Shown: positions 1 to 64,000 of the stretch, piece after piece
Position numbering within the stretch: position 1 is the first letter of the stretch
How the letters are laid out: every line of letters starts with the position of its first letter
DNA from: Spiribacter salinus M19-40
GTDB lineage: Bacteria; Pseudomonadota; Gammaproteobacteria; Nitrococcales; Nitrococcaceae
Reading direction: 5' to 3'
Assembly: GCF_000319575.2 (NCBI RefSeq)
Contig: NC_021291.1
Coordinates: 1,644,501-1,708,500, forward strand
Length of the DNA stretch: 64,000 nt
The notes under the pieces: generated by a model
What the model saw: only the letters and a program-made list of their open reading frames with translations
Databases searched by the model: none
What the model was told of the DNA's origin: nothing
Position numbers and translations under genes: made by a program

Positions 1-855
1 CTTGGAGACCTCCAGCGTCACCGCCGGCTGGCCATTAATGCGCGCGAATTCGTTGGGGTCCTTGAACGTGCGCCGGACCGTGGCGACGTCGGAAAACGTC
101 ACAACCCGGTCGCCATCCACTTTGACCGGCAGGCCGAGGACATCGTCCATGTTCTCGATCACCCCCGGGACCTTGACCGAGAGCCGACCCGCGCCCGTAT
201 CGAGCGCCCCTGCCGCAATCAATCGGTTATTCCGGTCCACCAGGTTGAACAGATCAGCGTAGGAGACGTCGTAGGTCTGCATGACCCGGTCATCCACCGC
301 TACCTCAAGCTGCTCCTCGCGATTGCCGCCGATATCCGCCTCGAGCACGCCGGGCAGCGCCTCGATCCGATCCTGCAGGTCTTCGGCCACATCGATCAGC
401 GCGCGCTCGGGCACCGGACCCGAGAGCCCCACGGTCAGTACCGGGAAAAGTGCGACGTTCACCTCGCTCACCCGGGGTTCTTCAGCGCCCTGGGGGAGCT
501 CGGATTTGGCGATATCCACGCCCTCGCGGACATCATCGAGGGCGCGGTCGGCGTCAAAACCCGCGTCAAACTCGAGGGTGACCGAGGCAAACCCCTCGGT
601 TGCCGTGCCCTTGATCTCGTCGAGGCCCTCGATGCTCGAGAGTTCGCGCTCCATGGGCCGCACTAACAGGCGCTCCGCGTCCTCGGGCGAGATGCCCTCG
701 TAGGCCATGGAGACGTAAATCACGGGGATATTAACGTCGGGCTCAGCCTCCTTGGGGATGTCCTGGTAGGCAATCGTGCCCATCGCCAGCACCAGGAGCA
801 GCACCAGGGTGACCGAGCGGCTGCGACTGAACGCCGCGGCAATCAGGGCCCGCAT
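1..855 (-). CDS. RND efflux permease, N-terminal part (gene runs off the window)
   Basis: This is the first 285 codons of an inner-membrane RND (AcrB/MMPL-type) proton-driven exporter. It starts with ATG at 855 and is still open at base 1. The translation begins MRALIAAAFSRSRS, followed by one hydrophobic segment (TM1, about residues 12-30). A porter-domain start with the typical phrases QDIPKEAEPDVNIP and SPEDAERLLVRPMERELSSIEG follows. The periplasmic adaptor gene lies 5 nt upstream on the same strand, so the two form an adaptor-pump pair. No outer-membrane partner is visible. Substrate cannot be told from the sequence. The N-terminus resembles the less-studied MMPL/AcrB-like group rather than classical AcrB. 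Confidence 0.88.
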   Translation of the reverse strand, partial: MRALIAAAFSRSRSVTLVLLLVLAMGTIAYQDIPKEAEPDVNIPVIYVSMAYEGISPEDAERLLVRPMERELSSIEGLDEIKGTATEGFASVTLEFDAGFDADRALDDVREGVDIAKSELPQGAEEPRVSEVNVALFPVLTVGLSGPVPERALIDVAEDLQDRIEALPGVLEADIGGNREEQLEVAVDDRVMQTYDVSYADLFNLVDRNNRLIAAGALDTGAGRLSVKVPGVIENMDDVLGLPVKVDGDRVVTFSDVATVRRTFKDPNEFARINGQPAVTLEVSK

Positions 856-860
856 CGCCC

Positions 861-1982
861 TTAATTCCCGCCGGAGGTCATCGGCGCCTGGCGGGCGGCC
901 TCGGCGTCGGTCTCAGGGGTCGCCTCGTCCCGCGGAACGGCATTAACGCGCTCGCCATTGCGCACAAAGCCCTGCCCCACGGTGATCACGCGTGGCGCAT
1001 CCGGCAGGCCGGTGACATACACCCCATCGCGATCCGCGCGGACGATGTCCACGGCATGGAACACCACCGCATCATCCGCGTTCACGACTTTCACGCCCAC
1101 CTCGCCGGACTCCTCCAGAGAAAGCCAGGCCGGGCTCAGAAAAACAGCCTCCACCGACGGCTGCGGAATGCGCACTGTGGCACTCACCCCCACGGGTAGG
1201 CCGTCCGGATTTGGCGCGGCCACTTCCACCCGAAAGGTGCGCGCACCCGACTCGGCCGCACCGCTGATGTAGCGGACCTGACCGGTCAGCGTGTCGCCCG
1301 TCGCCAACTCGATCTCTGCCTCGGTACCCAGCCGAACCTTGCCGATGTCCTGCTGGGCGATGTCGGCCACGGCAATCATGGGATCGGCATCCAGCAATCG
1401 GGCCACCTCATCGCCAACGGCCAGATAATCGCCCTCGTCTACCGAACGGCGCTCCACCACCCCGCTCACCGGCGCGGTGATCCGGGTATTGGCAATGTCC
1501 TCTTCGATGCTCGAGAGCTGGGCGCGGGCCGTCTCCAGCGCGGCCTCCGCTTCATTGACCGCAATCTCGGACTGAAAACCCTCGCCCTGAAGCCGCCGGG
1601 CCGCCTGGAAATCGGCGGTGCGCTGGGCGACGCGCGCCTTGGCCTCGGCCAATTGGGCCTCCCGATCGGCCAGGTCGAGCCGCAGGATCAAATCCCCGGC
1701 GTCTACCGTGTCGCCCTCCTCGGCGAGCACCTCGATCACTCGGCCCTCCGTCTCGGCACGCACGCGCACATCGCGCTCGGCCTGCGTGTCACCCTGGCTT
1801 TCGAGGAAACGATCCACCGATTCGGACGAAAGCGTCGTTACCCGCACATCCATGCGCGCTTCCGGCTCGGACTCGGCCGCTTCCTGGGCCGGCGCATCGC
1901 TGCCATCAAACAGCCCACTCAGCATCCACAAGCCCAGCACCAGGGCGATCGACGCAGCAATAAGGTAGGACTTCAGGTTCAT
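861..1982 (-). CDS. RND efflux periplasmic adaptor (HlyD/AcrA family)
   Basis: This 373-residue membrane-fusion protein would link an inner-membrane pump to an outer-membrane channel. Residues 5-25 form one membrane anchor or signal. Then come the first half of a lipoyl/barrel-sandwich domain (RVRAETEGRVIEVLAEEGDTV), an alpha-helical hairpin rich in Ala, Glu and Gln (about residues 105-165), the second lipoyl half (ITAPVSGVVERRSVDEGDYL) and beta-barrel domains. The sequence is acidic, as expected for a periplasmic protein of a halophile. The partner RND permease starts 5 nt downstream. The gene begins 6 nt after the ribA stop, so it may belong to a longer minus-strand transcript. Confidence 0.88.
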   Translation of the reverse strand: MNLKSYLIAASIALVLGLWMLSGLFDGSDAPAQEAAESEPEARMDVRVTTLSSESVDRFLESQGDTQAERDVRVRAETEGRVIEVLAEEGDTVDAGDLILRLDLADREAQLAEAKARVAQRTADFQAARRLQGEGFQSEIAVNEAEAALETARAQLSSIEEDIANTRITAPVSGVVERRSVDEGDYLAVGDEVARLLDADPMIAVADIAQQDIGKVRLGTEAEIELATGDTLTGQVRYISGAAESGARTFRVEVAAPNPDGLPVGVSATVRIPQPSVEAVFLSPAWLSLEESGEVGVKVVNADDAVVFHAVDIVRADRDGVYVTGLPDAPRVITVGQGFVRNGERVNAVPRDEATPETDAEAARQAPMTSGGN

Positions 1983-1988
1983 GGCCTG

Positions 1989-2612
1989 TCAGTCCTGATC
2001 AAGGCGGTGGCCGAACTTCGCGGCCTTGGTTTCAAGATAGGCGTGGTTATGGGGATTACGCCCGGCCAGGATGGGCAATCGCTCAAGTACCTGAATACCC
2101 GCGGCTTCAAGGCCAAGCACCTTTTGCGGGTTGTTTGTGAGCAGCTTGAGCCGCTCAACGCCCAGGGTGCTGAGCATGGCGGCCGCCACCCCGTAGTCGC
2201 GGGCGTCAGGCGCGAAGCCCAGCGCCTCGTTGGCCTCGACCGTGTCGGCCCCTTCACGATCCTGCACACCATAGGCGCGAATTTTGTTTAAAAGTCCGAT
2301 GCCGCGGCCTTCCTGGCGCAGGTAAATCAGCACGCCCTCGCCGGCCTCACCAATCCGCTTCATGGCCGCCTCGAGTTGCGGGCCACAGTCACAGCGCTGG
2401 CTAAAGAGGGCATCACCGGTGAGGCACTCGGAGTGCACGCGCACCAGCGGCGCGGGCGCCGCGTCGGGCTGGCCCATGACCAGGGCCACGTGCTCACTGC
2501 CGTGGGCGTCTTCAAAGCCGTGAATCCGGAACTCGCCCCATTGCGTGGGCAGCCGGGCTTCACCCGTCTCGGTGGCTTTTAATTCCGGCGGGTTGGCAGG
2601 CTCACTCGTCAT
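1989..2612 (-). CDS. ribA: GTP cyclohydrolase II
   Basis: RibA opens the imidazole ring of GTP to give 2,5-diamino-6-ribosylamino-pyrimidinone 5'-phosphate, formate and pyrophosphate, the first step of riboflavin synthesis. The family hallmarks are intact: HSECLTGDALFSQRCDCG, which carries the zinc cysteines, and YLRQEGRGIGLLNKI for GTP binding. The length of about 207 residues matches single-domain RibA (E. coli 196) without a fused RibB. The ATG at 2612 is preferred over a TTG six bases upstream. It is followed 6 nt later by the RND adaptor and preceded by a glutathionyl-hydroquinone reductase gene, all on the minus strand. Confidence 0.95.
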   Translation of the reverse strand: MTSEPANPPELKATETGEARLPTQWGEFRIHGFEDAHGSEHVALVMGQPDAAPAPLVRVHSECLTGDALFSQRCDCGPQLEAAMKRIGEAGEGVLIYLRQEGRGIGLLNKIRAYGVQDREGADTVEANEALGFAPDARDYGVAAAMLSTLGVERLKLLTNNPQKVLGLEAAGIQVLERLPILAGRNPHNHAYLETKAAKFGHRLDQD

Positions 2613-2624
2613 CCTCAAAGAATA

Positions 2625-3584
2625 TCACGCGCCCCTTCCATGAGGCGCGTCGAGGTCCAGCACAGGGCCCGCCGGAATGATGCCTGTCGGGTTAATCATG
2701 GGGTGGCTGGTGTAGTAGTGGCGCTTGATGTGATCCAGGCTCACCGTCTCGGCGATGCCCGGCTGCTGATAGAGATCGCGCAGGTAACCGCGCAAGTGCG
2801 GGTAGTCATCAATGCGGCGCAGGTTGCACTTGAAATGCCCGACATACACCGCATCAAAGCGCACGAGCGTGGTAAAGAGCCGCCAGTCCGCCTCGGTGAT
2901 GGCCTCACCGGTCAGATACCGGTGCTCGCCCAGGCGCGCCTCGAGCTCATCCAGTGCGTTGAACAGCGCCGTGACCTCGCGCTCGTAGACGGCCTGTGCC
3001 GTCGCAAACCCGGATTTATAAACGCCGTTGTTCACGGCGTGATAGATCCGCTCGTTGAGTGCATCGATCTCACTCGCGAGCGCGCCCGGATACAGGTCGA
3101 GCGTATCATCCACGCCCGGCAGCGCGTTGAAGGCACGGTTTAGCATGCGCACCAGATCAGCGGATTCGTTACTCACGATGGTCTCGCGTTCGCAATCCCA
3201 GAGCACCGGCACGGTGACCCGGCCGGTGTAGTGCGGGTCCGCCTTCTGGTAGAGCTCGTGCATAAACGCCAGCCCATAGAGCGGCTCGTCAGTCGCCTCG
3301 GGATAGCCGCCATCGAAATGCCAGCCGCCACTGCCCATGGTGGGGTGCACAACCGACAGGCCAATATGCGGCTCAAGGCCCTTGAGCTTGCGCACGATGA
3401 GGGTGCGGTGGGCCCACGGGCAGGCCAGGGAGATGTAGAGATGGTAGCGGCCCGTGACCGCAGGGAAGTCGCCATCGGGCTCGATCCAGCGCCGGAAAAC
3501 GGTTTCCGGGCGCTCGAAGCGCCCACCGGTCGACTCGGTGTCGTACCAGTCGTCATGCCAAACGCCATCAACCAACAATCCCAT
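2625..3584 (-). CDS. yqjG: Glutathionyl-hydroquinone reductase (YqjG/ECM4 family GST)
   Basis: This enzyme of 319 residues would reduce glutathionyl-hydroquinones with glutathione, releasing the hydroquinone. The catalytic Cys-Pro-Trp-Ala-His motif lies in SLACPWAHRTLIVRKLKGL near residue 55. The N-terminal segment GRFERPETVFRRWI and the C-terminal helical domain (ITEADWRLFTTLVRFDAVYVGHFKC) are typical of the Xi-class GST family, and the length is the usual one. It starts at an ATG just downstream of wrbA, another quinone enzyme, so the two may jointly handle quinone stress. The assignment rests on motif and full-length similarity that I recognise; the natural substrate is unknown. Confidence 0.92.
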   Translation of the reverse strand: MGLLVDGVWHDDWYDTESTGGRFERPETVFRRWIEPDGDFPAVTGRYHLYISLACPWAHRTLIVRKLKGLEPHIGLSVVHPTMGSGGWHFDGGYPEATDEPLYGLAFMHELYQKADPHYTGRVTVPVLWDCERETIVSNESADLVRMLNRAFNALPGVDDTLDLYPGALASEIDALNERIYHAVNNGVYKSGFATAQAVYEREVTALFNALDELEARLGEHRYLTGEAITEADWRLFTTLVRFDAVYVGHFKCNLRRIDDYPHLRGYLRDLYQQPGIAETVSLDHIKRHYYTSHPMINPTGIIPAGPVLDLDAPHGRGA

Positions 3585-3595
3585 CGTTTAAACCC

Positions 3596-4198
3596 CTAAC
3601 CCGCCAGTTTTGCGGTGATGTCGGCCACATGGTGCCCCTGAAAGCGGGCAATCGTGAGCTCGTTCTCGCTCGGCTGACGGCTGCCATCGCCATCAGCCAA
3701 GGTGGTGGCGCCATACGGCGTGCCACCGGTGATTTCTTCCATGGTGGTGAGCTCGGGGCAGGAATAGGGGACACCCACTACCACCATGCCCTGATGGAAC
3801 AGGGTGGTGTGAAACGAGGTGAGGGTCGTCTCCTGACCGCCGTGCTGACTGCCGGTGCTCGCAAAGACACTGCCCACCTTGCCGATCAGCTTGCCGGCTG
3901 CCCACAGACCGCCGGTCTGATCAAGAAAATTGCGCATCTGCGCGGCCATGTTCCCGAACCGTGTGGGGGTGCCGAAGATAATGGCATCGTAGTCGGCCAG
4001 CTCATCCGGGGTGGCGATGGGTGCGGCCTGATCCACCTTGGCGCCCATGCTGGCAACGACCTCGTCGGGCATCAGCTCCGGCACGCGCTTAATGGTCACT
4101 TCGGTGCCATCCACGCGGCGGGCCCCCTCGGCAATGGCGCCTGCCATCGTCTCTACGTGGCCCCAGGTGCTGTAATACAAAACCAGAATTTTGCTCAT
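3596..4198 (-). CDS. wrbA: NAD(P)H:quinone oxidoreductase, flavodoxin-like
   Basis: WrbA is a cytoplasmic FMN-binding, tetrameric two-electron quinone reductase. The 200-residue translation opens with the flavodoxin phosphate loop ([21 protein letters not shown]). It contains the conserved [25 protein letters not shown] stretch (split by FMN contacts) and ends with the usual [21 protein letters not shown] 4198 is chosen because it matches the family N-terminus, has AAGGAG about 9 nt upstream, and forms an ATGA overlap with the stop of the upstream glycosyltransferase. A longer reading from 4270 would run back into that gene. A partial copy of the GGACACCCAC word lies at 3769-3778 but can be explained by the conserved GVPY residues. 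Confidence 0.94.
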
Positions 4199-5490
4199 CG
4201 TTTGACTCCTTGTGATGGGTAACTGAGTGCTCGGCCGGCGGCTCGCGCCATGCCACGGATCACGGACCACTCCGCCTGCACCCGCCGCAGACTGCTTTGC
4301 CAGGCGGCGCGGGCATGGTCACGGCGCGCGGGCGCGGTAGCCTCAGCCTGCAGACACTGCCGGGCAACGGCCAGCGCCTCGTCTGCCGAGTGATCAAGCG
4401 AATAGGCCTCGGCGGTTGAGGCCAGTGACGCGCGGACAGCCTGCGGTGTTCTTTCGGCCCAGTCCAGCCATTCCAGCAGGACGGCGGCAAAGTCCGACGT
4501 GCCTGCATCAGCAGGCAACAATCGGCCATTGGCGCCATCCTCAAGCACCTCGCGCGCACCGGGTGCATCCAAAGCAACCACGGGTGCACCAGCGGCCATG
4601 GCCTCAGCGAGCACCAGGCCCTGGGTTTCCGTGTGCGAGGCAAACGCAAACAGGTCCATGGCAGCATACGCATCCGCCAGGGCCGGCCATTCCAGCGCGC
4701 CGGTCAGACAGACCCGATCTCCCACGCCCGCCTGCGCCACCTGGTCGGCAATCGCCTCGTGCTCAGCTCCCTCGCCGACGATCAAGACCTGCGCACGCGG
4801 GGACTGTGCCAGGGCCTTCAGCAGGGCATCCGTGAGATAACTCAGGTTTTTCTCCTCGGCCAGACGACCCACATGCCCCATGACGGGCGCGTCCGGATCG
4901 AGCCCCCAGGCTTGGCGAAATGCCGCGCCATCCCCACTCGCAAACGCCGCGCGGTCAATGCCGGTTGGCACCACAGCAATCGGCGTCTCCACGCCGCGGT
5001 CGACCAGCAGGTCCGCAATGCTCTGACTCGGGGCGATAACCTGATCGGCACTATTGGCATAACTGGTCGAGAGCTCGACGACAAAGCGCTTGAGGGCGGG
5101 CGAGTCACCGGGCACGTAATGGGTGTAGCTCTCGTAGAGTGTGTGATGCGTGAACACCAGCGGACAGTTGCGCTCAGCGGCGACCCGCAATGCCGTCGAG
5201 CCAATCAGAAACGGGTGATGGGCGTGAATGATGTCGGGCTCGAAGGCATCCAGCGCCTCATCCAGGCGCCCGGGCACCGGCAGCACCACCGAGAAATCGC
5301 TGCCGTTGAAATTCTGAATGGCCGGGATGCGCACCACGTCTGGCTCATCCGCCGGGGCATTCGGAAAGACCGGCGCCACGACCAGCACCCGATGTCCGCG
5401 GTCACGATACGCCTCGGTAAACGCCGAGACGGAGCGGGCGACACCCCCCACATGAGGGAGGTAGGTGTTGGTCATCATGACGATGTTCAT
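4195..5490 (-). CDS. Glycosyltransferase family 4 (GT-B fold)
   Basis: This 431-residue retaining GT-B glycosyltransferase transfers a sugar from a nucleotide donor to an unknown acceptor. The N-terminal domain carries the GT4 acceptor-side signature [15 protein letters not shown] and [13 protein letters not shown]. The C-terminal domain has [12 protein letters not shown] and the EX7E-type motif [23 protein letters not shown] (donor binding, about residues 290-315). No signal peptide or membrane segment is seen, so it is probably cytoplasmic or membrane-associated. The stop overlaps the wrbA start by 4 nt and the start overlaps the glycosidase stop by 4 nt, so the three genes are likely co-translated. 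Acceptor and donor are not predictable from sequence alone. Confidence 0.88.
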
Positions 5491-7820
5491 GGCGTTGATT
5501 CCGGTAGTTGGGCCGTGCGCAGCGCGCCCGTCATCTCAAGAGGCTGCCGGCCGGGCAGCGCGATGCGCACCCAATCCGGATCAGGGCCGTCAATCGCCCA
5601 TTCTACGCGATGGGCCCCACGCGCATCCGGATGCACGGTGACCCGCACGGCGCCGTGGGGCGTTGGCGTGGGCCCGAAGCCGAGCACCTCGCCGGCCTGG
5701 AGCCAGCGCGTCTGTAATCCCGCGCCCAGCACGAGGCCCCCGTTTTCTTCGCGAACAAAAGCATGACGCATCATGGCCACCCACTCCGCGGCGGCCCAGA
5801 CATGCTGGCCATCCCCCATACAGCCGCCGTAGGTGCCCGGATGAATGGCCTCAGGCCACTGTCCGGTGGGACTGGCGAGCGCCGCGACCGCATCCATGAG
5901 CTCAAGGCCCCGCGCGTCCCCGGCCCGCAAGAGCACCTGAGCCAGATGCAAGGTGAGATAGGCATTCACGCCGGAGTGGATCATCTCCTGGAAAAAGCCA
6001 CCATGGACCCGATGGGCCGCAAGCAGGTACTCCACCGTGCCCAGCAAGCGCGGATCATCCGCTGCAACCGACTGGAGCGGGTAGCCGATGGCGATGGATC
6101 CGATCGCCCCCGCGTCCATGCGCCGACGCGGGGAGGCTGGAATGGCGGCCCGGCCCAGGCGCGTGACATCCGCGTCATGGGCCCGCGTGAGGCTGGCTGC
6201 AAGATCATCCGCCTGCGCTCGCATCCAATCGGCGAGCTGCCGATCACCGGCGGCGTCCACAGTGACCGCCGCCGCCCTGAGGCCGCCAACGGCCCAGTCG
6301 TCATCCCAGTAGTAGTAGTCGTTCGGGCCGAGATGCTCGGCGCTAAAGCCCGCCGGCAGGAGCCCCGCCTCCGGCACGGCATCATCCGCGGGCAGGCGCT
6401 TGCGCTCGATCCAGTGCGCACCGCGACGAATCACTCGCAGCCACTCCGCCTGGCTCACCCCCGCGGGCAGACGCCCGGTCAATGCATGAAAGCGCGCCAG
6501 AATCCACAGGGCCTGGCCGTTGGCATCCCACTCGCCCTCCTGGCTGTGAAAATACCCGGTGGCCCGGGTCTGGCGCTCAGGAAACCGCGCCAGCGCCTGC
6601 TCAGCACGGTCGGCAAAGCCCGCATGCAGCAAGGCGTGGATGATAAAGGCGGCATCCCGGAACCAGAACCGGCGGTAGGTGTAGGGCCCCGGGTAGATGT
6701 CTTCCACGGAATGGAGCAGCAGGGTCCGCAGCGCCGTGTCATAAAGGTGCTGAAAGCGCGCATCGGGGACCTGCAGTTGCGCGGCACCCGCAAGCGCCGA
6801 GGCCCAGCCGACCGCATCGGGCTGCGTTGCCGCCGCTGGCAGCGGAATGCGCAGCCGAATCGTGCGCGCCTCACCGGGCCCCAGGTTGTACAACGCCACC
6901 GCTGTCACCAACCCGGTATCGCAGTCGGTTGACGCCCCGGAGACCGGTGCCGGCGCGTCGCCACTGTTTGCTTTCAGCGCCGCATCGCCGCCCACATAAT
7001 CCGAGCTCGCGAACGCATCGGGTTGGGTATCAAAGTGCACGTCGGTGACGGCGCTGCCGGGCTCGTCATCCTGCACCTGCCAACGCCAGCCGCCAGCCCT
7101 ACCGGTCTCATCGGCCAGGCATTGGACGCGCTGAATAAAACTGATCCCCTCGGGGTTATACGGCCGCAAGGCAATGGCCAACTGCCCGCCCGTGGCGCTC
7201 TCCGCCTCGTAGTCACACACCAGGACATGGCTCGACGCCATCGGCCCGGACTCGCGCCAGACCTGGGCCCGGGTCTCCAGCGTCATCCCCGATTGGGCGG
7301 TCTGCGTGGTCAGCCGAAGATCGTCCGGCTCATTGGTCAGCGACTGCTTCGCCGTTTTGGCGCGCGATGGATACAGCGCCGTCCCATCAGCGCCCAGGAT
7401 CCAGCCATCCAGCGACCAGCCATCCTCCATCGCCGTCACCAGGCCCCGGGGGTCCACAATGGGAAGCGCCGCGCAGTCTGGCCGGCCCACGGCGGTCCAG
7501 TTCCGATGGGTCAGGTTGACGTGGGTGATGCTGAAGGCCCGCGGCAGAAACGCCGAGCTATAGGGATCGAACTGCTGCTCGATCCAGTAGGGCCAGACCC
7601 AATCCAGATTGTGCTGAATGACCCGGGTGTTAATCAGGCCGCGGGCATGAAACACCATGCCAGCCCGCAATAACTCAATAGGCTCCGCCACTTCCGAGGG
7701 CTGGCCGAAGCGGCGCAGCCGCGCCATCAGCGCCAGCGGATCGAGAAAGCCCTGGGAGCGCGCCGCCCGCCGAAGTAACCAACGCCATGGCAGCCAGCGG
7801 ATTACACCCATCAATCGCAT
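5487..7820 (-). CDS. Six-hairpin (alpha/alpha)6-barrel glycoside hydrolase-like protein
   Basis: This 777-residue protein looks like the amylo-1,6-glucosidase/glucoamylase type of (alpha/alpha)6 glycosidase. Supporting segments are YRRFWFRDAAFIIHALLHAG, EWDANGQALWILARFHALTG, YYYWDDDWAVGGL and GGCMGDGQHVWAAAEW in the C-terminal half, with a beta-rich domain before it (about residues 60-330). No signal peptide is seen, so a cytoplasmic location is likely. The start ATG at 7820 has GAGGAA about 8 nt upstream. Its stop overlaps the GT4 start by 4 nt, so it may trim or recycle what the transferase builds, perhaps an intracellular glycan or osmolyte glycoside. That link is inference; the exact GH family is uncertain. 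Confidence 0.7.
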   Translation of the reverse strand: MRLMGVIRWLPWRWLLRRAARSQGFLDPLALMARLRRFGQPSEVAEPIELLRAGMVFHARGLINTRVIQHNLDWVWPYWIEQQFDPYSSAFLPRAFSITHVNLTHRNWTAVGRPDCAALPIVDPRGLVTAMEDGWSLDGWILGADGTALYPSRAKTAKQSLTNEPDDLRLTTQTAQSGMTLETRAQVWRESGPMASSHVLVCDYEAESATGGQLAIALRPYNPEGISFIQRVQCLADETGRAGGWRWQVQDDEPGSAVTDVHFDTQPDAFASSDYVGGDAALKANSGDAPAPVSGASTDCDTGLVTAVALYNLGPGEARTIRLRIPLPAAATQPDAVGWASALAGAAQLQVPDARFQHLYDTALRTLLLHSVEDIYPGPYTYRRFWFRDAAFIIHALLHAGFADRAEQALARFPERQTRATGYFHSQEGEWDANGQALWILARFHALTGRLPAGVSQAEWLRVIRRGAHWIERKRLPADDAVPEAGLLPAGFSAEHLGPNDYYYWDDDWAVGGLRAAAVTVDAAGDRQLADWMRAQADDLAASLTRAHDADVTRLGRAAIPASPRRRMDAGAIGSIAIGYPLQSVAADDPRLLGTVEYLLAAHRVHGGFFQEMIHSGVNAYLTLHLAQVLLRAGDARGLELMDAVAALASPTGQWPEAIHPGTYGGCMGDGQHVWAAAEWVAMMRHAFVREENGGLVLGAGLQTRWLQAGEVLGFGPTPTPHGAVRVTVHPDARGAHRVEWAIDGPDPDWVRIALPGRQPLEMTGALRTAQLPESTP

Positions 7821-7844
7821 TGATCAATTCCTCGTTGTCGATTT

Positions 7845-7874
7845 AACCGTCAACCCATGTAGAATCTGACGGTT
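7845..7874. promoter_or_regulatory. Inverted repeat at the folE promoter
   Basis: AACCGTCA at 7845-7852 and TGACGGTT at 7867-7874 form a perfect 8-bp dyad with a 14-nt spacer. A plausible -10 hexamer TAGAAT (7860-7865) lies in the spacer, and TTGTCG at 7835-7840 is a weak -35. It sits in the 78-nt gap between the divergent glycosidase gene and folE. Position suggests an operator or a leader hairpin; no regulator is recognised. Confidence 0.4.
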
Positions 7875-7898
7875 CTGCATCCATAACGGAGATCGGTG

Positions 7899-8453
7899 AT
7901 GAATCCCGACCTGGACCACCATTTTGAGGAAATCATTCGTGGCATCGGCGAAGACGTCACCCGCGAGGGACTGGCTAAAACCCCCTATCGCGCCGCCCGT
8001 GCCATCGAGTACCTGACCCAGGGTTATCAGCAGTCGCTTGATGATCTCGTCAATGATGCGTTGTTCGAATCCGACAGCGATGAGATGGTCATTGTTCGCG
8101 ACATCGAGTTCTACTCGCTTTGCGAGCATCACGTCCTGCCTTTTATCGGCCGTGCCCAGGTGGGGTATATCCCCAACGGCAAGGTCATCGGGCTGTCGAA
8201 GATCGCGCGGATTATCGATATGTACGCCCGCCGGCTGCAGATCCAGGAAAAACTCACACGCGATGTGGCTGAGGCCATCCAGGAGGCCACCGGGGCCCTG
8301 GGCGTCGCGGTGCAGATGGATGCCAAGCACCTGTGCATGATGATGCGTGGGGTCAACAAGCAGAACTCCGAGATGAGCTCATCGGTCATGCTCGGCGCGT
8401 TCCGTGACTCCCAGTCCACGCGCAATGAATTTCTCCAGCTCATTCGCCGGTAA
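7899..8453 (+). CDS. folE: GTP cyclohydrolase I
   Basis: FolE converts GTP to 7,8-dihydroneopterin triphosphate, the entry step of folate (and pterin) synthesis. At 184 residues it is a standard type IA enzyme. The zinc and catalytic residues lie in [22 protein letters not shown] and [20 protein letters not shown] 7899 is preferred over the GTG at 7896 because GGAG at 7888-7891 is then 7 nt upstream. The folX gene follows after 5 nt, so the two are probably one transcript. A perfect dyad lies just upstream of the start. Confidence 0.96.
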
Positions 8454-8458
8454 CGCCC

Positions 8459-8845
8459 ATGGCCAACGACGGACTCCAGCGACCGCTCTCTCGCATCCAC
8501 ATCAAGGATCTGCGCCTGCGCACGTTTATCGGTTTTAACGATGAAGAGCAGCGCAAGCGCCAGGATGTGGTGGTCAACATCCGCATCGACTACGACGCGT
8601 TGCCCGCCGCCCGGGGCGATGCCGTCGCCGAAGCGCTCGACTATAAAACGATCACCAAGGAGGTGATCGCCCATGTCGAGGACAACCGCTTCCTGCTCCT
8701 GGAGAAGCTCGTCAACGACCTTGTCGAAATCGCCATGGCGCATCGCCCCGCGGTGCAGGCCGAGGTGGAAGTCGACAAGCCCCATGCGCTGCGCTTCTCC
8801 GATTCCGTCTCGCTGACCATGTCGGCGAGCCGCGCCCCCCGCTAA
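8459..8845 (+). CDS. folX: Dihydroneopterin triphosphate 2'-epimerase
   Basis: FolX epimerises 7,8-dihydroneopterin triphosphate to the monapterin form, on the way to tetrahydromonapterin. The 128-residue sequence matches E. coli FolX more closely than FolB, with IKDLRLRTFIGFNDEEQRKRQDVVV, LDYKTITKEVI, ENNRF-like EDNRFLLLEKLVNDL and EVEVDKPHALRFSDSVSLT. It directly follows folE, which makes its substrate. Tetrahydromonapterin is a cofactor for phenylalanine hydroxylase in some gammaproteobacteria; whether that applies here is unknown. Its TAA stop is in the same frame as the following exporter gene, with no ATG between them. Confidence 0.93.
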   Translation: MANDGLQRPLSRIHIKDLRLRTFIGFNDEEQRKRQDVVVNIRIDYDALPAARGDAVAEALDYKTITKEVIAHVEDNRFLLLEKLVNDLVEIAMAHRPAVQAEVEVDKPHALRFSDSVSLTMSASRAPR

Positions 8846-8875
8846 CCCATCGCCGCCTGGTTCTCACTCCTGGCG

Positions 8876-9469
8876 GTGTGTCTGCTCGGGGCCATGTCCC
8901 CGGGGCCCAGTCTGGCCCTGGTGGTTCGCAATACCGTCCAACAGGGCCGAGGCGCCGGCCTGGCCACGGCGCTGAGCCATGGTTTGGGCGTGGGGCTCTA
9001 TGCACTGGCAACGGCCCTTGGCCTCGCCGCGCTCGTGGCCACCCAGCAGGCCCTGTTTAATGGGCTAACGCTCGCTGGATCGGCCTATCTGCTCTGGCTT
9101 GGCGCCCGTGCCCTGCGGGGTACCGGCCGATTTGAGGCGAGCACCGACGCGCCCGTCATCACCAAGCGGCCCTGGGGTAGCGTGCGCGATGGGCTGGCAA
9201 TGGCGTTGCTCAATCCAAAAATCGCGGTCTTTTTCCTGGCGCTGTTCAGCCAGTTCACCCGCCCGGACGCCGGCATCCTTGAAGTGGCCATTCTCGCCGG
9301 CACGGCCACGGCCGTGGATGCAGGCTGGTATGCCGCTGTGGCCCTTGTGCTGTCAGGCCAGGGCCTCAGCGCGTGGCTGCGCCGTTATGGCGTCTGGATT
9401 GAGCGGCTGACCGGCGCGGTGCTCGTCTTCCTGGCCCTGACCACGGCGATCCGGGCCCTCGGGGGTTAA
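8876..9469 (+). CDS. LysE/RhtB-family amino-acid exporter
   Basis: This small inner-membrane exporter (197 residues from GTG 8876) has about six hydrophobic segments and the family signature GAMSPGPSLALVVRNT near the N-terminus. Its substrate is unknown; relatives export amino acids such as homoserine, threonine or lysine. The start is uncertain. The hydrophobic half of TM1 (AAWFSLLAVCLLG) lies in frame upstream of the GTG, bounded only by the folX stop at 8843-8845. A complete TM1 would need an ATC (8849) or CTG (8870) start. No Shine-Dalgarno is visible for any choice. The stop overlaps the convergent universal-stress gene by 4 nt (TTAA). Confidence 0.85.
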   Translation: MCLLGAMSPGPSLALVVRNTVQQGRGAGLATALSHGLGVGLYALATALGLAALVATQQALFNGLTLAGSAYLLWLGARALRGTGRFEASTDAPVITKRPWGSVRDGLAMALLNPKIAVFFLALFSQFTRPDAGILEVAILAGTATAVDAGWYAAVALVLSGQGLSAWLRRYGVWIERLTGAVLVFLALTTAIRALGG

Positions 9470-10305
9470 TGGGCCAGTAACACCGGTAGGGTCATTTCAC
9501 TTAAAACGCGCCGTGTGGTCCCGCCCAGGACCAGCTCCCGCAGCCGCGAGCGCCCGTAGGCGCCCATCACCAAAAGATCGGCATCAAAATCCGCGGCCGC
9601 CGAGAGCAGCGCGTCCGCCACCGGGATATCGGACCTCGTCTGATCATTGGCCTCGACCGGTACCGCATGGCGCGCCAGATGCGCGGCAATATCGGCACCC
9701 GGCACATCCCCATGTCGTCCTTGCGATCCCTGCTGGCTGCCAACCACCACCTGCACCGCCTCGGCTTGACGCAGTAACGGCAGGGCATCGCTCACCGCCC
9801 GCGCACTCTCGCGGCTGCCATTCCAGCCAATGATGACCCGACGGCCGACAGGCCGACGTTGCCAGGCATACGGCCATGCGAGCACGGGCCGGCCCGCCAG
9901 GACGGCGGCCTGACCAGGCAGATCACCGGGCACCAGATCCGCAGGCCGATCGGGGTCCATCTGCCCGACGATCAGCAGATCGGCGTAACGTGCCTGCAAC
10001 GCGATCACATCCAGCGTGTTGCGATCGATGCGCAAATCCTCCACGGCTCGCCACTCGGTGCTGATCGCCCGCGAGTCGACGCCCTCTTTAAAGGCCGCCG
10101 CCAGCCGGGCATTGCGGGTTTTCCAGGCCTCCCGATAACGATCAAGCGCCTCCGGGGGAAGATACTCGGCATGCGCCGCGAGCGGCTCGGCCACGGCCAG
10201 CCCGGTTAAGCGCGCGGACAGCCCCTCAGCCAGCGCTGCGCTCGCTTTGGCGTGCTCGAGCGCGTGGCCGTCATCACTGAGGTAGAGCAGGATGTCGCGA
10301 ATCAT
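9466..10305 (-). CDS. Tandem-domain universal stress protein (UspA family)
   Basis: This 279-residue protein has two UspA-type Rossmann-like domains. The N-terminal one (RDILLYLSDDGHALEHAKASAALAEGL, residues 1-140) looks degenerate. The C-terminal one (RVIIGWNGSRESARAVSDALPLL, about 155-279) ends with the ATP-binding pattern GAYGRSRLRELVLGG followed by TTRRVL, close to the G-2X-G-9X-G-S/T motif. Such tandem proteins are induced by starvation or oxidative stress; the role here is unknown. The gene faces the LysE-type exporter and shares a TTAA stop overlap with it. It is divergent from the RND adaptor at 10431. Confidence 0.88.
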   Translation of the reverse strand: MIRDILLYLSDDGHALEHAKASAALAEGLSARLTGLAVAEPLAAHAEYLPPEALDRYREAWKTRNARLAAAFKEGVDSRAISTEWRAVEDLRIDRNTLDVIALQARYADLLIVGQMDPDRPADLVPGDLPGQAAVLAGRPVLAWPYAWQRRPVGRRVIIGWNGSRESARAVSDALPLLRQAEAVQVVVGSQQGSQGRHGDVPGADIAAHLARHAVPVEANDQTRSDIPVADALLSAAADFDADLLVMGAYGRSRLRELVLGGTTRRVLSEMTLPVLLAH

Positions 10306-10430
10306 GAGGCCCCCATCGGCTCATCCACTGTGATCTCAGAATTACGCCACTGCCTGATACACTTGCAACCCTTTGCCGATTCCGCTGTCGGATCACGCAT
10401 ACCCGAATCCACGCAAACAGGAATGCGTCA

Positions 10431-11534
10431 ATGAAAATCTTCGTTCGCTTTCTCGTCGCGCTACTGCTGCTGGGCGCGATCTTTGGGGGCATTTTCGGTT
10501 ACAAGTTCCTCGTGCAATTCCAGCCACCGGAAGGCGCGGGCGAACCTCGCCCGGCCAACATCACCGCGGCTGAGGTCGAGACCCTCGAGTGGCGCGGCCA
10601 GCGCAGCGCCGTTGGGGGATTGACGGCGGTTGACCGGGTGAACGTGAGCACCGAGGCCGCAGGCACCATTGATGTCATCCGCTTCGACTCCGGCGATGCC
10701 GTGAGCGAAGGCGATGTCCTCATCGAGCTCGACAAGTCGGTCGATAACGCCGAGCTCGCCGGTCTGGAGACCGAGGCCGAGCTCGCACGCATCGAGTTCG
10801 AGCGCGCCGAGGACCTACTCCCGCGCCGGGCCATCTCCCAGTCCGAATTCGATGTGGCCCGCGCCCGGCTGGACAGCGCCGAAGCCGCCGTTCAGACCCA
10901 GCAGGCCCGGATTCGCCAGAAAACCATCGAAGCGCCGTTTGACGGGCTGCTCGGTCTGCGTGAGGTCAGCGTTGGCCAGTTCCTCTCGCCCGGCTCCAGC
11001 ATCGTCGAGCTGCGCCAGCTCGACCCGATCTATGCCGATTTCACCTTGCCGGAGCGCTTTTTGTCGGATGTGGAAGAAGGCCAGCGCATCCGCATCAGCA
11101 CCGGTGCTTACGGCGACGAGACGTTTGAGGGGGAGATCACCGCGATCGAAAGTGGGGTGAGCCCCGAGACCCGCTCGGTGCCCATCCGCGCCACGCTGGA
11201 GAACCCCGAGGGCCGCCTGCGCCCCGGCATGTTCGCCCGCGTGACCATCCTCGAGCCCATGACCCGGAAGGTCGCGACCATTCCGAGCACGGCGGTGAGC
11301 TTTAACACCTACGGCGATTTCGCCATCCGCATTAATGAGACCGACGAGGGCCTGACCACCGAACGGGTTCAGATCGAGACCGGCGAGACACGCGATGGCC
11401 GGGTCGAGGTGACCCAGGGGCTTGAGCCCGGTGATCGCGTGGTCGGCGCTGGCCTGGTCAAGGTGCGCCCGGGTCAGCCCGTGACCATCGATGAGACCAT
11501 GACGCTTGACCCGGATGAGGTCTCCGGGCGATGA
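10431..11534 (+). CDS. RND efflux periplasmic adaptor (MexA/AcrA-like)
   Basis: This 367-residue membrane-fusion protein has one N-terminal membrane anchor (residues 5-27), a lipoyl half-domain (STEAAGTIDVIRFDSGDAVSEGDVL), a helical hairpin (about 95-150), the second lipoyl half (IEAPFDGLLGLREVSVGQFLS) and beta-barrel and membrane-proximal domains ending with GDRVVGAGLVKVRPGQPV. It starts with ATG at 10431 after AGGAA, and its stop overlaps the RND permease ATG by 4 nt. This is the second adaptor/pump pair in the window. The sequence differs from the 861-1982 adaptor, so it is not a recent duplicate. Confidence 0.92.
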   Translation: MKIFVRFLVALLLLGAIFGGIFGYKFLVQFQPPEGAGEPRPANITAAEVETLEWRGQRSAVGGLTAVDRVNVSTEAAGTIDVIRFDSGDAVSEGDVLIELDKSVDNAELAGLETEAELARIEFERAEDLLPRRAISQSEFDVARARLDSAEAAVQTQQARIRQKTIEAPFDGLLGLREVSVGQFLSPGSSIVELRQLDPIYADFTLPERFLSDVEEGQRIRISTGAYGDETFEGEITAIESGVSPETRSVPIRATLENPEGRLRPGMFARVTILEPMTRKVATIPSTAVSFNTYGDFAIRINETDEGLTTERVQIETGETRDGRVEVTQGLEPGDRVVGAGLVKVRPGQPVTIDETMTLDPDEVSGR

Positions 11535-14500
11535 AATTCACCGATATCTTCATCAACCGGCCGGTCCTTGCCACGGTCGTCAGCCTGCTGATCCTGCTCG
11601 CCGGCGTGCGCTCGCTGGATCTGCTGGAGGTGCGCCAGTACCCCTCCACCGAGAACACCGTGGTCACCGTTAGCACCGCCTTCCCCGGCGCGGACAGCGA
11701 GCTGGTGCAGGGCTTTATTACCCAGCCCCTGCAGCAGGCGATTGCTGAGGCCGAAGGCATTGACTACATCACCTCCGAGAGCCGCCAGGGCGAGTCCTCC
11801 ATTGAAGTGAACATGGAGCTCAATTACGACGCCAACGCGGCCGTCTCGGAGATTCAGGCGAAGGTGGCCAGTCAGCGCAACGTCCTGCCCGAAGACGCGC
11901 AGGACCCGGTGATTGAATCAAGCACCGGGGATCAAACCGCGCTGATGTACATGGCGATCTACAGCGAGGAGGTGCCCGTCCCGGAGATCACCGACTTCGT
12001 CAACCGCGTGGTCCAGCCTCAGGTCCAGGCCCTGCCCGGTGTCGCCAAGGCCCGGGTCTTCGGCCGCTCGCCTGCCATGCGCATCTGGCTTGATCCCGAG
12101 CGGATGGCCTCGCTGAACGTCACCGCCGCCGAGGTCCAGGACGTGCTGCGGGCGAACAACTACCAGGCGGGCATCGGCAGCACCAAGGGCCCGTATACCC
12201 AGATCAACCTGTCTGTCACCACGGATGTTGGCGACCCCGATGACTTCAAACGCCTGGTCGTGCGCGAGGAAAACGGCACCATCGTGCGACTGGATGACAT
12301 TGCAGTCACCGATTTTGCATCGGAGACCTACGCCTCAGCCGCCTGGTACAAGGGCGATCCATCGGTGTTCATTGCCGTTGAGCAGGCGCCCGGCGCCAAC
12401 CCGCTGGACGTGGCCGGCGCGGTGAAAAACGAGCTACCGGCGCTGCGCAGCCAGCTCCCCGAGGGCATCGGCCTGGCCCTGCCCTACGACGCCAGTCAGT
12501 TCATCGAGGATTCGATCAACGAGGTGTTCAAGACCATCGCCGAGGCGGTCTTGATCGTGCTCGTGGTCATCTTCCTGACCATCGGCTCGGTGCGTGCGGC
12601 CATCGTCCCCTCGCTCGCCGTGCCGCTGTCGCTGGTGGGTGCGGCCACGCTGATGCTCGCACTCGGCTACTCGTTGAACCTGCTCACGCTGCTCTCGCTG
12701 GTGCTGGCCATCGGCCTGGTGGTGGATGACGCCATCATCGTGGTGGAGAACATCCACCGACATATCGAAGACGGGATGTCGCGGGTGGATGCGGCACTCA
12801 CCGGTGCGCGGGAACTGGCCGTGCCCATTATCGCGATGACCACGACCCTGCTCGCGGTCTATGCCCCCATCGGCTTTATGGGTGGGCTTGTCGGCACGCT
12901 GTTCACGGAGTTCGCCTTCACCCTGGCCGGCGCGGTGCTGATCTCCGGCATTGTAGCACTCACATTCTCGCCCATGATCGCCTCCAAGGTCCTCAAGCCC
13001 GCCGGCAACGCGGGCCGGTTCGAGTCGTTTGTCGAGCGACTGTTCAACGGCCTGGCGGCGGGTTACAAACGCAGCCTCCATGGCCTGCTCGAGACCAAGA
13101 GCGTGCCGATCTTCTTTGGCATTATCGTGCTCGCCTCGAACTACTTCATGTTCACCATGAGCGAGAACGAGCTTGCGCCCACCGAAGACCAGAGCATTCT
13201 GCTGTTCCAGGGCTCGGCGCCGCGCACCGCCACGTTCGACTATCTGGCGGCGTTTGCCGAGCAGTATCAGGACGAGGCCGAATCCATTCCGGAGTACAAC
13301 CGCACGTTCATGCTGCTGGGTGGGCTCTCACCGGATACCGTGTTTGGCGGCTTCAACATGGTGCCGCCAAGCGAGCGGGAGCGAAGTCAGAATGAGGTCC
13401 AGGAGGAACTCAGCGCGAAGTTCAGCGCCAACCCGGGCCTGGATACCGCGGTGTTCCCGCGGCCCAGTCTGCCAGGCTCCGGCGGTGGACTGCCCGTGCA
13501 ATTCGTCATGACCACCTCCGAGTCCTACGAGTCGCTGGACGCGATGGCCAACGAAATGATCGGCCAGGCGATGCAGAGCGGGAATTTCATCTTTTTGCAG
13601 AAATCGGTGGAATACGACCGGCCCATGGTCACCCTCAACGTCGACCGCGACCGCGCAGCGGATCTGGGCATCAGCATGGCCGATCTTGGCAGCTCGCTAT
13701 CCGGCATGCTCGGCGGCGGTTACGTGAACCGCTTCAACCTGGATGGCCGCAGCTACAAGGTCATCCCCCAGGTCGACCGCCCCTTCCGGCTGGACGCCGA
13801 CATGCTCGAGGACTACTACATCGAGACGCCGGCGGGCGAGCGGGTGCCCATCTCCAGCGTGGTCACGATGACCGAATCGGTGGAGCCAGGCTCACGGAAC
13901 CAGCATCAGCAGCTCAACTCGCTGACACTCGAAGGCGTGATGACCCCCGGTACACCGCTTGGCGATGCGCTCGAGTACCTGGAGACGACCGCCGAGGACA
14001 CGCTGCCATCCACCTATAACGTGGACTACACCGGGCAGTCGCGGCAGTTCGCCGGTCAGGGGAGTGCGCTGGTGCTCACCTTCTTCCTGTCGATCCTGGT
14101 GATCTACCTGGTGCTCGCCGCGCAGTTCGAGAGCTGGCGTGACCCGGCGATCATCCTAGTGTCGGTGCCGCTTAGCATTGCCGGCGCGCTGGCGTTCATT
14201 ACGCTCGGCTTTGCCACGGTCAACATCTACACCCAGGTGGGGCTGATCACACTGATCGGTGTGGTGGCGAAAAACGGCATCCTGATCGTGGAGTTCGCCA
14301 ACAACCTGCAAATCAACCAGGGCCTGAACAAACGCGATGCGGTGGAGGAGGCCTCGGCCATCCGTCTGCGGCCCATCATCATGACCTCGCTCGCGCTGAT
14401 CATGGCCATGGTGCCGCTGCTCATTGCTACGGGGCCAGGCGCGGTCAGCCGATTCCATATCGGACTGACCATCGCCACGGGGCTTGGCATCGGCACGATC

Positions 14501-14584
14501 TTCACGCTGTTCGTGCTGCCGGCGTTCTACCTTCTGCTGGCTCGCGATCACAACGCGAGCACACCGGCGGGGGCCAATGCCTGA
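11531..14584 (+). CDS. RND multidrug efflux permease (AcrB/MexB-like, HAE1 type)
   Basis: This 1017-residue trimeric inner-membrane antiporter would export hydrophobic compounds using the proton gradient. TM1 is followed by porter loops (QYPSTENTVVTVSTAFPGAD), then TM2-TM6 with GLVVDDAIIVVENIHRHIEDG, which carries the TM4 aspartates of the proton relay. The second large periplasmic loop and TM7-TM12 (VGLITLIGVVAKNGILIVEFANN, conserved Lys) follow. Both halves of the duplicated RND fold are complete. The gene overlaps the adaptor by 4 nt and the downstream ABC gene by 8 nt. No TolC-like gene is nearby, so the channel must be encoded elsewhere. Confidence 0.95.
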   Translation: MKFTDIFINRPVLATVVSLLILLAGVRSLDLLEVRQYPSTENTVVTVSTAFPGADSELVQGFITQPLQQAIAEAEGIDYITSESRQGESSIEVNMELNYDANAAVSEIQAKVASQRNVLPEDAQDPVIESSTGDQTALMYMAIYSEEVPVPEITDFVNRVVQPQVQALPGVAKARVFGRSPAMRIWLDPERMASLNVTAAEVQDVLRANNYQAGIGSTKGPYTQINLSVTTDVGDPDDFKRLVVREENGTIVRLDDIAVTDFASETYASAAWYKGDPSVFIAVEQAPGANPLDVAGAVKNELPALRSQLPEGIGLALPYDASQFIEDSINEVFKTIAEAVLIVLVVIFLTIGSVRAAIVPSLAVPLSLVGAATLMLALGYSLNLLTLLSLVLAIGLVVDDAIIVVENIHRHIEDGMSRVDAALTGARELAVPIIAMTTTLLAVYAPIGFMGGLVGTLFTEFAFTLAGAVLISGIVALTFSPMIASKVLKPAGNAGRFESFVERLFNGLAAGYKRSLHGLLETKSVPIFFGIIVLASNYFMFTMSENELAPTEDQSILLFQGSAPRTATFDYLAAFAEQYQDEAESIPEYNRTFMLLGGLSPDTVFGGFNMVPPSERERSQNEVQEELSAKFSANPGLDTAVFPRPSLPGSGGGLPVQFVMTTSESYESLDAMANEMIGQAMQSGNFIFLQKSVEYDRPMVTLNVDRDRAADLGISMADLGSSLSGMLGGGYVNRFNLDGRSYKVIPQVDRPFRLDADMLEDYYIETPAGERVPISSVVTMTESVEPGSRNQHQQLNSLTLEGVMTPGTPLGDALEYLETTAEDTLPSTYNVDYTGQSRQFAGQGSALVLTFFLSILVIYLVLAAQFESWRDPAIILVSVPLSIAGALAFITLGFATVNIYTQVGLITLIGVVAKNGILIVEFANNLQINQGLNKRDAVEEASAIRLRPIIMTSLALIMAMVPLLIATGPGAVSRFHIGLTIATGLGIGTIFTLFVLPAFYLLLARDHNASTPAGANA

Positions 14585-15590
14585 GCCAAGCGCTGAGCCG
14601 GTAACAAGCCGCGATCCTGCCGTCACCGCCCGGGGCCTCACCCGGGTGTATGGCGGCACGACCGTGGTGGATGGCATTGATCTCGACATCCCCGCGGGGG
14701 AGTGTTTTGCCCTGCTCGGCCCCAATGGCGCGGGCAAAACCACCACGCTGCGGATGCTCCTGGGGCTGACGCCGCCGAGCGCGGGCACCATCACGGTCCT
14801 GGGCGAACCCATCCCCGAGCGGGCTCGGGCCATGCGCGAGCGCGCGGGCATCGTGCCGCAGTTTGACAACCTCGACCCCGATTTCAGCGTGCGCGAAAAC
14901 CTGATTACCTACGGGGCGTATTACGGTGCGCGCCGCCGCCGGATCGAGGCCCGGCTGGACGAGCTCCTCGCCTTCGCCGAGCTCACCGAACGCGCGGATG
15001 ATCCGATACAGGGGCTCTCCGGCGGTATGAAACGCCGCCTTACGCTGGCCCGGGCGCTCGTTAACGACCCGGAACTGCTCGCCCTGGATGAGCCCAGCAC
15101 CGGCCTCGACCCGCAGGCGCGCCAGCACATCTGGGAGCGGCTCCATACCCTGCGCCGCCAGGGCAAGACCCTGCTGCTAACCACCCACTACATGGAAGAG
15201 GCTGAGCGGCTGTGTGACCGGGCGGCCATCATCGACCATGGCCGCATCGTCGCCTGCGATACCCCCCGCAACCTGATCGCCGAGCACATCGAGCCCCATG
15301 TCGTTGAGTTACGGGGCGATCTCGCCCTGCAATGGCTCGGGCGTCTCGCCTTCGCCCCAGGCGATGAGCCTACCGACAGCCAACAGGCCGCCGAGGACGA
15401 GTGGCTTAAGCCCCTGACCAAGGCCGGTCTGCGCATTGAGCCCGTCGGCGAGACCGTCCTGATCTACGGGACCGACCGTGACGCCCTGCTGGACAAGGTC
15501 CAGGCCCTGATCGGCCCGGGTTATCTGTATCGCCCCGCGAGCCTGGAAGACGTCTTCCTGCGCCTGACCGGCCGGGAGCTGCGAGACTGA
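14577..15590 (+). CDS. nodI: ABC exporter ATPase, NodI/DRA family
   Basis: This 337-residue ATPase powers a NodIJ-type ABC-2 exporter. It has Walker A (GPNGAGKTTT), the signature LSGGMKRRLTLARAL, Walker B (LLALDEPSTGLD) and the H-loop LLLTTHYMEEAERLCDRAAIIDHG. The C-terminal part (HIEPHVVELRGD) matches NodI-like proteins. ATG 14577 gives the normal N-terminus; an upstream reading would lie inside the RND permease. It overlaps that permease by 8 nt and the NodJ-like gene by TGATG. In rhizobia NodIJ exports Nod factor. In free-living proteobacteria, as here, the homologous pair has another, mostly unknown, lipid-like or saccharide substrate. Confidence 0.9.
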   Translation: MPEPSAEPVTSRDPAVTARGLTRVYGGTTVVDGIDLDIPAGECFALLGPNGAGKTTTLRMLLGLTPPSAGTITVLGEPIPERARAMRERAGIVPQFDNLDPDFSVRENLITYGAYYGARRRRIEARLDELLAFAELTERADDPIQGLSGGMKRRLTLARALVNDPELLALDEPSTGLDPQARQHIWERLHTLRRQGKTLLLTTHYMEEAERLCDRAAIIDHGRIVACDTPRNLIAEHIEPHVVELRGDLALQWLGRLAFAPGDEPTDSQQAAEDEWLKPLTKAGLRIEPVGETVLIYGTDRDALLDKVQALIGPGYLYRPASLEDVFLRLTGRELRD

Positions 15591-16393
15591 TGCGAAGCGA
15601 GCCCCGCCTCATCGATCATCTGCGGGAACCGCCGCAGCTCAGCCTGCGTTTTATCGCGGTGTGGCTGCGTAACCTGCGGGTGTGGCGCAAACTCATGCTG
15701 CCCTCAATCCTCGGCAACTTTGGCGAGCCCTTGCTCTACCTCCTGGCGCTGGGCTACGGCCTGGGGCAGTTCGTTGGCGAGGTGGAGGACATGCGCTACA
15801 TGGTCTTCCTTGCCAGCGGCATCGTTTGTTCCGCGGCGATGACCGGCGCCACCTTCGAGGCGCTCTACTCCGCCTATACCCGACTGACCATGCAGCAGAC
15901 CTGGGCGGCTATGCTCGCCGCGCCCATGAACGTGGATGACGTTGTCCTGGGGGAAATTGCCTGGGCCGCCACCAAGGCGCTCATCAATGCGAGCGCCATT
16001 GTGCTGGTCGCCGCTCTGCTGGGGCTGGTCTCCGGGCCAGAGGCGATCCTCGTGCTCCCGGTGATCCTGCTGGCCGGACTCGCCTTCGCCGGTATCGCCA
16101 TGATCGTCACCGCGATCTCGCCGAGCTATGACTTCTTTTTGTACTACTTCACGCTGGTCATGACGCCGATGCTGCTGCTCTCCGGGGTGTTTTTCCCACT
16201 GACGAGCCTGCCAGACGCCGTGCAAATCGGCGCCCAGTTCCTGCCGCTGGCCCATGTCGTGATGATGGTCCGCCCGCTCATGACCGGGGGCACCATCGAT
16301 GCCCCGATCCTGCATCTTGGCGTGGTGATCGGCTATATCGTGGCGACCTACTGGATCAGTGCCGCCCTCGCCCGCCGGCGGCTCATCAAATGA
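15590..16393 (+). CDS. nodJ: ABC-2 type transporter permease, NodJ family
   Basis: This 267-residue inner-membrane permease has about six membrane segments. The NodJ/DrrB-like pattern is visible in NLRVWRKLMLPSILGNFGEPLLYLLALGYGLG, broken here for length: RVWRKLMLPSILGNFGEP, then LYLLALGYGLG. It also has the conserved cytoplasmic helix TMQQTWAAMLAAPMNVDDVVLGE and the segment MLLLSGVFFPLTSLPDAVQ. It pairs with the NodI-like ATPase, whose stop overlaps its start (TGATG). It ends one base from the convergent apt stop, so there is no room for a classical terminator between them. Confidence 0.9.
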   Translation: MRSEPRLIDHLREPPQLSLRFIAVWLRNLRVWRKLMLPSILGNFGEPLLYLLALGYGLGQFVGEVEDMRYMVFLASGIVCSAAMTGATFEALYSAYTRLTMQQTWAAMLAAPMNVDDVVLGEIAWAATKALINASAIVLVAALLGLVSGPEAILVLPVILLAGLAFAGIAMIVTAISPSYDFFLYYFTLVMTPMLLLSGVFFPLTSLPDAVQIGAQFLPLAHVVMMVRPLMTGGTIDAPILHLGVVIGYIVATYWISAALARRRLIK

Positions 16394-16394
16394 T

Positions 16395-16943
16395 CTAGTA
16401 CTGAATCAGCGCGGTAACCGGGGCATCGGTCATCTGCTGGCGGGCATTCAGGAAGGTAAGCTCCAGGACAAAACAATAGCCCAGCATTTCCGCGCCCAGG
16501 CGGCGCAGCAAATCAGCGGTCGCCCGCGCCGTCCCACCAGTTGCCAGCAAGTCATCAACAATCAGCGTGCGCGCGCCCTGATGCAGGGCATCGCGGTGAA
16601 CCTCCAGCGCATCCGTGCCGTATTCAAGCTCATACTCCGCGGAGTGCACATCCGCCGGGAGCTTGCCCGGCTTGCGCACGGGAATAAAACCGGCGCCAAG
16701 CTCATAGGCAAGCGCCGCGCCAAAAATAAATCCCCGCGACTCCGTGCCCACAATGTACTCCGGCGTGGGGCCATCCACTGCGCTCGCCATCAGCTCGATG
16801 GCCGTACGAAACCCCGTCGCGTCTCCGAGCAATGGCGTGATGTCCTTGAAGAGAATCCCGGGCTTGGGGAAGTCCGGAATATCCCGAATCAGGCCCTTTA
16901 CCTGGGCGAGATCCGCCTCGCGATCCGTCATGCCAACACTCAT
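16395..16943 (-). CDS. apt: Adenine phosphoribosyltransferase
   Basis: Apt salvages adenine to AMP with PRPP. The 182-residue protein matches E. coli Apt in length. It has the N-terminal hood [42 protein letters not shown] and the PRPP-binding motif [14 protein letters not shown] near residues 125-140. Its ATG overlaps the stop of the upstream FadR-family regulator by 4 nt (ATGA), so the two are co-translated. Nothing in apt itself suggests a link to that regulator's likely target at mmsA. Confidence 0.96.
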
Positions 16944-17722
16944 CCGTCCTGTCTCCCGAGTTCGTGCGCGTGATCATCCGATGACGCCGCCGAATGCTCC
17001 CGTGCGTCACCCAGTCCCTCACGAAGATAACGCAAATGGGTCTCGGCCGCCTGCACCGCCCCTTCCGGGTCGTGGTTCACAATCGACTCCACCAGATCGC
17101 GGTGCTGAACCCGCAAGTGCTCCTCGCCCTGTTCGCTGATGAGCATGGCCGCGCGGGCCCGGCGCACATGCTCACGCAACACCGAGAACAGACCCCGCAT
17201 CATGGTGACCAACGCGACGTTATGAGTGGCTTCGGCTACCGCCAGGTGCAGACGGGCATCCCAATCCGCGGCCTCACTCGCCTCACCCGCGGCCTGCGCC
17301 GACTCCATGCGCTCGAGCGCCTCGGTAATTGCGGCCAGGTCCTTGTCAGTGGCCCGTCGGGCGGCCAGTCCCGCGCTCATCGTCTCCACCCCCTGGCGCA
17401 GCTCCAGGACGTCAGACACCGCTTTGGGCTGGCTATCCATCAGCCGCAACAACGGATCGGTGAGACTGGGCGCGGTGACCTTGGCAACGGTATAGCCAGC
17501 GTTACGACGCACCAACAGCAGTTCACGGGAGACCAGCTTGAGCAGCGCCTCGCGCAACGAAGCCCGGGAGACCGCCATCAAACGGGACAGCTCACGCTCC
17601 GCAGGCAGTGCATCACCAGCGTGCAGCCGGCCTTCCACAATCTGGCGCTCGATCTGCTCGGCAATCGCATCCGATAAACGACCCGTCTCAGGCGGAGAAA
17701 CGGGGGTGAACAGATGGTGCAC
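16940..17722 (-). CDS. FadR-subfamily GntR transcription regulator
   Basis: This 260-residue repressor has an N-terminal winged helix-turn-helix ([43 protein letters not shown], residues 15-75). The all-alpha C-terminal FCD effector domain has the metal/ligand histidines in [15 protein letters not shown] and [24 protein letters not shown]. It resembles the LldR/PdhR group that senses organic acids. The start is a GTG at 17722 with GGGGGAG upstream. A TGGTCAGACCA palindrome, the form these regulators bind, lies at the mmsA promoter about 700 bp away, so mmsA is the best target guess. Effector unknown. Confidence 0.88.
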
Positions 17723-17740
17723 GTGACACGCTCCCCCGGC

Positions 17741-18064
17741 CTAGCGGCGCGGGCCCTGCATGATGCGCAGCAGGTCTTCGGGGCGAACTTGGCGTGCCCG
17801 CGCCGCGTCGGCGGAGCGCTGCCGAATGCGGGCCGACACCGGGGCCGCTGACGGGGCCTCCGAGGCACGGGCGGGACGGCCCTCAAGCTCGCCGAGGGCC
17901 ATCAGGCAATCCCGGCATAAACAATCGTCATAACGCTGCGCGATCGACTCACGCATTTCATCACTGAGCGCGATATCCACGCACTGGCAACGGTGAATGC
18001 TGCCCAGGCGGCACTCAAAACCGCCCCCGCAGCGCGGACAGGCCTTCGGCTCGTGATCAGGCAT
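17741..18064 (-). CDS. Cysteine-rich CWC-type small protein
   Basis: This protein of about 107 residues has an N-terminal Cys cluster (CPRCGGGFECRLGSIHRCQC ... CLCRDCLMALGEL) typical of the cysteine-rich CWC family, probably a zinc-binding fold. The C-terminal half is Ala/Arg-rich and of low complexity. ATG 18064 begins MPDHEPKACPRC; its first 8 bases overlap the stop of the DUF1289 gene. Both are short Cys-rich proteins of unknown function that often co-occur in proteobacteria. No role can be assigned. Confidence 0.75.
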   Translation of the reverse strand: MPDHEPKACPRCGGGFECRLGSIHRCQCVDIALSDEMRESIAQRYDDCLCRDCLMALGELEGRPARASEAPSAAPVSARIRQRSADAARARQVRPEDLLRIMQGPRR

Positions 18065-18281
18065 CCGGTTTTCCTGCTGATCGGCTGACCGGGGTGGCGA
18101 ACGCATCGCTCGCAAACCAACCGCCAGCGGCTGCTTCCTCGTCCAACCGGTCCATGATGGCCAGGCGCTTGGCCTCAGGGTAATCCCGCCACTCGGTGAT
18201 TTCCGTTTCGGTGCGCCCGCAACCAATGCAACGACCCTGTTCGACCTCACAGATACTCACGCAAGGGGATGACGAAGACAC
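18057..18281 (-). CDS. DUF1289 family Fe-S/zinc-like small protein
   Basis: This 74-residue protein has the DUF1289 pattern SPCVSICEVEQGRCIGCGRTETEITEW, with four cysteines in C-X3-C-X6-C-X2-C spacing, followed by YPEAKRLAIMDRL. Function is unknown; the cysteines probably bind metal. It overlaps the CWC protein gene by 8 nt and would be co-translated with it. The mmsA promoter region lies just upstream in the opposite direction. Confidence 0.8.
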   Translation of the reverse strand: MSSSSPCVSICEVEQGRCIGCGRTETEITEWRDYPEAKRLAIMDRLDEEAAAGGWFASDAFATPVSRSAGKPDA

Positions 18282-18387
18282 TCAGAACCTCCACAAGATG
18301 TTGTACAGGCGTTGTACCAGACACCCAATGAATAGGACAAACGGTAAAGGTCACCCGCCAAGGTTATCGTCCCCCGACTTCACCGGC

Positions 18388-18407
18388 TATACTGCGTGGT
18401 CAGACCA
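18388..18407 (+). promoter_or_regulatory. mmsA promoter -10 and FadR-type operator
   Basis: TATACT at 18388-18393 is a good -10 hexamer, with TTATCG (18364-18369) as a weak -35 at 18-nt spacing. The 11-bp palindrome TGGTCAGACCA (18397-18407) covers the expected transcription start. TGGT-N3-ACCA is the core recognised by FadR-subfamily regulators such as PdhR and LldR, and a gene of that subfamily lies at 16940-17722. Binding there would block transcription. The regulator-site pairing is inference. Confidence 0.55.
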
Positions 18408-18421
18408 TCGGAGGAGAGACC

Positions 18422-19960
18422 ATGGCCACCGCATCCCAGGACGCCGCTGCCACCGGCCAAATCGGCCATTACGTCAACGGTGAGGCCATTGCCGGCGCGC
18501 CGGGCGGGCGCAGTCAACCGATCTATAACCCGGCGACGGGCGCGCAGACCCACTCGGTCGCGCTGGCGTCGGCCGAGGAAGTGGATCGCGTCATTGCGAA
18601 TGCGGCTGAGGCTCAGGTCGGCTGGGGCGCTACACCGCCGCTGCGCCGGGCGCGGGTCATGTTCCGCTTTAAGGAGCTCATCGAGCGCAACCACGACCGG
18701 CTGGCCGAGTGCATCACCCGCGAGCACGGCAAGACGTTCTCGGATGCTAAGGGCGAAGTCATCCGCGGCCTGGAGGTGGTGGAGTTTGCCTGTGGCATCC
18801 CGCATCTGATTAAAGGCGAGCACTCACCCAATGTTGGCACTGGCGTGGACAGCCACTCCATGCAGCAGCCCGTGGGCGTGTGCGCTGGCATTACGCCGTT
18901 CAACTTCCCGGTGATGGTGCCGTTGTGGATGGCGCCCGTGGCGCTGGCCTGCGGCAATAGCTTCATCCTCAAGCCCTCGGAGAAGGACCCGTCGGCCGGC
19001 ATGCTGTTGGCGGAATTACTGAAAGAGGCCGGTCTGCCCGATGGTGTGTTCAATGTGGTCAATGGTGACAAGGAGGCGGTCGACGTCCTGCTGACCGACC
19101 CGCGGGTTGGCGCCATCAGTTTTGTGGGCTCCACGCCGATCGCGCAGGCCATCTATTCAACCGGCTCGGCCCACGGCAAGCGCGTCCAAGCCCTGGGCGG
19201 CGCCAAGAACCACGCCGTGGTCATGCCCGATGCCGATATGGACCAGACCGTGGATGCCCTCATGGGCGCGGCCTATGGCTCGGCGGGCGAGCGCTGCATG
19301 GCGATCTCCGTCGCCGTCCCCGTGGGCGAGGAGACCGCGGACCGCCTGGTAGCGGGTCTGAAGGACCGCCTGCAGACCCTGACCATCGGCGATGGCCTCA
19401 GCGAGCCCGAGCCTGAAATGGGCCCGCTGGTCACCCGCGAGCACCGCGACAAGGTCGCCAGTTATCTGGACATCGGGGCTGCCGAGGGCGCCGAGCTGGT
19501 CGTTGACGGCCGGCAGGGTGCCGTGCCGGGTGGCGAACACGCCAACGGGTTTTTCATTGGTGGCTCCCTGTTCGATCGGGTCCGCCCCGGCATGCGTGTG
19601 CACAGCGAAGAGATCTTCGGGCCGGTGCTCAGCGTGGTTCGCGCCGCCGACTTCGAGGAAGCCCTCAGCGTGGTGAACGGCCACGAGTTCGCGAATGGCA
19701 CCGCGATCTTCACGCGCGACGGCGACGCCGCCCGGACCTACAGCGAGCGCGTTGAAGCGGGCATGGTCGGTGTGAACGTACCGATCCCGGTCCCGATGGC
19801 CTTCCACAGCTTCGGTGGCTGGAAGCATTCACGCTTTGGTGTCCTGCACGCGCATGGGCCCGACGCCGTGCGCTTTTACACGCAGATGAAGACCATCACG
19901 ACGCGCTGGCCCAAAGGCGTTCGCGACGGCGGCAGCCAGTTCGTCATGCCGACGATGTAG
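18422..19960 (+). CDS. mmsA: CoA-acylating methylmalonate-semialdehyde dehydrogenase
   Basis: MmsA oxidises methylmalonate (or malonate) semialdehyde to propionyl- (or acetyl-) CoA with NAD and CoA, in valine, thymine or inositol breakdown. The 512-residue protein has the MMSDH phrases FNFPVMVPLWMAPVALACGN, GGAKNHAVVMPDADMD, the catalytic Cys in GSAGERCMAIS and IPVPMAFHSFGGWKHSRFG. A strong ribosome site (GGAGGAGAG) precedes the ATG. It stands alone, without mmsB or ivd next to it. A FadR-type operator overlaps its promoter, so induction by an organic-acid or CoA intermediate is plausible. Confidence 0.95.
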   Translation: MATASQDAAATGQIGHYVNGEAIAGAPGGRSQPIYNPATGAQTHSVALASAEEVDRVIANAAEAQVGWGATPPLRRARVMFRFKELIERNHDRLAECITREHGKTFSDAKGEVIRGLEVVEFACGIPHLIKGEHSPNVGTGVDSHSMQQPVGVCAGITPFNFPVMVPLWMAPVALACGNSFILKPSEKDPSAGMLLAELLKEAGLPDGVFNVVNGDKEAVDVLLTDPRVGAISFVGSTPIAQAIYSTGSAHGKRVQALGGAKNHAVVMPDADMDQTVDALMGAAYGSAGERCMAISVAVPVGEETADRLVAGLKDRLQTLTIGDGLSEPEPEMGPLVTREHRDKVASYLDIGAAEGAELVVDGRQGAVPGGEHANGFFIGGSLFDRVRPGMRVHSEEIFGPVLSVVRAADFEEALSVVNGHEFANGTAIFTRDGDAARTYSERVEAGMVGVNVPIPVPMAFHSFGGWKHSRFGVLHAHGPDAVRFYTQMKTITTRWPKGVRDGGSQFVMPTM

Positions 19961-19972
19961 GGGAACGGGGGC

Positions 19973-20344
19973 TCAGCCCTTGGCCTTGTGGCCTGGCGGT
20001 AGCGGGACGTGGCGCGAGATGTCGAGTAAGTGGGCGCGCGTTGAACGGCTAAGGCGCGCGGCCCTCAGGTCATACTCCATCTGCAAGCGCATCCAGAACT
20101 CGGGGGACGTACTGAAGTACCGGGCAAATAACAGCGCCGTTTGCGCGGTAATGCGCCGCCGCCCACACTGAATCTCGGTGATCCGATTCACTGGCACGCG
20201 GATCGCCCGCGCTAGAAGCGTTGGGCGAATACTGCGTGGGCGCATGAACTGATCGGTCAGGACCTCACCCGGCGGGATAGGGGCAAGCGCCTGATCAACC
20301 GCATCTGGGCGTTTATCGCCATCCAGTGGTGCAAAACCCGTCAT
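19973..20344 (-). CDS. higA: HigA-family antitoxin (XRE-type HTH)
   Basis: This 123-residue protein carries a HigA/addiction-module antidote domain: IPPGEVLTDQFMRPRSIRPTLLARAIRVPVNRITEIQCGRR read in short pieces, then ITAQTALLFARYFSTSPEFWMRLQMEYDLRAA, a classical HigA tail. It would neutralise the toxin and repress its own promoter. It starts with an ATGA overlap on the stop of the upstream HigB-like gene, the usual toxin-first HigBA order. It faces mmsA with a 12-nt gap. Confidence 0.88.
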   Translation of the reverse strand: MTGFAPLDGDKRPDAVDQALAPIPPGEVLTDQFMRPRSIRPTLLARAIRVPVNRITEIQCGRRRITAQTALLFARYFSTSPEFWMRLQMEYDLRAARLSRSTRAHLLDISRHVPLPPGHKAKG

Positions 20345-20706
20345 GTCGCAGGCCTCGCCTGCTCACCACAGTGCAGTCCAACCCGCCGCGCCTCACCCGC
20401 CTCAAAGTAAAACGACAGATACCAGCCATACCCGACGTGAATACGCCACCAGTCGGGAGATGTGGGCGAGGCGGCAGGCACGGCGTCAGTCGGATCTTCC
20501 GGAAATGGCACTGACGGGTCGTAGCAACCCTCGAGCTGTTGCCCGAGCGCCTGGTGGAGATCCTCGAGTTCCACCGCGGCATGCAGGATGGAAAGGTGCT
20601 GACGAACGGCAAATAAAACCCGGGGATGCAGGTTCTGTGGTTCACGGCCACGCCAAATCGCTCGAAGCACCGGAGTTGTACAGCTTTTCAACATGGCGAC
20701 AGACAT
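20341..20706 (-). CDS. Divergent HigB-like toxin (RelE superfamily)
   Basis: Lying upstream of and overlapping higA by 4 nt, this reading frame has the HigB frame order. A helix resembles HigB (RQHLSILHAAVELEDLHQAL), followed by QQLEGC and the strands WWRIHVGYGWYLSFYFEAGEA and RRVGLHC. HigB proteins usually have about 92 residues and read RLEAL..W.IRIN..WRICF.W..G.A. Here a Pro/Asp-rich insert of about 20 residues (DPSVPFPEDPTDAVPAAS) sits in the middle and the ends are longer, about 121 residues from ATG 20706 (ATG 20694 is an alternative). Toxicity cannot be judged by eye. Confidence 0.6.
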   Translation of the reverse strand: MSVAMLKSCTTPVLRAIWRGREPQNLHPRVLFAVRQHLSILHAAVELEDLHQALGQQLEGCYDPSVPFPEDPTDAVPAASPTSPDWWRIHVGYGWYLSFYFEAGEARRVGLHCGEQARPAT

Positions 20707-21252
20707 ATCGCGATCTCGTGGTCGGGCGGGATGCTGTCGGCTAAACGGGCGCAGTAAACGGACCAGCGGGTGGGACCGGCGGGTGGCAGTGCGGCAAATT
20801 CGTCGCGGCGAAGCGAGTGTTGTTAACCCAACTTGACCCCTGCAGACGTTTGACGGCAAACATCACGACGCCTTACGCGAGCCGTACTGCAGTCCGATTG
20901 AGTGACGTCGTACGTAACTGGCAACGGCGAATCGGCGAAATGGCGTCATGAAAGGGTTTTCATGATCCGCACTCCGTCAGACGTCCTGCGAACCTGGCTA
21001 TTGCGCAGACGAAGGTCGGTGAATCGGACAGACGCCTTACGGTCCACATCCAAACGTTTTACGGAAGGCGTCAACATGGGCGAAAAGAGGAGGCAAAACT
21101 CTGCGCGGCGCGCCGTGTGGCATAGCAACCACCGGGGCCTCTGTAAGCTCCAGGCTGGACCTCAGCGATGGCTAGGCCCTCACTACCGGCTTGAGCCAAT
21201 TTCCTGAGAGATTTCTCTCCCCGGCCACCCTCTCCCCGGTTACCCTGTCCCC
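20707..21252. other. Gene-poor 546-nt gap with palindromes and a repeated word
   Basis: No convincing gene is seen; short open frames here have no recognisable domain. The composition looks less GC-rich than the flanks. TCATGAAA-GGGT-TTTCATGA (20946-20965) is a perfect 8-bp hairpin. The word GACGCCTTACG occurs at 20867-20877 and 21031-21041, and GACGCCTT recurs inverted at 21065-21072, making a second hairpin with 21031-21038. It lies beside the HigBA pair and may be a remnant of transferred DNA. The promoters of higBA (minus) and the DksA-like gene (plus) must lie within it. Confidence 0.5.
20946..20965. repeat. Perfect short hairpin TCATGAAA/TTTCATGA
   Basis: Two perfect 8-base arms flank a GGGT loop. 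It is not followed by a T-run, so a simple terminator is unlikely. It could be an operator for the toxin-antitoxin pair, a small-RNA element or a leftover end of a mobile element. Confidence 0.45.
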
Positions 21253-21594
21253 ATGAACCCCGACGACATCGATATTCCGCACTTCCGAGCGCGCCTGCTC
21301 GCCCAGCGCGCCGAGCTTGAGAACTTGCAGGACACGCGCACGGATTCCGCAGCAACCGTCGAGCTCGATCAAACCCGGGTGGGTCGCCTGTCGCGGATGG
21401 ATGCCATGCAGCAACAGGCGATGGCCCAGGCCACCGGCGAGCGCGCGAAGCGCACGCTCACGCGCATTGAGTCCGCCCTCCGGCGCTGCGACGAGGGCAC
21501 CTACGGCGATTGTCTGCGTTGCGAGGAACCGATCGACGTCCGGCGCCTGGAAATCGACCCCGCCGCTACGCTCTGCATCGACTGCGCCGATTAA
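21253..21594 (+). CDS. DksA/TraR-family C4 zinc-finger protein
   Basis: This 113-residue protein has an N-terminal coiled coil (FRARLLAQRAELENLQDT, then MDAMQQQAMAQATGERAKRTLTRIESAL). The C-terminal zinc finger is CLRCEEPIDVRRLEIDPAATLCIDC, with four cysteines as C-X2-C-X17-C-X2-C. It is shorter than true DksA (about 150 residues) and resembles the DksA-like/TraR group that enters the RNA polymerase secondary channel. No Shine-Dalgarno is visible; the leader just before ATG 21253 is pyrimidine-rich. Its stop shares a TTAA overlap with the convergent ilvA stop. Confidence 0.85.
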   Translation: MNPDDIDIPHFRARLLAQRAELENLQDTRTDSAATVELDQTRVGRLSRMDAMQQQAMAQATGERAKRTLTRIESALRRCDEGTYGDCLRCEEPIDVRRLEIDPAATLCIDCAD

Positions 21595-23102
21595 CTCAAA
21601 AAGAGCGCGTACGCCGGGTTATCCGACTCATTCCGATACGGATACCCGAGCTTATCGAGGCTTTCCTCAAACTTTGCGCGCTGATCGGGTGGAACCTGGA
21701 TGCCCACCAGTACGCGTCCATAGTCCGCGCCATGGTTACGATAATGGAAGAGCGAGATATTCCAGCGCCGGCCCAAGCGCTTCAGGAAATTCAATAGCGC
21801 CCCCGGGCGCTCCGGGAAGCGCACGTGGTACAGAATCTCGTCGTCGACGTTGTGCCCACGCCCACCCACCATGTGACGGACGTGAACCTTCGACATCTCA
21901 TCATCTGTTAAATCGAGCACCGGATAGTCTCGTGCCCGCAGGGCCTCCACGACCTCCTCACGCTCGGCAAAGCCATCGTTCAGCCCGATCCCGGCAAACA
22001 CATGCGCCTCTTCCGAGTACGCATAACGGTAATTGAACTCGGTGATCGCCCGGTTCCCGATCGTCTCGCAAAACTCACGAAAACTGCCGGGGCGCTCCGG
22101 AATCGTCACCGCCAACACCGCTTCGCGATGCTCACCGAGCTCCGCGCGTTCCGCGACATGCGCCAGGCGCGAGAAATTCATGTTCGCACCGCAATTGATG
22201 CCAACGAGCGTCTGCCCGGTGATCCCGTTTTGCTGGACATACTTCTTGATGCCCGCTACCGCCAGCGCACCCGCCGGTTCCATCACCGACCGGGTGTCCT
22301 CGAAGATATCCTTGATCCCGGCACAGATTTCATCCGTCGAGACCAACAGGCACTCATCGACGAGCTCCCGAGCGATCCGAAAAGTCTCCTTGCCAATCTG
22401 CCGCACGGCGACGCCATCGGCGAAGATCCCGACCTCGCCGAGCGTCACCCGACGGCCGGTGGCCATGGCGCGCTCAAGCGTTGGCGCGTCCTCGGGCTCT
22501 ACGGCGACGATCTTGATATCAGGACGTAATTGCTTGATGTAGGCCGCAATGCCCGCGATTAAGCCCCCACCGCCAACCGGCACGAACACGGCATCGATCG
22601 GCCGAGGATGCTGACTCAAGATCTCCATGCCGACCGTGCCTTGCCCCGCGATCACCTCCGGATCATCGTAGGGGGGGATATAGGTGAGCCCACGCTCCTC
22701 CACCAGCTTTTCGGCATGCGCCTTGGCGGCATCGTAGTTATCACCATGCAGCACCACGCGACCACCGAAATTCCGGACCGCATCCACCTTGATCGCCGGC
22801 GTGGTGCGCGGCATCACGATCGTCGCCTTGATGCCCAGCTTTTGCGCCGACAGCGCCACGCCCTGTGCGTGGTTGCCGGCCGATGAACAGATCACGCCCT
22901 TCTCGCGCTGCGCGTCAGTGAGACTGGCAATCTTGTTATACGCACCGCGGATCTTGAACGAGAACACCGGCTGCAGATCTTCGCGCTTTAAAAGCACGTT
23001 ATTCTCGAGCCGCCGGGAGAGGTTCACCGCTTGCGTGAGTGGCGTCTGATCCGCAACGTCGTAAACGCTCGCGGTCAGAATGCGTTGCAGATAGGATTTC
23101 AT
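21591..23102 (-). CDS. ilvA: Threonine ammonia-lyase, biosynthetic
   Basis: IlvA deaminates threonine to 2-oxobutanoate, the first committed step of isoleucine synthesis. The 503-residue protein has the PLP lysine in [37 protein letters not shown], and two C-terminal ACT-like regulatory domains (about 335-420 and 430-503, ending [14 protein letters not shown]) that bind isoleucine and valine. ATG 23102 gives the standard start [17 protein letters not shown]; longer readings would extend through the divergent rpiA. The gene is divergent from rpiA and convergent with the DksA-like gene. Confidence 0.96.
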
Positions 23103-23116
23103 GGCAGAACGCGCGC

Positions 23117-23150
23117 TGTCCGTAAAAGGTCTCAGTGTATAGGACGGACA
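23117..23150. promoter_or_regulatory. Dyad in the ilvA-rpiA divergent promoter region
   Basis: TGTCCGT (23117-23123) and ACGGACA (23144-23150) form a perfect 7-bp inverted repeat with a 20-nt spacer in the 63-nt gap between two divergent starts. It must overlap both promoters. It may be an operator; no regulator is recognised. Confidence 0.3.
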
Positions 23151-23165
23151 ATCAAAGGAGCCAAT

Positions 23166-23828
23166 ATGAGCGCAGAAGCGCAGAAAAGAGCCGCCGCCGA
23201 GGCCGCGGTCGCGACCATTCAGTCGGGCAGCATCATTGGCGTGGGCAGTGGCTCCACCGTGAATCACTTCATCGATGCGCTCGCTGCCTCCGACACGCAG
23301 ATCGAGGCCGCCGTGGCCGCCTCCGAGGCCAGCGCCGAGCGCCTGCGCGGCCATGGCATTGAGGTCCGCGACGCGAACCAGGTCACTGAATTGGCCGTGA
23401 TGATCGACGGCGCCGATGAGATCAACCGCCACCTGCAGATGATCAAGGGCGGCGGCGGCGCGCTCACCCGCGAGAAGATCATCGCCGCACTCAGCCACCA
23501 GTTCATCTGCATCGCTGATGCCTCAAAACAGGTCACGGCCCTCGGCGACTTCCCCCTGCCGGTGGAGGTCATCCCCATGGCCCGCTCCTACGTGGGCCGG
23601 CAAATGCTCAAGCTGGGCGGCCACCCGGAGCTGCGCGAGGGCTTCACCACCGACAACGGCAACGTCATTCTGGATGTCCGTCGGCTGGATTTGTCCGAGC
23701 CCCTGCACCGCGAGCAGCAGTTGAACAACATCGCCGGCATCGTCACCAATGGCCTGTTCGCCTTGCGTCCCGCCGATGAGCTGCTGGTCGGTACCGATGA
23801 TGGGGTTGAGCGGGTGACGGCGGCTTAG
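23166..23828 (+). CDS. rpiA: Ribose-5-phosphate isomerase A
   Basis: RpiA interconverts ribose 5-phosphate and ribulose 5-phosphate in the pentose phosphate pathway. The 220-residue protein has the family motifs [15 protein letters not shown] (phosphate loop), [25 protein letters not shown] with the catalytic Asp, Glu and Lys, and [15 protein letters not shown] 23166 follows AAAGGAG at 23154-23160. A longer reading from 23031 would run into ilvA and lacks a ribosome site. No operon partner follows; the next gene is on the other strand. Confidence 0.97.
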
Positions 23829-23839
23829 GCGCTCGCTAG

Positions 23840-24430
23840 TTACAAGAGACCCTCGATGGCGCGCCGGAGCTTAGCGGAATTCGGCTTGGTCATCGAACCA
23901 AACACCTCGACCACCTCGCCGGCCGGATTCACCAGATACTTGTTGAAGTTCCAGCGCGGTGCGCGGGACTGGCGGGCCAGCTCAGCAAACAAGGGATGCG
24001 CATCGGCGCCCCTGACTGGAATGGTCGACATCATGTCGAAGGTCACGCCGAAGTTAACGAAACACGTGTCTGCGGCGGCGGCCTCGTCATCGGCTTCCTG
24101 ATTAAAGGAATCCGACGAGAACCCGATGACCTTCAGGCCCTGATCCTTGTACTCCTGGTGCAGCGCCTCGAGCCCTTCAAACTGCCCGGTAAAACCGCAG
24201 TGGCTGGCCGTATTCACCAGCAACACGGCTGGTGCATCGTCGGCCAGCGATCTCACGTTCACGGTCTCGCTGGAATGCAGTTTGCGCATGTCATGATCGA
24301 GTAGCGCGTAGGCATTGGCCGGTTGGGGTGTTGTACTCATGAGTGCCATTCCGATGAGGGTCATCAGCCCGATGATGGCTCGGCGTGCGATCGTGTCCGA
24401 CTCAGTCTGTCGCTGCGGTATGCTTGGCAT
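23840..24430 (-). CDS. Secreted cysteine-type glutathione peroxidase family protein
   Basis: This 196-residue GPx/BtuE-type thiol peroxidase has the peroxidatic Cys in NTASHCGFTGQFEGLEALHQEY, the conserved Gln region VIGFSSDSFNQEA, and the Trp-Asn motif RAPRWNFNKYLVN. An N-terminal hydrophobic stretch with an Ala-X-Ala-like end (MALMSTTPQPANAYA, to about residue 40) suggests export to the periplasm, unlike most cytoplasmic bacterial GPx. ATG 24430 is chosen over a TTG at 24454. It would reduce peroxides with thioredoxin-like or glutathione partners. It is divergent from the DCC-family gene. Confidence 0.85.
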   Translation of the reverse strand: MPSIPQRQTESDTIARRAIIGLMTLIGMALMSTTPQPANAYALLDHDMRKLHSSETVNVRSLADDAPAVLLVNTASHCGFTGQFEGLEALHQEYKDQGLKVIGFSSDSFNQEADDEAAAADTCFVNFGVTFDMMSTIPVRGADAHPLFAELARQSRAPRWNFNKYLVNPAGEVVEVFGSMTKPNSAKLRRAIEGLL

Positions 24431-24458
24431 CTGCGCTCGTCCATCGTCAAACAACAGG

Positions 24459-24809
24459 ATGCTTCATTTGAGCAGCCAACCGACCCGAAAAGCCAGACTT
24501 TATTACGACCATTCCTGCGGATTGTGTCGGCGTGAGATCGCGCATCTCCGGCCGCGGCTCGAGCCCCATGCGACGCTTGTGGACATCAGCGATCCGGACT
24601 TCGACCCCCCGCCGGGTTACACACTGCAGGCGATGATGGAGCGCATCCACTTCCATGACGGTGAGCGCATGCGCGTTGGCTTTGCCGCCACGCTCGGGTA
24701 CTGGCGCCTCGCGGGCTTACGCCTCACCACCGCCATACTGGGCCTACCCGGGATCTTTCACATCGCGGACTTCGCCTACAACCGCTGGGCAGCCTGGCGG
24801 ATGCGTTAG
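24459..24809 (+). CDS. DCC-family thiol-disulfide oxidoreductase-like protein (DUF393)
   Basis: This protein of about 116 residues has the DUF393 signature YYDHSCGLCRREIAHLRPRL (a C-X2-C pair where relatives read DGxCxLC) and the later segment ATLGYWRLAGLRLTTAILG. Function is unknown; a thioredoxin-like redox role is assumed from the motif. The start is uncertain: ATG 24459 or TTG 24468 both give a full domain. Its stop overlaps the convergent metY stop by 4 nt (TTAG). Confidence 0.78.
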   Translation: MLHLSSQPTRKARLYYDHSCGLCRREIAHLRPRLEPHATLVDISDPDFDPPPGYTLQAMMERIHFHDGERMRVGFAATLGYWRLAGLRLTTAILGLPGIFHIADFAYNRWAAWRMR

Positions 24810-26080
24810 CCCGCGGCCTTCAGCGCCTGATCGATATCCGCAATGATGTCGTCAATATGCTCGATGCCCACGGACAGGCGGACCATATCGCGGCTCACGC
24901 CCGCCGTGGCGAGCTCGCGGTCATCGAGCTGACGGTGCGTCGTCGTCGCCGGGTGGCAGGCCAGTGACTTCGCATCGCCGATGTTCACCAGCCGCAGGAT
25001 CAGGCCCAGCGCGTCGATGAACTTAGCCCCGGCGGCTTCACCGCCATCGATACCAAAACTGAGAATCCCTCCGGCATTGCCGCCCATGTACTTCTGCACC
25101 AGCGAGTAATACGGGCTGTCCGGCAGGCCGGCGTACTTCACCCAGGTCACGCCCGGATGGGCCTTCAGGTGCTCGGCCACGGCGATCGCGTTTTCGCCAT
25201 GGCGCGCCATCCGCAGCGGCACCGTCTCAATGCCCTGCAGCAGCATGAACGCATTCATTGGCGAGAGTGCTGCGCCCATGTTGCGCAATGGCGCCACCCG
25301 GCAGCGGCCGATATACGCCGCCGCGCCCAACGCCTCCGTGTACACCACCCCGTGATAGGACGGGTCCGGCTGAGTCAGCATCGGGTACTTGTCGGCATGC
25401 TCAGCCCAGGGGAAATTACCCGAGTCGACAATCACGCCGCCCACCGTCGTGCCATGACCACCCATGGCCTTGGTCAGCGAGTGCACCACGATGTCCGCGC
25501 CATGCTCGATCGGTCGCCACAGCACCGGGGTTGGCACCGTGTTATCCACAATCAGCGGCACACCGTGACGGTGCGCCATCGCCGCCAGTGCCTCGATGTC
25601 GACGACATTGCCGTTGGGATTACCGACAGTTTCGGCAAAAACGGCCTTGGTCTTCTCATCAATCAGCGCTTCCATGGCCGCCGGATCATCACCGCTCGCA
25701 AAGCGCACCTCGATGCCCATGTTCGGCATGCCATGGGCAAACAGGTTGTATGTGCCGCCATAGAGCTGGCTTGTGGTGACAATGTTGTCACCCACCGTGG
25801 TGATGCACTGAATTGAGTAGGTGATCGCCGCCATGCCCGACGCCAGCGCCAGCCCGGCAATCCCGCCTTCCATCTCCGCCACCCGCTGCTCAAGGGCCGC
25901 ATTGGTGGGGTTCATGATGCGGGTGTAGATATTGCCCTCGACCTTCAGGTCGAATAGGTCCGCCCCGTGCTGCGTGTCATCAAACGCGTAAGACGTCGTC
26001 TGATACATCGGCACCGCCACCGCCTTGGTGGTGGGGTCCGGGGAATAGCCGGCGTGGATCGCCTGGGTTTCGAGTTTCAT
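24806..26080 (-). CDS. metY: O-acetylhomoserine sulfhydrylase (aminocarboxypropyltransferase)
   Basis: MetY makes homocysteine from O-acetylhomoserine and sulfide with PLP, in methionine synthesis. The 424-residue protein begins MKLETQAIHAGYSPDPTTKAVAVP. It has the PLP-binding TRIMNPTNAALEQRVAEMEGG, the Schiff-base lysine in VVHSLTKAMGGHGTTVGGV and the C-terminal SLACHPATTTHRQL. Its length and the long insert class it with MetY rather than MetB/MetC (about 390). ATG 26080 has GAGGAGA upstream. It stands alone between DCC and galE. Confidence 0.95.
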   Translation of the reverse strand: MKLETQAIHAGYSPDPTTKAVAVPMYQTTSYAFDDTQHGADLFDLKVEGNIYTRIMNPTNAALEQRVAEMEGGIAGLALASGMAAITYSIQCITTVGDNIVTTSQLYGGTYNLFAHGMPNMGIEVRFASGDDPAAMEALIDEKTKAVFAETVGNPNGNVVDIEALAAMAHRHGVPLIVDNTVPTPVLWRPIEHGADIVVHSLTKAMGGHGTTVGGVIVDSGNFPWAEHADKYPMLTQPDPSYHGVVYTEALGAAAYIGRCRVAPLRNMGAALSPMNAFMLLQGIETVPLRMARHGENAIAVAEHLKAHPGVTWVKYAGLPDSPYYSLVQKYMGGNAGGILSFGIDGGEAAGAKFIDALGLILRLVNIGDAKSLACHPATTTHRQLDDRELATAGVSRDMVRLSVGIEHIDDIIADIDQALKAAG

Positions 26081-26184
26081 ATTGGGATCTCCTCGGGCAG
26101 ATAAGCCCCGTAGCATAACCCGCAAGGGCTGCCACGCCATCGATCAATTGGGCATATGGTTATAACGAAGCGTCAGCTCGGCGA

Positions 26185-27216
26185 CTAATCCGAATACCCC
26201 GCAGGATTCTGACGCTGCCAGTTCCAGGCATCGCGCATCATCGCATCGAGTTTGTATTCCGGCCGCCAGCCAAGTTGCGCCTGTGCAAGGGTCGGATCGG
26301 CATAGCAGGCGGCGATATCGCCCGGGCGCCGCGGCGCAACCCGCACTGGAATCGTTCGCTCAGCCGCCTTTTCAAACGCGGCCACCACCTCCCGCACGGA
26401 ATAACCGCGGCCCGTGCCCAGGTTCCAGATGCGAGACCCGGTAACATCATGGCCTGCCAGATAGTCCAGTGCCGCCAGATGCCCCCGAGCCAGGTCCATG
26501 ACATGGATGTAGTCCCGCACGCCGGTGCCGTCGGACGTGGGGTAATCATCTCCGTAAAGGGTTAATGCATCGCGACGCCCTACAGCCACCTGGCTGATAA
26601 ATGGCACCAGATTGTTCGGTGTGCCCGACGGGTCCTCGCCAATCTGCCCGCTCGGGTGCGCCCCGACCGGATTGAAATACCGCAGTAGCGCGACTGACCA
26701 GCGCGGATCCGCTGATGCCAGATCACACAGTACCCGCTCGATCATCAGCTTGGTGTAACCATAGGGGTGAGCAGGCTGGCCGACCGGCGCTGTCTCGGGA
26801 ATCGGTACCGCCACCGGATCGCCATAAACGGTGGCCGAAGAGCTAAAGATAATGCGCCGAATATCCGCGGACTGCATGACGTTGAGTAGCGCCAGCGTGC
26901 CGTCGAGATTGTTTTCATAGTAGGTCAGCGGTTGCTGTGTACTCTCGCTCACTGCCTTCAGCCCAGCGAGGTGCATCACGGCATCAAAGGGGCGATCCGA
27001 TGACGCCTTCATCACGTCGGCCATTGCGGCGCGATCCCGAATATCGGCCTCAATGAAACGCACCCGGCGATGCGTGAGGCTCTCCACCCGGCGTAGTGAC
27101 TCACGCGAGCTATTGGTTAGGTTATCAACGCCCACCACCTCATGGCCGGCTTCCAAGAGCACCAGAACGGTGTGAGAGCCAATAAATCCACTTGCACCTG
27201 TAACCAGAATTTTCAT
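26185..27216 (-). CDS. galE: UDP-glucose 4-epimerase
   Basis: GalE interconverts UDP-glucose and UDP-galactose (and possibly the N-acetyl forms). The 343-residue short-chain dehydrogenase has the NAD loop TGASGFIGSHTVLVLLEAGH, the catalytic Ser in FSSSATVYGDP, the YxxxK pair in YGYTKLMIERVL and LRYFNPVGAHPSG. ATG 27216 is used; a TTG at 27240 would overlap the upstream gene. It is the last gene of a minus-strand run with a WbpM-like dehydratase, a sugar-phosphate transferase and another SDR, so it probably feeds surface glycan synthesis. Confidence 0.94.
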   Translation of the reverse strand: MKILVTGASGFIGSHTVLVLLEAGHEVVGVDNLTNSSRESLRRVESLTHRRVRFIEADIRDRAAMADVMKASSDRPFDAVMHLAGLKAVSESTQQPLTYYENNLDGTLALLNVMQSADIRRIIFSSSATVYGDPVAVPIPETAPVGQPAHPYGYTKLMIERVLCDLASADPRWSVALLRYFNPVGAHPSGQIGEDPSGTPNNLVPFISQVAVGRRDALTLYGDDYPTSDGTGVRDYIHVMDLARGHLAALDYLAGHDVTGSRIWNLGTGRGYSVREVVAAFEKAAERTIPVRVAPRRPGDIAACYADPTLAQAQLGWRPEYKLDAMMRDAWNWQRQNPAGYSD

Positions 27217-27236
27217 GGAACGCGTGAACGAGGGGG

Positions 27237-29192
27237 TCAAATCTTTCTGAAACCGGCTGACGGCCGCTGAATCGACACGACATCAGCTCCCTGCGAGTCA
27301 GCGCGCGTACCAGCGCTTGCCAATGCCTGTCGCCGGTACCCCGGCACGCACTCAACAACCAGTGCCATGACGCGCTCCAAATCCTGGGCGTGAAAGGCCT
27401 CATCGAGTGCGGTTATCCAGTCCACGAAGACTCGCCACTCGGGATGCGCTTCCCGCGCCTGCAGGATCATGGGATGTGATGTACCCATGATATCGTCGCC
27501 CTGGACCAGCTCCTCGTGGAGCTTTTCTCCGGGACGCAACCCAATGAATTCGATCGCGATATCCCCTTTGGCGTTGCCCTGATCACGTACGGAACACCCG
27601 CTGAGTTGAATCAACCGACGCGCCAGATCTCTGATGCGAACCGGCTCACTCATATCCAGAACAAACACCTCACCGGCGTTTGCCATCGCCCCCGACTGAA
27701 TCACGAGGCTGGCTGCCTCGGGGATCGTCATGAAATAGCGCGTGGCGTCTGGGTGGGTCACAGTGACCGGGCCACCCTCACGAATCTGACGCCGAAACAA
27801 CGGAATCACCGAACCCGACGAGTCCAGCACATTGCCGAACCGCACAATCCCAAAGCGTGTCGTCGACCCGCGGGCGGCAATCGCCTGCACCGCAAACTCG
27901 GCAATCCGCTTACTGGCGCCCATCACACTGGTCGGACGAACCGCCTTATCCGTCGAGACAAGCACAAAATGACTCACACCCGCGTCTTCAGCGGCCAACG
28001 CCGCATGCCAGGTGCCAAAGCCATTGTTACGCACCCCCTCAACCGGGTTGGCTTCCACCAGTGGCACGTGCTTGTAAGCCGCCGCGTGATACACCGTATC
28101 CACACCATAGCGCTCGAGGCTATGCCGCATGCGCTTGCGATGAAGCACCGAGCCCAGCACCGGGATGATTTCGATCGTCTGGTCATTCACGCTCGCCAGT
28201 GCCGTGAGTTCCTGCTCGATTCGATAGAGCGCCAGCTCGGAGCGCTCCAGCAAAACAAGGCGACGGGGTGACTGCGCCAGCACCTGTCGGCAGAGTTCGC
28301 TACCGATCGACCCGCCAGCGCCGGTGATCATCACGGACTGGCGCGTTACACATCGGCCGAGCAAATCCGGATCAGGCGGGACCGCCTCGCGCCCCAACAG
28401 GTCCTCGACATCCACTTCACGAATGTCCTGCAAGCGCGCCGCGCCCGAAACGAGGTCCGTCATGCTGGGGAGCGTGCGCACATGCACGGGATACCGCTCC
28501 AGCGTCGCCAGAATTTCACGCCGCCGGCCCAGCGTGGCCGTGGGTAGGGCCAGCAGGATATTGCCGACCCCCAGCTGGGCGATAAGCCGACCCAGCCGCA
28601 TCGGCGGGTAGACCGGAACGCCCCGGATCATCGTGCCGTGCAAACGTGGGTTGTCATCCACGAAGGCCACAGGCAGGTAATCCCCCGTCGACAACAGTGA
28701 GCTGACCAGCTGCAGCCCCGCTGAGCCGGCCCCGTAAATGATCACGGGCTCTTCAGCGGCACGCCGATGCCGATCCGCCTGATGCCAGGCCCGGATCAGG
28801 AATCGGCTACCGCCAATAAGCAAAAGCGCGATCAACCAGTAGATAGTGATCGTGGCGCGCGGCACGCCCTGAAGACCCAAAAAGGCAACGATCGCGACAA
28901 AGACAAGCGTTGAGAGGGTCACGCCCCGCACAACCGCCCAGACGTCGGAGGGACCCATGTAGCGGACAACCGCGCTATACATGCCAGACCAATAAAAAAG
29001 CGGCACGCTGAGGAGGGGCAAAACAAGCGGCAGGTACCAGTAGGCAAAGAGCTTGTCCGAGAGCACATCACCCATGCGCAGCGAGAACGCCGCCCAGACC
29101 ACCAGCATCATCATGACCGCATCACCGGCCATCATGAGCGCCTGCTTGCGCGGTCGCTGCCAGTCGAACACCCCTTTCAGGCGGTTACTCAT
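27237..29192 (-). CDS. Membrane-bound UDP-sugar 4,6-dehydratase (WbpM/CapD family)
   Basis: This 651-residue enzyme has four N-terminal membrane helices (residues 20-135), an NAD-like CoA-binding fold (IYGAGSAGLQLVSSLL) and a C-terminal SDR catalytic domain (ITGAGGSIGSELCRQVL). The catalytic pattern VLVSTDKAVRPTSVMGASKR has Met in place of the SDR Tyr, as in the long WbpM group that converts UDP-GlcNAc to its 4-keto-6-deoxy product for QuiNAc, FucNAc or related sugars. Its start overlaps the end of the sugar-transferase gene by 8 nt. It sets up the sugar probably used by that transferase. Confidence 0.92.
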   Translation of the reverse strand: MSNRLKGVFDWQRPRKQALMMAGDAVMMMLVVWAAFSLRMGDVLSDKLFAYWYLPLVLPLLSVPLFYWSGMYSAVVRYMGPSDVWAVVRGVTLSTLVFVAIVAFLGLQGVPRATITIYWLIALLLIGGSRFLIRAWHQADRHRRAAEEPVIIYGAGSAGLQLVSSLLSTGDYLPVAFVDDNPRLHGTMIRGVPVYPPMRLGRLIAQLGVGNILLALPTATLGRRREILATLERYPVHVRTLPSMTDLVSGAARLQDIREVDVEDLLGREAVPPDPDLLGRCVTRQSVMITGAGGSIGSELCRQVLAQSPRRLVLLERSELALYRIEQELTALASVNDQTIEIIPVLGSVLHRKRMRHSLERYGVDTVYHAAAYKHVPLVEANPVEGVRNNGFGTWHAALAAEDAGVSHFVLVSTDKAVRPTSVMGASKRIAEFAVQAIAARGSTTRFGIVRFGNVLDSSGSVIPLFRRQIREGGPVTVTHPDATRYFMTIPEAASLVIQSGAMANAGEVFVLDMSEPVRIRDLARRLIQLSGCSVRDQGNAKGDIAIEFIGLRPGEKLHEELVQGDDIMGTSHPMILQAREAHPEWRVFVDWITALDEAFHAQDLERVMALVVECVPGYRRQALASAGTRADSQGADVVSIQRPSAGFRKI

Positions 29193-29739
29193 GACGAATA
29201 CGATCTCCCTGACCCTGACCCGATAGCGTCATCACCAGGCACCGCACATAGGTTTTCAATCGTAAATCCCTGACCAGTGCGGCGTCCTTTTGAGCCAACG
29301 TTACGGGATCCGACATATCCACTCCAGCGATCTGGCCGAACCCGGTGATCCCCGGGCGCTCGGAAAAGACCCCGCGGGCCACCCGCTCGGCGATCAGCGC
29401 ATGCTGACTCGGCAAACACGGACGCGGTCCGACGAGACTCATGTCGCCTTTGAGGACGTTCCACAGCTGAGGAAGCTCATCAAGTTTTGTGCGCCGCAAG
29501 ATCTGGCCGCCGCGCGTGATCGCTGTCTGATCGGCCAGGTGCGTGGCTACTGAGGGGGTGCCTGGCCGCATGGTCCGGAATTTGATGAGGACAAATGGCT
29601 CACGGTGACGGCCGACGCGCAGCTGCCGGTAAAACGGTGACCCGGTCTCCAGCAAACCCAGCGCGGTGATGAGCAACAATAAGGGCATGAGTGCAAGCAG
29701 GCCGATCAGTGCCAAAACCAGATCCAGGGCGCGAATCAC
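29185..29739 (-). CDS. Bacterial sugar transferase (undecaprenyl-phosphate glycosyl-1-P transferase, short PglC type)
   Basis: This 184-residue monotopic phosphoglycosyltransferase moves a sugar-1-phosphate onto undecaprenyl phosphate to start a surface glycan. It has one N-terminal membrane helix (LDLVLALIGLLALMPLLLL), the basic FVLIKFRTM segment, TRGGQILRRTKLDELPQLWNVLKGDMSLVGPRP (catalytic Asp-Glu pair, read in parts) and ERPGITGFGQIAGVD. It is the minimal catalytic form without the WcaJ-type extra domain. The start is a GTG at 29739 that overlaps the upstream SDR stop (GTGA). Confidence 0.93.
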   Translation of the reverse strand: MIRALDLVLALIGLLALMPLLLLITALGLLETGSPFYRQLRVGRHREPFVLIKFRTMRPGTPSVATHLADQTAITRGGQILRRTKLDELPQLWNVLKGDMSLVGPRPCLPSQHALIAERVARGVFSERPGITGFGQIAGVDMSDPVTLAQKDAALVRDLRLKTYVRCLVMTLSGQGQGDRIRHE

Positions 29740-30698
29740 TCGGGCGCCCTCTGATGCGAGGACACCGCAAAGCTCAGGCCTTGCTCAAGCGTCCAGGGCG
29801 GACGCCAACCCAGAAGGCGGTAGGCCTTCTGGTTATCCACGGTTAATGACCCGAGGAGCCGCTGCACTGCACCGGTTCCCGGCAGGACTCGCGCTGCCCA
29901 CCTCAACAGGACCGGCGGGATGTAGAAAAGCCGCGGCTCACGCCCGGTGGCCCGGGCCAGAACGCGCAAAAGCCCAGCGGTAGAGACCGTCTCGTCATCA
30001 CAGACATGAAACGTCTGGTTACGCGCGTGGGGATTCACGAGGAGATGGCAGAGGAAGTCGACCAGATTGTGCAGACCCAGCAAGCTGCGGCGGTTGTCTG
30101 TGATCCCGGCCAACGGCAGGGGCATGCCTTTGTGGGCCCAATCCAGTAGTCGGCCGAAGTTGCCGGGTGCATGCGGGCCGTGAACCAGGGGCGGGCGAAC
30201 GACGCTGACCGCCATGTCGTCATCAGCGAGTGACCATAGCGCTGCCTCAGCTTCCGCCTTGCTCCGGGCATACGGCTCGGTTGGCGCTACAGGCGCTGAC
30301 TCATCCAGCGGCGCTGGGCTCGACTGACCCAGAACGCCAATTGAGCTCATGAAAATAAAGTGCCGGACACCGGCTGCGCGCGCCTGGTGGGCCAACGCCA
30401 GGGTGGCCTCGACATTCACCGCACGCAGCGATTCCAGCGATCGGCCGGCGACGCGCTGATGGGCTTCAGCCGCCAAATGGATGACACGATCACACCCGGC
30501 AAGTGCTTCACGCTGCGCGGCCTCACCGCCGGGGTTATCCGGGGTCAGTCGCCAGGTTGCGGCGGTGACGTCGTGACCTTCAGCCGCCAGAGCCGGCAAC
30601 AAAGCGCGCCCAATAAAACCGCTGGCACCTGTGACCAGCACGCGACAAGGCTGCTGCTCAGCCACGCGGGCACCGCCTCGCTCAATTGGATCGCCCAT
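29736..30698 (-). CDS. NAD-dependent sugar epimerase/dehydratase (extended SDR)
   Basis: This 320-residue SDR has VTGASGFIGRALLPALAAEGH for NAD binding, FMSSIGVLGQSSPAPLDES with the catalytic Ser, and the YxxxK pair in EPYARSKAEAEAALW. It resembles the WbpV-type UDP-N-acetylglucosamine/UDP-glucose 4-epimerase or 4-keto-reductase genes found next to WbpM and WbpL-like proteins in O-antigen loci. A 4-keto-6-deoxy sugar reductase is therefore equally likely. ATG 30698 has GAGGG upstream; a longer reading would overlap the divergent promoter. Confidence 0.85.
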   Translation of the reverse strand: MGDPIERGGARVAEQQPCRVLVTGASGFIGRALLPALAAEGHDVTAATWRLTPDNPGGEAAQREALAGCDRVIHLAAEAHQRVAGRSLESLRAVNVEATLALAHQARAAGVRHFIFMSSIGVLGQSSPAPLDESAPVAPTEPYARSKAEAEAALWSLADDDMAVSVVRPPLVHGPHAPGNFGRLLDWAHKGMPLPLAGITDNRRSLLGLHNLVDFLCHLLVNPHARNQTFHVCDDETVSTAGLLRVLARATGREPRLFYIPPVLLRWAARVLPGTGAVQRLLGSLTVDNQKAYRLLGWRPPWTLEQGLSFAVSSHQRAPE

Positions 30699-30804
30699 CA
30701 GAACCCTCGCCAGTTGGATTGGAGAATGCCCAGCACCGGGCAGGTCTGGCAACCCCCACGCGACATCCTGGCGTCCCGCCTGAGCCCCGGGTATCTTTCG
30801 GCGC

Positions 30805-31809
30805 ATGAAACTACTCGTTACCGGCGCGGCCGGATTCATCGGTTACCACACCTGCGCGCAGCTCCTGGCCCGTGGGGACACCGTCGTCGGGCTGGATAAT
30901 CTGGGCCCCTATTACGACGTGACACTAAAGGAAGCCCGTCTGGCCCAGCTTCAGGATGCGCCCCGGTTCGATTTCCGGCGCGTCGACCTGGCCGATGCGG
31001 GCGCGATACGCCAAGTCTTTTCCGAAGGGTTCGATCGGGTCATCCATCTCGCGGCCCAGGCCGGTGTGCGTTACTCGCTCGAGAACCCCCAAAGCTATGT
31101 GGACAGCAACGTCACCGGCTTTTTGAACGTCTTGGAGGGCTGTCGGTACAACGCGGTCGAGCACCTCGTCTACGCCTCGACCAGCTCCGTCTACGGGGCC
31201 AACACCCACATGCCGTTCACCGAGCACGAGCCAGCCGATCACCCGCTGGCCATTTATGGCGCGACCAAGCGCGCCAACGAGTTGATGGCGCACAGCTATG
31301 CCCACCTCTTTGGCTTGCCGTGCACGGGCCTCCGGTTCTTTACGGTGTACGGGCCTTGGGGCCGGCCGGATATGGCGCTTTTCCTGTTTACCCGCAAAAT
31401 CCTGGCTGGCGAGCCGATACAGGTGTTTAACCACGGCCATCATCAGCGGGACTTCACGTTTGTCGAAGACATCGTGGAGGGCGTCATCCGGGCCTGTGAC
31501 AACCCCGCCACCGGCAATCCTGATTGGGATAGCGACCACCCGGACCCAGCCACCAGCGCGGCGCCATGGCGCCTCTTCAACATCGGCAATAACCAGCCGG
31601 TGCAGTTATTCCACTACATCAAGGTGCTGGAGTCCGAACTCGGCCTCGAGGCCGACATGGAGATGCTGCCGCTACAGCCTGGCGATGTGCCAGACACCTG
31701 GGCCAGCGCCAAGGACCTGGAACAGGCTGTCCGCTATCAACCCGCTACCTCCGTGGAAGAGGGTATCCGGCGTTTTGTGGCGTGGTATCGCGACTACTAT
31801 CAGGTTTAA
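30805..31809 (+). CDS. UDP-glucuronate 4-epimerase (GAE/CapI family)
   Basis: This 334-residue extended SDR would convert UDP-glucuronate to UDP-galacturonate. Typical phrases are [86 protein letters not shown] and [19 protein letters not shown], all characteristic of the CapI/LspL group. It is divergent from the minus-strand glycan genes and convergent with the phosphohexomutase, sharing a 4-nt stop overlap. It supplies an acidic sugar for surface polysaccharide. Confidence 0.92.
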
Positions 31810-33602
31810 ATGAAAGCGTTGCCGAGTGCTTCCAGTACCCGGTCCGCGGCGGCACGCTCGCTATCCAGATCGTTTGACCCTGCCCGACCCAGATACTCCA
31901 GGTAGATCTTTAGCTTCGGCTCCGTGCCGCTGGGCCGGATGCTGACATGATAGGTGCCGTTAGCCGGCGAGGATGTCCCAGCCGATGCGGCGAGATCAAG
32001 CTGGATCAGGTTGGTCGCCGGCAGCGGAATGGGCTCGACGTCGCTGCCATCGGGGCGGGAACGCTCCGCCGCCGCGTAATCATGGATACGGGTCACGCTC
32101 AGCCCGGCAAGGGTGACGGGTGGGTCATCACGCAGGGCCTGCAGGCGGGCATTCATCCGCTCATGAGCGCCCTCGCCCTCGAGTTGAACGCTGATCTGGC
32201 GATTAATGGACAAACCGTGGCGTGCATAGAGCGCCATCAGCGTCTCATGCAGCGCCGTGCCCGCGGCCTTGGCCGCCTTGGCCATTTCGGTGACGGCCAC
32301 CGCGGCAGCCACCCCATCCTTGTCACGCACCCGCGGCGTGGGGCAAAAGCCAATGGCGTCCTCGTAGGCAAAGATGAACCGGCCGCCCGCGGCTTCGCGC
32401 TGGAGCGCCCGGTGCCAGAGCCACTTAAAGCCGGTGAGTGTCTGCTCCCAATCAACGCCATGGGCCTCAGCCACGCGGCCCAGCAAGCGCGAGCTCACGA
32501 CCGTGTTCATCACAAAGGCGCGAGCCGATGGCGCGGCAGCGCCGGCCGGCGAGTCGGCACTGAACGTCTCCCGCAGCAGGAAATCCGCTAGCAGCACGCC
32601 GGTCTGATCCCCCATGAGTACCTGCCAGTCTCCGGTTTGATCCGGGACCGCGACGGCCAGGCGATCGCCATCCGGATCAGTCGCGAGCGCAATGTCGGCA
32701 TGGACCTCCGATGCGAGCGCGGTGAGGTGATCGAGCGCGCCCGGCTCCTCCGGGTTCGGGAAATTGACGGTGGGAAAGTCGCCATCCGGTCGCGCCTGAG
32801 CCCCCACTTCATGGAGCTCGACATTGTCTTGCGCGGCCAGTGCGGCCTTGACGAGCCCACCTGCCACGCCATGCATGGCGCTGTAGGCAACGCGAAGATG
32901 GGCGCCTTCGCTGGCCGGCGGGCGGGCAATCGCCTGGAGATACCGCTGTCGCAGGGCCTCGCCATGGACATGCCAGGCGTCATCCGGCCTTGCCTGGGGG
33001 ATCACTACCGCCGTGGGCAGCGCCCCCAGGGCCTGAGCGATCCGCTCGTCAATCGGTGGGACGATCTGCGCGCCGTGAGACCAGTACACCTTGTAGCCCA
33101 AGTATTCCGGCGGGTTATGGCTGGCCGTGAGCACAATCCCGGCGGCGGCGCCCAATTCCCGGGTGGCAAAGGCGACCAGTGGCGTCGCCGCATAGTCATC
33201 GAAGACATGGACACCCAACTCTGCGCCCGCGACCGTCTGCGCCGCCGTCTCGGCCAGGGCCTGCGAGCCATGACGGGCGTCATAACCGATCACCACGCCC
33301 CGCTCGGCCGCATCCGGGACTTCGGCACGCAGAACATCGGCGATGACCGCAGTCACCCGCTGTATCAGACGGTGGTTCATATGCGCGGGACCGGGGCCTT
33401 TCAGGCCGCGCAGGCCGGCGGTGCCGAAGCTGAGCGGAGGCTCAAAGCAGGCGCGCAGCGCCTCGAGCTCGATGGCCTCGCCACGGGCCTGGGCCCCCTC
33501 GACGCGCTGGATGCGCGCATCCAACTCCGCGCGGGTCTCGGGGTCTGGATCCGCGTCTCGCCAGGCCTTGGCTCGGGTCAGGTTTTCGCTTGTCTCATTC
33601 AT
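31806..33602 (-). CDS. Phosphohexomutase (phosphoglucomutase/phosphomannomutase, PGM2-like)
   Basis: This 598-residue alpha-D-phosphohexomutase interconverts sugar 1- and 6-phosphates. It carries the phosphoserine loop [16 protein letters not shown], the Mg site [11 protein letters not shown], the sugar loop FAYEDAIGF and the phosphate-binding [17 protein letters not shown]. Length and the FGTAGLRG start place it in the longer PGM2-like (yeast/Bacillus PgcA-type) group rather than AlgC. It overlaps tpx by 8 nt downstream. A variant of the window's repeated word (TGGACACCCA at 33208-33217) lies inside, in a different frame from LDTH. Confidence 0.93.
33208..33217 (-). repeat. Repeat variant TGGACACCCA (in phosphohexomutase)
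   Basis: The core with its last base changed (next base A instead of C). It is the left-most near match of the dense zone and is read as Leu-Gly-Val-His in the gene. Confidence 0.5.
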
Positions 33603-34110
33603 TGCCTACGGTCGCGAGCGCGGCCAATGCCGCTTCGTAGTCCGGCTCCTGGCGGATCTCCGGGACCAGCTCCCGGTAGATCACCGAATCGTGGGTGTCC
33701 AGTACCAGAACCGCCCGGGCGGTGAGACCCGCCATCGGGCCGTCAAGTTGCAGGACGCCATAGTCAGTCGCGAAGCGGCGGTCGCGCATCATCGACAGGG
33801 ACTCGACCGCATCAATGCCCTCAACCTCGCAAAATCGGGCCATCGCGAAGGGCAGGTCGGCCGAGATATTCAGCACCACGGTGTTCTCAAGGGCCCCGGC
33901 GCGCTGGTTGAACTGGCGGGCGGACATGGCGCAGGTGGGCGTATCAAGGCTGGGGACAATGCTGAGCACCTTGCGCAGCCCGGCGTAGTCCGCGAGCGTG
34001 ACGTCGCTCAGATCCTGGCGCGTCAATTTGAAGTCCGGGGCCTTGTCGCCCACGGCCGGCAAATCGCCGTTGATGTGCACGGGCTCGCCCCGGCGGGTGA
34101 TGGTGATCAT
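33595..34110 (-). CDS. tpx: Thiol peroxidase (atypical 2-Cys peroxiredoxin)
   Basis: Tpx reduces hydrogen and alkyl peroxides using thioredoxin. The 171-residue protein has the peroxidatic Cys in [18 protein letters not shown] and the resolving Cys in [13 protein letters not shown], the Tpx-specific arrangement. ATG 34110 has GGAG about 9 nt upstream. Residues VLDTHDSV near 136 are encoded by an exact GTGGGTGTCCAGT copy on the plus strand. Its 3' end overlaps the phosphohexomutase start by 8 nt. Confidence 0.95.
33691..33703 (+). repeat. GTGGGTGTCCAGT repeat copy (in tpx)
   Basis: Exact 13-mer, read antisense to tpx as Leu-Asp-Thr-His (VLDTHDSV). It is the first exact copy in the window. Confidence 0.85.
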
Positions 34111-34145
34111 AGGAAACGCTCCAGTCAGCGGCCCGTCGGGCCGGT

Positions 34146-34538
34146 TTATTCTTCTTCGGCGACCATGTCGGCGTAACCCTCGGCATCCAGCAGCTCGGTG
34201 AGCGCGCCGGCATCAGCCAGGGTCATGGTGAAAATCCAGCCCTCGCCGTACGGGTCGGAATTGATTAACTCGGGCTCATCGCTCAGGCGCTCGTTCTTGC
34301 CCGTCACTTCGCCGTCCACCGGCGCGTAAATATCCGAGGCAGCCTTTACCGATTCGACCACCGCACAGGCCGCGCCCGCCTCGACCGTGCCCTCACCCTC
34401 GGGCAACTCGACAAACACCAGATCCCCCAGCGAGGCCTGGGCATGCTCGGTAATCCCGACGGTGACGTGGCCATCACCCTCATCGCGCACCCACTCGTGG
34501 GTCGCGGTGTATTTAAGATCCGCGGGAATGTCACTCAT
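34146..34538 (-). CDS. gcvH: Glycine cleavage system H protein
   Basis: GcvH carries the aminomethyl group on a lipoyl arm between the P, T and L proteins of glycine cleavage. The 130-residue protein has [29 protein letters not shown], the lipoylated Lys in [21 protein letters not shown] and [14 protein letters not shown] 34538 gives the normal N-terminus and overlaps the ubiH stop by 8 nt. No gcvT or gcvP is adjacent, which is common in gammaproteobacteria. Confidence 0.96.
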
Positions 34539-35832
34539 TTTGGTTCTCTCGTCGCTCCATGGAAGGTGAGGGGGATTGGCAAAGGGTGGGCACATTGCCC
34601 GCGGCGCCGGTGGCCTGCTTGAGCAGGTAGCGCCGGGCGGGCGGGAACAGATCCAGCGCCGTCAATCCCAGATTACGGGCGGCCACCAGCGGCAGGCATT
34701 CGTTGGAAAAGAGCCGGACCAGTCCATCGGTAAACGTGAAGGTGCGCCGGTAGTCGCTCTGCCGCGCCTGCGCGTAGTGGTTGAGGACCTCGGGATCGCC
34801 CGGGTCGATCGCCGACGCTGGGGCGTCGACCCGGGGATCGACGGAGACCGCGCCAAGGGCTTCGGCCAGCGCGGCTACGTCCCGCAGGGCCAGGTTCAGC
34901 CCCTGGCCTGCTACCGGGTGTAGCGCGTGCGCGGCGTTGCCGAGGATCACGGCGCGCTCGGTGGCAAAGGCCTCCGCCGTGACGGCGGCCAAGGGATAGA
35001 CCGAGCGCGAACCAACCGATTCCAGGCGACCGAGGCGCCAGCCAAAGGCGGCCTGAAGCTCGGCAAGAAACGTGACGTCATCCCAGGTTTGTGCCGCCGT
35101 CTCCGCTTCGTCATGGGGCAGCGTCCAGACCAATGACACGGTCTCATCCCGGCTCGGCAGCAGGGCCAGCGGGCCGTCCGGGGTAAAGCGCTCGTAGGCA
35201 ACGCCGCCATGGGGCCGTTCCGTGCGCAGGTTCGCGATGATCGCGCTCTGGCCGTAATCCCGGGCATGCGTGCCAACACCGAGGGCCTCCCGGGTCGCTG
35301 AATGCATGCCATCGGCCACCACCAGCAGGCGGGTGTTCAAGGTGATCTCACCGGCCTCCGTCCCCACGCGCACCTTGCGGCCCATCGGCCGGACATCTGC
35401 CTCGGCACCGTCCATTAAAACGTGGGTGTCCAGTATCTCGGCGGGACAAAAAAGCGTGGCGGCCTCGGCCAGCGCGGGCTGCAGCGCGTCACCCAGCACG
35501 CGGTTGGGTGCCACGTGACCGAGTGCGGGCAGCCCCTCTTCCTCGGCACGCAGGCGCGTGAAGCCGCCATGGCCCCGGTCAGAGACATGGATCTGGCGAA
35601 TGGGCGTCGCGCCTGATTCGATGGCATCCCATACGCCAAGGCGCTCGAAAAAGCGTCGCGAGGTTGGCGCAAGGGCGGTCTGGCGGTCGTCAAAACTCGG
35701 CTGTTGGGTGGCCTCGGCCGGTACGGGCTCGACCACGGCGACCTGCAGCCCGCTGCCCCGCAAGGCCAGTGCCAGGCTCGCGCCCACCAGCCCGCCACCG
35801 GCGATGAGAACATCAAAATCCATCGTCTTCAT
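34531..35832 (-). CDS. ubiH: 2-octaprenyl-6-methoxyphenol hydroxylase (UbiH-type FAD monooxygenase)
   Basis: This 433-residue flavoprotein hydroxylates an ubiquinone ring intermediate. It has the FAD GXGXXG-like [19 protein letters not shown], the UbiH/COQ6 motif [19 protein letters not shown], and the second FAD motif [24 protein letters not shown]. The pepP-ubiH order seen here (start overlapping pepP's stop as ATGA) is the same as in E. coli. Residues [10 protein letters not shown] are encoded by an exact copy of the repeated 13-mer at 35422-35434. The usual third gene (ubiI) is replaced by gcvH downstream. Confidence 0.93.
35422..35434 (+). repeat. GTGGGTGTCCAGT repeat copy (in ubiH)
   Basis: Exact 13-mer, read on the gene strand as Leu-Asp-Thr-His inside ubiH. 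Confidence 0.85.
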
Positions 35833-37145
35833 GGTACCGCCATGGCCGCTTCAATCACGTCGGGGTCTTTTGGCACTGCCTCGGTCAGGTTTTCGTGGCC
35901 GGTGCGGGTAATCACGCAGTTATCCTCGATGCGCACGCCAATCCCCTGCCAGCGCGCATCCACCGGGCTGCCTGGCGGGATATAGAGCCCCGGCTCAACG
36001 GTGAGCACCATGCCGGGCTCAAGCTCGCGCCAATGGCCGTCCACCTTGTAATCCCCCACATCATGGACGTCCATGCCAAGCCAGTGCCCCGTGCGATGCA
36101 TGAAAAACGGCCGATAGGCGCCACGCTCGATCACGTCATCCAGATCGCCCTCGAGTAGCCCCAGATCGAGCAGACCCGCGGCAATGACGCGCGTGGCCGC
36201 CTCATGGCCTGCATTCCAGTGCGCACCGGGACGGACGTGTTCGAGGGCGGCGGCCTGGGCCGCCAGCACGATGTCATAGATCGCCCGTTGTTCCGCCGTG
36301 TACCGGCCATTAATGGGCAGCGTGCGGGTGATGTCCGCCGCGTAACCGCCGAGCTCCATGCCGGCGTCGATCAGAATCATCTCGCCATCCTGCAGCTCGG
36401 CGTCGTTCGCGATGTAGTGCAGCACGCAGGCGTTCGCCCCGCTGCCGGTAATCGTCGGATAGGCTGGCTCACCATTGTGGCGGCGGAAGTCATAGAGAAG
36501 CTCGGCCTCGATTTCGTATTCCTTGAGGCCCGGGCGCAGCACGCCGAGCAGCCGCTGGTGGGCAGCGGCGCTGATGCGCGCGGCCTCGCGCAGGCGGGCG
36601 ATCTCGGCCCGGGATTTAATCAGGCGCATTTCGTGGACGACATGCTCTAAGGAGACATATTCCAGCGGGGCCTTCACGCCCGCCCGCGCCCGGGCACGCA
36701 GGGCATTCACCCAGCCGATCAGGCGCTGGTCAAAATCCGGGTCCGCCCCCATGGCGCAGTAGAGCTGCTCTCGGCCCTCCATGAGCCCGGGGAGGATGTC
36801 GTCAATATCATCGATGGGGAAGGCATCATCCGCACCATAGTGCTCGACGGCCGCGGCCTGACCGATGGTGCGGCCCTCCCAGGTCTCGCGCTGGGGGTCA
36901 CGCTCTCGCGAGAACAACAGGTACTGGCCCTGCGGCCGACCCGGCACCAGCACGGCGACGGCATCCGGCTCGTTAAAGCCGGTGAGGTAGAGGAAGTCGC
37001 TGTCCTGGCGATAGGGGTGCTGCACATCCCGATTACGCGGGCGCTCCGGGGCAGCGGCGATCACCGCAATGCCATTGTCGCCCACATGTGCCATGAGGGT
37101 GTCGCGGCGCCGGGCGTGCTCAGCGGGCTCCATACGCGGCGTCAT
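35829..37145 (-). CDS. pepP: Xaa-Pro aminopeptidase P
   Basis: PepP removes N-terminal residues before proline. The 438-residue protein has an N-terminal creatinase-like domain (PYRQDSDFLYLTGFNEPDAV) and the pita-bread metallopeptidase domain. The metal ligands lie in ILIDAGMELGGYAADITRTLP, FFMHRTGHWLGMDVHDVG and the glutamates of GMVLTVEPGLYI and GVRIEDNCVIT. ATG 37145 overlaps the ygfB stop (TGATG); a GTG codon just before it is less likely. The ygfB-pepP-ubiH order is conserved in gammaproteobacteria. Confidence 0.95.
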   Translation of the reverse strand: MTPRMEPAEHARRRDTLMAHVGDNGIAVIAAAPERPRNRDVQHPYRQDSDFLYLTGFNEPDAVAVLVPGRPQGQYLLFSRERDPQRETWEGRTIGQAAAVEHYGADDAFPIDDIDDILPGLMEGREQLYCAMGADPDFDQRLIGWVNALRARARAGVKAPLEYVSLEHVVHEMRLIKSRAEIARLREAARISAAAHQRLLGVLRPGLKEYEIEAELLYDFRRHNGEPAYPTITGSGANACVLHYIANDAELQDGEMILIDAGMELGGYAADITRTLPINGRYTAEQRAIYDIVLAAQAAALEHVRPGAHWNAGHEAATRVIAAGLLDLGLLEGDLDDVIERGAYRPFFMHRTGHWLGMDVHDVGDYKVDGHWRELEPGMVLTVEPGLYIPPGSPVDARWQGIGVRIEDNCVITRTGHENLTEAVPKDPDVIEAAMAVP

Positions 37146-37738
37146 CACGGCACAAACTCCGACCCGGGCGCGGTGCCGCCATCCACGGGCTGACTGGAAG
37201 AAGGCAGCGCGGTGTGTTCGCGCACCAGCAGCGTCGCGGCCCGCAGGTATTCCACCAGCTCGGTGTAGGCGATCTCGCTGTCCTCGTCGCTCTCCGCGTC
37301 TGTATCAATGCGGGCGATCTCGGTCAGATCGTTCACCACTTCGTTGGCCTCGCGGGGCAGCTCGGCGGGGTCGTGACCGCCCGCCATTCCCAGCCCGAAC
37401 AAAAACCCCTCGCACCAGCGCCCGAGCGCCGTCGCCCGCTCCGGCAGATCGGCCTCGTCATCAGGCAGCAGGGGTTCAAACTCGAGACTGTCGTTCTCAA
37501 GTCGATCACGGGTGTCGTGGTAGAGCTGAGTCAGGGCCTCGAGCACCTCGCGGGCGGGCTCACCCTTGGGCGAGAGCCCCTCCAGGACCTGGGCGATCCA
37601 GCGGGCGGCCTCCGGCTCGTTGGGGCTGCAGAAAAGCCCGCAGAGCATGCCCTGGGCTTCGGCCGCTGAAACATTGGCATCGACCGCCGCCAGGGCCGCG
37701 GTGAGTTCGGTGTAGCGTTCAGGATCGTTCATGGGCAT
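37145..37738 (-). CDS. ygfB: YgfB/YecA family UPF0149 protein
   Basis: This 197-residue acidic helical protein has the UPF0149 phrases AEAQGMLCGLFCSPNEPEA, RATALGRWCEGFLFGLGMAGG and IAYTELVEYLRAATLLV. Its precise role is unknown; in Pseudomonas a YgfB protein affects expression of an amidase gene. It heads the ygfB-pepP-ubiH-gcvH run and is divergent from the zapB-like/zapA pair. Two ATGs (37738, 37732) are possible. A TAGAAT hexamer at 37739-37744 on this strand would put transcription near 37732, so a leaderless or very short-leader message is possible. Confidence 0.88.
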   Translation of the reverse strand: MPMNDPERYTELTAALAAVDANVSAAEAQGMLCGLFCSPNEPEAARWIAQVLEGLSPKGEPAREVLEALTQLYHDTRDRLENDSLEFEPLLPDDEADLPERATALGRWCEGFLFGLGMAGGHDPAELPREANEVVNDLTEIARIDTDAESDEDSEIAYTELVEYLRAATLLVREHTALPSSSQPVDGGTAPGSEFVP

Positions 37739-37741
37739 ATT

Positions 37742-37757
37742 CTAGCATTCGTGCTAG
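37742..37757. repeat. CTAGCA-TTCG-TGCTAG palindrome between ygfB and the zapB-like gene
   Basis: Perfect 6-bp arms flank a TTCG tetraloop, in the 49-nt divergent gap. It overlaps a possible ygfB -10 element and could be an operator or a very stable small hairpin. Confidence 0.35.
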
Positions 37758-37787
37758 GCTCCAGAGCATTCGACGGGGGCGCTTCAA

Positions 37788-38003
37788 GTGGTTGATTCGG
37801 TTACTGAACAGGTCATTCAGCTCGAGCAGCGGGTCGATCGGCTCATGCGGCTGTGCGATCAGTTGCGCGATGAAAACCGGGTATTGCTTAACGCCCAGGA
37901 ATCACTGAATGCCGAGCGGGCCGCGCTACTCGATAAGAACGAGACCGCGCGGGCGCGGCTAGAGGCAATGATCAGCCGTCTGAAAGCCCTGGAGCAGAGC
38001 TGA
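37788..38003 (+). CDS. ZapB-like coiled-coil protein (TIGR02449 type)
   Basis: This 71-residue protein is almost wholly a coiled coil (QVIQLEQRVDRLMRLCDQL, RARLEAMISRLKAL), typical of the small ZapB-like proteins encoded just upstream of zapA in gammaproteobacteria. It probably joins ZapA at the cell-division ring. The start is a GTG at 37788. Its stop overlaps the zapA ATG (TGATG), so the pair is co-translated. Confidence 0.85.
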   Translation: MVDSVTEQVIQLEQRVDRLMRLCDQLRDENRVLLNAQESLNAERAALLDKNETARARLEAMISRLKALEQS

Positions 38004-38314
38004 TGAGTGAGCCTGTCAAAGTCCACATCCTCGATCGCGAATTCATGGTGGCAGCGCCACCCGAAGAACGTGATGGCCTGCTCGCCTCGGCCCGGCAGCT
38101 CGATGCGCGTATGCGGGAAATCCGGGATGCCGGCAAGATCGTGGGCATTGATCGCATCGCCATCATGGCCGCGCTCAACCTGACCCACGAACTCCTCGAG
38201 GCGCAGCAAACCGTGGCGGGCAGTGGTGAGGTGCAGGGTCGGCTTGAGCAACTGGATCAGACCATCAGCGACTATCTCGACAGTGTCGACATCCCCGCAG
38301 AATTGCGGCGCTGA
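38003..38314 (+). CDS. zapA: Cell division protein ZapA
   Basis: ZapA cross-links FtsZ filaments at the division ring. The 103-residue protein has the N-terminal globular part VKVHILDREFMVAAPPEERDGL, then AARQLDARMREIR-like ASARQLDARMREIRDAG, IDRIAIMAALNLTHELL and a C-terminal coiled coil. It is followed at once by the 6S RNA gene and fau, the order also found in E. coli, which supports the assignment. Confidence 0.93.
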   Translation: MSEPVKVHILDREFMVAAPPEERDGLLASARQLDARMREIRDAGKIVGIDRIAIMAALNLTHELLEAQQTVAGSGEVQGRLEQLDQTISDYLDSVDIPAELRR

Positions 38315-38369
38315 TCACAGCCCGCCTGCGAAAGCGCTGGACGTGTCACGGTGCGGTATGCAGACTGTT

Positions 38370-38566
38370 CTAAGGTTACCTGCGGCGTTCGATGACGGGC
38401 ATTTTGCATTCTTGACCCTACAATCATGCGCCTCAGGGGAGACGTTGGTAGTGGTGCTGGTGTGCACGTCCGCCTCTGGCGGAAAGCCTAAGGCATCACT
38501 CGCCCTCCCCGACCTGAACCAGAGGGTTCAAGGGCGTTGTCCGAACGGCGCTGTGGGTAACCGCTA
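38370..38566 (+). ncRNA. ssrS: 6S RNA
   Basis: 6S RNA mimics an open promoter and holds sigma-70 RNA polymerase in stationary phase. The gap between zapA and fau is its conserved location. The 3' half contains GACCTGAACCAGAGGGTTCA followed by AGGG, close to the E. coli segment ACCTTGAACCAAGGGTTCA, and GTCCGCCTCTGGCGGAAAGC then CTAAGG, like E. coli GTCCGTCCGAGAAGCCTTAA. Closing arms GGTTACC (38374-38380) and GGTAACC (38556-38562), extended inward by CGTTCG/CGAACG, delimit about 190 nt. Exact ends are estimated. Read-through into fau is likely. Confidence 0.85.
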
Positions 38567-38581
38567 TTCATTCGCTCTGTC

Positions 38582-39220
38582 ATGACGCGCGAACCGCGCG
38601 ATCCCGCCACGGCCGCCCACAAACAAGCCCTGCGTCAGTCGCTGCGGGCCGCCCGCCGAGCTGTGCGCGGCCGTGCGGCAGCGCAGGCCGCCGCCGCTCT
38701 CACCTGGCGTGTTCAACACCTGCCTATCTGGCAACGCGCGCGCGTGGTGGGCCTGTTCCTCTCCGGCGATGGCGAGATCGAGACAACCGCGCTCATTCAC
38801 GCCGCCCATCAGGCAGGCAAGCACGTCGCCCTGCCGGTTATCCGGCCACCGCGGGGTCAGCGTGGACGGCGGGCCGTCCTTCAGCAGGGGGCGTTGGTGT
38901 TTCGTGACTACCAACCCGGCGATGCCCTCCGTCCGGGGTGGCTTGGCATTCCCGAACCCATCCGGACACACCGGCGGGTCATTCCACTCAATACACTCGA
39001 TCTGCTGTTGATGCCACTGGTCGGGTTCGATGACCAGGGTCATCGCCTGGGCATGGGCGGTGGCTTCTACGACCGCACATTGGCGGCGCGGACCCGGTTT
39101 CGCCGCCCGCGTCTGGTGGGCATTGCCCATGCCTGCCAGCAAGTGTCCGCGCTGCCTTCAGAGCCCTGGGATCAGCCGCTTGAGGCCTGTGTCACGGACC
39201 AGCGCACGCTCACGTGGTAG
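38582..39220 (+). CDS. fau: 5-formyltetrahydrofolate cyclo-ligase
   Basis: This enzyme (also ygfA) uses ATP to convert 5-formyl-THF to 5,10-methenyl-THF. The 212-residue protein has KQALRQSLRAARRAV at the start, FLSGDGEIETTALIHAA, and the ATP/Mg motif LVGFDDQGHRLGMGGGFYDRTL near residues 145-165, all diagnostic. It begins about 16 nt after the estimated 6S RNA end, as in E. coli, and is probably processed from the same transcript. Confidence 0.94.
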   Translation: MTREPRDPATAAHKQALRQSLRAARRAVRGRAAAQAAAALTWRVQHLPIWQRARVVGLFLSGDGEIETTALIHAAHQAGKHVALPVIRPPRGQRGRRAVLQQGALVFRDYQPGDALRPGWLGIPEPIRTHRRVIPLNTLDLLLMPLVGFDDQGHRLGMGGGFYDRTLAARTRFRRPRLVGIAHACQQVSALPSEPWDQPLEACVTDQRTLTW

Positions 39221-39265
39221 GCTGTCTCCCTAATTCAGCGTAGAAACACGGAGTTGGGCGGGGCG

Positions 39266-39736
39266 ATGGCATACTGGCTGATGAAATCCGAACCGGATGT
39301 CTACGGGATCGATCATCTGGCCGCCGAGCCTGATGGCGTTGAGCACTGGGATGGCATTCGTAACTATCAGGTCCGGAACATGTTTCGGGACCAGTTCCGC
39401 ATCGGCGACCAGGCGTTTTTCTATCACTCCAACACCAAGGTGCCGGGCATTGTTGGGGTCATGGAGGTCGTCAGTGAGGCCTATCCCGATCACACCGCCT
39501 TCGAACCCGGCAAGTACTACGACCCCAAAAGCGACCCGGACAATCCCCGCTGGCTCATGGTGGATGTCCGCTACCTGCGCCATACCCGCCGGGTGATCAC
39601 GCTCGCGGAACTCAAAGCCGATCCCGCACTCTCAGATATGGCCCTTGTGCGCCGCGGCAATCGCCTGTCCGTGATGCCGGTCACCAATGACCAATGGGCC
39701 CATATTCTCGAGATGGAGAAGCGGGATGCCGAATAA
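39266..39736 (+). CDS. EVE-domain protein (PUA-like)
   Basis: This 156-residue EVE-domain protein (YWLMKSEPDVYGIDHLAAEP, WDGIRNYQVRNMFRDQFRIGDQ, FFYHSNTKVPGIVGVMEV, KADPALSDMALVRRGNRLSVMPV) probably binds modified nucleobases in DNA or RNA, as other EVE proteins do. ATG 39266 is chosen over a TTG 12 nt upstream. The next gene starts 11 nt before its stop. A stand-alone EVE gene beside housekeeping genes is common in proteobacteria and gives no clear defence context. Confidence 0.9.
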   Translation: MAYWLMKSEPDVYGIDHLAAEPDGVEHWDGIRNYQVRNMFRDQFRIGDQAFFYHSNTKVPGIVGVMEVVSEAYPDHTAFEPGKYYDPKSDPDNPRWLMVDVRYLRHTRRVITLAELKADPALSDMALVRRGNRLSVMPVTNDQWAHILEMEKRDAE

Positions 39737-40667
39737 AGACAACACACCGGCGCGCCGCAGTCACCCGCTGAGCGCGCTGATCGACGCCATTCCTTTAACA
39801 GCGCTAATCGCCATCCTGGCACTGTGGTGGCTGGGCTGGCCAGGCATTGCCAATAGCGACGGCGAGACCCCACCCCTTGTGCCGGTGACAGCGAGCAGCG
39901 CCGCGCAGCTGGAGCGCACCTTCGAGCGTGCCGATTACGGCTGGCCGACACAGCAGGTACCACCCCTCACCTTGCAGGCCTTTCCGGCGGATCTCTCGAG
40001 TGTTGATGCGGATTTGCGTAAGTCGCTGTTCTTTCGTTCTGTATTGCCCATCGTGCTCGCTGAAAATGAGCGGATCCGTGATCAGCGCCAGCAGCTTTTC
40101 CAGGCCTTAGGCGAGGGGCTACCAGCCCAGCGGCGCATCAACATCATCAGCGATCTGGCCGAGGAATATGGCGTTGAGGGCGAGCCACTCGAGCCAGCAA
40201 CCTGGCAGGCGCTAAAAAAACGGGTGAACACCGTGCCCGTGGCGCTGGCGCTGGCGCAGGCTGCCAAGGAGAGCGGCTGGGGAACGTCCCGGTTCGCCCT
40301 CGAAGGCAACAACCTCTTTGGTGAGTGGACGTGGAAAGCGCGACTCGGGCTCGTTCCCGAAGACCGGGCCGAGGGAGCGAGCCATTATGTCCGGGTCTTC
40401 GATAACCTGCGTCATTCCGTGCGCAGTTACCTGAACAACCTGAACAGTCATGATGCCTATGGCCAGTTCCGCACGTTGCGAGCACAGGCTGGCGATTCCG
40501 GACAAGCGATGTCACCCGAGCTGATGACCGCCGGGCTCGAGAACTATTCAGAGCGGGGCTGGGCTTATGTCGAGGACATCCGCTTGATGATCCAGAGCGA
40601 ACGGCTTACCGAGGTGGCCGCTGGCGCGGAGTTGACGCTCGATCCCTCGCAGGTCGCGCTGCGCTGA
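39726..40667 (+). CDS. Bax-like glucosaminidase domain protein
   Basis: This 313-residue protein has one N-terminal membrane helix (ALIDAIPLTALIAILALWWLGWPG, broken by Pro). A periplasmic GH73/glucosaminidase-like domain follows, with VPVALALAQAAKESGWGTSRFALEGNNLFGEW read in parts; its Glu in AKESGWG is the likely catalytic residue. It also has RHSVRSYLNNLNSHDAYGQFR. It matches the Bax family of putative peptidoglycan hydrolases. ATG 39726 overlaps the EVE gene by 11 nt. Confidence 0.88.
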   Translation: MPNKDNTPARRSHPLSALIDAIPLTALIAILALWWLGWPGIANSDGETPPLVPVTASSAAQLERTFERADYGWPTQQVPPLTLQAFPADLSSVDADLRKSLFFRSVLPIVLAENERIRDQRQQLFQALGEGLPAQRRINIISDLAEEYGVEGEPLEPATWQALKKRVNTVPVALALAQAAKESGWGTSRFALEGNNLFGEWTWKARLGLVPEDRAEGASHYVRVFDNLRHSVRSYLNNLNSHDAYGQFRTLRAQAGDSGQAMSPELMTAGLENYSERGWAYVEDIRLMIQSERLTEVAAGAELTLDPSQVALR

Positions 40668-40686
40668 GCCGCTCGGCAAACGATGC

Positions 40687-42006
40687 TTAGGCAAGCGGCT
40701 TGATGAACACCTTCGAGCCGCGAGCCAGGTTGTAGAAGGACTGGCGTGAGACGGGCAGGTCATCCACCGTCCCGGGCTCAAACCCCTGCTCCTGAAACCA
40801 GTGTGCCGTGCGGGTTGTGAGGACGCAGAGGGTCTGATGGCCCGCTGCCTGAGCCGTCTGCTCGAGGCGCTGCAGCAGCGTCGCGCCACGATGCCCGCCG
40901 CGATAATCCGGATGGACCACCAGGCAGGCCAATTCCGCGACGCTGCTGTCCGGGATGGAATGCAAAGCCGCGCAACCAACGACCGTGCCCTCGCGATCCA
41001 TCACCATGAAATCCTCGATCTGATTCTCGAGCCGTTCGCGAGTGCGCTCGACCAACGTGCCGTCGCGCTCGAGCGGCGCAATCAATGACAGGATCCCGCC
41101 GATGTCATCCACCCGGGCGGTACGCAGTTGCTCGAATACCCGCGGCGCAACCAGCGTGCCGATGCCATCCCGGGTGAAGAGCTCACCCAGGATGGCCTCG
41201 TCCTCGCCGCGCGGCAGCAGGTGCGCCCGCGGCACACCACTGCGGCACGCCTCCACTGCCCGCTCAAGCTGATCAGCCACCGGCGGGCGCTCTGTCTCGA
41301 CGCCCGCAAGCCAGGCCGTGGCCTCCTCAATGGTGAGCTCGGCGATAAGGGCTTTGTGGGTGTCCATTACCCCTTCGCCCTCGTGCAGCATAATGAGCTT
41401 GTCGGCCTGAAGCGCCCGGGCGACGGCAACCGCCACATCTTCAGCGTACAAATTGAACTGCTCACCGGTAGGAGAGACGCCGAGCGGACTCACCTGAGCA
41501 ATGGCGCCCTCATCCAATCGTGCCACGATGGCCTCAGCGTCTACCCGCCGAACCTCTCCGGTGTGCTGGTAGTCAACCCCGTCACGGACACCCAACGGTC
41601 GGGCGGTGACAAAGTTGCCGGAGGCGAGCTGCAGGCGCAAACCGGCCATCGGGGAGTTGGCAAGGCCCATGGAGAACAGCGCCTCGAGCTCGAGGCGCAC
41701 GCACCCCACCGCATCCTGGACGCAGCGCAGTGCCTCGCCATCGGTCACTCGCAGGCCGTTTACGTAGCGGATCTCTGCGCCACGCTCATGGAGGCGCTGC
41801 TCGATCTGCGGACGGGCACCTGGCACAAGGACAAGGCGCACGCCAAGCCCACTCAACAGCGCCAGATCGTGGATCAGCCCAGCCCGCGTCTCACCAGAGA
41901 GCGCCTCGCCTCCGAAACTGACCACAAAGGTCTTGTCACGGTGCGCGTGAATGTAGGGGGTACTGTGCCGAAACCATTGCACGAGTCGGGTGAGTTCGTC
42001 GCTCAT
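40687..42006 (-). CDS. argA: N-acetylglutamate synthase (amino-acid N-acetyltransferase)
   Basis: ArgA acetylates glutamate in the first step of arginine synthesis. The 439-residue protein (E. coli 443) has an N-terminal amino-acid-kinase domain (VVSFGGEALSGETRAGLIHDLALL; SPLGVSPTGEQFNLYAEDVA). The C-terminal GNAT domain has CLVVHPDYRGGHRGATLLQRLEQTA, the acetyl-CoA loop. ATG 42006 is the natural start. Residues VMDTHKAL are written with a core copy of the repeated word at 41356-41366. The downstream intergenic space is short and it faces the Bax-like gene. Confidence 0.95.
   Translation of the reverse strand: MSDELTRLVQWFRHSTPYIHAHRDKTFVVSFGGEALSGETRAGLIHDLALLSGLGVRLVLVPGARPQIEQRLHERGAEIRYVNGLRVTDGEALRCVQDAVGCVRLELEALFSMGLANSPMAGLRLQLASGNFVTARPLGVRDGVDYQHTGEVRRVDAEAIVARLDEGAIAQVSPLGVSPTGEQFNLYAEDVAVAVARALQADKLIMLHEGEGVMDTHKALIAELTIEEATAWLAGVETERPPVADQLERAVEACRSGVPRAHLLPRGEDEAILGELFTRDGIGTLVAPRVFEQLRTARVDDIGGILSLIAPLERDGTLVERTRERLENQIEDFMVMDREGTVVGCAALHSIPDSSVAELACLVVHPDYRGGHRGATLLQRLEQTAQAAGHQTLCVLTTRTAHWFQEQGFEPGTVDDLPVSRQSFYNLARGSKVFIKPLA
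41356..41366 (+). repeat. GTGGGTGTCCA core copy (in argA)
   Basis: Exact 11-mer core; encodes Met-Asp-Thr-His on the argA strand. Confidence 0.75.
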
Positions 42007-42014
42007 CAGAAAGC

Positions 42015-42695
42015 CTACAGGTCGCCCCAACTACCGCCACGCCGGCGCCAGCGAATACGCGTGAGCCCGATGCCAAGCAACATGCCCGCGACGATCACGC
42101 CTGCACCGGCAATGAACCAGTCACGCCGGCCGCGATCGGTGATGCGCTCATTTTCTCGGCCGAGGTCCTGAACTTGGCGCTCCAAATCAACAACTTCCTT
42201 ACGCAGAGCCTGGTTCTCATCAGCGAGCTCCAGGCCCTCGCCGGCCTCCTGCAAACGCTGTCGCATGCGCGTGTTGACCTCATCGAGCTCAGCGCGCGTA
42301 GCGCGGAGTTCCTCAAGCCGGGTCTTGGCGTCATCAAGGGCCTCGCTCAGCTCGCGATTCTCCTGGCGGAGCGCCGCAGCTTCTTCAGTGGCCGCGGCCA
42401 ATTGCTCCGCCGCACCGGGCTCTGATTGCAGGTAGACATTCCGCACCCACCCCTCATCGCCGAAAGCACGCACCCGCGTCCAGGTTTCGCTGCGCTCCAG
42501 GACTTCCAGCTCCGAACCGGAGCGCAGCAACCGGACAATCCGATAATCGTTCCCCTGGCCACTGCGCAACGTGATCTCAAGCTCATCCGTGACGTAGGCC
42601 GTGGTCTGCGCGGACGCGAGGTTTTGGACACCCACACTTCCGATCACCCCGGCCAATAAAACGGCCCCAACCGCGCCTGCTAAACGCTGCACCAA
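42015..42695 (-). CDS. SH3-domain and coiled-coil membrane protein (TIGR04211/YgiM type)
   Basis: This 226-residue protein has a signal-like N-terminus (LAGAVGAVLLAGVIGSVGVQ to about residue 30), a bacterial SH3 domain (YVTDELEITLRSGQGNDYRIV ... DEGWVRNVYL, about 33-92, in pieces), a long coiled coil (about 95-190) and a C-terminal membrane helix (WFIAGAGVIVAGMLLGIGL) with a basic tail. This is the YgiM/TIGR04211 layout. Function is unknown; an envelope role is assumed. The signal peptide residues VGVQ come from a core repeat copy at 42625-42635, in a frame different from LDTH. Confidence 0.88.
   Translation of the reverse strand: MVQRLAGAVGAVLLAGVIGSVGVQNLASAQTTAYVTDELEITLRSGQGNDYRIVRLLRSGSELEVLERSETWTRVRAFGDEGWVRNVYLQSEPGAAEQLAAATEEAAALRQENRELSEALDDAKTRLEELRATRAELDEVNTRMRQRLQEAGEGLELADENQALRKEVVDLERQVQDLGRENERITDRGRRDWFIAGAGVIVAGMLLGIGLTRIRWRRRGGSWGDL
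42625..42635 (-). repeat. GTGGGTGTCCA core copy (in SH3 protein signal peptide)
   Basis: Exact 11-mer on the minus strand; encodes Val-Gly-Val-Gln, not LDTH. Confidence 0.75.
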
Positions 42696-42758
42696 TGAAC
42701 TCCCTGAATAACAACCACTTTCGCGCTATTTCGGCAGTCTAGCGGAAGCCCCTGATTG

Positions 42759-42813
42759 TGGACACCCACGTTTCGAAGAAACCGCAGTCCAAGGCAAACC
42801 GTGGGTGTCCAGT
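42759..42813. repeat. Inverted pair of the repeat between SH3 gene and lgt
   Basis: TGGACACCCACG (42759-42770) and CGTGGGTGTCCA (42800-42811, extended to the full 13-mer at 42813) form a perfect 12-bp dyad with a 29-nt loop. It sits between divergent genes, where a terminator is not expected. No T-run follows on either strand. Confidence 0.8.
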
Positions 42814-42832
42814 CTCTCAGGATTGCTGCAGA

Positions 42833-43627
42833 ATGCCGGCCATGTTGCGTTATCCGGACATTGACCCGATCGCTCTCTCACTCGGTCCACTGGATATTTA
42901 CTGGTACGGGGTGATGTATGGCGTGGGCTTCGGGCTCGCCTGGTGGCTCGGCCGGTTGCGGGCACGGCGTGCCGATACGCCCATCGCTGCGGTGCAAATG
43001 GACGACCTTCTGCTCTATGGCGCCATCGGCGTCATTGTCGGCGGCCGGATGGGTTATGCGCTTTTCTACAGCGAGGGACAGCTACTCGCTGATCCGCTGT
43101 CGATCCTGCGCGTCTGGGAAGGGGGCATGGCATTCCATGGGGGTTTGTTGGGCGTCATTCTGGCCATGTGGCTCTACGCCAAACGCCATCAAATCCGCCC
43201 GTTAGCGCTCGGCGACTTCATCGCCCCGCTGATCCCGCCAGGGCTTGCCGCCGGGCGGTTGGGCAACTTCATCAACGGTGAGCTCTGGGGTGCGCCCACA
43301 CAACTGCCCTGGGGCATGGTCTTCCCGCCGCTGGGGCCAGAGCCGCGCCATCCCTCACAGCTCTATCAGCTGGCGCTGGAAGGCGTTGTCCTTTTTGTCG
43401 TGGTCTGGTGGTTTTCACGTCGGCCCCGGCCGGCGGGTGCCGTTACCGGGCTGTTCCTCACAGGCTATGGCGTAGCCCGCTTCCTGGTGGAGTTCGTACG
43501 TCTCCCAGACCCCCACATCGGCTACTTGGCGGGGGGCTGGCTCACCATGGGTCAGGCGCTCTCCGCCCCGATGATCATCGCGGGCGCCATCCTCATGACC
43601 TGGGCCCTGCGCCGACCGACAGCCTAA
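42833..43627 (+). CDS. lgt: Prolipoprotein diacylglyceryl transferase
   Basis: Lgt attaches diacylglycerol to the lipobox cysteine of prolipoproteins. The protein of about 264 residues has about seven membrane segments. Signatures are the start [26 protein letters not shown]-like [10 protein letters not shown], the HGG region [11 protein letters not shown], the Lgt signature [15 protein letters not shown] and [14 protein letters not shown]. Two ATGs, 42833 and 42842, are possible; AGGA at 42819-42822 favours the first. The lgt-thyA-folA order is the familiar gammaproteobacterial one. Inverted repeat pairs flank the gene on both sides. Confidence 0.96.
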
Positions 43628-43659
43628 CGCGACAACCGAGCCAGACCAGCGCCAGTACA

Positions 43660-43702
43660 GGACACCCACCAACAGATCGGATAGGATTCGTGGGTGTCCA
43701 GT
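43660..43702. repeat. Inverted pair of the repeat between lgt and thyA
   Basis: GGACACCCAC (43660-43669) and GTGGGTGTCC (43690-43699, full 13-mer to 43702) form a perfect 10-bp dyad with a 20-nt loop, 33 nt after the lgt stop. It could fold as a hairpin in the lgt-thyA transcript; there is no T-run after it. Confidence 0.8.
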
Positions 43703-43764
43703 ATTGGGCATCCATGTTTCTTTCAAAACTGACCAATCATCGACTTCAGGAACCCGACGCGACC

Positions 43765-44559
43765 ATGCGCCAGTATCTCGAGCTTCTGCAGCATGTCCGC
43801 CATCACGGCGTAGAGAAATCCGACCGCACCGGCACCGGCACGCTTTCGACCTTTGGCTGGCAGATGCGTTTTGATCTGGCCGAGGGCTTCCCGGTGGTAA
43901 CCACCAAGAAGCTGCATCTACGCTCGATCATTCACGAGCTGCTTTGGTTCCTCGCTGGCGATAGCAACATCCGTTATCTCAAGGACAACGGCGTGCGCAT
44001 CTGGGACGAATGGGCCGATGAGAACGGCGATCTCGGACCCATTTACGGGGTGCAATGGCGCTCATGGCCCACACCCAACGGCGGTCATATCGATCAGATC
44101 AGCCAGGTGCTTGAGCAGATCCGTACTCGACCAGATTCTCGGCGGCACATCGTGACCGCCTGGAATCCGGCGGACATCGACCGCATGGGCTTGCCGCCCT
44201 GCCATGTGATGTTTCAGTTCTACGTGGCCGACGGAAAACTCTCCTGCCAGCTCTATCAGCGTAGCGCCGATATTTTCCTGGGTGTCCCGTTTAACATCGC
44301 CTCCTATGCATTGCTGACGCATATGGTCGCGCAAGTCACTGGCCTTGCACCCGGGCACTTCATCCACACGCTCGGCGATGCGCATCTGTACCTCAACCAT
44401 CTCGAGCAGGCGGACACCCAACTCGCGCGCGAGCCACTGGCCTTGCCCGAGCTCTCCCTCAATCCAGCGGTGGACGACCTGTTCGCCTTCCGGTTTGAGG
44501 ACATTACCCTGACCGGGTATGAGGCCCATCCGCACATCGCCGCCCCCGTGGCGGTCTGA
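43765..44559 (+). CDS. thyA: Thymidylate synthase
   Basis: ThyA methylates dUMP to dTMP using methylene-THF. ATG 43765 ([11 protein letters not shown]) gives 264 residues, exactly the E. coli length. Key motifs are [36 protein letters not shown], the catalytic Cys in [12 protein letters not shown], and [20 protein letters not shown]. Upstream in-frame ATGs would add residues absent from the family. It is followed 21 nt later by folA, which regenerates its folate. Confidence 0.97.
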
Positions 44560-44580
44560 ACTCTAGGCAAAGGAGCGGTT

Positions 44581-45093
44581 ATGGACACCCACAAACCCCG
44601 CATCACCTTCGTGGTGGCGATGGCGGATAACCGAGTGATCGGGCGGGATAACGATTTGCCGTGGCGGCTACCGGATGACATGCGCCATTTCGTGGCGCTC
44701 ACTCGGGGCAAGCCTATTGTGATGGGTCGCAAGAATTACGCGTCGATCGGCCGGCCCTTGCCGAAGCGGCTCAACATTGTGATGACGCGGGATCCGAACT
44801 GGCAGGCCGAGGGCTGCGAGGTGGTGCACAGCGCGGAGGCCGCGCTGGCGGCGGCCGGCGATGCTGAAGAGATTGCCATTATTGGCGGGGCGGATATCTA
44901 CCGGGCGTTCTTACCCATGGCGGATCGCATCGAGCTCACCCGCGTGCGCACGGAAATCGCCGGCGATACGTTTTTTCCGGTTTTCGAGGGACCCGCGTGG
45001 CGCTGCACGCAGACAACCCATCACCCGGCGGACGCCGAGCATGCCTATGCCATGGATTTTGAGACCTGGGAGCGCCAGCCAAGCGCTAACTAG
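44581..45093 (+). CDS. folA: Dihydrofolate reductase
   Basis: FolA reduces dihydrofolate to tetrahydrofolate with NADPH. The 170-residue protein has [27 protein letters not shown] with the active-site Asp, the NADPH site [21 protein letters not shown] and [12 protein letters not shown]. It has a short N-terminal extension (MDTHKPR) relative to E. coli FolA. That extension and the ATG itself are written with the repeated word (core TGGACACCCAC at 44582-44592). AAAGGAG lies about 6 nt upstream of the ATG. The stop overlaps the convergent rho stop by 4 nt (CTAG). Confidence 0.96.
44582..44592 (-). repeat. GTGGGTGTCCA core copy (at folA start codon)
   Basis: Exact 11-mer core; its first base is the T of the folA ATG. 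It encodes Met-Asp-Thr-His at the extreme N-terminus. Confidence 0.8.
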
Positions 45094-46346
45094 CGCTTCA
45101 TCGCCTGGAAGAACTCGTTGTTCGTCTTCGTATCCTTGAGCTTGTCGAGCAAGAACTCGATGGCCGCCAGTTCGTCCATTGGATGCAACAGCTTGCGCAG
45201 GATCCAGACTTTCTGGAGCTCATCCGGCGTCATCAATAGCTCCTCCCGGCGCGTGCCCGAGCGATTGATGTTCATGGCGGGATAGATCCGCTTCTCCGCC
45301 ACCCGGCGATCGAGATGGACCTCCATGTTGCCGGTGCCCTTGAACTCCTCGTAGATCACGTCATCCATCCGCGAGCCAGTCTCGACCAGCGACGTCGCAA
45401 TGATCGTGAGGCTGCCGCCTTCCTCGATGTTCCGCGCGGCGCCAAAGAAGCGCTTCGGCCGATGCAGGGCATTGGCGTCCACACCGCCGGTGAGCACCTT
45501 GCCGGAGCTCGGCACAACGGTGTTGTAGGCCCGCGCGAGCCGGGTGATCGAGTCGAGCATGATCACGACGTCGCGCTTGTGCTCCACCAGCCGTTTGGCC
45601 TTTTCGATCACCATCTCGGCCACCTGGACATGGCGGTTGGCCGGCTCATCGAAGGTGGATGAAACCACCTCGCCGCGCACCGTTCGCTCCATCTCCGTGA
45701 CCTCCTCCGGGCGCTCGTCGATGAGCAGCACGATGACGTAGGTCTCGGGGTTATTGGCGGTAATGGACTGGGCAATGTTCTGCAGCAGCATCGTCTTACC
45801 GGCTTTGGGTGGCGAGACGATCAGCGCGCGCTGGCCTTTGCCGATGGGGGCGGAGAGATCGATCACCCGGGCGGTGAGATCCTCGGTGGAGCCGTTACCG
45901 CGTTCCAGCGTCAGCCGCTCTTTCGGGAATAGCGGCGTGAGGTTCTCGAAAAGGACCTTGTGCTTGGCCGCTTCCGGTGCCTCGTAGTTGATCTCATCCA
46001 CCTTGAGCAGGGCGAAGTAGCGCTCGCTCTCTTTGGGTGGCCGAATCTTGCCAGAGATCGTATCACCCGTGCGCAGGCTGAAGCGGCGGATCTGACTGGG
46101 CGAGACGTAGATGTCGTCGGGCCCGGCCATGTAGGAGCTGGTCGCTGAGCGCAGAAAGCCAAAGCCATCCTGCAGGATCTCGAGAACGCCATCGCCCCAG
46201 ATGTCCTCGCCTTTTTTGGCGTGGGCCTTGAGTAGCGCAAAGATCACATCCTGCTTGCGCGAGCGGGCCATGTTCTCGATACCGAGGGACTGCGCGAGCT
46301 CGACAAGCTCGGCGGCGGGTTTTTGCTTGAGTTCGGTGAGGTTCAT
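45090..46346 (-). CDS. rho: Transcription termination factor Rho
   Basis: Rho is the hexameric RNA helicase that ends transcription at unstructured C-rich RNA. The 418-residue protein (E. coli 419) has the N-terminal domain [22 protein letters not shown], the RNA-binding cold-shock-like fold ([23 protein letters not shown]), Walker A SPPKAGKT near 176, Walker [19 protein letters not shown], and the Q/R-loop region [18 protein letters not shown]. It lies downstream of trxA on the same strand, the usual trxA-rho order. A 72-nt leader lies between the two genes. Confidence 0.98.
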
Positions 46347-46418
46347 TATCGCTTTTGGGCCGCCCGACGAGACGGCCTTGACTCTGGTGGGATAGGGGAA
46401 TGCCCCGGGATGGTTTTT

Positions 46419-46745
46419 CTACAGGTTACTGTCGAGGAACGCAGACAACTGCGCCTTGGACAGGGCACCAACTTTGGTGGCCTCAACGCTGCCGTTCTTG
46501 AACAGCATGAGCGTGGGAATTCCACGAATGCCAAACTTGGGCGGCGTTTCGGGATTCTCGTCAATATTCAGCTTGGCGATCTTGAGCTGACCTTCATAGC
46601 TGCCGGCCACCTCTTCGAGGATCGGCGCAATCATTTTGCAAGGCCCGCACCACTCGGCCCAATAGTCCACCAGGACGGGCTGATCGGCATTGAGTACTTC
46701 TGAATCGAAATCGGCGTCGGAGACGTGGACGATATTGTCGCTCAC
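46419..46745 (-). CDS. trxA: Thioredoxin 1
   Basis: TrxA is the general cytoplasmic dithiol reductant. The 108-residue protein has the active site [15 protein letters not shown] and the cis-Pro loop [13 protein letters not shown], and ends with [16 protein letters not shown], nearly as in E. coli. The start is a GTG at 46745 ([13 protein letters not shown]) with GGAGG 8-9 nt upstream; an upstream ATG reading would add non-family residues. It precedes rho on the same strand. A TTGACA element lies upstream at 46895-46900 on the minus strand. Confidence 0.97.
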
Positions 46746-46871
46746 GAAGAAAACCTCCAGGAAACGTGCATGTTGATTAATCGAAATTGATGGGTTGCGC
46801 TGATCGGCCGCGCAGCCTGAACTTGAAATGGGGCTAACTGGGGGATGCGCCCTTTCGGGCACGATGGGCGG

Positions 46872-46900
46872 AGAGTAGCCCTCGGCTTTGAGCATGTCAA
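46872..46900 (-). promoter_or_regulatory. Possible trxA promoter
   Basis: On the minus strand TTGACA (46900-46895) is a perfect -35 hexamer, followed after 17 nt by TACTCT (46877-46872), a weak -10. It lies about 130 nt upstream of the trxA start and would also serve rho. On the plus strand TATATT (46918-46923) may be the -10 for cysQ. Confidence 0.4.
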
Positions 46901-46976
46901 CTGAATCCGATGACCGGTATATTACGGCTTTTCATTAAAAGGCCGAAGGGCCGCTGGCGGGAAGATTGCACACATC

Positions 46977-47807
46977 ATGGACGAAACGCTGGACACACTC
47001 GCTGAAGCAGCCGTCAAAATAGCCGAAGCGGCCGGTCGCGAGATTCTCTCCATCTACGCCGCGGATTTTGATGTTGAAACGAAAGCTGACGACTCGCCAT
47101 TGACCGCAGCAGATCGTGCCGCGCACACACGCATCAACGACGCGCTGACATCAAAAACCCCCGACATCCCGGTTATATCCGAAGAAGGCGGCATCCCCGA
47201 TGCCGACATCCGGCGCCAGTGGACGCGCTACTGGTTGGTCGATCCCCTCGATGGCACCCGCGAATTCGTCAAACGCAATGGCGAATTCACCGTCAACATC
47301 GCCCTGATCGACCATGGCCGCCCCGTGATTGGCGTTGTCCACGCGCCGGTGCTCTCGCGCACGTATGTGGGTGTCCAGTCTTTGCAAAGCGCGAGGGCCG
47401 AGCGGCGGGATACCAACGGAACCACGCCGCTGGCGACGCGGGCGGTCCCTGACGGTGCTCCCATGACGCTGGTGGTGAGCCGCTCCCATCGCAGCCCCGC
47501 CGTGGATGCCCTGGTCGAGCGCCTCCCCGACTACGAAACGACCTCCATGGGCAGTTCGCTCAAGTTCTGTCTGGTGGCTGAGGGCAGCGCAGACGCGTAT
47601 CCGCGTTTCGGGCCGACATCGGAATGGGATAGTGGCGCGGCGCAGTGCATCGTCGAAGCGGCGGGTGGCGCCGTTATCCGCACCGATGGCTCACCGCTTC
47701 GCTACAACACCAAGGCCTCCACGCTGAACCCGGATTTTCTCGCCCTGGGTGATCCGAACTGGCCTTGGGCCGAGCATCTCGCCGGGTTTCCCCTCGAAGA
47801 GCGCTGA
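46977..47807 (+). CDS. cysQ: 3'(2'),5'-bisphosphate nucleotidase
   Basis: CysQ hydrolyses PAP (and PAPS) to AMP, clearing a by-product of sulfate assimilation. The 276-residue protein has the inositol-monophosphatase-type metal motifs DDSPLTAADRAAH, ISEEGG, WLVDPLDGTREFVKRNGEFTVNIAL and WDSGAAQCIVEAAGG. Residues YVGVQSLQ near 131 are written by an exact copy of the repeated 13-mer, in a different frame from LDTH, in a region that varies among CysQ proteins. Divergent from trxA. Confidence 0.94.
   Translation: MDETLDTLAEAAVKIAEAAGREILSIYAADFDVETKADDSPLTAADRAAHTRINDALTSKTPDIPVISEEGGIPDADIRRQWTRYWLVDPLDGTREFVKRNGEFTVNIALIDHGRPVIGVVHAPVLSRTYVGVQSLQSARAERRDTNGTTPLATRAVPDGAPMTLVVSRSHRSPAVDALVERLPDYETTSMGSSLKFCLVAEGSADAYPRFGPTSEWDSGAAQCIVEAAGGAVIRTDGSPLRYNTKASTLNPDFLALGDPNWPWAEHLAGFPLEER
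47367..47379 (+). repeat. GTGGGTGTCCAGT repeat copy (in cysQ)
   Basis: Exact 13-mer on the gene strand; read as Val-Gly-Val-Gln-Ser rather than LDTH. Confidence 0.85.
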
Positions 47808-47833
47808 GGCTCGGCTGGCGGCCAAAAACCGCT

Positions 47834-49585
47834 TCACTTCATCAGGACATACTCCCCGGGCGCATCGGCGGTCGGGACATACCCAGCCTCGGGCGCTCCC
47901 ATCGCTGGCGGTGCGACGGGCTCGCTCGAGCGATCGGCGAGCCACTGTTGCCAGGCTGGCCACCAGGAACCTTCGTGGGTGTCCAGTTCCTGCTCAAAGC
48001 GCTCCGCGGGATAGGCGGTGCCCAGTGGCTCGAAGTCGGCGATCTGGTAGTGGCGACGTGGGTGTCCAGGCTCGCTGACGATGCCGGCGTTGTGGCCGCC
48101 TCGGGTCAGCAGGAAGGTCACTGGCGTGCGGGCGAGGCGCACGATTTTGTAGACCGACCGCCACGGCGCGATATGGTCTTTCTGGGTGGCCACCGAAAAA
48201 ATCGGTGCATTGATGTCGCCGACGGCGACGGGGTGGCCATCGATAACGTAGCGCCCCTCCACCAGATCGTTGTGCAGGAACAGATCACGCAGGTACTCGC
48301 TGTGCATGCGGTACGGCAGGCGGGTGGCATCCGCGTTCCAGGCCATTAAATCGAACAGGCCCTCGCGCTCGCCCATCAGGTAGTGGCGTACAAGCCGTGA
48401 CCAGACAAGATCCTGAGAGCGCAGGAGCTGGAACGCGCCGGCCATCTCGTCACGCCCCAGATAGCCCCGCGCCCACATGACATCTTCCAGGAAGGAGACC
48501 TGCGACTCGTCAATAAACAGGTCCAGTTCACCCGGCTCGGTGAAATCCGTCTGCGCGGCAAGCATTGAGATCGTGGCAAAACTGTCATCGCCCTCTCGGG
48601 CCATGGCCGCTGCCGCCAGCGTCAGCAGCGTCCCGCCCAGGCAATAGCCCACGCCGTGGACCTTCTGATCAGGCACGATGGTTTTCACCGCGCTCAGCGC
48701 GTCATTGACACCCAGGCGCCGGTAATCGGCCATGCCGCGCTCCCGATCCGCTGGCCCCGGGTTTTTCCACGACACCATGAACACGGTGTGGCCCTGGCCC
48801 ACGAGGTACTCGACCAGGGACCGGCCCGGACGCAGATCAAGGATGTAGTACTTCATGATCCACGCCGGAACAATCAGCACCGGTTCCGGGTGCACTGTCT
48901 CAGTCGTGGGGGAGTACTGGATGAGTTCCATTAGTGCATTGCGGTGGACGACCTTGCCGGGCGTGAGCGCCAGGTCTTCACCGACCTGAAAGGCCTCACT
49001 GCCTTTTTCGGGATGACCACCGACTTCGCGCTCAAGATCCTCGACCGCGTTCGATGCCCCACGAACCAGGTTCCAACCATTCTCCTGCAAGGTGCGCTCG
49101 AGGACTTCGGGGTTCGTGGGCAGAAAGTTCGATGGCGAGAACACATCCAGCATTTGCCGGACGCTGAAGTTCACGACCTCTTCATGATGCGGATCAACGC
49201 CGGGTACGCCGGTCGTCGCCACATGCCACCACTGCTGCTGGAGCAAAAAGCCCTGATGGATGAGCGAAAAGGGCCACTGCTGCCAGGCCGCTGCGTCAAA
49301 CCGCTGGTCATCGGCGAGGGGTTCGATGCAGCGGCCCTGGTCGTCACCACTCAGGCAATGCCCGGCGTAACCCGCCAGCCGCAGACTTTTGCGCATCGCC
49401 TTCTCGGCCAGGGCCGTCTGGCGACCCGGATTGGTGGCCAAATGCGCTGCCCAGTCGAAAAACGCCAGCTGCAGCGCGGTGGGTGACATCCCGCCCGTCA
49501 GCCGACCCATGCCGGCGTGGAGCAGCCGGTCAAACGGTGTGTCCTCGCTGACCTGCTCTGCGAATGCGTGCTGGACGCGCGTCAT
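47834..49585 (-). CDS. phaC: Class I poly(3-hydroxyalkanoate) synthase
   Basis: PhaC polymerises 3-hydroxyacyl-CoA into storage polyester. The 583-residue protein has the N-terminal PhaC domain (FSVRQMLDVFSPSNFLPTNPEVL), the lipase-box with Cys nucleophile GVGYCLGGTLLTLAAAAMA, then WNADATRLPYRMHSEYLRDLFLHNDLVEG read in parts. The catalytic Asp and His lie near SVATQKDHIAPW and TRGGHNAGIVSEPG. AGGAGG sits just before ATG 49585. No phaA, phaB or phasin is adjacent. The C-terminal 60 residues contain two copies of the repeated word. Confidence 0.94.
   Translation of the reverse strand: MTRVQHAFAEQVSEDTPFDRLLHAGMGRLTGGMSPTALQLAFFDWAAHLATNPGRQTALAEKAMRKSLRLAGYAGHCLSGDDQGRCIEPLADDQRFDAAAWQQWPFSLIHQGFLLQQQWWHVATTGVPGVDPHHEEVVNFSVRQMLDVFSPSNFLPTNPEVLERTLQENGWNLVRGASNAVEDLEREVGGHPEKGSEAFQVGEDLALTPGKVVHRNALMELIQYSPTTETVHPEPVLIVPAWIMKYYILDLRPGRSLVEYLVGQGHTVFMVSWKNPGPADRERGMADYRRLGVNDALSAVKTIVPDQKVHGVGYCLGGTLLTLAAAAMAREGDDSFATISMLAAQTDFTEPGELDLFIDESQVSFLEDVMWARGYLGRDEMAGAFQLLRSQDLVWSRLVRHYLMGEREGLFDLMAWNADATRLPYRMHSEYLRDLFLHNDLVEGRYVIDGHPVAVGDINAPIFSVATQKDHIAPWRSVYKIVRLARTPVTFLLTRGGHNAGIVSEPGHPRRHYQIADFEPLGTAYPAERFEQELDTHEGSWWPAWQQWLADRSSEPVAPPAMGAPEAGYVPTADAPGEYVLMK
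47975..47987 (+). repeat. GTGGGTGTCCAGT repeat copy (in phaC)
   Basis: Exact 13-mer; encodes Leu-Asp-Thr-His (ELDTHEGS) on the phaC strand. Confidence 0.85.
48058..48069 (+). repeat. GTGGGTGTCCAG copy (in phaC)
   Basis: Core plus one base, 83 nt from the preceding copy; here read as Pro-Gly-His-Pro in a third frame. Confidence 0.8.
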
Positions 49586-49600
49586 ATGGCCTCCTGGAAA

Positions 49601-49610
49601 GTGGGTGTCC
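49601..49610 (+). repeat. GTGGGTGTCC copy upstream of phaC
   Basis: Ten of eleven core bases (next base T instead of A), 15 nt upstream of the phaC ATG, in the 74-nt gap. A short hairpin CGGATG-GTGT-CATCCG follows at 49619-49634. Confidence 0.6.
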
Positions 49611-49659
49611 TGTCTTGTCGGATGGTGTCATCCGGCACAGGTTCCAGAGACGGTGCGCG

Positions 49660-52134
49660 TTATCCCTCCCGCAGCAGGCGCATGGGGGAGACCCGGTAGT
49701 AGCGACGCGCGCCCAGCGATCCGGCCGCCCAGACGGTCAGCAACCCAACCAGCGCACCGATCACAAGGGTCAGCGGCCGGAAGGGGTAATCGAGACTGAA
49801 CAGGACTTCGGCGATCACCACGCCCGCCCCCGTTGCGGTCAGGCCGGCCAGGCCGCCAGCAATGGCACCGATGATCCAGAACTCCAGGCGCGCCATGCGT
49901 CGAATGCGCGCGCCACTCGCCCCCAGCGCCCGAAGGACCGCGCTCTCGAAGCGGCGCTCCTCGCCCGTGATCTGCAATGCCGCCAATAGCACGAGAACGC
50001 CGGCCGCCAGCGTCAGCAATGCCATCAACTCCACCACGGACGATCCCTGATCGATAATCGTCCGCACAATGCGCAGCACACTGGTGACATCAATGGGCGT
50101 GACACTCGGGTAGGCGCGAATAAGATCGGTCAGCACCGCCCGGTCCGCATCGGCCAGGTAAAAACTGGTCAGCCAGGTGCGTGGCAGCTCATCAAACGTC
50201 CCCGGCGAGGCCAGGACGAAGAAGTTGACGTTAAAGCTCTCCCAGCGCACGTCCCGCAGGCTCGTCACCTCAGCGGTGACCTGATTACCGCCTGAGGAAA
50301 ACGTCAGCGTGTCGCCGAGCTCAATGCCGATCTCATCAGCAAAGTCGGTCTCGACCGAGAGCTGCGGTGGGACATCGGCACCGTCCCCCCACCACTCGCC
50401 GGCGATGATCCGGTTGTCATCCTGCAGGGTGGATGCCCAGGACAGGTTGAACTCCCGCTGCGCCAGACGCCGGGCCTGTGGGCTGTCATAGTCCTCCGCA
50501 GCGACGCGCTCGCCATCCAGTTCGGTCATCCGCGCCCGGACCATGGGATAGAACGTGGTGTCGATATCCGCCTCAGTGAGGGTATTGCGCACCCCGTCCA
50601 CTTCATCGGACTGGATGTTGATCAGGAACTGATTCGGGGCATCCGGCGGGATCTCCGCTTCCCAGGCGGTGAGCAGGTCATTGCGCACCACGGCCAGCAA
50701 AAAGAGGCTCATGAGTCCCACGCCCACCGCCACGATCTGGATGATCGCGGTGACTGGCCGGCGGGTGAAGCCGGTCAACCAGAGCAGGCGCGATTGCCCA
50801 CCCCGGCGAGACCAGGCCCGGGCGCCGTACACCACGGCGGCGGCCACCCCGGCAAGCACCGCCAGTGTGCCGGCGACGGCACCAAACACACTCAGCGTGA
50901 CCCGCACATCACCCGCTTGCCAGGCCATTAAGCCAAGGATGACCACCGCTGCCATCAGCAATGGCGTGCCCGCCCGCAACAGCCCGCTCCCCAGGTCCTG
51001 GCGCAATACGCGCATGGGTGGCGCATCGCGCAAGCGAACCACGGTTGGCAGCGCAAAACCGAGCAGGGCGGCGCCAGCCGTCAACCAGCCAGTGGCAAGG
51101 GGTTGCCAGCTGGGCGGAGGTAGCTCGGTGTCGAGCAATTCCGCCACCAAGGCGAGCATGCCCAGATGCAGCCCATAGCCCAGCGCAGCGCCAATGGCGC
51201 CAGCGAAAAGGCCCAGCCAGACGAGCTTGCCCATGAAAAGCCGCAGCACCTGGGCTCGGGTTGCGCCAATGGCCCGCATGACGGCCACGCCCGTGAGCTG
51301 GCGCTCAGCGTAATGACGCACGGTGAGCAGCACCGCCACGCCCGCCACAATGACCGTCAAAAGCGCCGCCAGACCAAGAAACCGTTTGGCTTGGCCGATA
51401 ATCTCGCTCGCGCCGCGGCCCTGCTCACCCGGGGTCTCGATCTCAACGGCGTTGCCATGCTCGGCGACCAACGCGTCAGTGAATGACTGGATGGCCGCAC
51501 GCGGGCCGGCAAGCAGTAGCTTATGCCGGGCGCGGCTGCCCTCACCCAGCAGCTCGGTGGATTCCAGATCGGCCCGGTTGAACATCACCCGCGGTGCGAA
51601 ACTGCCAAAGCCCTGACCACGATCCGGCTCAAAACTGATCAGCCGATCCACTTCAACCTCGGCGGATCCAAGCGCTAGGGTGTCCCCGATCTCGAGATTC
51701 AGCAGCCCAAGCAGGCGCGACTCAACCCAGGCGGTGCCGGGTTCGGGCACCCCCCCGGGGTCAGTCTCCGCTGCACCAGGCGCTGATTTGACCAACAATT
51801 CACCGCGCAGGGGATAGCCTTCGTCAACGGCTTTGGCCGACACCAGGCGGTTGTCGGTTTCGGCCACCACCACCGTGGGGAAGGTCACGATCAACGCCGT
51901 CTCAAGCCCCGCGGCCTCAGCCCGTTCACGCCACGCCGATGGAATGGGCTCTGGCGATTCCACCGCGCGGTCGGCGGCGAGCAAATCGGCGGCACGGGAC
52001 TCCGTCGCGCCCGCCACGCGGTCGGCCAGCCAGGCCACGCCCGTGACGGCGGCCACCGCAACGATCACCGCCAGGGCGAGCAGGCGCAGTTCGCCCCCCC
52101 GCCAGTCGCGGTAGAGCAGGCGCAGTGAGAGCAT
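49660..52134 (-). CDS. ybbP: ABC transporter permease with FtsX domains (YbbP family)
   Basis: This 824-residue inner-membrane protein has the MacB/FtsX-type layout: an N-terminal helix (LRLLALAVIVAVAAVTGVAWL), a large periplasmic domain, and two FtsX membrane blocks, one near 250-450 (ALLTVIVAGVAVLLTVRHYAERQ, GVAVMRAIGATRAQVLRLFMGK) and one at the C-terminus (LALGA-like VLRALGASGARIRRMARLEFW). It works with YbbA, whose stop overlaps its ATG. The pair, opposite tesA, is conserved in E. coli; its substrate is unknown, with envelope lipid or lipoprotein handling suspected. Confidence 0.92.
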   Translation of the reverse strand: MLSLRLLYRDWRGGELRLLALAVIVAVAAVTGVAWLADRVAGATESRAADLLAADRAVESPEPIPSAWRERAEAAGLETALIVTFPTVVVAETDNRLVSAKAVDEGYPLRGELLVKSAPGAAETDPGGVPEPGTAWVESRLLGLLNLEIGDTLALGSAEVEVDRLISFEPDRGQGFGSFAPRVMFNRADLESTELLGEGSRARHKLLLAGPRAAIQSFTDALVAEHGNAVEIETPGEQGRGASEIIGQAKRFLGLAALLTVIVAGVAVLLTVRHYAERQLTGVAVMRAIGATRAQVLRLFMGKLVWLGLFAGAIGAALGYGLHLGMLALVAELLDTELPPPSWQPLATGWLTAGAALLGFALPTVVRLRDAPPMRVLRQDLGSGLLRAGTPLLMAAVVILGLMAWQAGDVRVTLSVFGAVAGTLAVLAGVAAAVVYGARAWSRRGGQSRLLWLTGFTRRPVTAIIQIVAVGVGLMSLFLLAVVRNDLLTAWEAEIPPDAPNQFLINIQSDEVDGVRNTLTEADIDTTFYPMVRARMTELDGERVAAEDYDSPQARRLAQREFNLSWASTLQDDNRIIAGEWWGDGADVPPQLSVETDFADEIGIELGDTLTFSSGGNQVTAEVTSLRDVRWESFNVNFFVLASPGTFDELPRTWLTSFYLADADRAVLTDLIRAYPSVTPIDVTSVLRIVRTIIDQGSSVVELMALLTLAAGVLVLLAALQITGEERRFESAVLRALGASGARIRRMARLEFWIIGAIAGGLAGLTATGAGVVIAEVLFSLDYPFRPLTLVIGALVGLLTVWAAGSLGARRYYRVSPMRLLREG

Positions 52135-52832
52135 CAGGCAGCGTCCTTCGAAAGCCGCCCATCGCGCAGATAGCGAATGTGGGCACAGCGCGAAGCCACC
52201 GCATGGTCGTGCGTCACCAGGATCAGCGTGGTGCCGTGGTCGCGGTTGAGTTCAAAGAGTAGATCCACAATCTGCTCGCCCGTGCGGTGATCCAGGTTGC
52301 CGGTGGGCTCATCAGCGAAGAGGATTTGTGGCTCGCTGATAAAGGCTCGGGCGAGCGCCACGCGCTGCTGCTCGCCACCAGAGAGCTGGGCCGGGTAGTG
52401 CGCCACGCGGTCAGCGAGGCCCACTCGGCGCAGGGCCTCAACCGCTCGACTGCGGGCGTCGGCAGCGCCTGCGAGCTCGGCAGGGAGCATCACGTTCTCC
52501 AGCGCGGTCAAACCCGGGAGCAAGTGAAAGGCTTGGAACACAAAGCCGACACGGCCGGCCCGCAACGCCGCACGCTCGTCCTCATCGAGCGTGGTCAAAT
52601 CGTGGGTGTCCATGATCACTGTCCCGGCGGTGGGCAAATCGAGGCCGGCGAGCAGGCCGAGCAGGGTGGACTTGCCCGAGCCCGAGGTCCCGAGAATGGC
52701 CAGAGAGTCACCCGCCTGGATGCTAAGATCGAGGTTCTCGAACAGGCTGATCCGGCCCTCAGGGGCATCAAATCGCATCGCAAGGGCGCGTGTCTCAAGG
52801 ATCGCCGCCTCACTGGAGGATGAATCGTTCAT
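52134..52832 (-). CDS. ybbA: ABC transporter ATPase (YbbA, LolD/MacB-like)
   Basis: The 232-residue ATPase of the YbbAP exporter has Walker A ([16 protein letters not shown]), [15 protein letters not shown], Walker B ([12 protein letters not shown]) and the H-loop [14 protein letters not shown]. The residues [10 protein letters not shown] carry a core copy of the repeated word (52602-52612). ATG 52832 overlaps the divergent tesA ATG by two bases, so its promoter must lie inside tesA. AGAGGGAT is the likely ribosome site on this strand. Confidence 0.93.
52602..52612 (+). repeat. GTGGGTGTCCA core copy (in ybbA)
   Basis: Exact 11-mer; encodes Met-Asp-Thr-His on the ybbA strand. Confidence 0.75.
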
Positions 52833-53505
52833 GGAATCCCTCTTTGCATCGGAATGTGCCGGCCTGCGCCGCCGTCTCCTGGCCTTTTGTCTGATCGCGT
52901 TGTTGTGCGGATCGGGTGCAGCCGCAGCCAGCGCCTCATCACCCACCGTCGTGGTCCTCGGCGACAGCCTCTCGGCGGCCTACAACATGGCCACCGACGA
53001 CGGCTGGGTCGCTCTCCTCTCGGAGCGCCTGGACGATGACGCCACCGTCATCAACGCCGCCATCAGCGGCGAAACCACCGCTGGCGCGGTCTCACGCCTG
53101 CCCGCATTACTGGACACCCACCAACCGGATGTCGTGATCATTGCGCTCGGGGGTAACGACGGGCTGCGGGGTTACTCCCTCGGCGATGTCCGGGCCAATC
53201 TGGTGGATATGATAACCGCTTCACACACCGCCGGCGCGGCGGTTGTGCTCGCGGGCGTGCGGCTGCCCTCCAATTATGGCAGCGCATTCATCGAACGGTT
53301 CCTGGGTGTTTATGAAGACGTGGCCAAGGAATACGACGTTGCCTTTGTGCCGCGCATTCTGGACGGGGTCGCCGAAGATGAAACGCTGATGCAGGCCGAC
53401 GGCATTCATCCCAACGAAGCGGCGCAGCCACGGATCCTCGAGAACATTTGGACGGCGCTGCGACCGCTCCTCGAAGGGGGCGGCGCTACCGCCGAGCGAG
53501 ACTGA
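52831..53505 (+). CDS. tesA: Periplasmic acyl-CoA thioesterase/lysophospholipase L1 (SGNH hydrolase)
   Basis: TesA is an esterase with thioesterase, protease and lysophospholipase activity. The 224-residue protein has a signal peptide (RRRLLAFCLIALLCGSGAAAASA, to about residue 35) and all SGNH blocks: VVVLGDSLSAAYNM (Ser), INAAISGETTAGAVSRLP (Gly), IALGGNDGLRG (Asn) and ADGIHPNEAAQPRI (Asp/His). The ATG at 52831 follows GGAGG by 11 nt and overlaps the ybbA start head-to-head. Residues LLDTHQPDV contain an exact 13-mer repeat copy. Confidence 0.95.
   Translation: MESLFASECAGLRRRLLAFCLIALLCGSGAAAASASSPTVVVLGDSLSAAYNMATDDGWVALLSERLDDDATVINAAISGETTAGAVSRLPALLDTHQPDVVIIALGGNDGLRGYSLGDVRANLVDMITASHTAGAAVVLAGVRLPSNYGSAFIERFLGVYEDVAKEYDVAFVPRILDGVAEDETLMQADGIHPNEAAQPRILENIWTALRPLLEGGGATAERD
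53109..53121 (-). repeat. GTGGGTGTCCAGT repeat copy (in tesA)
   Basis: Exact 13-mer on the minus strand; encodes Leu-Asp-Thr-His in tesA. The same position in E. coli TesA also reads as a short polar loop between blocks. Confidence 0.85.
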
Positions 53506-53516
53506 CACCCGACGGA

Positions 53517-54338
53517 TCAGCCCGCGCGCACCGGCCCCTCGGCGATGGCCCCTTGTAACGCCTCGGGTAGGCGGACTGCCATGGTCATGGGCAAATGATC
53601 GGACAGCGGTGCGTCGAGCACCTCTGCGGAATCTACGGTGAGGCTGGGTGAAACCAGGATGTGATCAATGTTCCGGGCCGGTCGCCAGCTGGGGTATGTC
53701 GGCAGATCATGCAGCGGCTCGCGTAGGCCTGTCTCGGCGCAGAGAAAGGCCAGCTCGGGGCTGCGGGAATGGCAATTGAGATCTCCCATCACGATCACAT
53801 GATCACTGTCGGCGATTTGCTCGGCCACATAGGCGAGCTGATTGAGCCGGGCCCGCTGGCTCAAGGCCAGATGCAAGAGCACCACGACCAACTCGGCCTG
53901 CGCAGGGCCAAAGCGCAGCATCAAGGCCCCACGGCCTGGAATGCGGCCGGGTAGACGATGTTCGATCACGGCTCGGGCCTGCAACCGGCTCAGCAGGCCA
54001 TTACTGTGCTGCGCCAGCCGACCGAGCGGGCGATTGGTCTGGTGATACCAGTGCGGGAAGGCCGCGGTCTCGGCAAGAAATGCAGTCTGGTCGACAAACC
54101 CACTGCGCAGGCTACCGGCATCAAGCTCCTGCAGGCCCACCAGATCAAAGCGACTGATCAACTCGGCGATGCGCCGCAGGTTAGGCACCCGTCCTGCATC
54201 CGGCAGCACATGACGCCAGCCCCGAGTGAAGTACTGATGGTAATACCGCGTCTCGATGCCGACCTGGATGTTGAAGCTCATCAACCGCAGCGTGGCAGGG
54301 AGCGTCGGCGCCGGGCCCTGTGTCGGGTTCAATGACAC
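53517..54338 (-). CDS. Endonuclease/exonuclease/phosphatase (EEP) family protein
   Basis: This protein of about 273 residues has the EEP fold motifs LRLMSFNIQVGIETR, VGLQELDAGSLRSG (metal Glu), VIVMGDLNCHSRSPEL (Asp and Asn) and the terminal Ser-Asp-His in APLSDHLPMTMAVRLP. No signal peptide is seen. Whether it cuts DNA, phospholipid or a sugar phosphate is unknown. The start is uncertain (TTG 54341, GTG 54338, or ATG 54281 just before the domain). It directly follows dsbA, the gene order found beside ccsA/resB in many related bacteria. Confidence 0.85.
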   Translation of the reverse strand: MSLNPTQGPAPTLPATLRLMSFNIQVGIETRYYHQYFTRGWRHVLPDAGRVPNLRRIAELISRFDLVGLQELDAGSLRSGFVDQTAFLAETAAFPHWYHQTNRPLGRLAQHSNGLLSRLQARAVIEHRLPGRIPGRGALMLRFGPAQAELVVVLLHLALSQRARLNQLAYVAEQIADSDHVIVMGDLNCHSRSPELAFLCAETGLREPLHDLPTYPSWRPARNIDHILVSPSLTVDSAEVLDAPLSDHLPMTMAVRLPEALQGAIAEGPVRAG

Positions 54339-54341
54339 CAA

Positions 54342-54965
54342 CTAGCGGCTGGATTCCTCAGCCACGAGCTGCTCAGCCACATCGAGCATGCCCGCCTGGC
54401 CACCGGCAGCGCGCACATCGATCAAATAGCGCCCGGCAACACCCACCGCCGGCGTGCCCGGTACGCCATAGGCACTGACCATGCGCTCAGCCCGACGTGC
54501 ACTGGCATCCACTTCAAAAGACGCTAGCGCATCGAGGACCGCCTGTTCGCTCACCTCGGCAATCTCGGCATAAAACGCCGCCACATCGTCGGCATCACTG
54601 AACTGCCGGCCTTGTTCGTGGATCGCCTCGAACGTCGCCGTGTGCGTTGTGCCCAGAATATCCAGCGCCTCAGCAGCGTAGTACGCCCGCGCCAGCAGCG
54701 CCCAGCTATCCCGCCCGAACGTCACCGGGGTGTGCACGACATCAATGCGATCACCCATTGACTCAGCCCAGGCCGACAAACGCGGCTCAAAGTCATGACA
54801 ATGGGGACAGCCGTAGGAGAAGAACTCCCGGACTTCGACCGCCCCGCCCCCAGTGCTCTGCGGGGAATCGAGTTCGCGATACGGCTGATCCTGCGCCAAC
54901 ACGGGCCCCGCAACGCCGCACAGCGCCAGCAGGCCAGCTACCAGAATCCAATTCAGTCGATGCAT
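54342..54965 (-). CDS. dsbA: Thiol:disulfide interchange protein DsbA
   Basis: DsbA oxidises cysteine pairs in exported proteins. The 207-residue precursor has a signal peptide (MHRLNWILVAGLLALCGVAG to about residue 24), the active site FFSYGCPHCHDFEP, and the cis-Pro loop GVPGTPAVGVAGRYL. ATG 54965 with GGAAGG upstream is preferred over a reading from 54998, which touches the upstream ccsA stop. It is grouped with cytochrome c maturation genes, which also need periplasmic thiol chemistry. Confidence 0.94.
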   Translation of the reverse strand: MHRLNWILVAGLLALCGVAGPVLAQDQPYRELDSPQSTGGGAVEVREFFSYGCPHCHDFEPRLSAWAESMGDRIDVVHTPVTFGRDSWALLARAYYAAEALDILGTTHTATFEAIHEQGRQFSDADDVAAFYAEIAEVSEQAVLDALASFEVDASARRAERMVSAYGVPGTPAVGVAGRYLIDVRAAGGQAGMLDVAEQLVAEESSR

Positions 54966-54997
54966 CAACACACGCCTTCCATTCTTCGATACCTGCA

Positions 54998-56164
54998 CTA
55001 GAGTTCACCGTAGGAGTGCAGACCCGACAGGAACATGTTCACACCCAAAAATGCGAACGTCGTGACAAACAATCCGACAATCGCCCACCACGCCATCGGC
55101 TTGCCCCGCAGACCTTTGGTGAAACGCAAGTGGAGCCAGGCCGCGTAGTTCAACCACACGATCAGCGCCCAGCTCTCCTTGGGATCCCATGACCAGTAGG
55201 CGCCCCACGCCTCGGCGGCCCAGAGTGCACCCAGTACCGTGGCGACCGTAAAAAACGCAAAACCCAGGGCAATGGCGCGATAGCTGACGTCATCGATCTG
55301 CTTCAGCGTGGGCAGGCGCTCAGCCCAGGGACTGTCATCGGCCACCCGCGCCCGGATTAGATAGGCCACACCCAGCATGGCGGCGATGGCAAAACAGCCA
55401 TAACCGATGAAATTGGTGGGGACGTGTATCTTCATCCAGTAGCTGTTGAGCGCGGGCACCAGCGGCTCGATCTGGTAGGCCTGGCGATCAAAGTGATACC
55501 AGAGCAAAAACGCGACTGACGCCGAAATGACGAGCAACACGAAAAACCCCATGGACCGGGCCTTGTAGGCCTGCTCGTAATAGAGGTAGATCAGCGCGGT
55601 AATCACCGCGAACAGGACAAACACCTCGTAGAGGTTGCTGACCGGGATATAGCCGATGGCCCCGTCATAGAGATGGGTCTCGTGCCAACGGACAAGCAGG
55701 CCGATCAGACCCGCCCCCGCCGCTATCCAGGTCAGACGGGAGGCCACCCGCGCCGTGAAGTCATTACCCGATACCAGCGCGACCCCATAGGTCAGCGTTG
55801 CCGCCGGGAAAAGCGCGCTCATCCACATGATCGCCGATTGGCTGGAGAGCAAATACTTCAAGAAAAAGTCGGACTGGGCAGCCGCCAACTCGGGGTAACG
55901 GGCAATCGCAAACAGGCTCGCCGTGCACACCAGCCCCATGTAGAGCCGTGAGCCATGCCAGTGCCATCCCATGCCGATCATAAAGCCGGCGGTGAAGAAG
56001 GTGATCACCACTTCGTAGACGTTCATCGCGTCCCAGAGCACGACGTAAGTCGCGATGGTGGCGACCACCATCAGGGCAGCCCAGACCCAGTCTCCTGGCG
56101 TCAGCCGCTGTACCAACGACGGCCGACGCATGGTCCGAAGCATGTCTTCGCGTGAGGCCACCAT
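54998..56164 (-). CDS. ccsA: System II cytochrome c biogenesis protein CcsA/CcsB
   Basis: With ResB this multi-helix membrane protein (388 residues, about eight TM segments) exports heme and attaches it to apocytochrome c. The WWD-type heme-handling motif is in AEAWGAYWSWDPKESWALIVW near residue 315. Conserved histidines flank it (WHETHLYDGAIGY and YAAWLHLRF). It starts 5 nt after the resB stop. ResB/CcsA in place of the CcmA-H system is found in only some gammaproteobacteria, including Ectothiorhodospiraceae. Confidence 0.94.
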   Translation of the reverse strand: MVASREDMLRTMRRPSLVQRLTPGDWVWAALMVVATIATYVVLWDAMNVYEVVITFFTAGFMIGMGWHWHGSRLYMGLVCTASLFAIARYPELAAAQSDFFLKYLLSSQSAIMWMSALFPAATLTYGVALVSGNDFTARVASRLTWIAAGAGLIGLLVRWHETHLYDGAIGYIPVSNLYEVFVLFAVITALIYLYYEQAYKARSMGFFVLLVISASVAFLLWYHFDRQAYQIEPLVPALNSYWMKIHVPTNFIGYGCFAIAAMLGVAYLIRARVADDSPWAERLPTLKQIDDVSYRAIALGFAFFTVATVLGALWAAEAWGAYWSWDPKESWALIVWLNYAAWLHLRFTKGLRGKPMAWWAIVGLFVTTFAFLGVNMFLSGLHSYGEL

Positions 56165-56169
56165 GGCGC

Positions 56170-58254
56170 TTATCCTCTGTCGTTCGGGGCGTGCTCGCCG
56201 CCCTGGCCCAGATGCTGGTCGACGGTGTCGGCCAGATCCTCGAATTCTTGCTCAAATTGCTCTGGCCGGCGCTGGTTCGCACCCCCCACAAGCAACTGAT
56301 GCTGCCCGTCCTCTCCTGGCGTAATCATCGCCCAAACCCGACGTTGAGAGACATAAAAGAGCATGAAAATGCCCAAAATCAACAGCCCAGAGCCAGCGTA
56401 GACCACATTTTTGCCCGGCGCATGCGTGATCTGCAGCCCGGTGGCCTGACGGTGCTCGAAGTGATCCAGACTGAACAACATCGGCGCGCCGTAATCCGCC
56501 GTTGCTGACACGGCATTCATGGCATCTTCAAAAAACGCCCGCTGGTCCGCGTCCGTCCGAACCGCGGCGAGTGCCACGCCGTCGCGCTCCGCCACCACAT
56601 CGCGGTAGACCTCAAACAGGGTGCGCTGAAGCACCGAGCGGGAGAACGCCAGCAGCATGTCGGGCCGATTCGCTCCCATCACGCGCTCCTCGAGCTGAGC
56701 GTTGACCGCGGCGAACCCGCCATCGAGCAACGTGCCCATCATGTCATGGGCCGTACCCGCCACGCGTTGACCCATGTCACGACTGCCCACACCCATCTGC
56801 GTGAGTAACGCATCGGCGGCGCGCTGCGCAGCGCGGTCTACCCGGCTGCGGTCATGCAGTGCCTGATGGAAGGCCAAAAAGGTGTCCATCGAGGCCTGTT
56901 CGTCAGCGGGGATGTGGAGGTACTGGAAGCGCTCACTGCCACTGGGGCGCATCCCGTGGAGGTAGTACCAGCGCCCGTCAATCTCCACCGGTGCCATGTA
57001 GTTATGAAACTCGCGGGCCTGGCCGGCCTCATCGCGCAGCGTGTAGTTAAAGGACGGGCCGATGTTGGTGAATTCATCCCGACTGCCGGTACGCTCCACC
57101 GCGCGGGGATCAGTTCGATTCACATTGAAGAGCTGGAAATCCTCGAGCTCGAGCGTTTGCTCCAGGCGTCCAAGCTGTAATTGCAGGTTCTCGAACACCC
57201 GAGCGGTAATGTCCATGGTCTGCCCGGAACCATCGAGCGGATGGCCCGACAGGTGCAGCCGCGTCCCCCCGTCGTTAAAGCTCGCCTGGTAGATCGTGTG
57301 ACCCCGATGGGTCAGCGGATGGTTAACCGAAATCGTCTCGCGGATCGGCTCATCGAGTGTCGGGTCGTGAATCACGAGATCACTCTCGTAGGCGCGCGGC
57401 ATGCCGTTGGGATAGTGGTCGATTCGAAAGTCCTCAACAAAGATTTCGAACGGCAGCTCCTGGACGACATAGCCATCCCGCACCTGAAGAAAGGCGACGC
57501 CACTGTTCGATTCTTCCGGAATCGTCACATTCCCGCGAAACGAGCCGCTCTCCGGCTCAAGCCAGCTACGACCCGGTACCTGAGAAACGGGCAAATCGCG
57601 CGTCTCAACCGCGAGATCACCGGTCATCTCGCGAATCTTGAGCATGATGTTGCCATCCACCAGCGCACCAACGGCGATGACCACCACGGCGACATGGGTT
57701 AGCACGTAACCCATGCGCGTGGCCCGGCCCTTCATGCCGGCGATGACCGTCGCATCACCCCGGGTCTCGACACGGGTTCGAAAGCCGTGGGCATGGAAGG
57801 CGGTTTCGGCGACGGCCGCCATCTGGGCGGGTGCCTCTGCGCACCGCCAGCGGCGATGCTGACTCAGTGCCATTAACGACTGCTCGCGCACATGCGTGCG
57901 GTAACGGGTGATTTCCCGCCACACACTGGGCATGTGGCGCGTGACGCAGACACCGGTGGACAGCACGAGAAAGCCCATGATGGCCAGGAACCACCATGCT
58001 GAGTAAACGTCGTACAGGTTCAGGGTACGGAAGACCTCGAACCAGAAGGGCCCGAACTGGATCAAATACTCGTTGTAGGCCTGATTCTGAGGGAGCACCG
58101 TGCCAATGACCGAGCTGATGCTCACCACGACCAGCAGGCTGATCGCCAGGTTCATCGACCCCAGGAACTCGAGCCATATCGCCCCGAGGCCCTTACGACG
58201 CTGCGCGCGGGGCCGGGTCGGAGTGGAAGCTACGCTGGCAGCGGTCTCAGCCAT
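56170..58254 (-). CDS. resB: System II cytochrome c biogenesis protein ResB/Ccs1
   Basis: This 694-residue partner of CcsA has N-terminal membrane helices (LEFLGSMNLAISLLVVVSISSVIGT; WWFLAIMGFLVLSTGVCVTRHMP, read in pieces), a third near residue 190 (YVLTHVAVVVIAVGALVDG), a large periplasmic domain (about 210-590), and a final helix (VVYAGSGLLILGIFMLFYVSQRR). VFRTLNLYDVYSAWWF is the classical ResB segment. It presents apocytochrome and reduced thiols to CcsA. Its C-terminal acidic tail ends just before the ccsA start. Confidence 0.93.
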   Translation of the reverse strand: MAETAASVASTPTRPRAQRRKGLGAIWLEFLGSMNLAISLLVVVSISSVIGTVLPQNQAYNEYLIQFGPFWFEVFRTLNLYDVYSAWWFLAIMGFLVLSTGVCVTRHMPSVWREITRYRTHVREQSLMALSQHRRWRCAEAPAQMAAVAETAFHAHGFRTRVETRGDATVIAGMKGRATRMGYVLTHVAVVVIAVGALVDGNIMLKIREMTGDLAVETRDLPVSQVPGRSWLEPESGSFRGNVTIPEESNSGVAFLQVRDGYVVQELPFEIFVEDFRIDHYPNGMPRAYESDLVIHDPTLDEPIRETISVNHPLTHRGHTIYQASFNDGGTRLHLSGHPLDGSGQTMDITARVFENLQLQLGRLEQTLELEDFQLFNVNRTDPRAVERTGSRDEFTNIGPSFNYTLRDEAGQAREFHNYMAPVEIDGRWYYLHGMRPSGSERFQYLHIPADEQASMDTFLAFHQALHDRSRVDRAAQRAADALLTQMGVGSRDMGQRVAGTAHDMMGTLLDGGFAAVNAQLEERVMGANRPDMLLAFSRSVLQRTLFEVYRDVVAERDGVALAAVRTDADQRAFFEDAMNAVSATADYGAPMLFSLDHFEHRQATGLQITHAPGKNVVYAGSGLLILGIFMLFYVSQRRVWAMITPGEDGQHQLLVGGANQRRPEQFEQEFEDLADTVDQHLGQGGEHAPNDRG

Positions 58255-58286
58255 GGTTCCGGTGTCGTGATCACTCTCGGTTAGGG

Positions 58287-58307
58287 GGTTACCCCGTCAG
58301 GGTAACC
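58287..58307. repeat. GGTTACCC/GGGTAACC hairpin upstream of resB
   Basis: Perfect 8-bp arms with a CGTCA loop, 33 nt upstream of the resB ATG. No T-run follows; it may be an operator or a leader hairpin. Confidence 0.35.
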
Positions 58308-58368
58308 TGAACACAGCCATTAATCGACCACCATTGAGCAAAGAAATTCTTGCGCAACGTCAACGCAA

Positions 58369-58401
58369 GGCGTCGGCGTGGCGGGACGGAGACCCGACGC
58401 C
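58369..58401 (-). terminator. Possible terminator or hairpin after cytochrome c4
   Basis: GGCGTCGG (58369-58376) pairs perfectly with CCGACGCC (58394-58401), just after the cytochrome c4 stop. On the minus strand only TTGCGTTG follows the stem, not a strong T-run, so it may be an attenuator, letting some transcripts continue into resB. Confidence 0.35.
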
Positions 58402-58410
58402 AGCGCTGAC

Positions 58411-59046
58411 CTATTCGGCGGCGATGTCCTTGGGGTAGAGACCGCGAACGTAGTTGGCGACAGCCTGGATTTCTTCATCCGTGAGGTTTGAGGCGATGTC
58501 GTTCATGACACCAGCCTGGCCGTAACCGGCGCGCTCTCCGGAGCGATACAGACCGAGCTGATCCGTGGTGTACTGAACTTTCTGCCCGCTCAGGCGCGGG
58601 TAACCGCTGCCGGGCACGCCAAGGCCTGCTGGGCCGTGACAGCTCACGCAGGCCGGCACCCCTTTCTCGGCAATACCGCCCATGTAAATGCTACGCCCCG
58701 TAGCGAGCAATTCCTCCGGCGTCTCGCCAACCTCGGGCTCGAGGCCCTCGAAGTAGACCGCAAGATCCGCCATGGTCTGCTTGTCCAATCCAGCGGCCTG
58801 CCCCAGCATCAGCGCATTTTCGCGCTCACCGGATTTGTAGTACTGAAGATGCTCATAAATGTAGTCGGCGTGCTGGCCCGCCAGGTTGGGCCACTCCCCA
58901 TTATTGCTGTTGCCCTTCGCGCCATGGCATGCCGCACAGGCCGCGGCCGATTCCTCGCCACGCATGGGGTCCGCGTTGTCCAGTTGGGCAACAGCGGAGA
59001 AGCTGATGAAGCTAAGCAGAATCAGGGCAGCGATCTTGGGGGTCAT
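58411..59046 (-). CDS. Diheme cytochrome c4
   Basis: This 211-residue periplasmic electron carrier has a signal peptide (MTPKIAALILLSFISFSAVAQ) and two cytochrome c domains, each with a CXXCH heme site: CAACHGAKGN near residue 36 and CVSCHGPAGLG near 135. Axial Met candidates follow (ALMLGQAAGL; GVMNDIASNL). Duplicated domains of about 95 residues are typical of c4. It lies directly upstream of the genes that would attach its hemes and opposite engB, an arrangement common in gammaproteobacteria. Confidence 0.93.
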   Translation of the reverse strand: MTPKIAALILLSFISFSAVAQLDNADPMRGEESAAACAACHGAKGNSNNGEWPNLAGQHADYIYEHLQYYKSGERENALMLGQAAGLDKQTMADLAVYFEGLEPEVGETPEELLATGRSIYMGGIAEKGVPACVSCHGPAGLGVPGSGYPRLSGQKVQYTTDQLGLYRSGERAGYGQAGVMNDIASNLTDEEIQAVANYVRGLYPKDIAAE

Positions 59047-59126
59047 GTAACAAAACTCTCGAGTACAATCCTGTGATTTATACCAACGGGCCCGTAAGGG
59101 GTCAATTTCCGCCGGGGTGCGATTTC

Positions 59127-59732
59127 ATGCCGCTTGACTACCGCCAGGCTCATTTTCTGCTCTCCGCCGCGGAGCCTTCCCAATTACCCGTGGATGAGGG
59201 GGCTGAGGTGGCGTTTGCCGGGCGCTCGAACGCCGGTAAATCCAGTGCCCTGAATGCCATCACCGATCAACGTCAACTCGCTCGGGTCAGCAAGACGCCG
59301 GGGCGGACTCAGCAGATCAACGTGTTTCCAATCCTGGACACCCACCGATTGATCGACTTACCCGGCTATGGCTACGCAAAGGCGCCAGCGGCGATGCGCA
59401 CGCACTGGCAAAAGGCCCTGCCGGAGTATCTGGAAAACCGCCGCAGCCTGCGTGGCCTGGTCCTGATCATGGATATCCGCCACCCGCTCGGACCGCTGGA
59501 TGAGCAGATGGTGGTGTGGGCGGCAGCCGCTGAGTTGCCCGTCCATGTCCTGCTCAACAAGGCCGACAAACTAAGCCGGGGGGCGGCAGGAAATACCCTT
59601 CAGGCGGTTCGCCCGAAGGTCATCGCACACTGCCCTGGTAGCAGCGTGCAGCTTTTCTCCGCGCAGACGCGCCAGGGGGTGAGTGATGCACGCACCAAAC
59701 TCGACGAATGGCTGCTCGGCGGTCTGAAATAA
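59127..59732 (+). CDS. engB: Ribosome-biogenesis GTPase EngB (YsxC/YihA)
   Basis: EngB is an essential GTPase for 50S subunit assembly. The 201-residue protein has G1 (AFAGRSNAGKSSALNAI), G3 (LIDLPGYGYAKAP), G4 (VLLNKADKLSRG) and G5 (VQLFSAQTRQGV). ATG 59127 gives the family N-terminus (MPLDYRQAHFLLSAAEPSQLP); upstream in-frame starts would overlap the cytochrome c4 promoter. Residues ILDTHRLIDLPG carry a core repeat copy (59335-59345) right before G3. It faces polA, as in E. coli. Confidence 0.95.
   Translation: MPLDYRQAHFLLSAAEPSQLPVDEGAEVAFAGRSNAGKSSALNAITDQRQLARVSKTPGRTQQINVFPILDTHRLIDLPGYGYAKAPAAMRTHWQKALPEYLENRRSLRGLVLIMDIRHPLGPLDEQMVVWAAAAELPVHVLLNKADKLSRGAAGNTLQAVRPKVIAHCPGSSVQLFSAQTRQGVSDARTKLDEWLLGGLK
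59335..59345 (-). repeat. GTGGGTGTCCA core copy (in engB)
   Basis: Exact 11-mer on the minus strand; encodes Leu-Asp-Thr-His next to the G3 motif of EngB. Confidence 0.75.
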
Positions 59733-59767
59733 AAAACCCCGAAGGCCATGGGGTGTGGCCTTCGGGG
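59731..59767 (-). terminator. Rho-independent terminator facing from polA
   Basis: CCCCGAAGGCC and GGCCTTCGGGG (59737-59767) form a perfect 11-bp stem with a 9-nt loop. Read on the minus strand it is followed at once by TTTTTTAT (59736 downwards), a classical intrinsic terminator for polA or for a small RNA in the gap. The T-run overlaps the engB stop. It has no T-run in the plus direction. Confidence 0.85.
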
Positions 59768-59884
59768 ACGATGGACCCGGCCTTGGGGGCGGGGCCGGAT
59801 CCCATGGCCCGCTAAAAGGGAGGGAATAGCGGGCCGCGCCGGGCACTGGCGCGAATACTGTGACACCACGCTTTTGGGTAGAGT
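59731..59884 (-). ncRNA. Candidate small RNA in the polA-engB gap (Spot 42/ErsA position)
   Basis: This 150-nt gap between convergent polA and engB is where E. coli carries spf (Spot 42) and Pseudomonas ErsA. On the minus strand it holds a hairpin GGCCCGCTA/TAGCGGGCC (59806-59835), a second GC-rich stem around 59772-59803, and the strong terminator hairpin with six Ts. I see no sequence match to Spot 42 that I could state firmly, and no clear promoter. It may instead be only a structured polA 3' end. Confidence 0.3.
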
Positions 59885-62626
59885 TCAGTGGGCATCGTCC
59901 CAATTTTCTCCGACCCCGATTTCCACCTCCAGCGGCACATCCAGCGACGCGGCCTCGGCCATGAAGCCGCGAATCCGTTCAGCGACGTCCTGAACCTGGC
60001 TGTCCAGTACTTCGAGCACGAGCTCGTCGTGGACCTGCATAACAAGGGCCGTGCCAGGCGACTCAGCGGTAATCCACGCGTCCACTGCAATCATGGCCCG
60101 CTTGATGATGTCGGCTGCGGTACCTTGCATCGGCGCGTTGATCGCGGTGCGTTCGGCATATTGCCGACGCTGATTGTTGCGGCTGTTGATCTCCGGTACG
60201 TAAAGGCGACGGCCATCCACGGTTTCCACATAACCCTGCTGGCGCGCGGTTTCGCGAGTCCGGTCCATGAAGGCACGGACACCGGGGTAGCGCTCGAAAT
60301 ACCGATCGACATAACGCTGCGCCTCGCCACGCTCAATATTGAGCTGACGCGCCAGCCCCCAGGCCGACATCCCATAGATCAAGCCGAAATTGATGGCCTT
60401 GGCTGCGCGACGCTGATCCGCTGTTACAGCCTCGGCGCTCGTCCCAAAGACCTCGGCCGCCGTCGCGGCGTGGATGTCCTGTCCTTCGGCGAACGCGCGT
60501 TTGAGCCCCTCATCACCGGACAGGTGCGCCATGATGCGCAACTCAACCTGGGAGTAGTCTGCCGCCATGAGCCGATGGCCTTCGGCCGGAATGAAAGCGC
60601 GGCGAATGCGCCGGCCGGCCGCGCTACGCACCGGGATGTTCTGGAGATTGGGATCGGACGATGACAACCGCCCGGTCGCCGTAATCGCCTGGTGATAAGA
60701 GGTGTGCACCCGTCCGGTGTTCGGGTTGATGAGTGTCGGCAACTTGTCCGTGTAGGTCGAGCGCAGCTTCGAGACGCCCCGGTAATCGAGAATTAATTGC
60801 GGTAGCTCATGGCCCTGAGCCGCCAATTCCTCAAGCACAGACTCGGCGGTTGAAGGGGCGCCCTTCGGCGTTTTCGAGAGCACTGGCAGGCCCTGACGCT
60901 CATAAAGGATCTCCTGAATCTGCTTTGGAGAGCCCAGATTGAATGGCCCGCCCGCCGCCCCATACGCCTGGGCTTCCAGCTGCTGCATGGTCTCGGCGAG
61001 TTCCCGGCTCTGGACACCCAACAATTCGGCGTCGACGCGGACGCCCGTGCGTTCGATCCGCGAGAGGACAGGCAGCAGCGGGATCTCAATCGATTCATAA
61101 ATCGACCGAGGCCCCGCCTGCTCAGCGAGCCGCGGCCAGAGGTGCTCATGGAGACGCAGAGCAACATCGGCATCTTCGGCCGCATAGTCCGTCGCCTCGG
61201 CCAGCGCAACCTGATCAAAGGTGATTTGCTTGGCGCCCTTGCCCGCCACTTGCTCATAGCTAATCGGCTGATAGCCAAGGTACTTACTGGCCAGCGTATC
61301 CATGTCGTGACGATTCGCCGTGGCGTCCAGGCAGTACGACTCCAGCATCGTGTCATGCACCACGCCGCGCAGCGTAATCCCGTGGTTCGCGAGCACGCTG
61401 GTGTCGTACTTGAGGTTTTGGCCCAGTTTGTGGGTGTCCAGTTTCTCGAGCAGCGGGCGCAGACGCTCAAGCGTCGCGTCGCGATCCAACTGCTGCGGCT
61501 GATCCGGCCCGGCATGCGCCAGTGGCAAGTAGGCCGCCTCTCCCGATTTAACGGCGAACGAGGCGCCAACAATCCGGGCCTCCATGTAATTCAGGCTGTC
61601 AGTCTCGAGATCAAACGCAAACACCTCCGCGGCCTCGAGTCGCGTGATCCACTCATCCAGCGTCGCCTGGTCCTGGATGCAGCTGTAGTGCGCGCTTGGC
61701 GCTGCCGGATTGTGGGTGTCCAGTAACTCACCCTCTGAGTGATCAGGGGATGTCTGGGTGTCCACTACCGTTGGATCAACCTCTCGAAGCCAGGCGTTAA
61801 AACCAAAGCGACGGAAGAGCTGGGTGAGGGCTTCGAAATCTGGATCGGCGACTTTCAGATCGCCCGGCGTTACCGGGAGCTCGACATCGCAGTGAATCGT
61901 GGCGAGCTGGCGGGAGAGATCAAGCGCATCCAGATGTTCTCGGAGGCTCTCTCCAACCTTACCAGCAATCTCATCCGCGCGATCGCGAACCGCGTCGAGG
62001 GAGCCATACTGGTTCAGCCATTTCGCCGCCGTTTTCGGACCGACCTTGGGGACGCCCGGAATATTGTCTGAGGTATCCCCAACGAGCGCCAGGTAGTCGA
62101 TAATGCGCTCTGGTGGAACTCCGAATTTCTCCACCACGGCATCATGGTCCAGCACGGTATTGGACATGGTGTTCAGCAAGGTGACATCGCCATTCACCAG
62201 CTGGGCCATGTCCTTGTCGCCGGTGGAAATCACCAGCTCCATGCCGGCCGACCGGCCACGGACCGCCAATGTGCCAATTACATCGTCAGCCTCAACACCG
62301 CCGACTTCCACAAGCGGTAACCCCATCGCGATCACGGCCTTTTTTAGCGGCTTGATCTGAGCCGCGAGGTCCTCCGGCATCGATGGGCGATTGGCCTTGT
62401 ACTCAGCGAACAGCTCATCGCGGAACGTCTTCCCCGGCGCATCGAACACGACCCCCATGTAAATCGGCTCGTAATCGGCCACCAGGCGACGCAGCATGCT
62501 GATCACCCCGTATATGGCACCCGTTGGGTCACCCTCTGCGCTCGTGAGGGGCGGAAGTGCATGGTAGGCGCGGTACAAGTAAGACGAGCCGTCCACCAGC
62601 AGCAGACGTTTCTCGGAACTGGTCAT
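59885..62626 (-). CDS. polA: DNA polymerase I
   Basis: PolA fills gaps and removes RNA primers. The 913-residue protein (E. coli 928) has the 5' nuclease (LLLVDGSSYLYRAYHALPPL; GVEADDVIGTLAV; residues 1-300), a 3'-5' exonuclease with intact acidic residues (FAFDLETDSLNYMEARIVG, about 330-500) and the polymerase: motif A DYSQVELRIMAHLSGDEGL, motif B RRAAKAINFGLIYGMS, motif C MQVHDELVLEV. It contains four copies or variants of the repeated word (61011, 61430, 61712, 61756), two of them in the linker between nuclease and exonuclease domains. Confidence 0.98.
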   Translation of the reverse strand: MTSSEKRLLLVDGSSYLYRAYHALPPLTSAEGDPTGAIYGVISMLRRLVADYEPIYMGVVFDAPGKTFRDELFAEYKANRPSMPEDLAAQIKPLKKAVIAMGLPLVEVGGVEADDVIGTLAVRGRSAGMELVISTGDKDMAQLVNGDVTLLNTMSNTVLDHDAVVEKFGVPPERIIDYLALVGDTSDNIPGVPKVGPKTAAKWLNQYGSLDAVRDRADEIAGKVGESLREHLDALDLSRQLATIHCDVELPVTPGDLKVADPDFEALTQLFRRFGFNAWLREVDPTVVDTQTSPDHSEGELLDTHNPAAPSAHYSCIQDQATLDEWITRLEAAEVFAFDLETDSLNYMEARIVGASFAVKSGEAAYLPLAHAGPDQPQQLDRDATLERLRPLLEKLDTHKLGQNLKYDTSVLANHGITLRGVVHDTMLESYCLDATANRHDMDTLASKYLGYQPISYEQVAGKGAKQITFDQVALAEATDYAAEDADVALRLHEHLWPRLAEQAGPRSIYESIEIPLLPVLSRIERTGVRVDAELLGVQSRELAETMQQLEAQAYGAAGGPFNLGSPKQIQEILYERQGLPVLSKTPKGAPSTAESVLEELAAQGHELPQLILDYRGVSKLRSTYTDKLPTLINPNTGRVHTSYHQAITATGRLSSSDPNLQNIPVRSAAGRRIRRAFIPAEGHRLMAADYSQVELRIMAHLSGDEGLKRAFAEGQDIHAATAAEVFGTSAEAVTADQRRAAKAINFGLIYGMSAWGLARQLNIERGEAQRYVDRYFERYPGVRAFMDRTRETARQQGYVETVDGRRLYVPEINSRNNQRRQYAERTAINAPMQGTAADIIKRAMIAVDAWITAESPGTALVMQVHDELVLEVLDSQVQDVAERIRGFMAEAASLDVPLEVEIGVGENWDDAH
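61011..61021 (-). repeat. Repeat variant TGGACACCCAA (in polA)
   Basis: One mismatch to the core (last base A instead of C), read as Leu-Gly-Val-Gln on the polA strand. Confidence 0.5.
61430..61442 (+). repeat. GTGGGTGTCCAGT repeat copy (in polA)
   Basis: Exact 13-mer; encodes Leu-Asp-Thr-His (EKLDTHKLGQ) in the exonuclease domain. Confidence 0.85.
61712..61724 (+). repeat. GTGGGTGTCCAGT repeat copy (in polA linker)
   Basis: Exact 13-mer; encodes Leu-Asp-Thr-His in the variable linker of PolA. Confidence 0.85.
61754..61764 (+). repeat. Repeat variant CTGGGTGTCCA (in polA linker)
   Basis: One mismatch to the core, 42 nt from the preceding exact copy and in the same orientation; encodes Val-Asp-Thr-Gln. 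Confidence 0.55.
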
Positions 62627-62677
62627 GAAGCATTCCTCACTACGATCCGGTGAATGATACCCGGGGCAGCGCAGCGT

Positions 62678-62754
62678 TGGACACCCAGACAGTTGTGGAC
62701 ACCCACATTTCAGCCACGGCCTGGACGCGACGTGCGACGATAATGGACACCCAG
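62678..62754 (-). repeat. Three tandem repeat copies between polA and the LOG gene
   Basis: TGGACACCCAG (62678-62688), TGGACACCCAC (62696-62706, exact core) and TGGACACCCAG (62744-62754) lie in the same orientation in the 147-nt divergent gap, at 18-nt and 48-nt steps. They must overlap the promoter region of polA or of the LOG-family gene. Confidence 0.75.
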
Positions 62755-62773
62755 AGATTGCGAGACCAATTCA

Positions 62774-63496
62774 ATGAGCGAGAGTAAGTACGACGGGCCG
62801 GCTGGGCGGAAGATCGATGACGCGCTGATGACGCGCGAGTCATGGAAGATCTTTCAGATCATGGCCGAGTTCGTGGAGGGGTTTGAGCGGCTCGCCCGGA
62901 TCAGGCCTTCAGTCAGTGTATTCGGTTCGGCCCGCGTCAGCCCGGATCACCCAGCCTACCAGCGGGCTGAAGAGACGGCCCGACTGCTCTCCGATGCCGG
63001 ATTTTCGGTCATCAGCGGTGGCGGCCCAGGTGTCATGGAAGCCGCGAACAAGGGAGCCCGCGACGGCAAGTCGCCGAGCGTTGGGCTCAATATCGACTTG
63101 CCCCACGAGCAGACAGCCAACCCCTATCAGGAGATCGCGCTTAACTTTGAGCATTTCTTCTCACGCAAGGTGATGTTCGTGAAGTACGCCTCGGCCTATG
63201 TCGTGTTCCCCGGCGGATTTGGGACGCTGGACGAGCTTGCGGAGATTCTGACGCTGGTGCAGACGGGCAAAACCCGTCAGATCCCCGTCATCCTGATGGA
63301 CAGCGCGTATTGGCAAGGCCTGGTGGACTGGCTTGAGCAGCGCATGGTGGCGGCGGGACACATCGATCGTGAGGATCTTGCGCTTTTCACACTACTAGAT
63401 GAGCCTCAGGCGGCGGTGGACGCCATCTTTGATTACTACGAACACCGGGGCTTTGAGCCGTCTCAGGCGGAACGGGAGGTCCTGCTCGATCTATAA
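62774..63496 (+). CDS. LOG-family (TIGR00730) Rossmann-fold protein
   Basis: This 240-residue protein has the LOG motifs VFGSARVSPDHPAYQ, ISGGGPGVMEAANKGARDG and the signature FPGGFGTLDELAEILTLVQTGK, with Arg in FFSRKVMFVKYA. Such proteins split nucleoside 5'-monophosphates into ribose phosphate and a base (cytokinin-activating in plants; pyrimidine/purine 5'-nucleotide nucleosidase activity, like PpnN, in bacteria). The N-terminal extension of about 45 residues suggests the PpnN-like or longer type. Divergent from polA. Confidence 0.88.
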   Translation: MSESKYDGPAGRKIDDALMTRESWKIFQIMAEFVEGFERLARIRPSVSVFGSARVSPDHPAYQRAEETARLLSDAGFSVISGGGPGVMEAANKGARDGKSPSVGLNIDLPHEQTANPYQEIALNFEHFFSRKVMFVKYASAYVVFPGGFGTLDELAEILTLVQTGKTRQIPVILMDSAYWQGLVDWLEQRMVAAGHIDREDLALFTLLDEPQAAVDAIFDYYEHRGFEPSQAEREVLLDL

Positions 63497-63502
63497 TCGA
63501 CT

Positions 63503-64000
63503 TCAAACCCGCTCGAGATTGGCGTAGGCCGCCACCAGCCACTTAGCGCCGACCGCGTCAAAGTTGACCTGGATGCGGGCGTTCGGGCCGTTGCCCTCAC
63601 AATCCAGCACAACGCCCTCACCGAAACGGCTATGCTGCACGCGCTCACCGAGCCCGAATTCCGCCTCTGGCGCCACCGCGCCAGCCATACCCCCCTGACT
63701 GGCGGCAACCCCCGGACCCGTCACCGAAAAGCGCGCCCGAACCTCATCCACCAACTCCGGCGGCAGCTCGCGAATAAATCGAGACGCGATCCCGAACTCA
63801 TCCCGGCCGTGCAGGCGACGGCGCTCGGCATAGGTCATCACCAACTGCTGTCGCGCCCGGGTGATGCCGACGTAGGCCAGCCGGCGCTCTTCCTCAAGTC
63901 GACCCGGCTCCTCAACCGACATGCGATGGGGGAAAAGCCCTTCCTCCAGGCCCACGAGGAACACCACCGGAAACTCCAGGCCCTTGGCCGAATGCAGGGT
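63503..64000 (-). CDS. uvrD: DNA helicase II UvrD, C-terminal part (gene runs off the window)
   Basis: The last 165 codons or so of an SF1A helicase used in mismatch and nucleotide-excision repair. The edge of the window reads [25 protein letters not shown] in parts (helicase motif V), then [27 protein letters not shown] (motif VI). The end is a Tudor-like C-terminal domain ([21 protein letters not shown] ... [24 protein letters not shown]), typical of UvrD and PcrA rather than Rep. It faces the LOG gene with a 6-nt gap. Confidence 0.93.

Follow-up and report, generated by a model that had tools for sequence, protein, structure and literature searches.

Why does the gap between polA and engB keep yielding small RNAs, and does it hold one in Spiribacter salinus M19-40? 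The first of these questions was left open by the authors of sX13, who saw that the locus of their sRNA is shared with Spot 42 and α-r7, and raised the question of whether other polA loci also harbour sRNAs (PMC3771888). The second is addressed here for a 64,000-nt stretch (the window) of a genome that consists of a single contig of 1.74 Mb and is 100% complete. A preliminary description, made from the letters of the window, had placed a hairpin-rich polA–engB gap at 59731-59884 and proposed a discrete small RNA within it. Those limits are correct: read directly, the stop codon of polA (TGA) lies at 59885-59887 and that of engB (TAA) at 59730-59732, and the gap between the convergent genes is 152 nt. 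Nearly all of it is used on the polA strand, by a GAACTC box, 16 nt, a GTCACA box and a predicted RNA of 122 nt, as follows:

59073..59732, plus strand: engB/yihA, GTPase gene, the convergent neighbour, whose place is conserved in relatives
59731..59852, minus strand: sX13-type small RNA gene of about 122 nt, predicted from Rfam RF02232, models R1 and R2 (see below) and covariation
59731..59736, minus strand: six-U terminator tail, sharing positions with the engB stop codon (TAA, 59730-59732)
59737..59767, minus strand: hairpin H4, the terminator stem, with a CCCC-bearing loop (folding, terminator scan)
59773..59802, minus strand: hairpin H3, GC-rich, with a CCCCC-bearing loop (folding, covariation)
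59806..59835, minus strand: hairpin H2, with the loop TTCCCTCCCTTT, which bears an anti-Shine-Dalgarno-like CCTCC (folding, covariation)
59836..59852, minus strand: hairpin H1, GCGCC-AGTGCCC-GGCGC, nearly invariant in the order
59859..59864, minus strand: putative -10 element GTCACA, 16 nt past the -35 element (sequence read, pattern search)
59881..59886, minus strand: putative -35 element GAACTC of a σE/RpoE-type promoter (sequence read; same place in relatives)
59885..62626, minus strand: polA, the same-strand neighbour upstream of the RNA, through which homologous loci were found by protein search

The layout is compact at both ends: GAACTC begins on the final two bases of the polA stop codon, and two bases of the engB stop codon have their complement in the six-U tail. 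The 5' end of the RNA is put at about 59852, a prediction based on the promoter together with H1, the conserved hairpin at that end. On the minus strand, the whole gap folds at -75.6 kcal/mol versus -54.6 in shuffles (z -5.6), and positions 59730-59850 at -67.2 versus -47.5 (z -6.3); in both cases, none of 200 shuffles is as stable. The GC-rich hairpins and strong six-T terminator of the preliminary description are indeed present, as a small 5' hairpin (H1), two GC-rich hairpins (H2 and H3) and a 12-bp terminator stem (H4), nine of whose pairs are G-C and which is followed by TTTTTT in the polA direction; there is no T-run in the engB direction of this hairpin. Likewise, the claim that the terminator stands out is borne out by scans of the whole window, as H4 has the most G-C pairs among the sites listed, together with a full U-tract, and the sole other 12-pair stem among those sites (43689-43716) has six G-C pairs.

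The structure of the RNA is under selection. In the order, polA was found in 52 of 54 genomes (22 of 23 in the family), and 53 polA loci were read: 36 have the RNA with its conserved 5' hairpin, two have a divergent RNA (L052 and L063, of which L052, the one scored, gives 44.2 bits), and one has a gap of six bases (L042). At the remaining 14 loci, the sequence read past polA contained neither engB nor the RNA; one of these genomes (G028) has the RNA by engB, some 31 kb from polA (L016). When convergent polA–engB gaps were read without a filter for the H1 motif, H1 was present in 32 of 35, the remaining three being the two divergent RNAs and the gap without room. The 36 RNAs were picked through an H1-containing motif and aligned without a model (alignment A1, as also A2), so that the invariance of H1 in A1 is partly by construction. 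Across them, 91.1% of cells are paired, a value that falls to about 45% when the partners are slid by one base; 28 of the 36 pairs show double changes in at least one sequence, and doubly changed cells number 139 versus 48 in shuffles. Even among 21 closer relatives, 19 of 36 pairs show double changes. Alignments A3-A6 were fitted to a model, and pair counts on A4 therefore lean to its structure; in the covariation test on 109 relatives across the class, made on a model-fitted alignment, there are 714 doubly changed cells versus 186. Hairpins without covariation in relatives, which the preliminary description had named as a finding that would tell against a small RNA, are thus the reverse of what the locus displays.

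Upstream of the RNA, the order relatives carry GAACTT/C, 16-17 nt and GTCA/T, which is the form of σE promoters. The pattern is present in 29 of the 36; four Spiribacter-group copies fail at the -10 (GTCC or GTCG), and L039, L053 and L060 fail at the -35. In most Spiribacter-group genomes the -35 box begins within the polA stop codon (TGAACT). As a bare pattern, GAACTY-N16-GTCW is not enriched genome-wide (seven sites versus 16 in the reversed control), so the case for the promoter rests on its conservation. The genome encodes both RpoE and Hfq: there is one match to RpoE, over cut-off at 311 bits, and Hfq is also over cut-off. The host rpoE gene (L199) itself has GAACTT-N15-GTCA upstream and, by eye, RseA/RseB-like ORFs downstream.

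Conservation of both RNA and promoter extends across the class. A covariance model built from the window's order alone (R1) has matches at E ≤ 0.001 in 100 of the 369 class genomes sampled, representing 82 of 272 genera; two of these are training genomes (G000 and G015), and the other 98 genomes yield 100 loci. Eighty-eight of these loci adjoin polA and/or engB (52 both, 14 polA only, 22 engB only), and 12 adjoin neither. Among the 111 RNA matches at these loci, 52 share the direction of polA and oppose engB, 27 have only engB beside them and 14 only polA, five are inverted and 13 are by neither. The σE-type pattern lies upstream of 62 of the 111 (49 fail), versus a mean of 0.97 and a maximum of four in shuffles; its spacing is 16 nt in 54 of the 62, and GAACT most often stands 35 nt before the RNA. 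A second model, R2, was built from 109 matches, which come from 14 loci of the order and 86 syntenic loci of the class, with the sX13 and ErsA loci left out; the window RNA helped to train both models, and scores 122.4 bits with R1 and 103.8 bits with R2. R2 matches 186 of the 369 class genomes and 143 of the 272 genera, counts that include its training genomes, among them those of the 86 class loci; 87 of the 186 lie outside R1's 100. From these 87 genomes, 40 loci were held out for inspection, being the better-scoring among the matches listed and not a random draw: 27 lie by polA and/or engB (13 by neither), and the promoter pattern is upstream of 33 of 44 matches (11 fail), versus a mean of 0.32 and a maximum of two in shuffles, after two of 46 matches with short upstream sequence had been dropped. 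Neither synteny nor promoter is part of R2; nonetheless, its matches outside the training set fall at the locus and with the promoter, as expected of a family.

A scan of 84,980 species genomes for an extended H1 motif gave 62 stretches. Twenty-three of these hold R2 matches (24 RNAs, 21 of which are preceded by the promoter pattern, and many of which are the same loci as in A1), in records labelled Spiribacter, Nitrococcus, Alkalilimnicola, Aquisalimonas, Arhodomonas, Methylonatrum, Ectothiorhodospiraceae and plain Gammaproteobacteria; the other 39, for example in Streptomyces, are R2-negative and look like chance. In a phylum-wide scan at E ≤ 1e-4, R2 has matches in 17 of 378 genomes. Sixteen of these genomes belong to the window's class, to which we limit the family claim; the one match outside it in that sample is L331 (G654), at 46.9 bits.

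How does this RNA relate to those already named? At gathering thresholds, Rfam has two matches in the window: a 6S RNA (38374-38563, plus strand, 74.8 bits) and sX13 (RF02232), which is matched at 59730-59847 on the minus strand over the full model length, with 50.2 bits against a cut-off of 50. Taken alone, the sX13 match would be weak: the margin of 0.2 bits is narrow, the window's own genome is the one in 59 order genomes scanned that passes, and in 22 other genomes of the genus or family the model scores below cut-off (14) or has no match at E ≤ 0.01 (eight, in six of which the RNA was seen by reading the locus). It is, however, accompanied by further likenesses. Like the window RNA, sX13 of Xanthomonas is encoded downstream of polA, and its Rfam model combines a small 5' hairpin with three main ones whose apical loops are C-rich; the three stable C-rich-loop stems that characterize sX13 are all found in the window. 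Moreover, recognition by the models is reciprocal: R2, although trained without sX13 loci, gives 50.6-54.7 bits to the three other class loci that exceed the sX13 cut-off. The points of difference are taxonomic and at the promoter: the window RNA belongs to another order of the class than the strong sX13 loci, whereas sX13 was described in 2013 as exclusive to Xanthomonadaceae (PMC3771888), and sX13 loci have, by eye, a degraded promoter (GAACC at the -35, no clean GTC at the -10), whereas that of the window RNA is clearly of σE type. The 2013 range looks too narrow, and models, site and structure together suggest that the window RNA is kin to sX13. As a single gene, this would be a new, out-of-family member of the sX13 type; as a family, it would be more.

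The preliminary description had referred the gap to the Spot 42/ErsA locus and proposed a search with both covariance models. The site is indeed the same, but the best named match is sX13 and neither of these two: at relaxed thresholds ErsA (RF01719) reaches 28.0 bits against a cut-off of 50, and the spf model finds nothing in the region at E values up to 1. Anti-hemB (RF02837) reaches 26.9 bits against 49.5, also at relaxed thresholds, and the remaining sub-threshold matches (6C, Scr4115, sX11 and RybB) may, in our reading, reflect mere likeness among GC-rich terminator RNAs.

For ErsA (Pseudomon-1), the evidence for family membership is mixed. In Pseudomonas it occupies the same polA–engB gap and its levels are triggered by σ22, and its 5' half is unlike that of the window RNA, with a U-rich unstructured stretch between the first two stem-loops (PMC8575079). 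The sole class locus over the ErsA cut-off, L180, follows polA and has GAACTT-N16-GTCATA, its 3' side forming C-rich hairpins. Both R1 (22.8 bits) and R2 (28.1 bits) match it at the right place, over only a short stretch and with filters off, and whole-genome R2 scans miss its genome and three others of the same family (G462, G466 and G470). The ErsA model has 12 more matches in the class, all below cut-off; eight fall on R1 places, and at two more (L183 and L188) both models match the locus with filters off. ErsA is best described as a remote match, at the same site and with a promoter of the same type.

Rfam itself picks out the RNA at 12 of the 100 R1 class loci, as sX13 in two and, over cut-off, as anti-hemB (Burkholderia RNA 7) in ten, nine of which adjoin polA or engB; loci matching either entry thus fall into the same R1/R2 set. 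For Burkholderia, tables list anti-hemB as a predicted RNA and as a biofilm transcript, and give no function (PMC3521395, PMC5688073). Among 18 ORFs neighbouring some of the copies, Pfam found no hemB; the neighbours are mixed, including cytochrome c and ResB at L149 and cytochrome c at L081 and L116. In the Rfam outputs, none of sX13, ErsA and anti-hemB has a clan. We consider it probable that these three and the window RNA are branches of one ancient sRNA of the σE regulon, fixed between polA and engB early in the Gammaproteobacteria (in the GTDB sense), and since then sometimes inverted, repeated in tandem up to four times, or moved.

Could the gap be read in other ways? Were it a plain polA terminator whose additional hairpins insulate the convergent genes, without a separate RNA, the convergence and the strength of the last hairpin in the polA direction would be accounted for. 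This is very unlikely, given that the hairpins upstream of the terminator covary just as the terminator does, that a σE-type promoter is conserved between polA and the RNA, that the RNA is inverted relative to polA in 12 of the 36 order relatives, that it is still by engB where polA is elsewhere (L016 and L100), and that it occurs in tandem copies, most of them with a promoter-like site of their own. Nor does a repeated element find support, as RF02232, R1 and R2 each match the genome once only. A mechanical ORF of 110 aa with a TTG start does span the region (59571-59903), and a short protein-coding gene, either this or a smaller one, was tried and rejected: none of the three frames stays open throughout the 36 relatives (they are open in 14, 27 and 24), the RNA lengths modulo 3 take all three values, complete ATG/GTG ORFs within the 36 RNAs reach at most 30 aa, and the changes are compensatory. 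We give it almost no credence.

Two readings grant a discrete RNA and concern its origin. It might be made by a housekeeping sigma factor or by processing of the 3' end of the polA mRNA, with the GAACTT-like motif coincidental: sRNAs derived from 3' UTRs are common, the -35 element coincides in part with the polA stop codon, the bare motif is not uncommon genome-wide and, as noted, it is degraded at loci over the sX13 cut-off. This seems unlikely, since the motif, its spacing and its distance to the RNA recur across the class, the majority of copies lying inverted or apart from polA have the motif as well, and no σ70-like site is present within 58500-61000, on which ground a σ70 promoter was rejected. 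Alternatively, the RNA might be the orthologue of Spot 42. The spf promoter is repressed by CRP, and the window RNA has a σE-type one instead; together with the missing model match, for which the candidate was rejected, this makes orthology highly improbable, for all that spf lies at the same site, between polA and yihA/engB, in Escherichia coli and Aliivibrio (PMC3295665). What Spot 42 and the window RNA have in common is the genomic gap.

Comparative evidence that a complete, discrete structured RNA gene occupies the polA–engB gap is, by contrast, very strong, because covariation, an Rfam match over cut-off and a conserved promoter of its own coincide; the small RNA proposed in the preliminary description is thereby supported, and its expression is predicted. 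As regards its action, the loops are suggestive. Across the 109 relatives, CCCC is present in the H3 loop of 95 (10 expected) and in the H4 loop of 80 (eight expected), and CCTCC in the H2 loop of 75; CCCC is not enriched in the loops of H2 (15 of 109, 10 expected) or H1 (four of 109, six expected), and the latter is not C-rich across the class. In Xanthomonas, hfq is a target of sX13, which represses mRNAs bearing 4G motifs. The C-rich loops of sX13 and G-rich motifs near start sites are needed for its repression of mRNAs, Hfq is not, and its levels rise with salt, at 37 °C and in the minimal medium MMA (PMC3771888); several ErsA targets need Hfq (PMC8575079). From the C-rich loops, the repression by sX13 and the link of ErsA to σ22, we infer a σE-induced repressor of G-rich start sites. 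RpoE would start transcription at the promoter that reaches into the polA stop codon with its -35; an RNA of about 122 nt with four hairpins would be made, ending at its own terminator, the U-tract of which runs into the engB stop codon; and this RNA would act in trans, its C-rich loops (CCCUCCC, GCCCCCAA and CACCCCA) pairing with G-rich motifs, Shine-Dalgarno or enhancer, close to start codons and so repressing translation during envelope stress. The loop mechanism is carried over from sX13, and the targets are putative. On balance, we think it likely that the gap encodes a σE-driven, trans-acting sRNA whose C-rich loops engage G-rich translation-initiation sites, and which is one branch of a class-wide family held by Rfam as unlinked entries.

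If this is true, three sRNAs that have been separately studied, or merely listed, would become one testable family with a common switch (RpoE) and a common C-rich-loop mechanism, and both sRNA and regulator would be predicted in scores of genera. The envelope-stress response would then have a translational arm spanning the class, so far overlooked because the Rfam entries are separate and belong to no clan. In many other proteobacteria, probable relatives occupy this locus, where they bear names that do not connect them, or none. A literature search, outside which most subscription papers lay, found no work joining any two of sX13, ErsA and anti-hemB; the literature on polA, engB and sRNAs that looks relevant comprises ErsA, Spot 42 and Erwinia work, and sX13 is mentioned together with sigma and rpoE in PMC4652430. 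A survey of structured RNAs in 26 genomes describes a proX motif in Spiribacter, with neither engB nor sX13 in its main text, and may list the present RNA in its supplements (PMC8632094).

Copy number and arrangement vary among the relatives. The 12 order relatives in which the RNA is inverted, running with engB towards polA, are L047-L051, L053, L054, L057-L060 and L074. Four tandem copies lie between polA and engB at L093 (G223) and L250 (G330), most with a σE-type promoter, and two adjacent copies are present at L100/L017 (G024), L116, L122, L128, L131, L139, L161, L167 and L226; most of the paired copies have their own σE-type site, and L226 has three matches, the third of them weak. Extra copies off the polA/engB locus, each with a σE-type promoter, are found in Alkalilimnicola ehrlichii AK92 (L317 and L266; three copies in the strain) and in Aquisalimonas lutea (L280 and L287; two copies in the strain). 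A second, weaker R2 match, at 38.8 bits, is L335 (G065:C22:263774-263874), in a genome that also has sX13 over cut-off. Finally, at eight loci of one family (L061, L065, L066, L069, L071-L073 and L075), polA is followed by a different, shared gene on the same strand, which by eye resembles a subunit of cytochrome bd oxidase.
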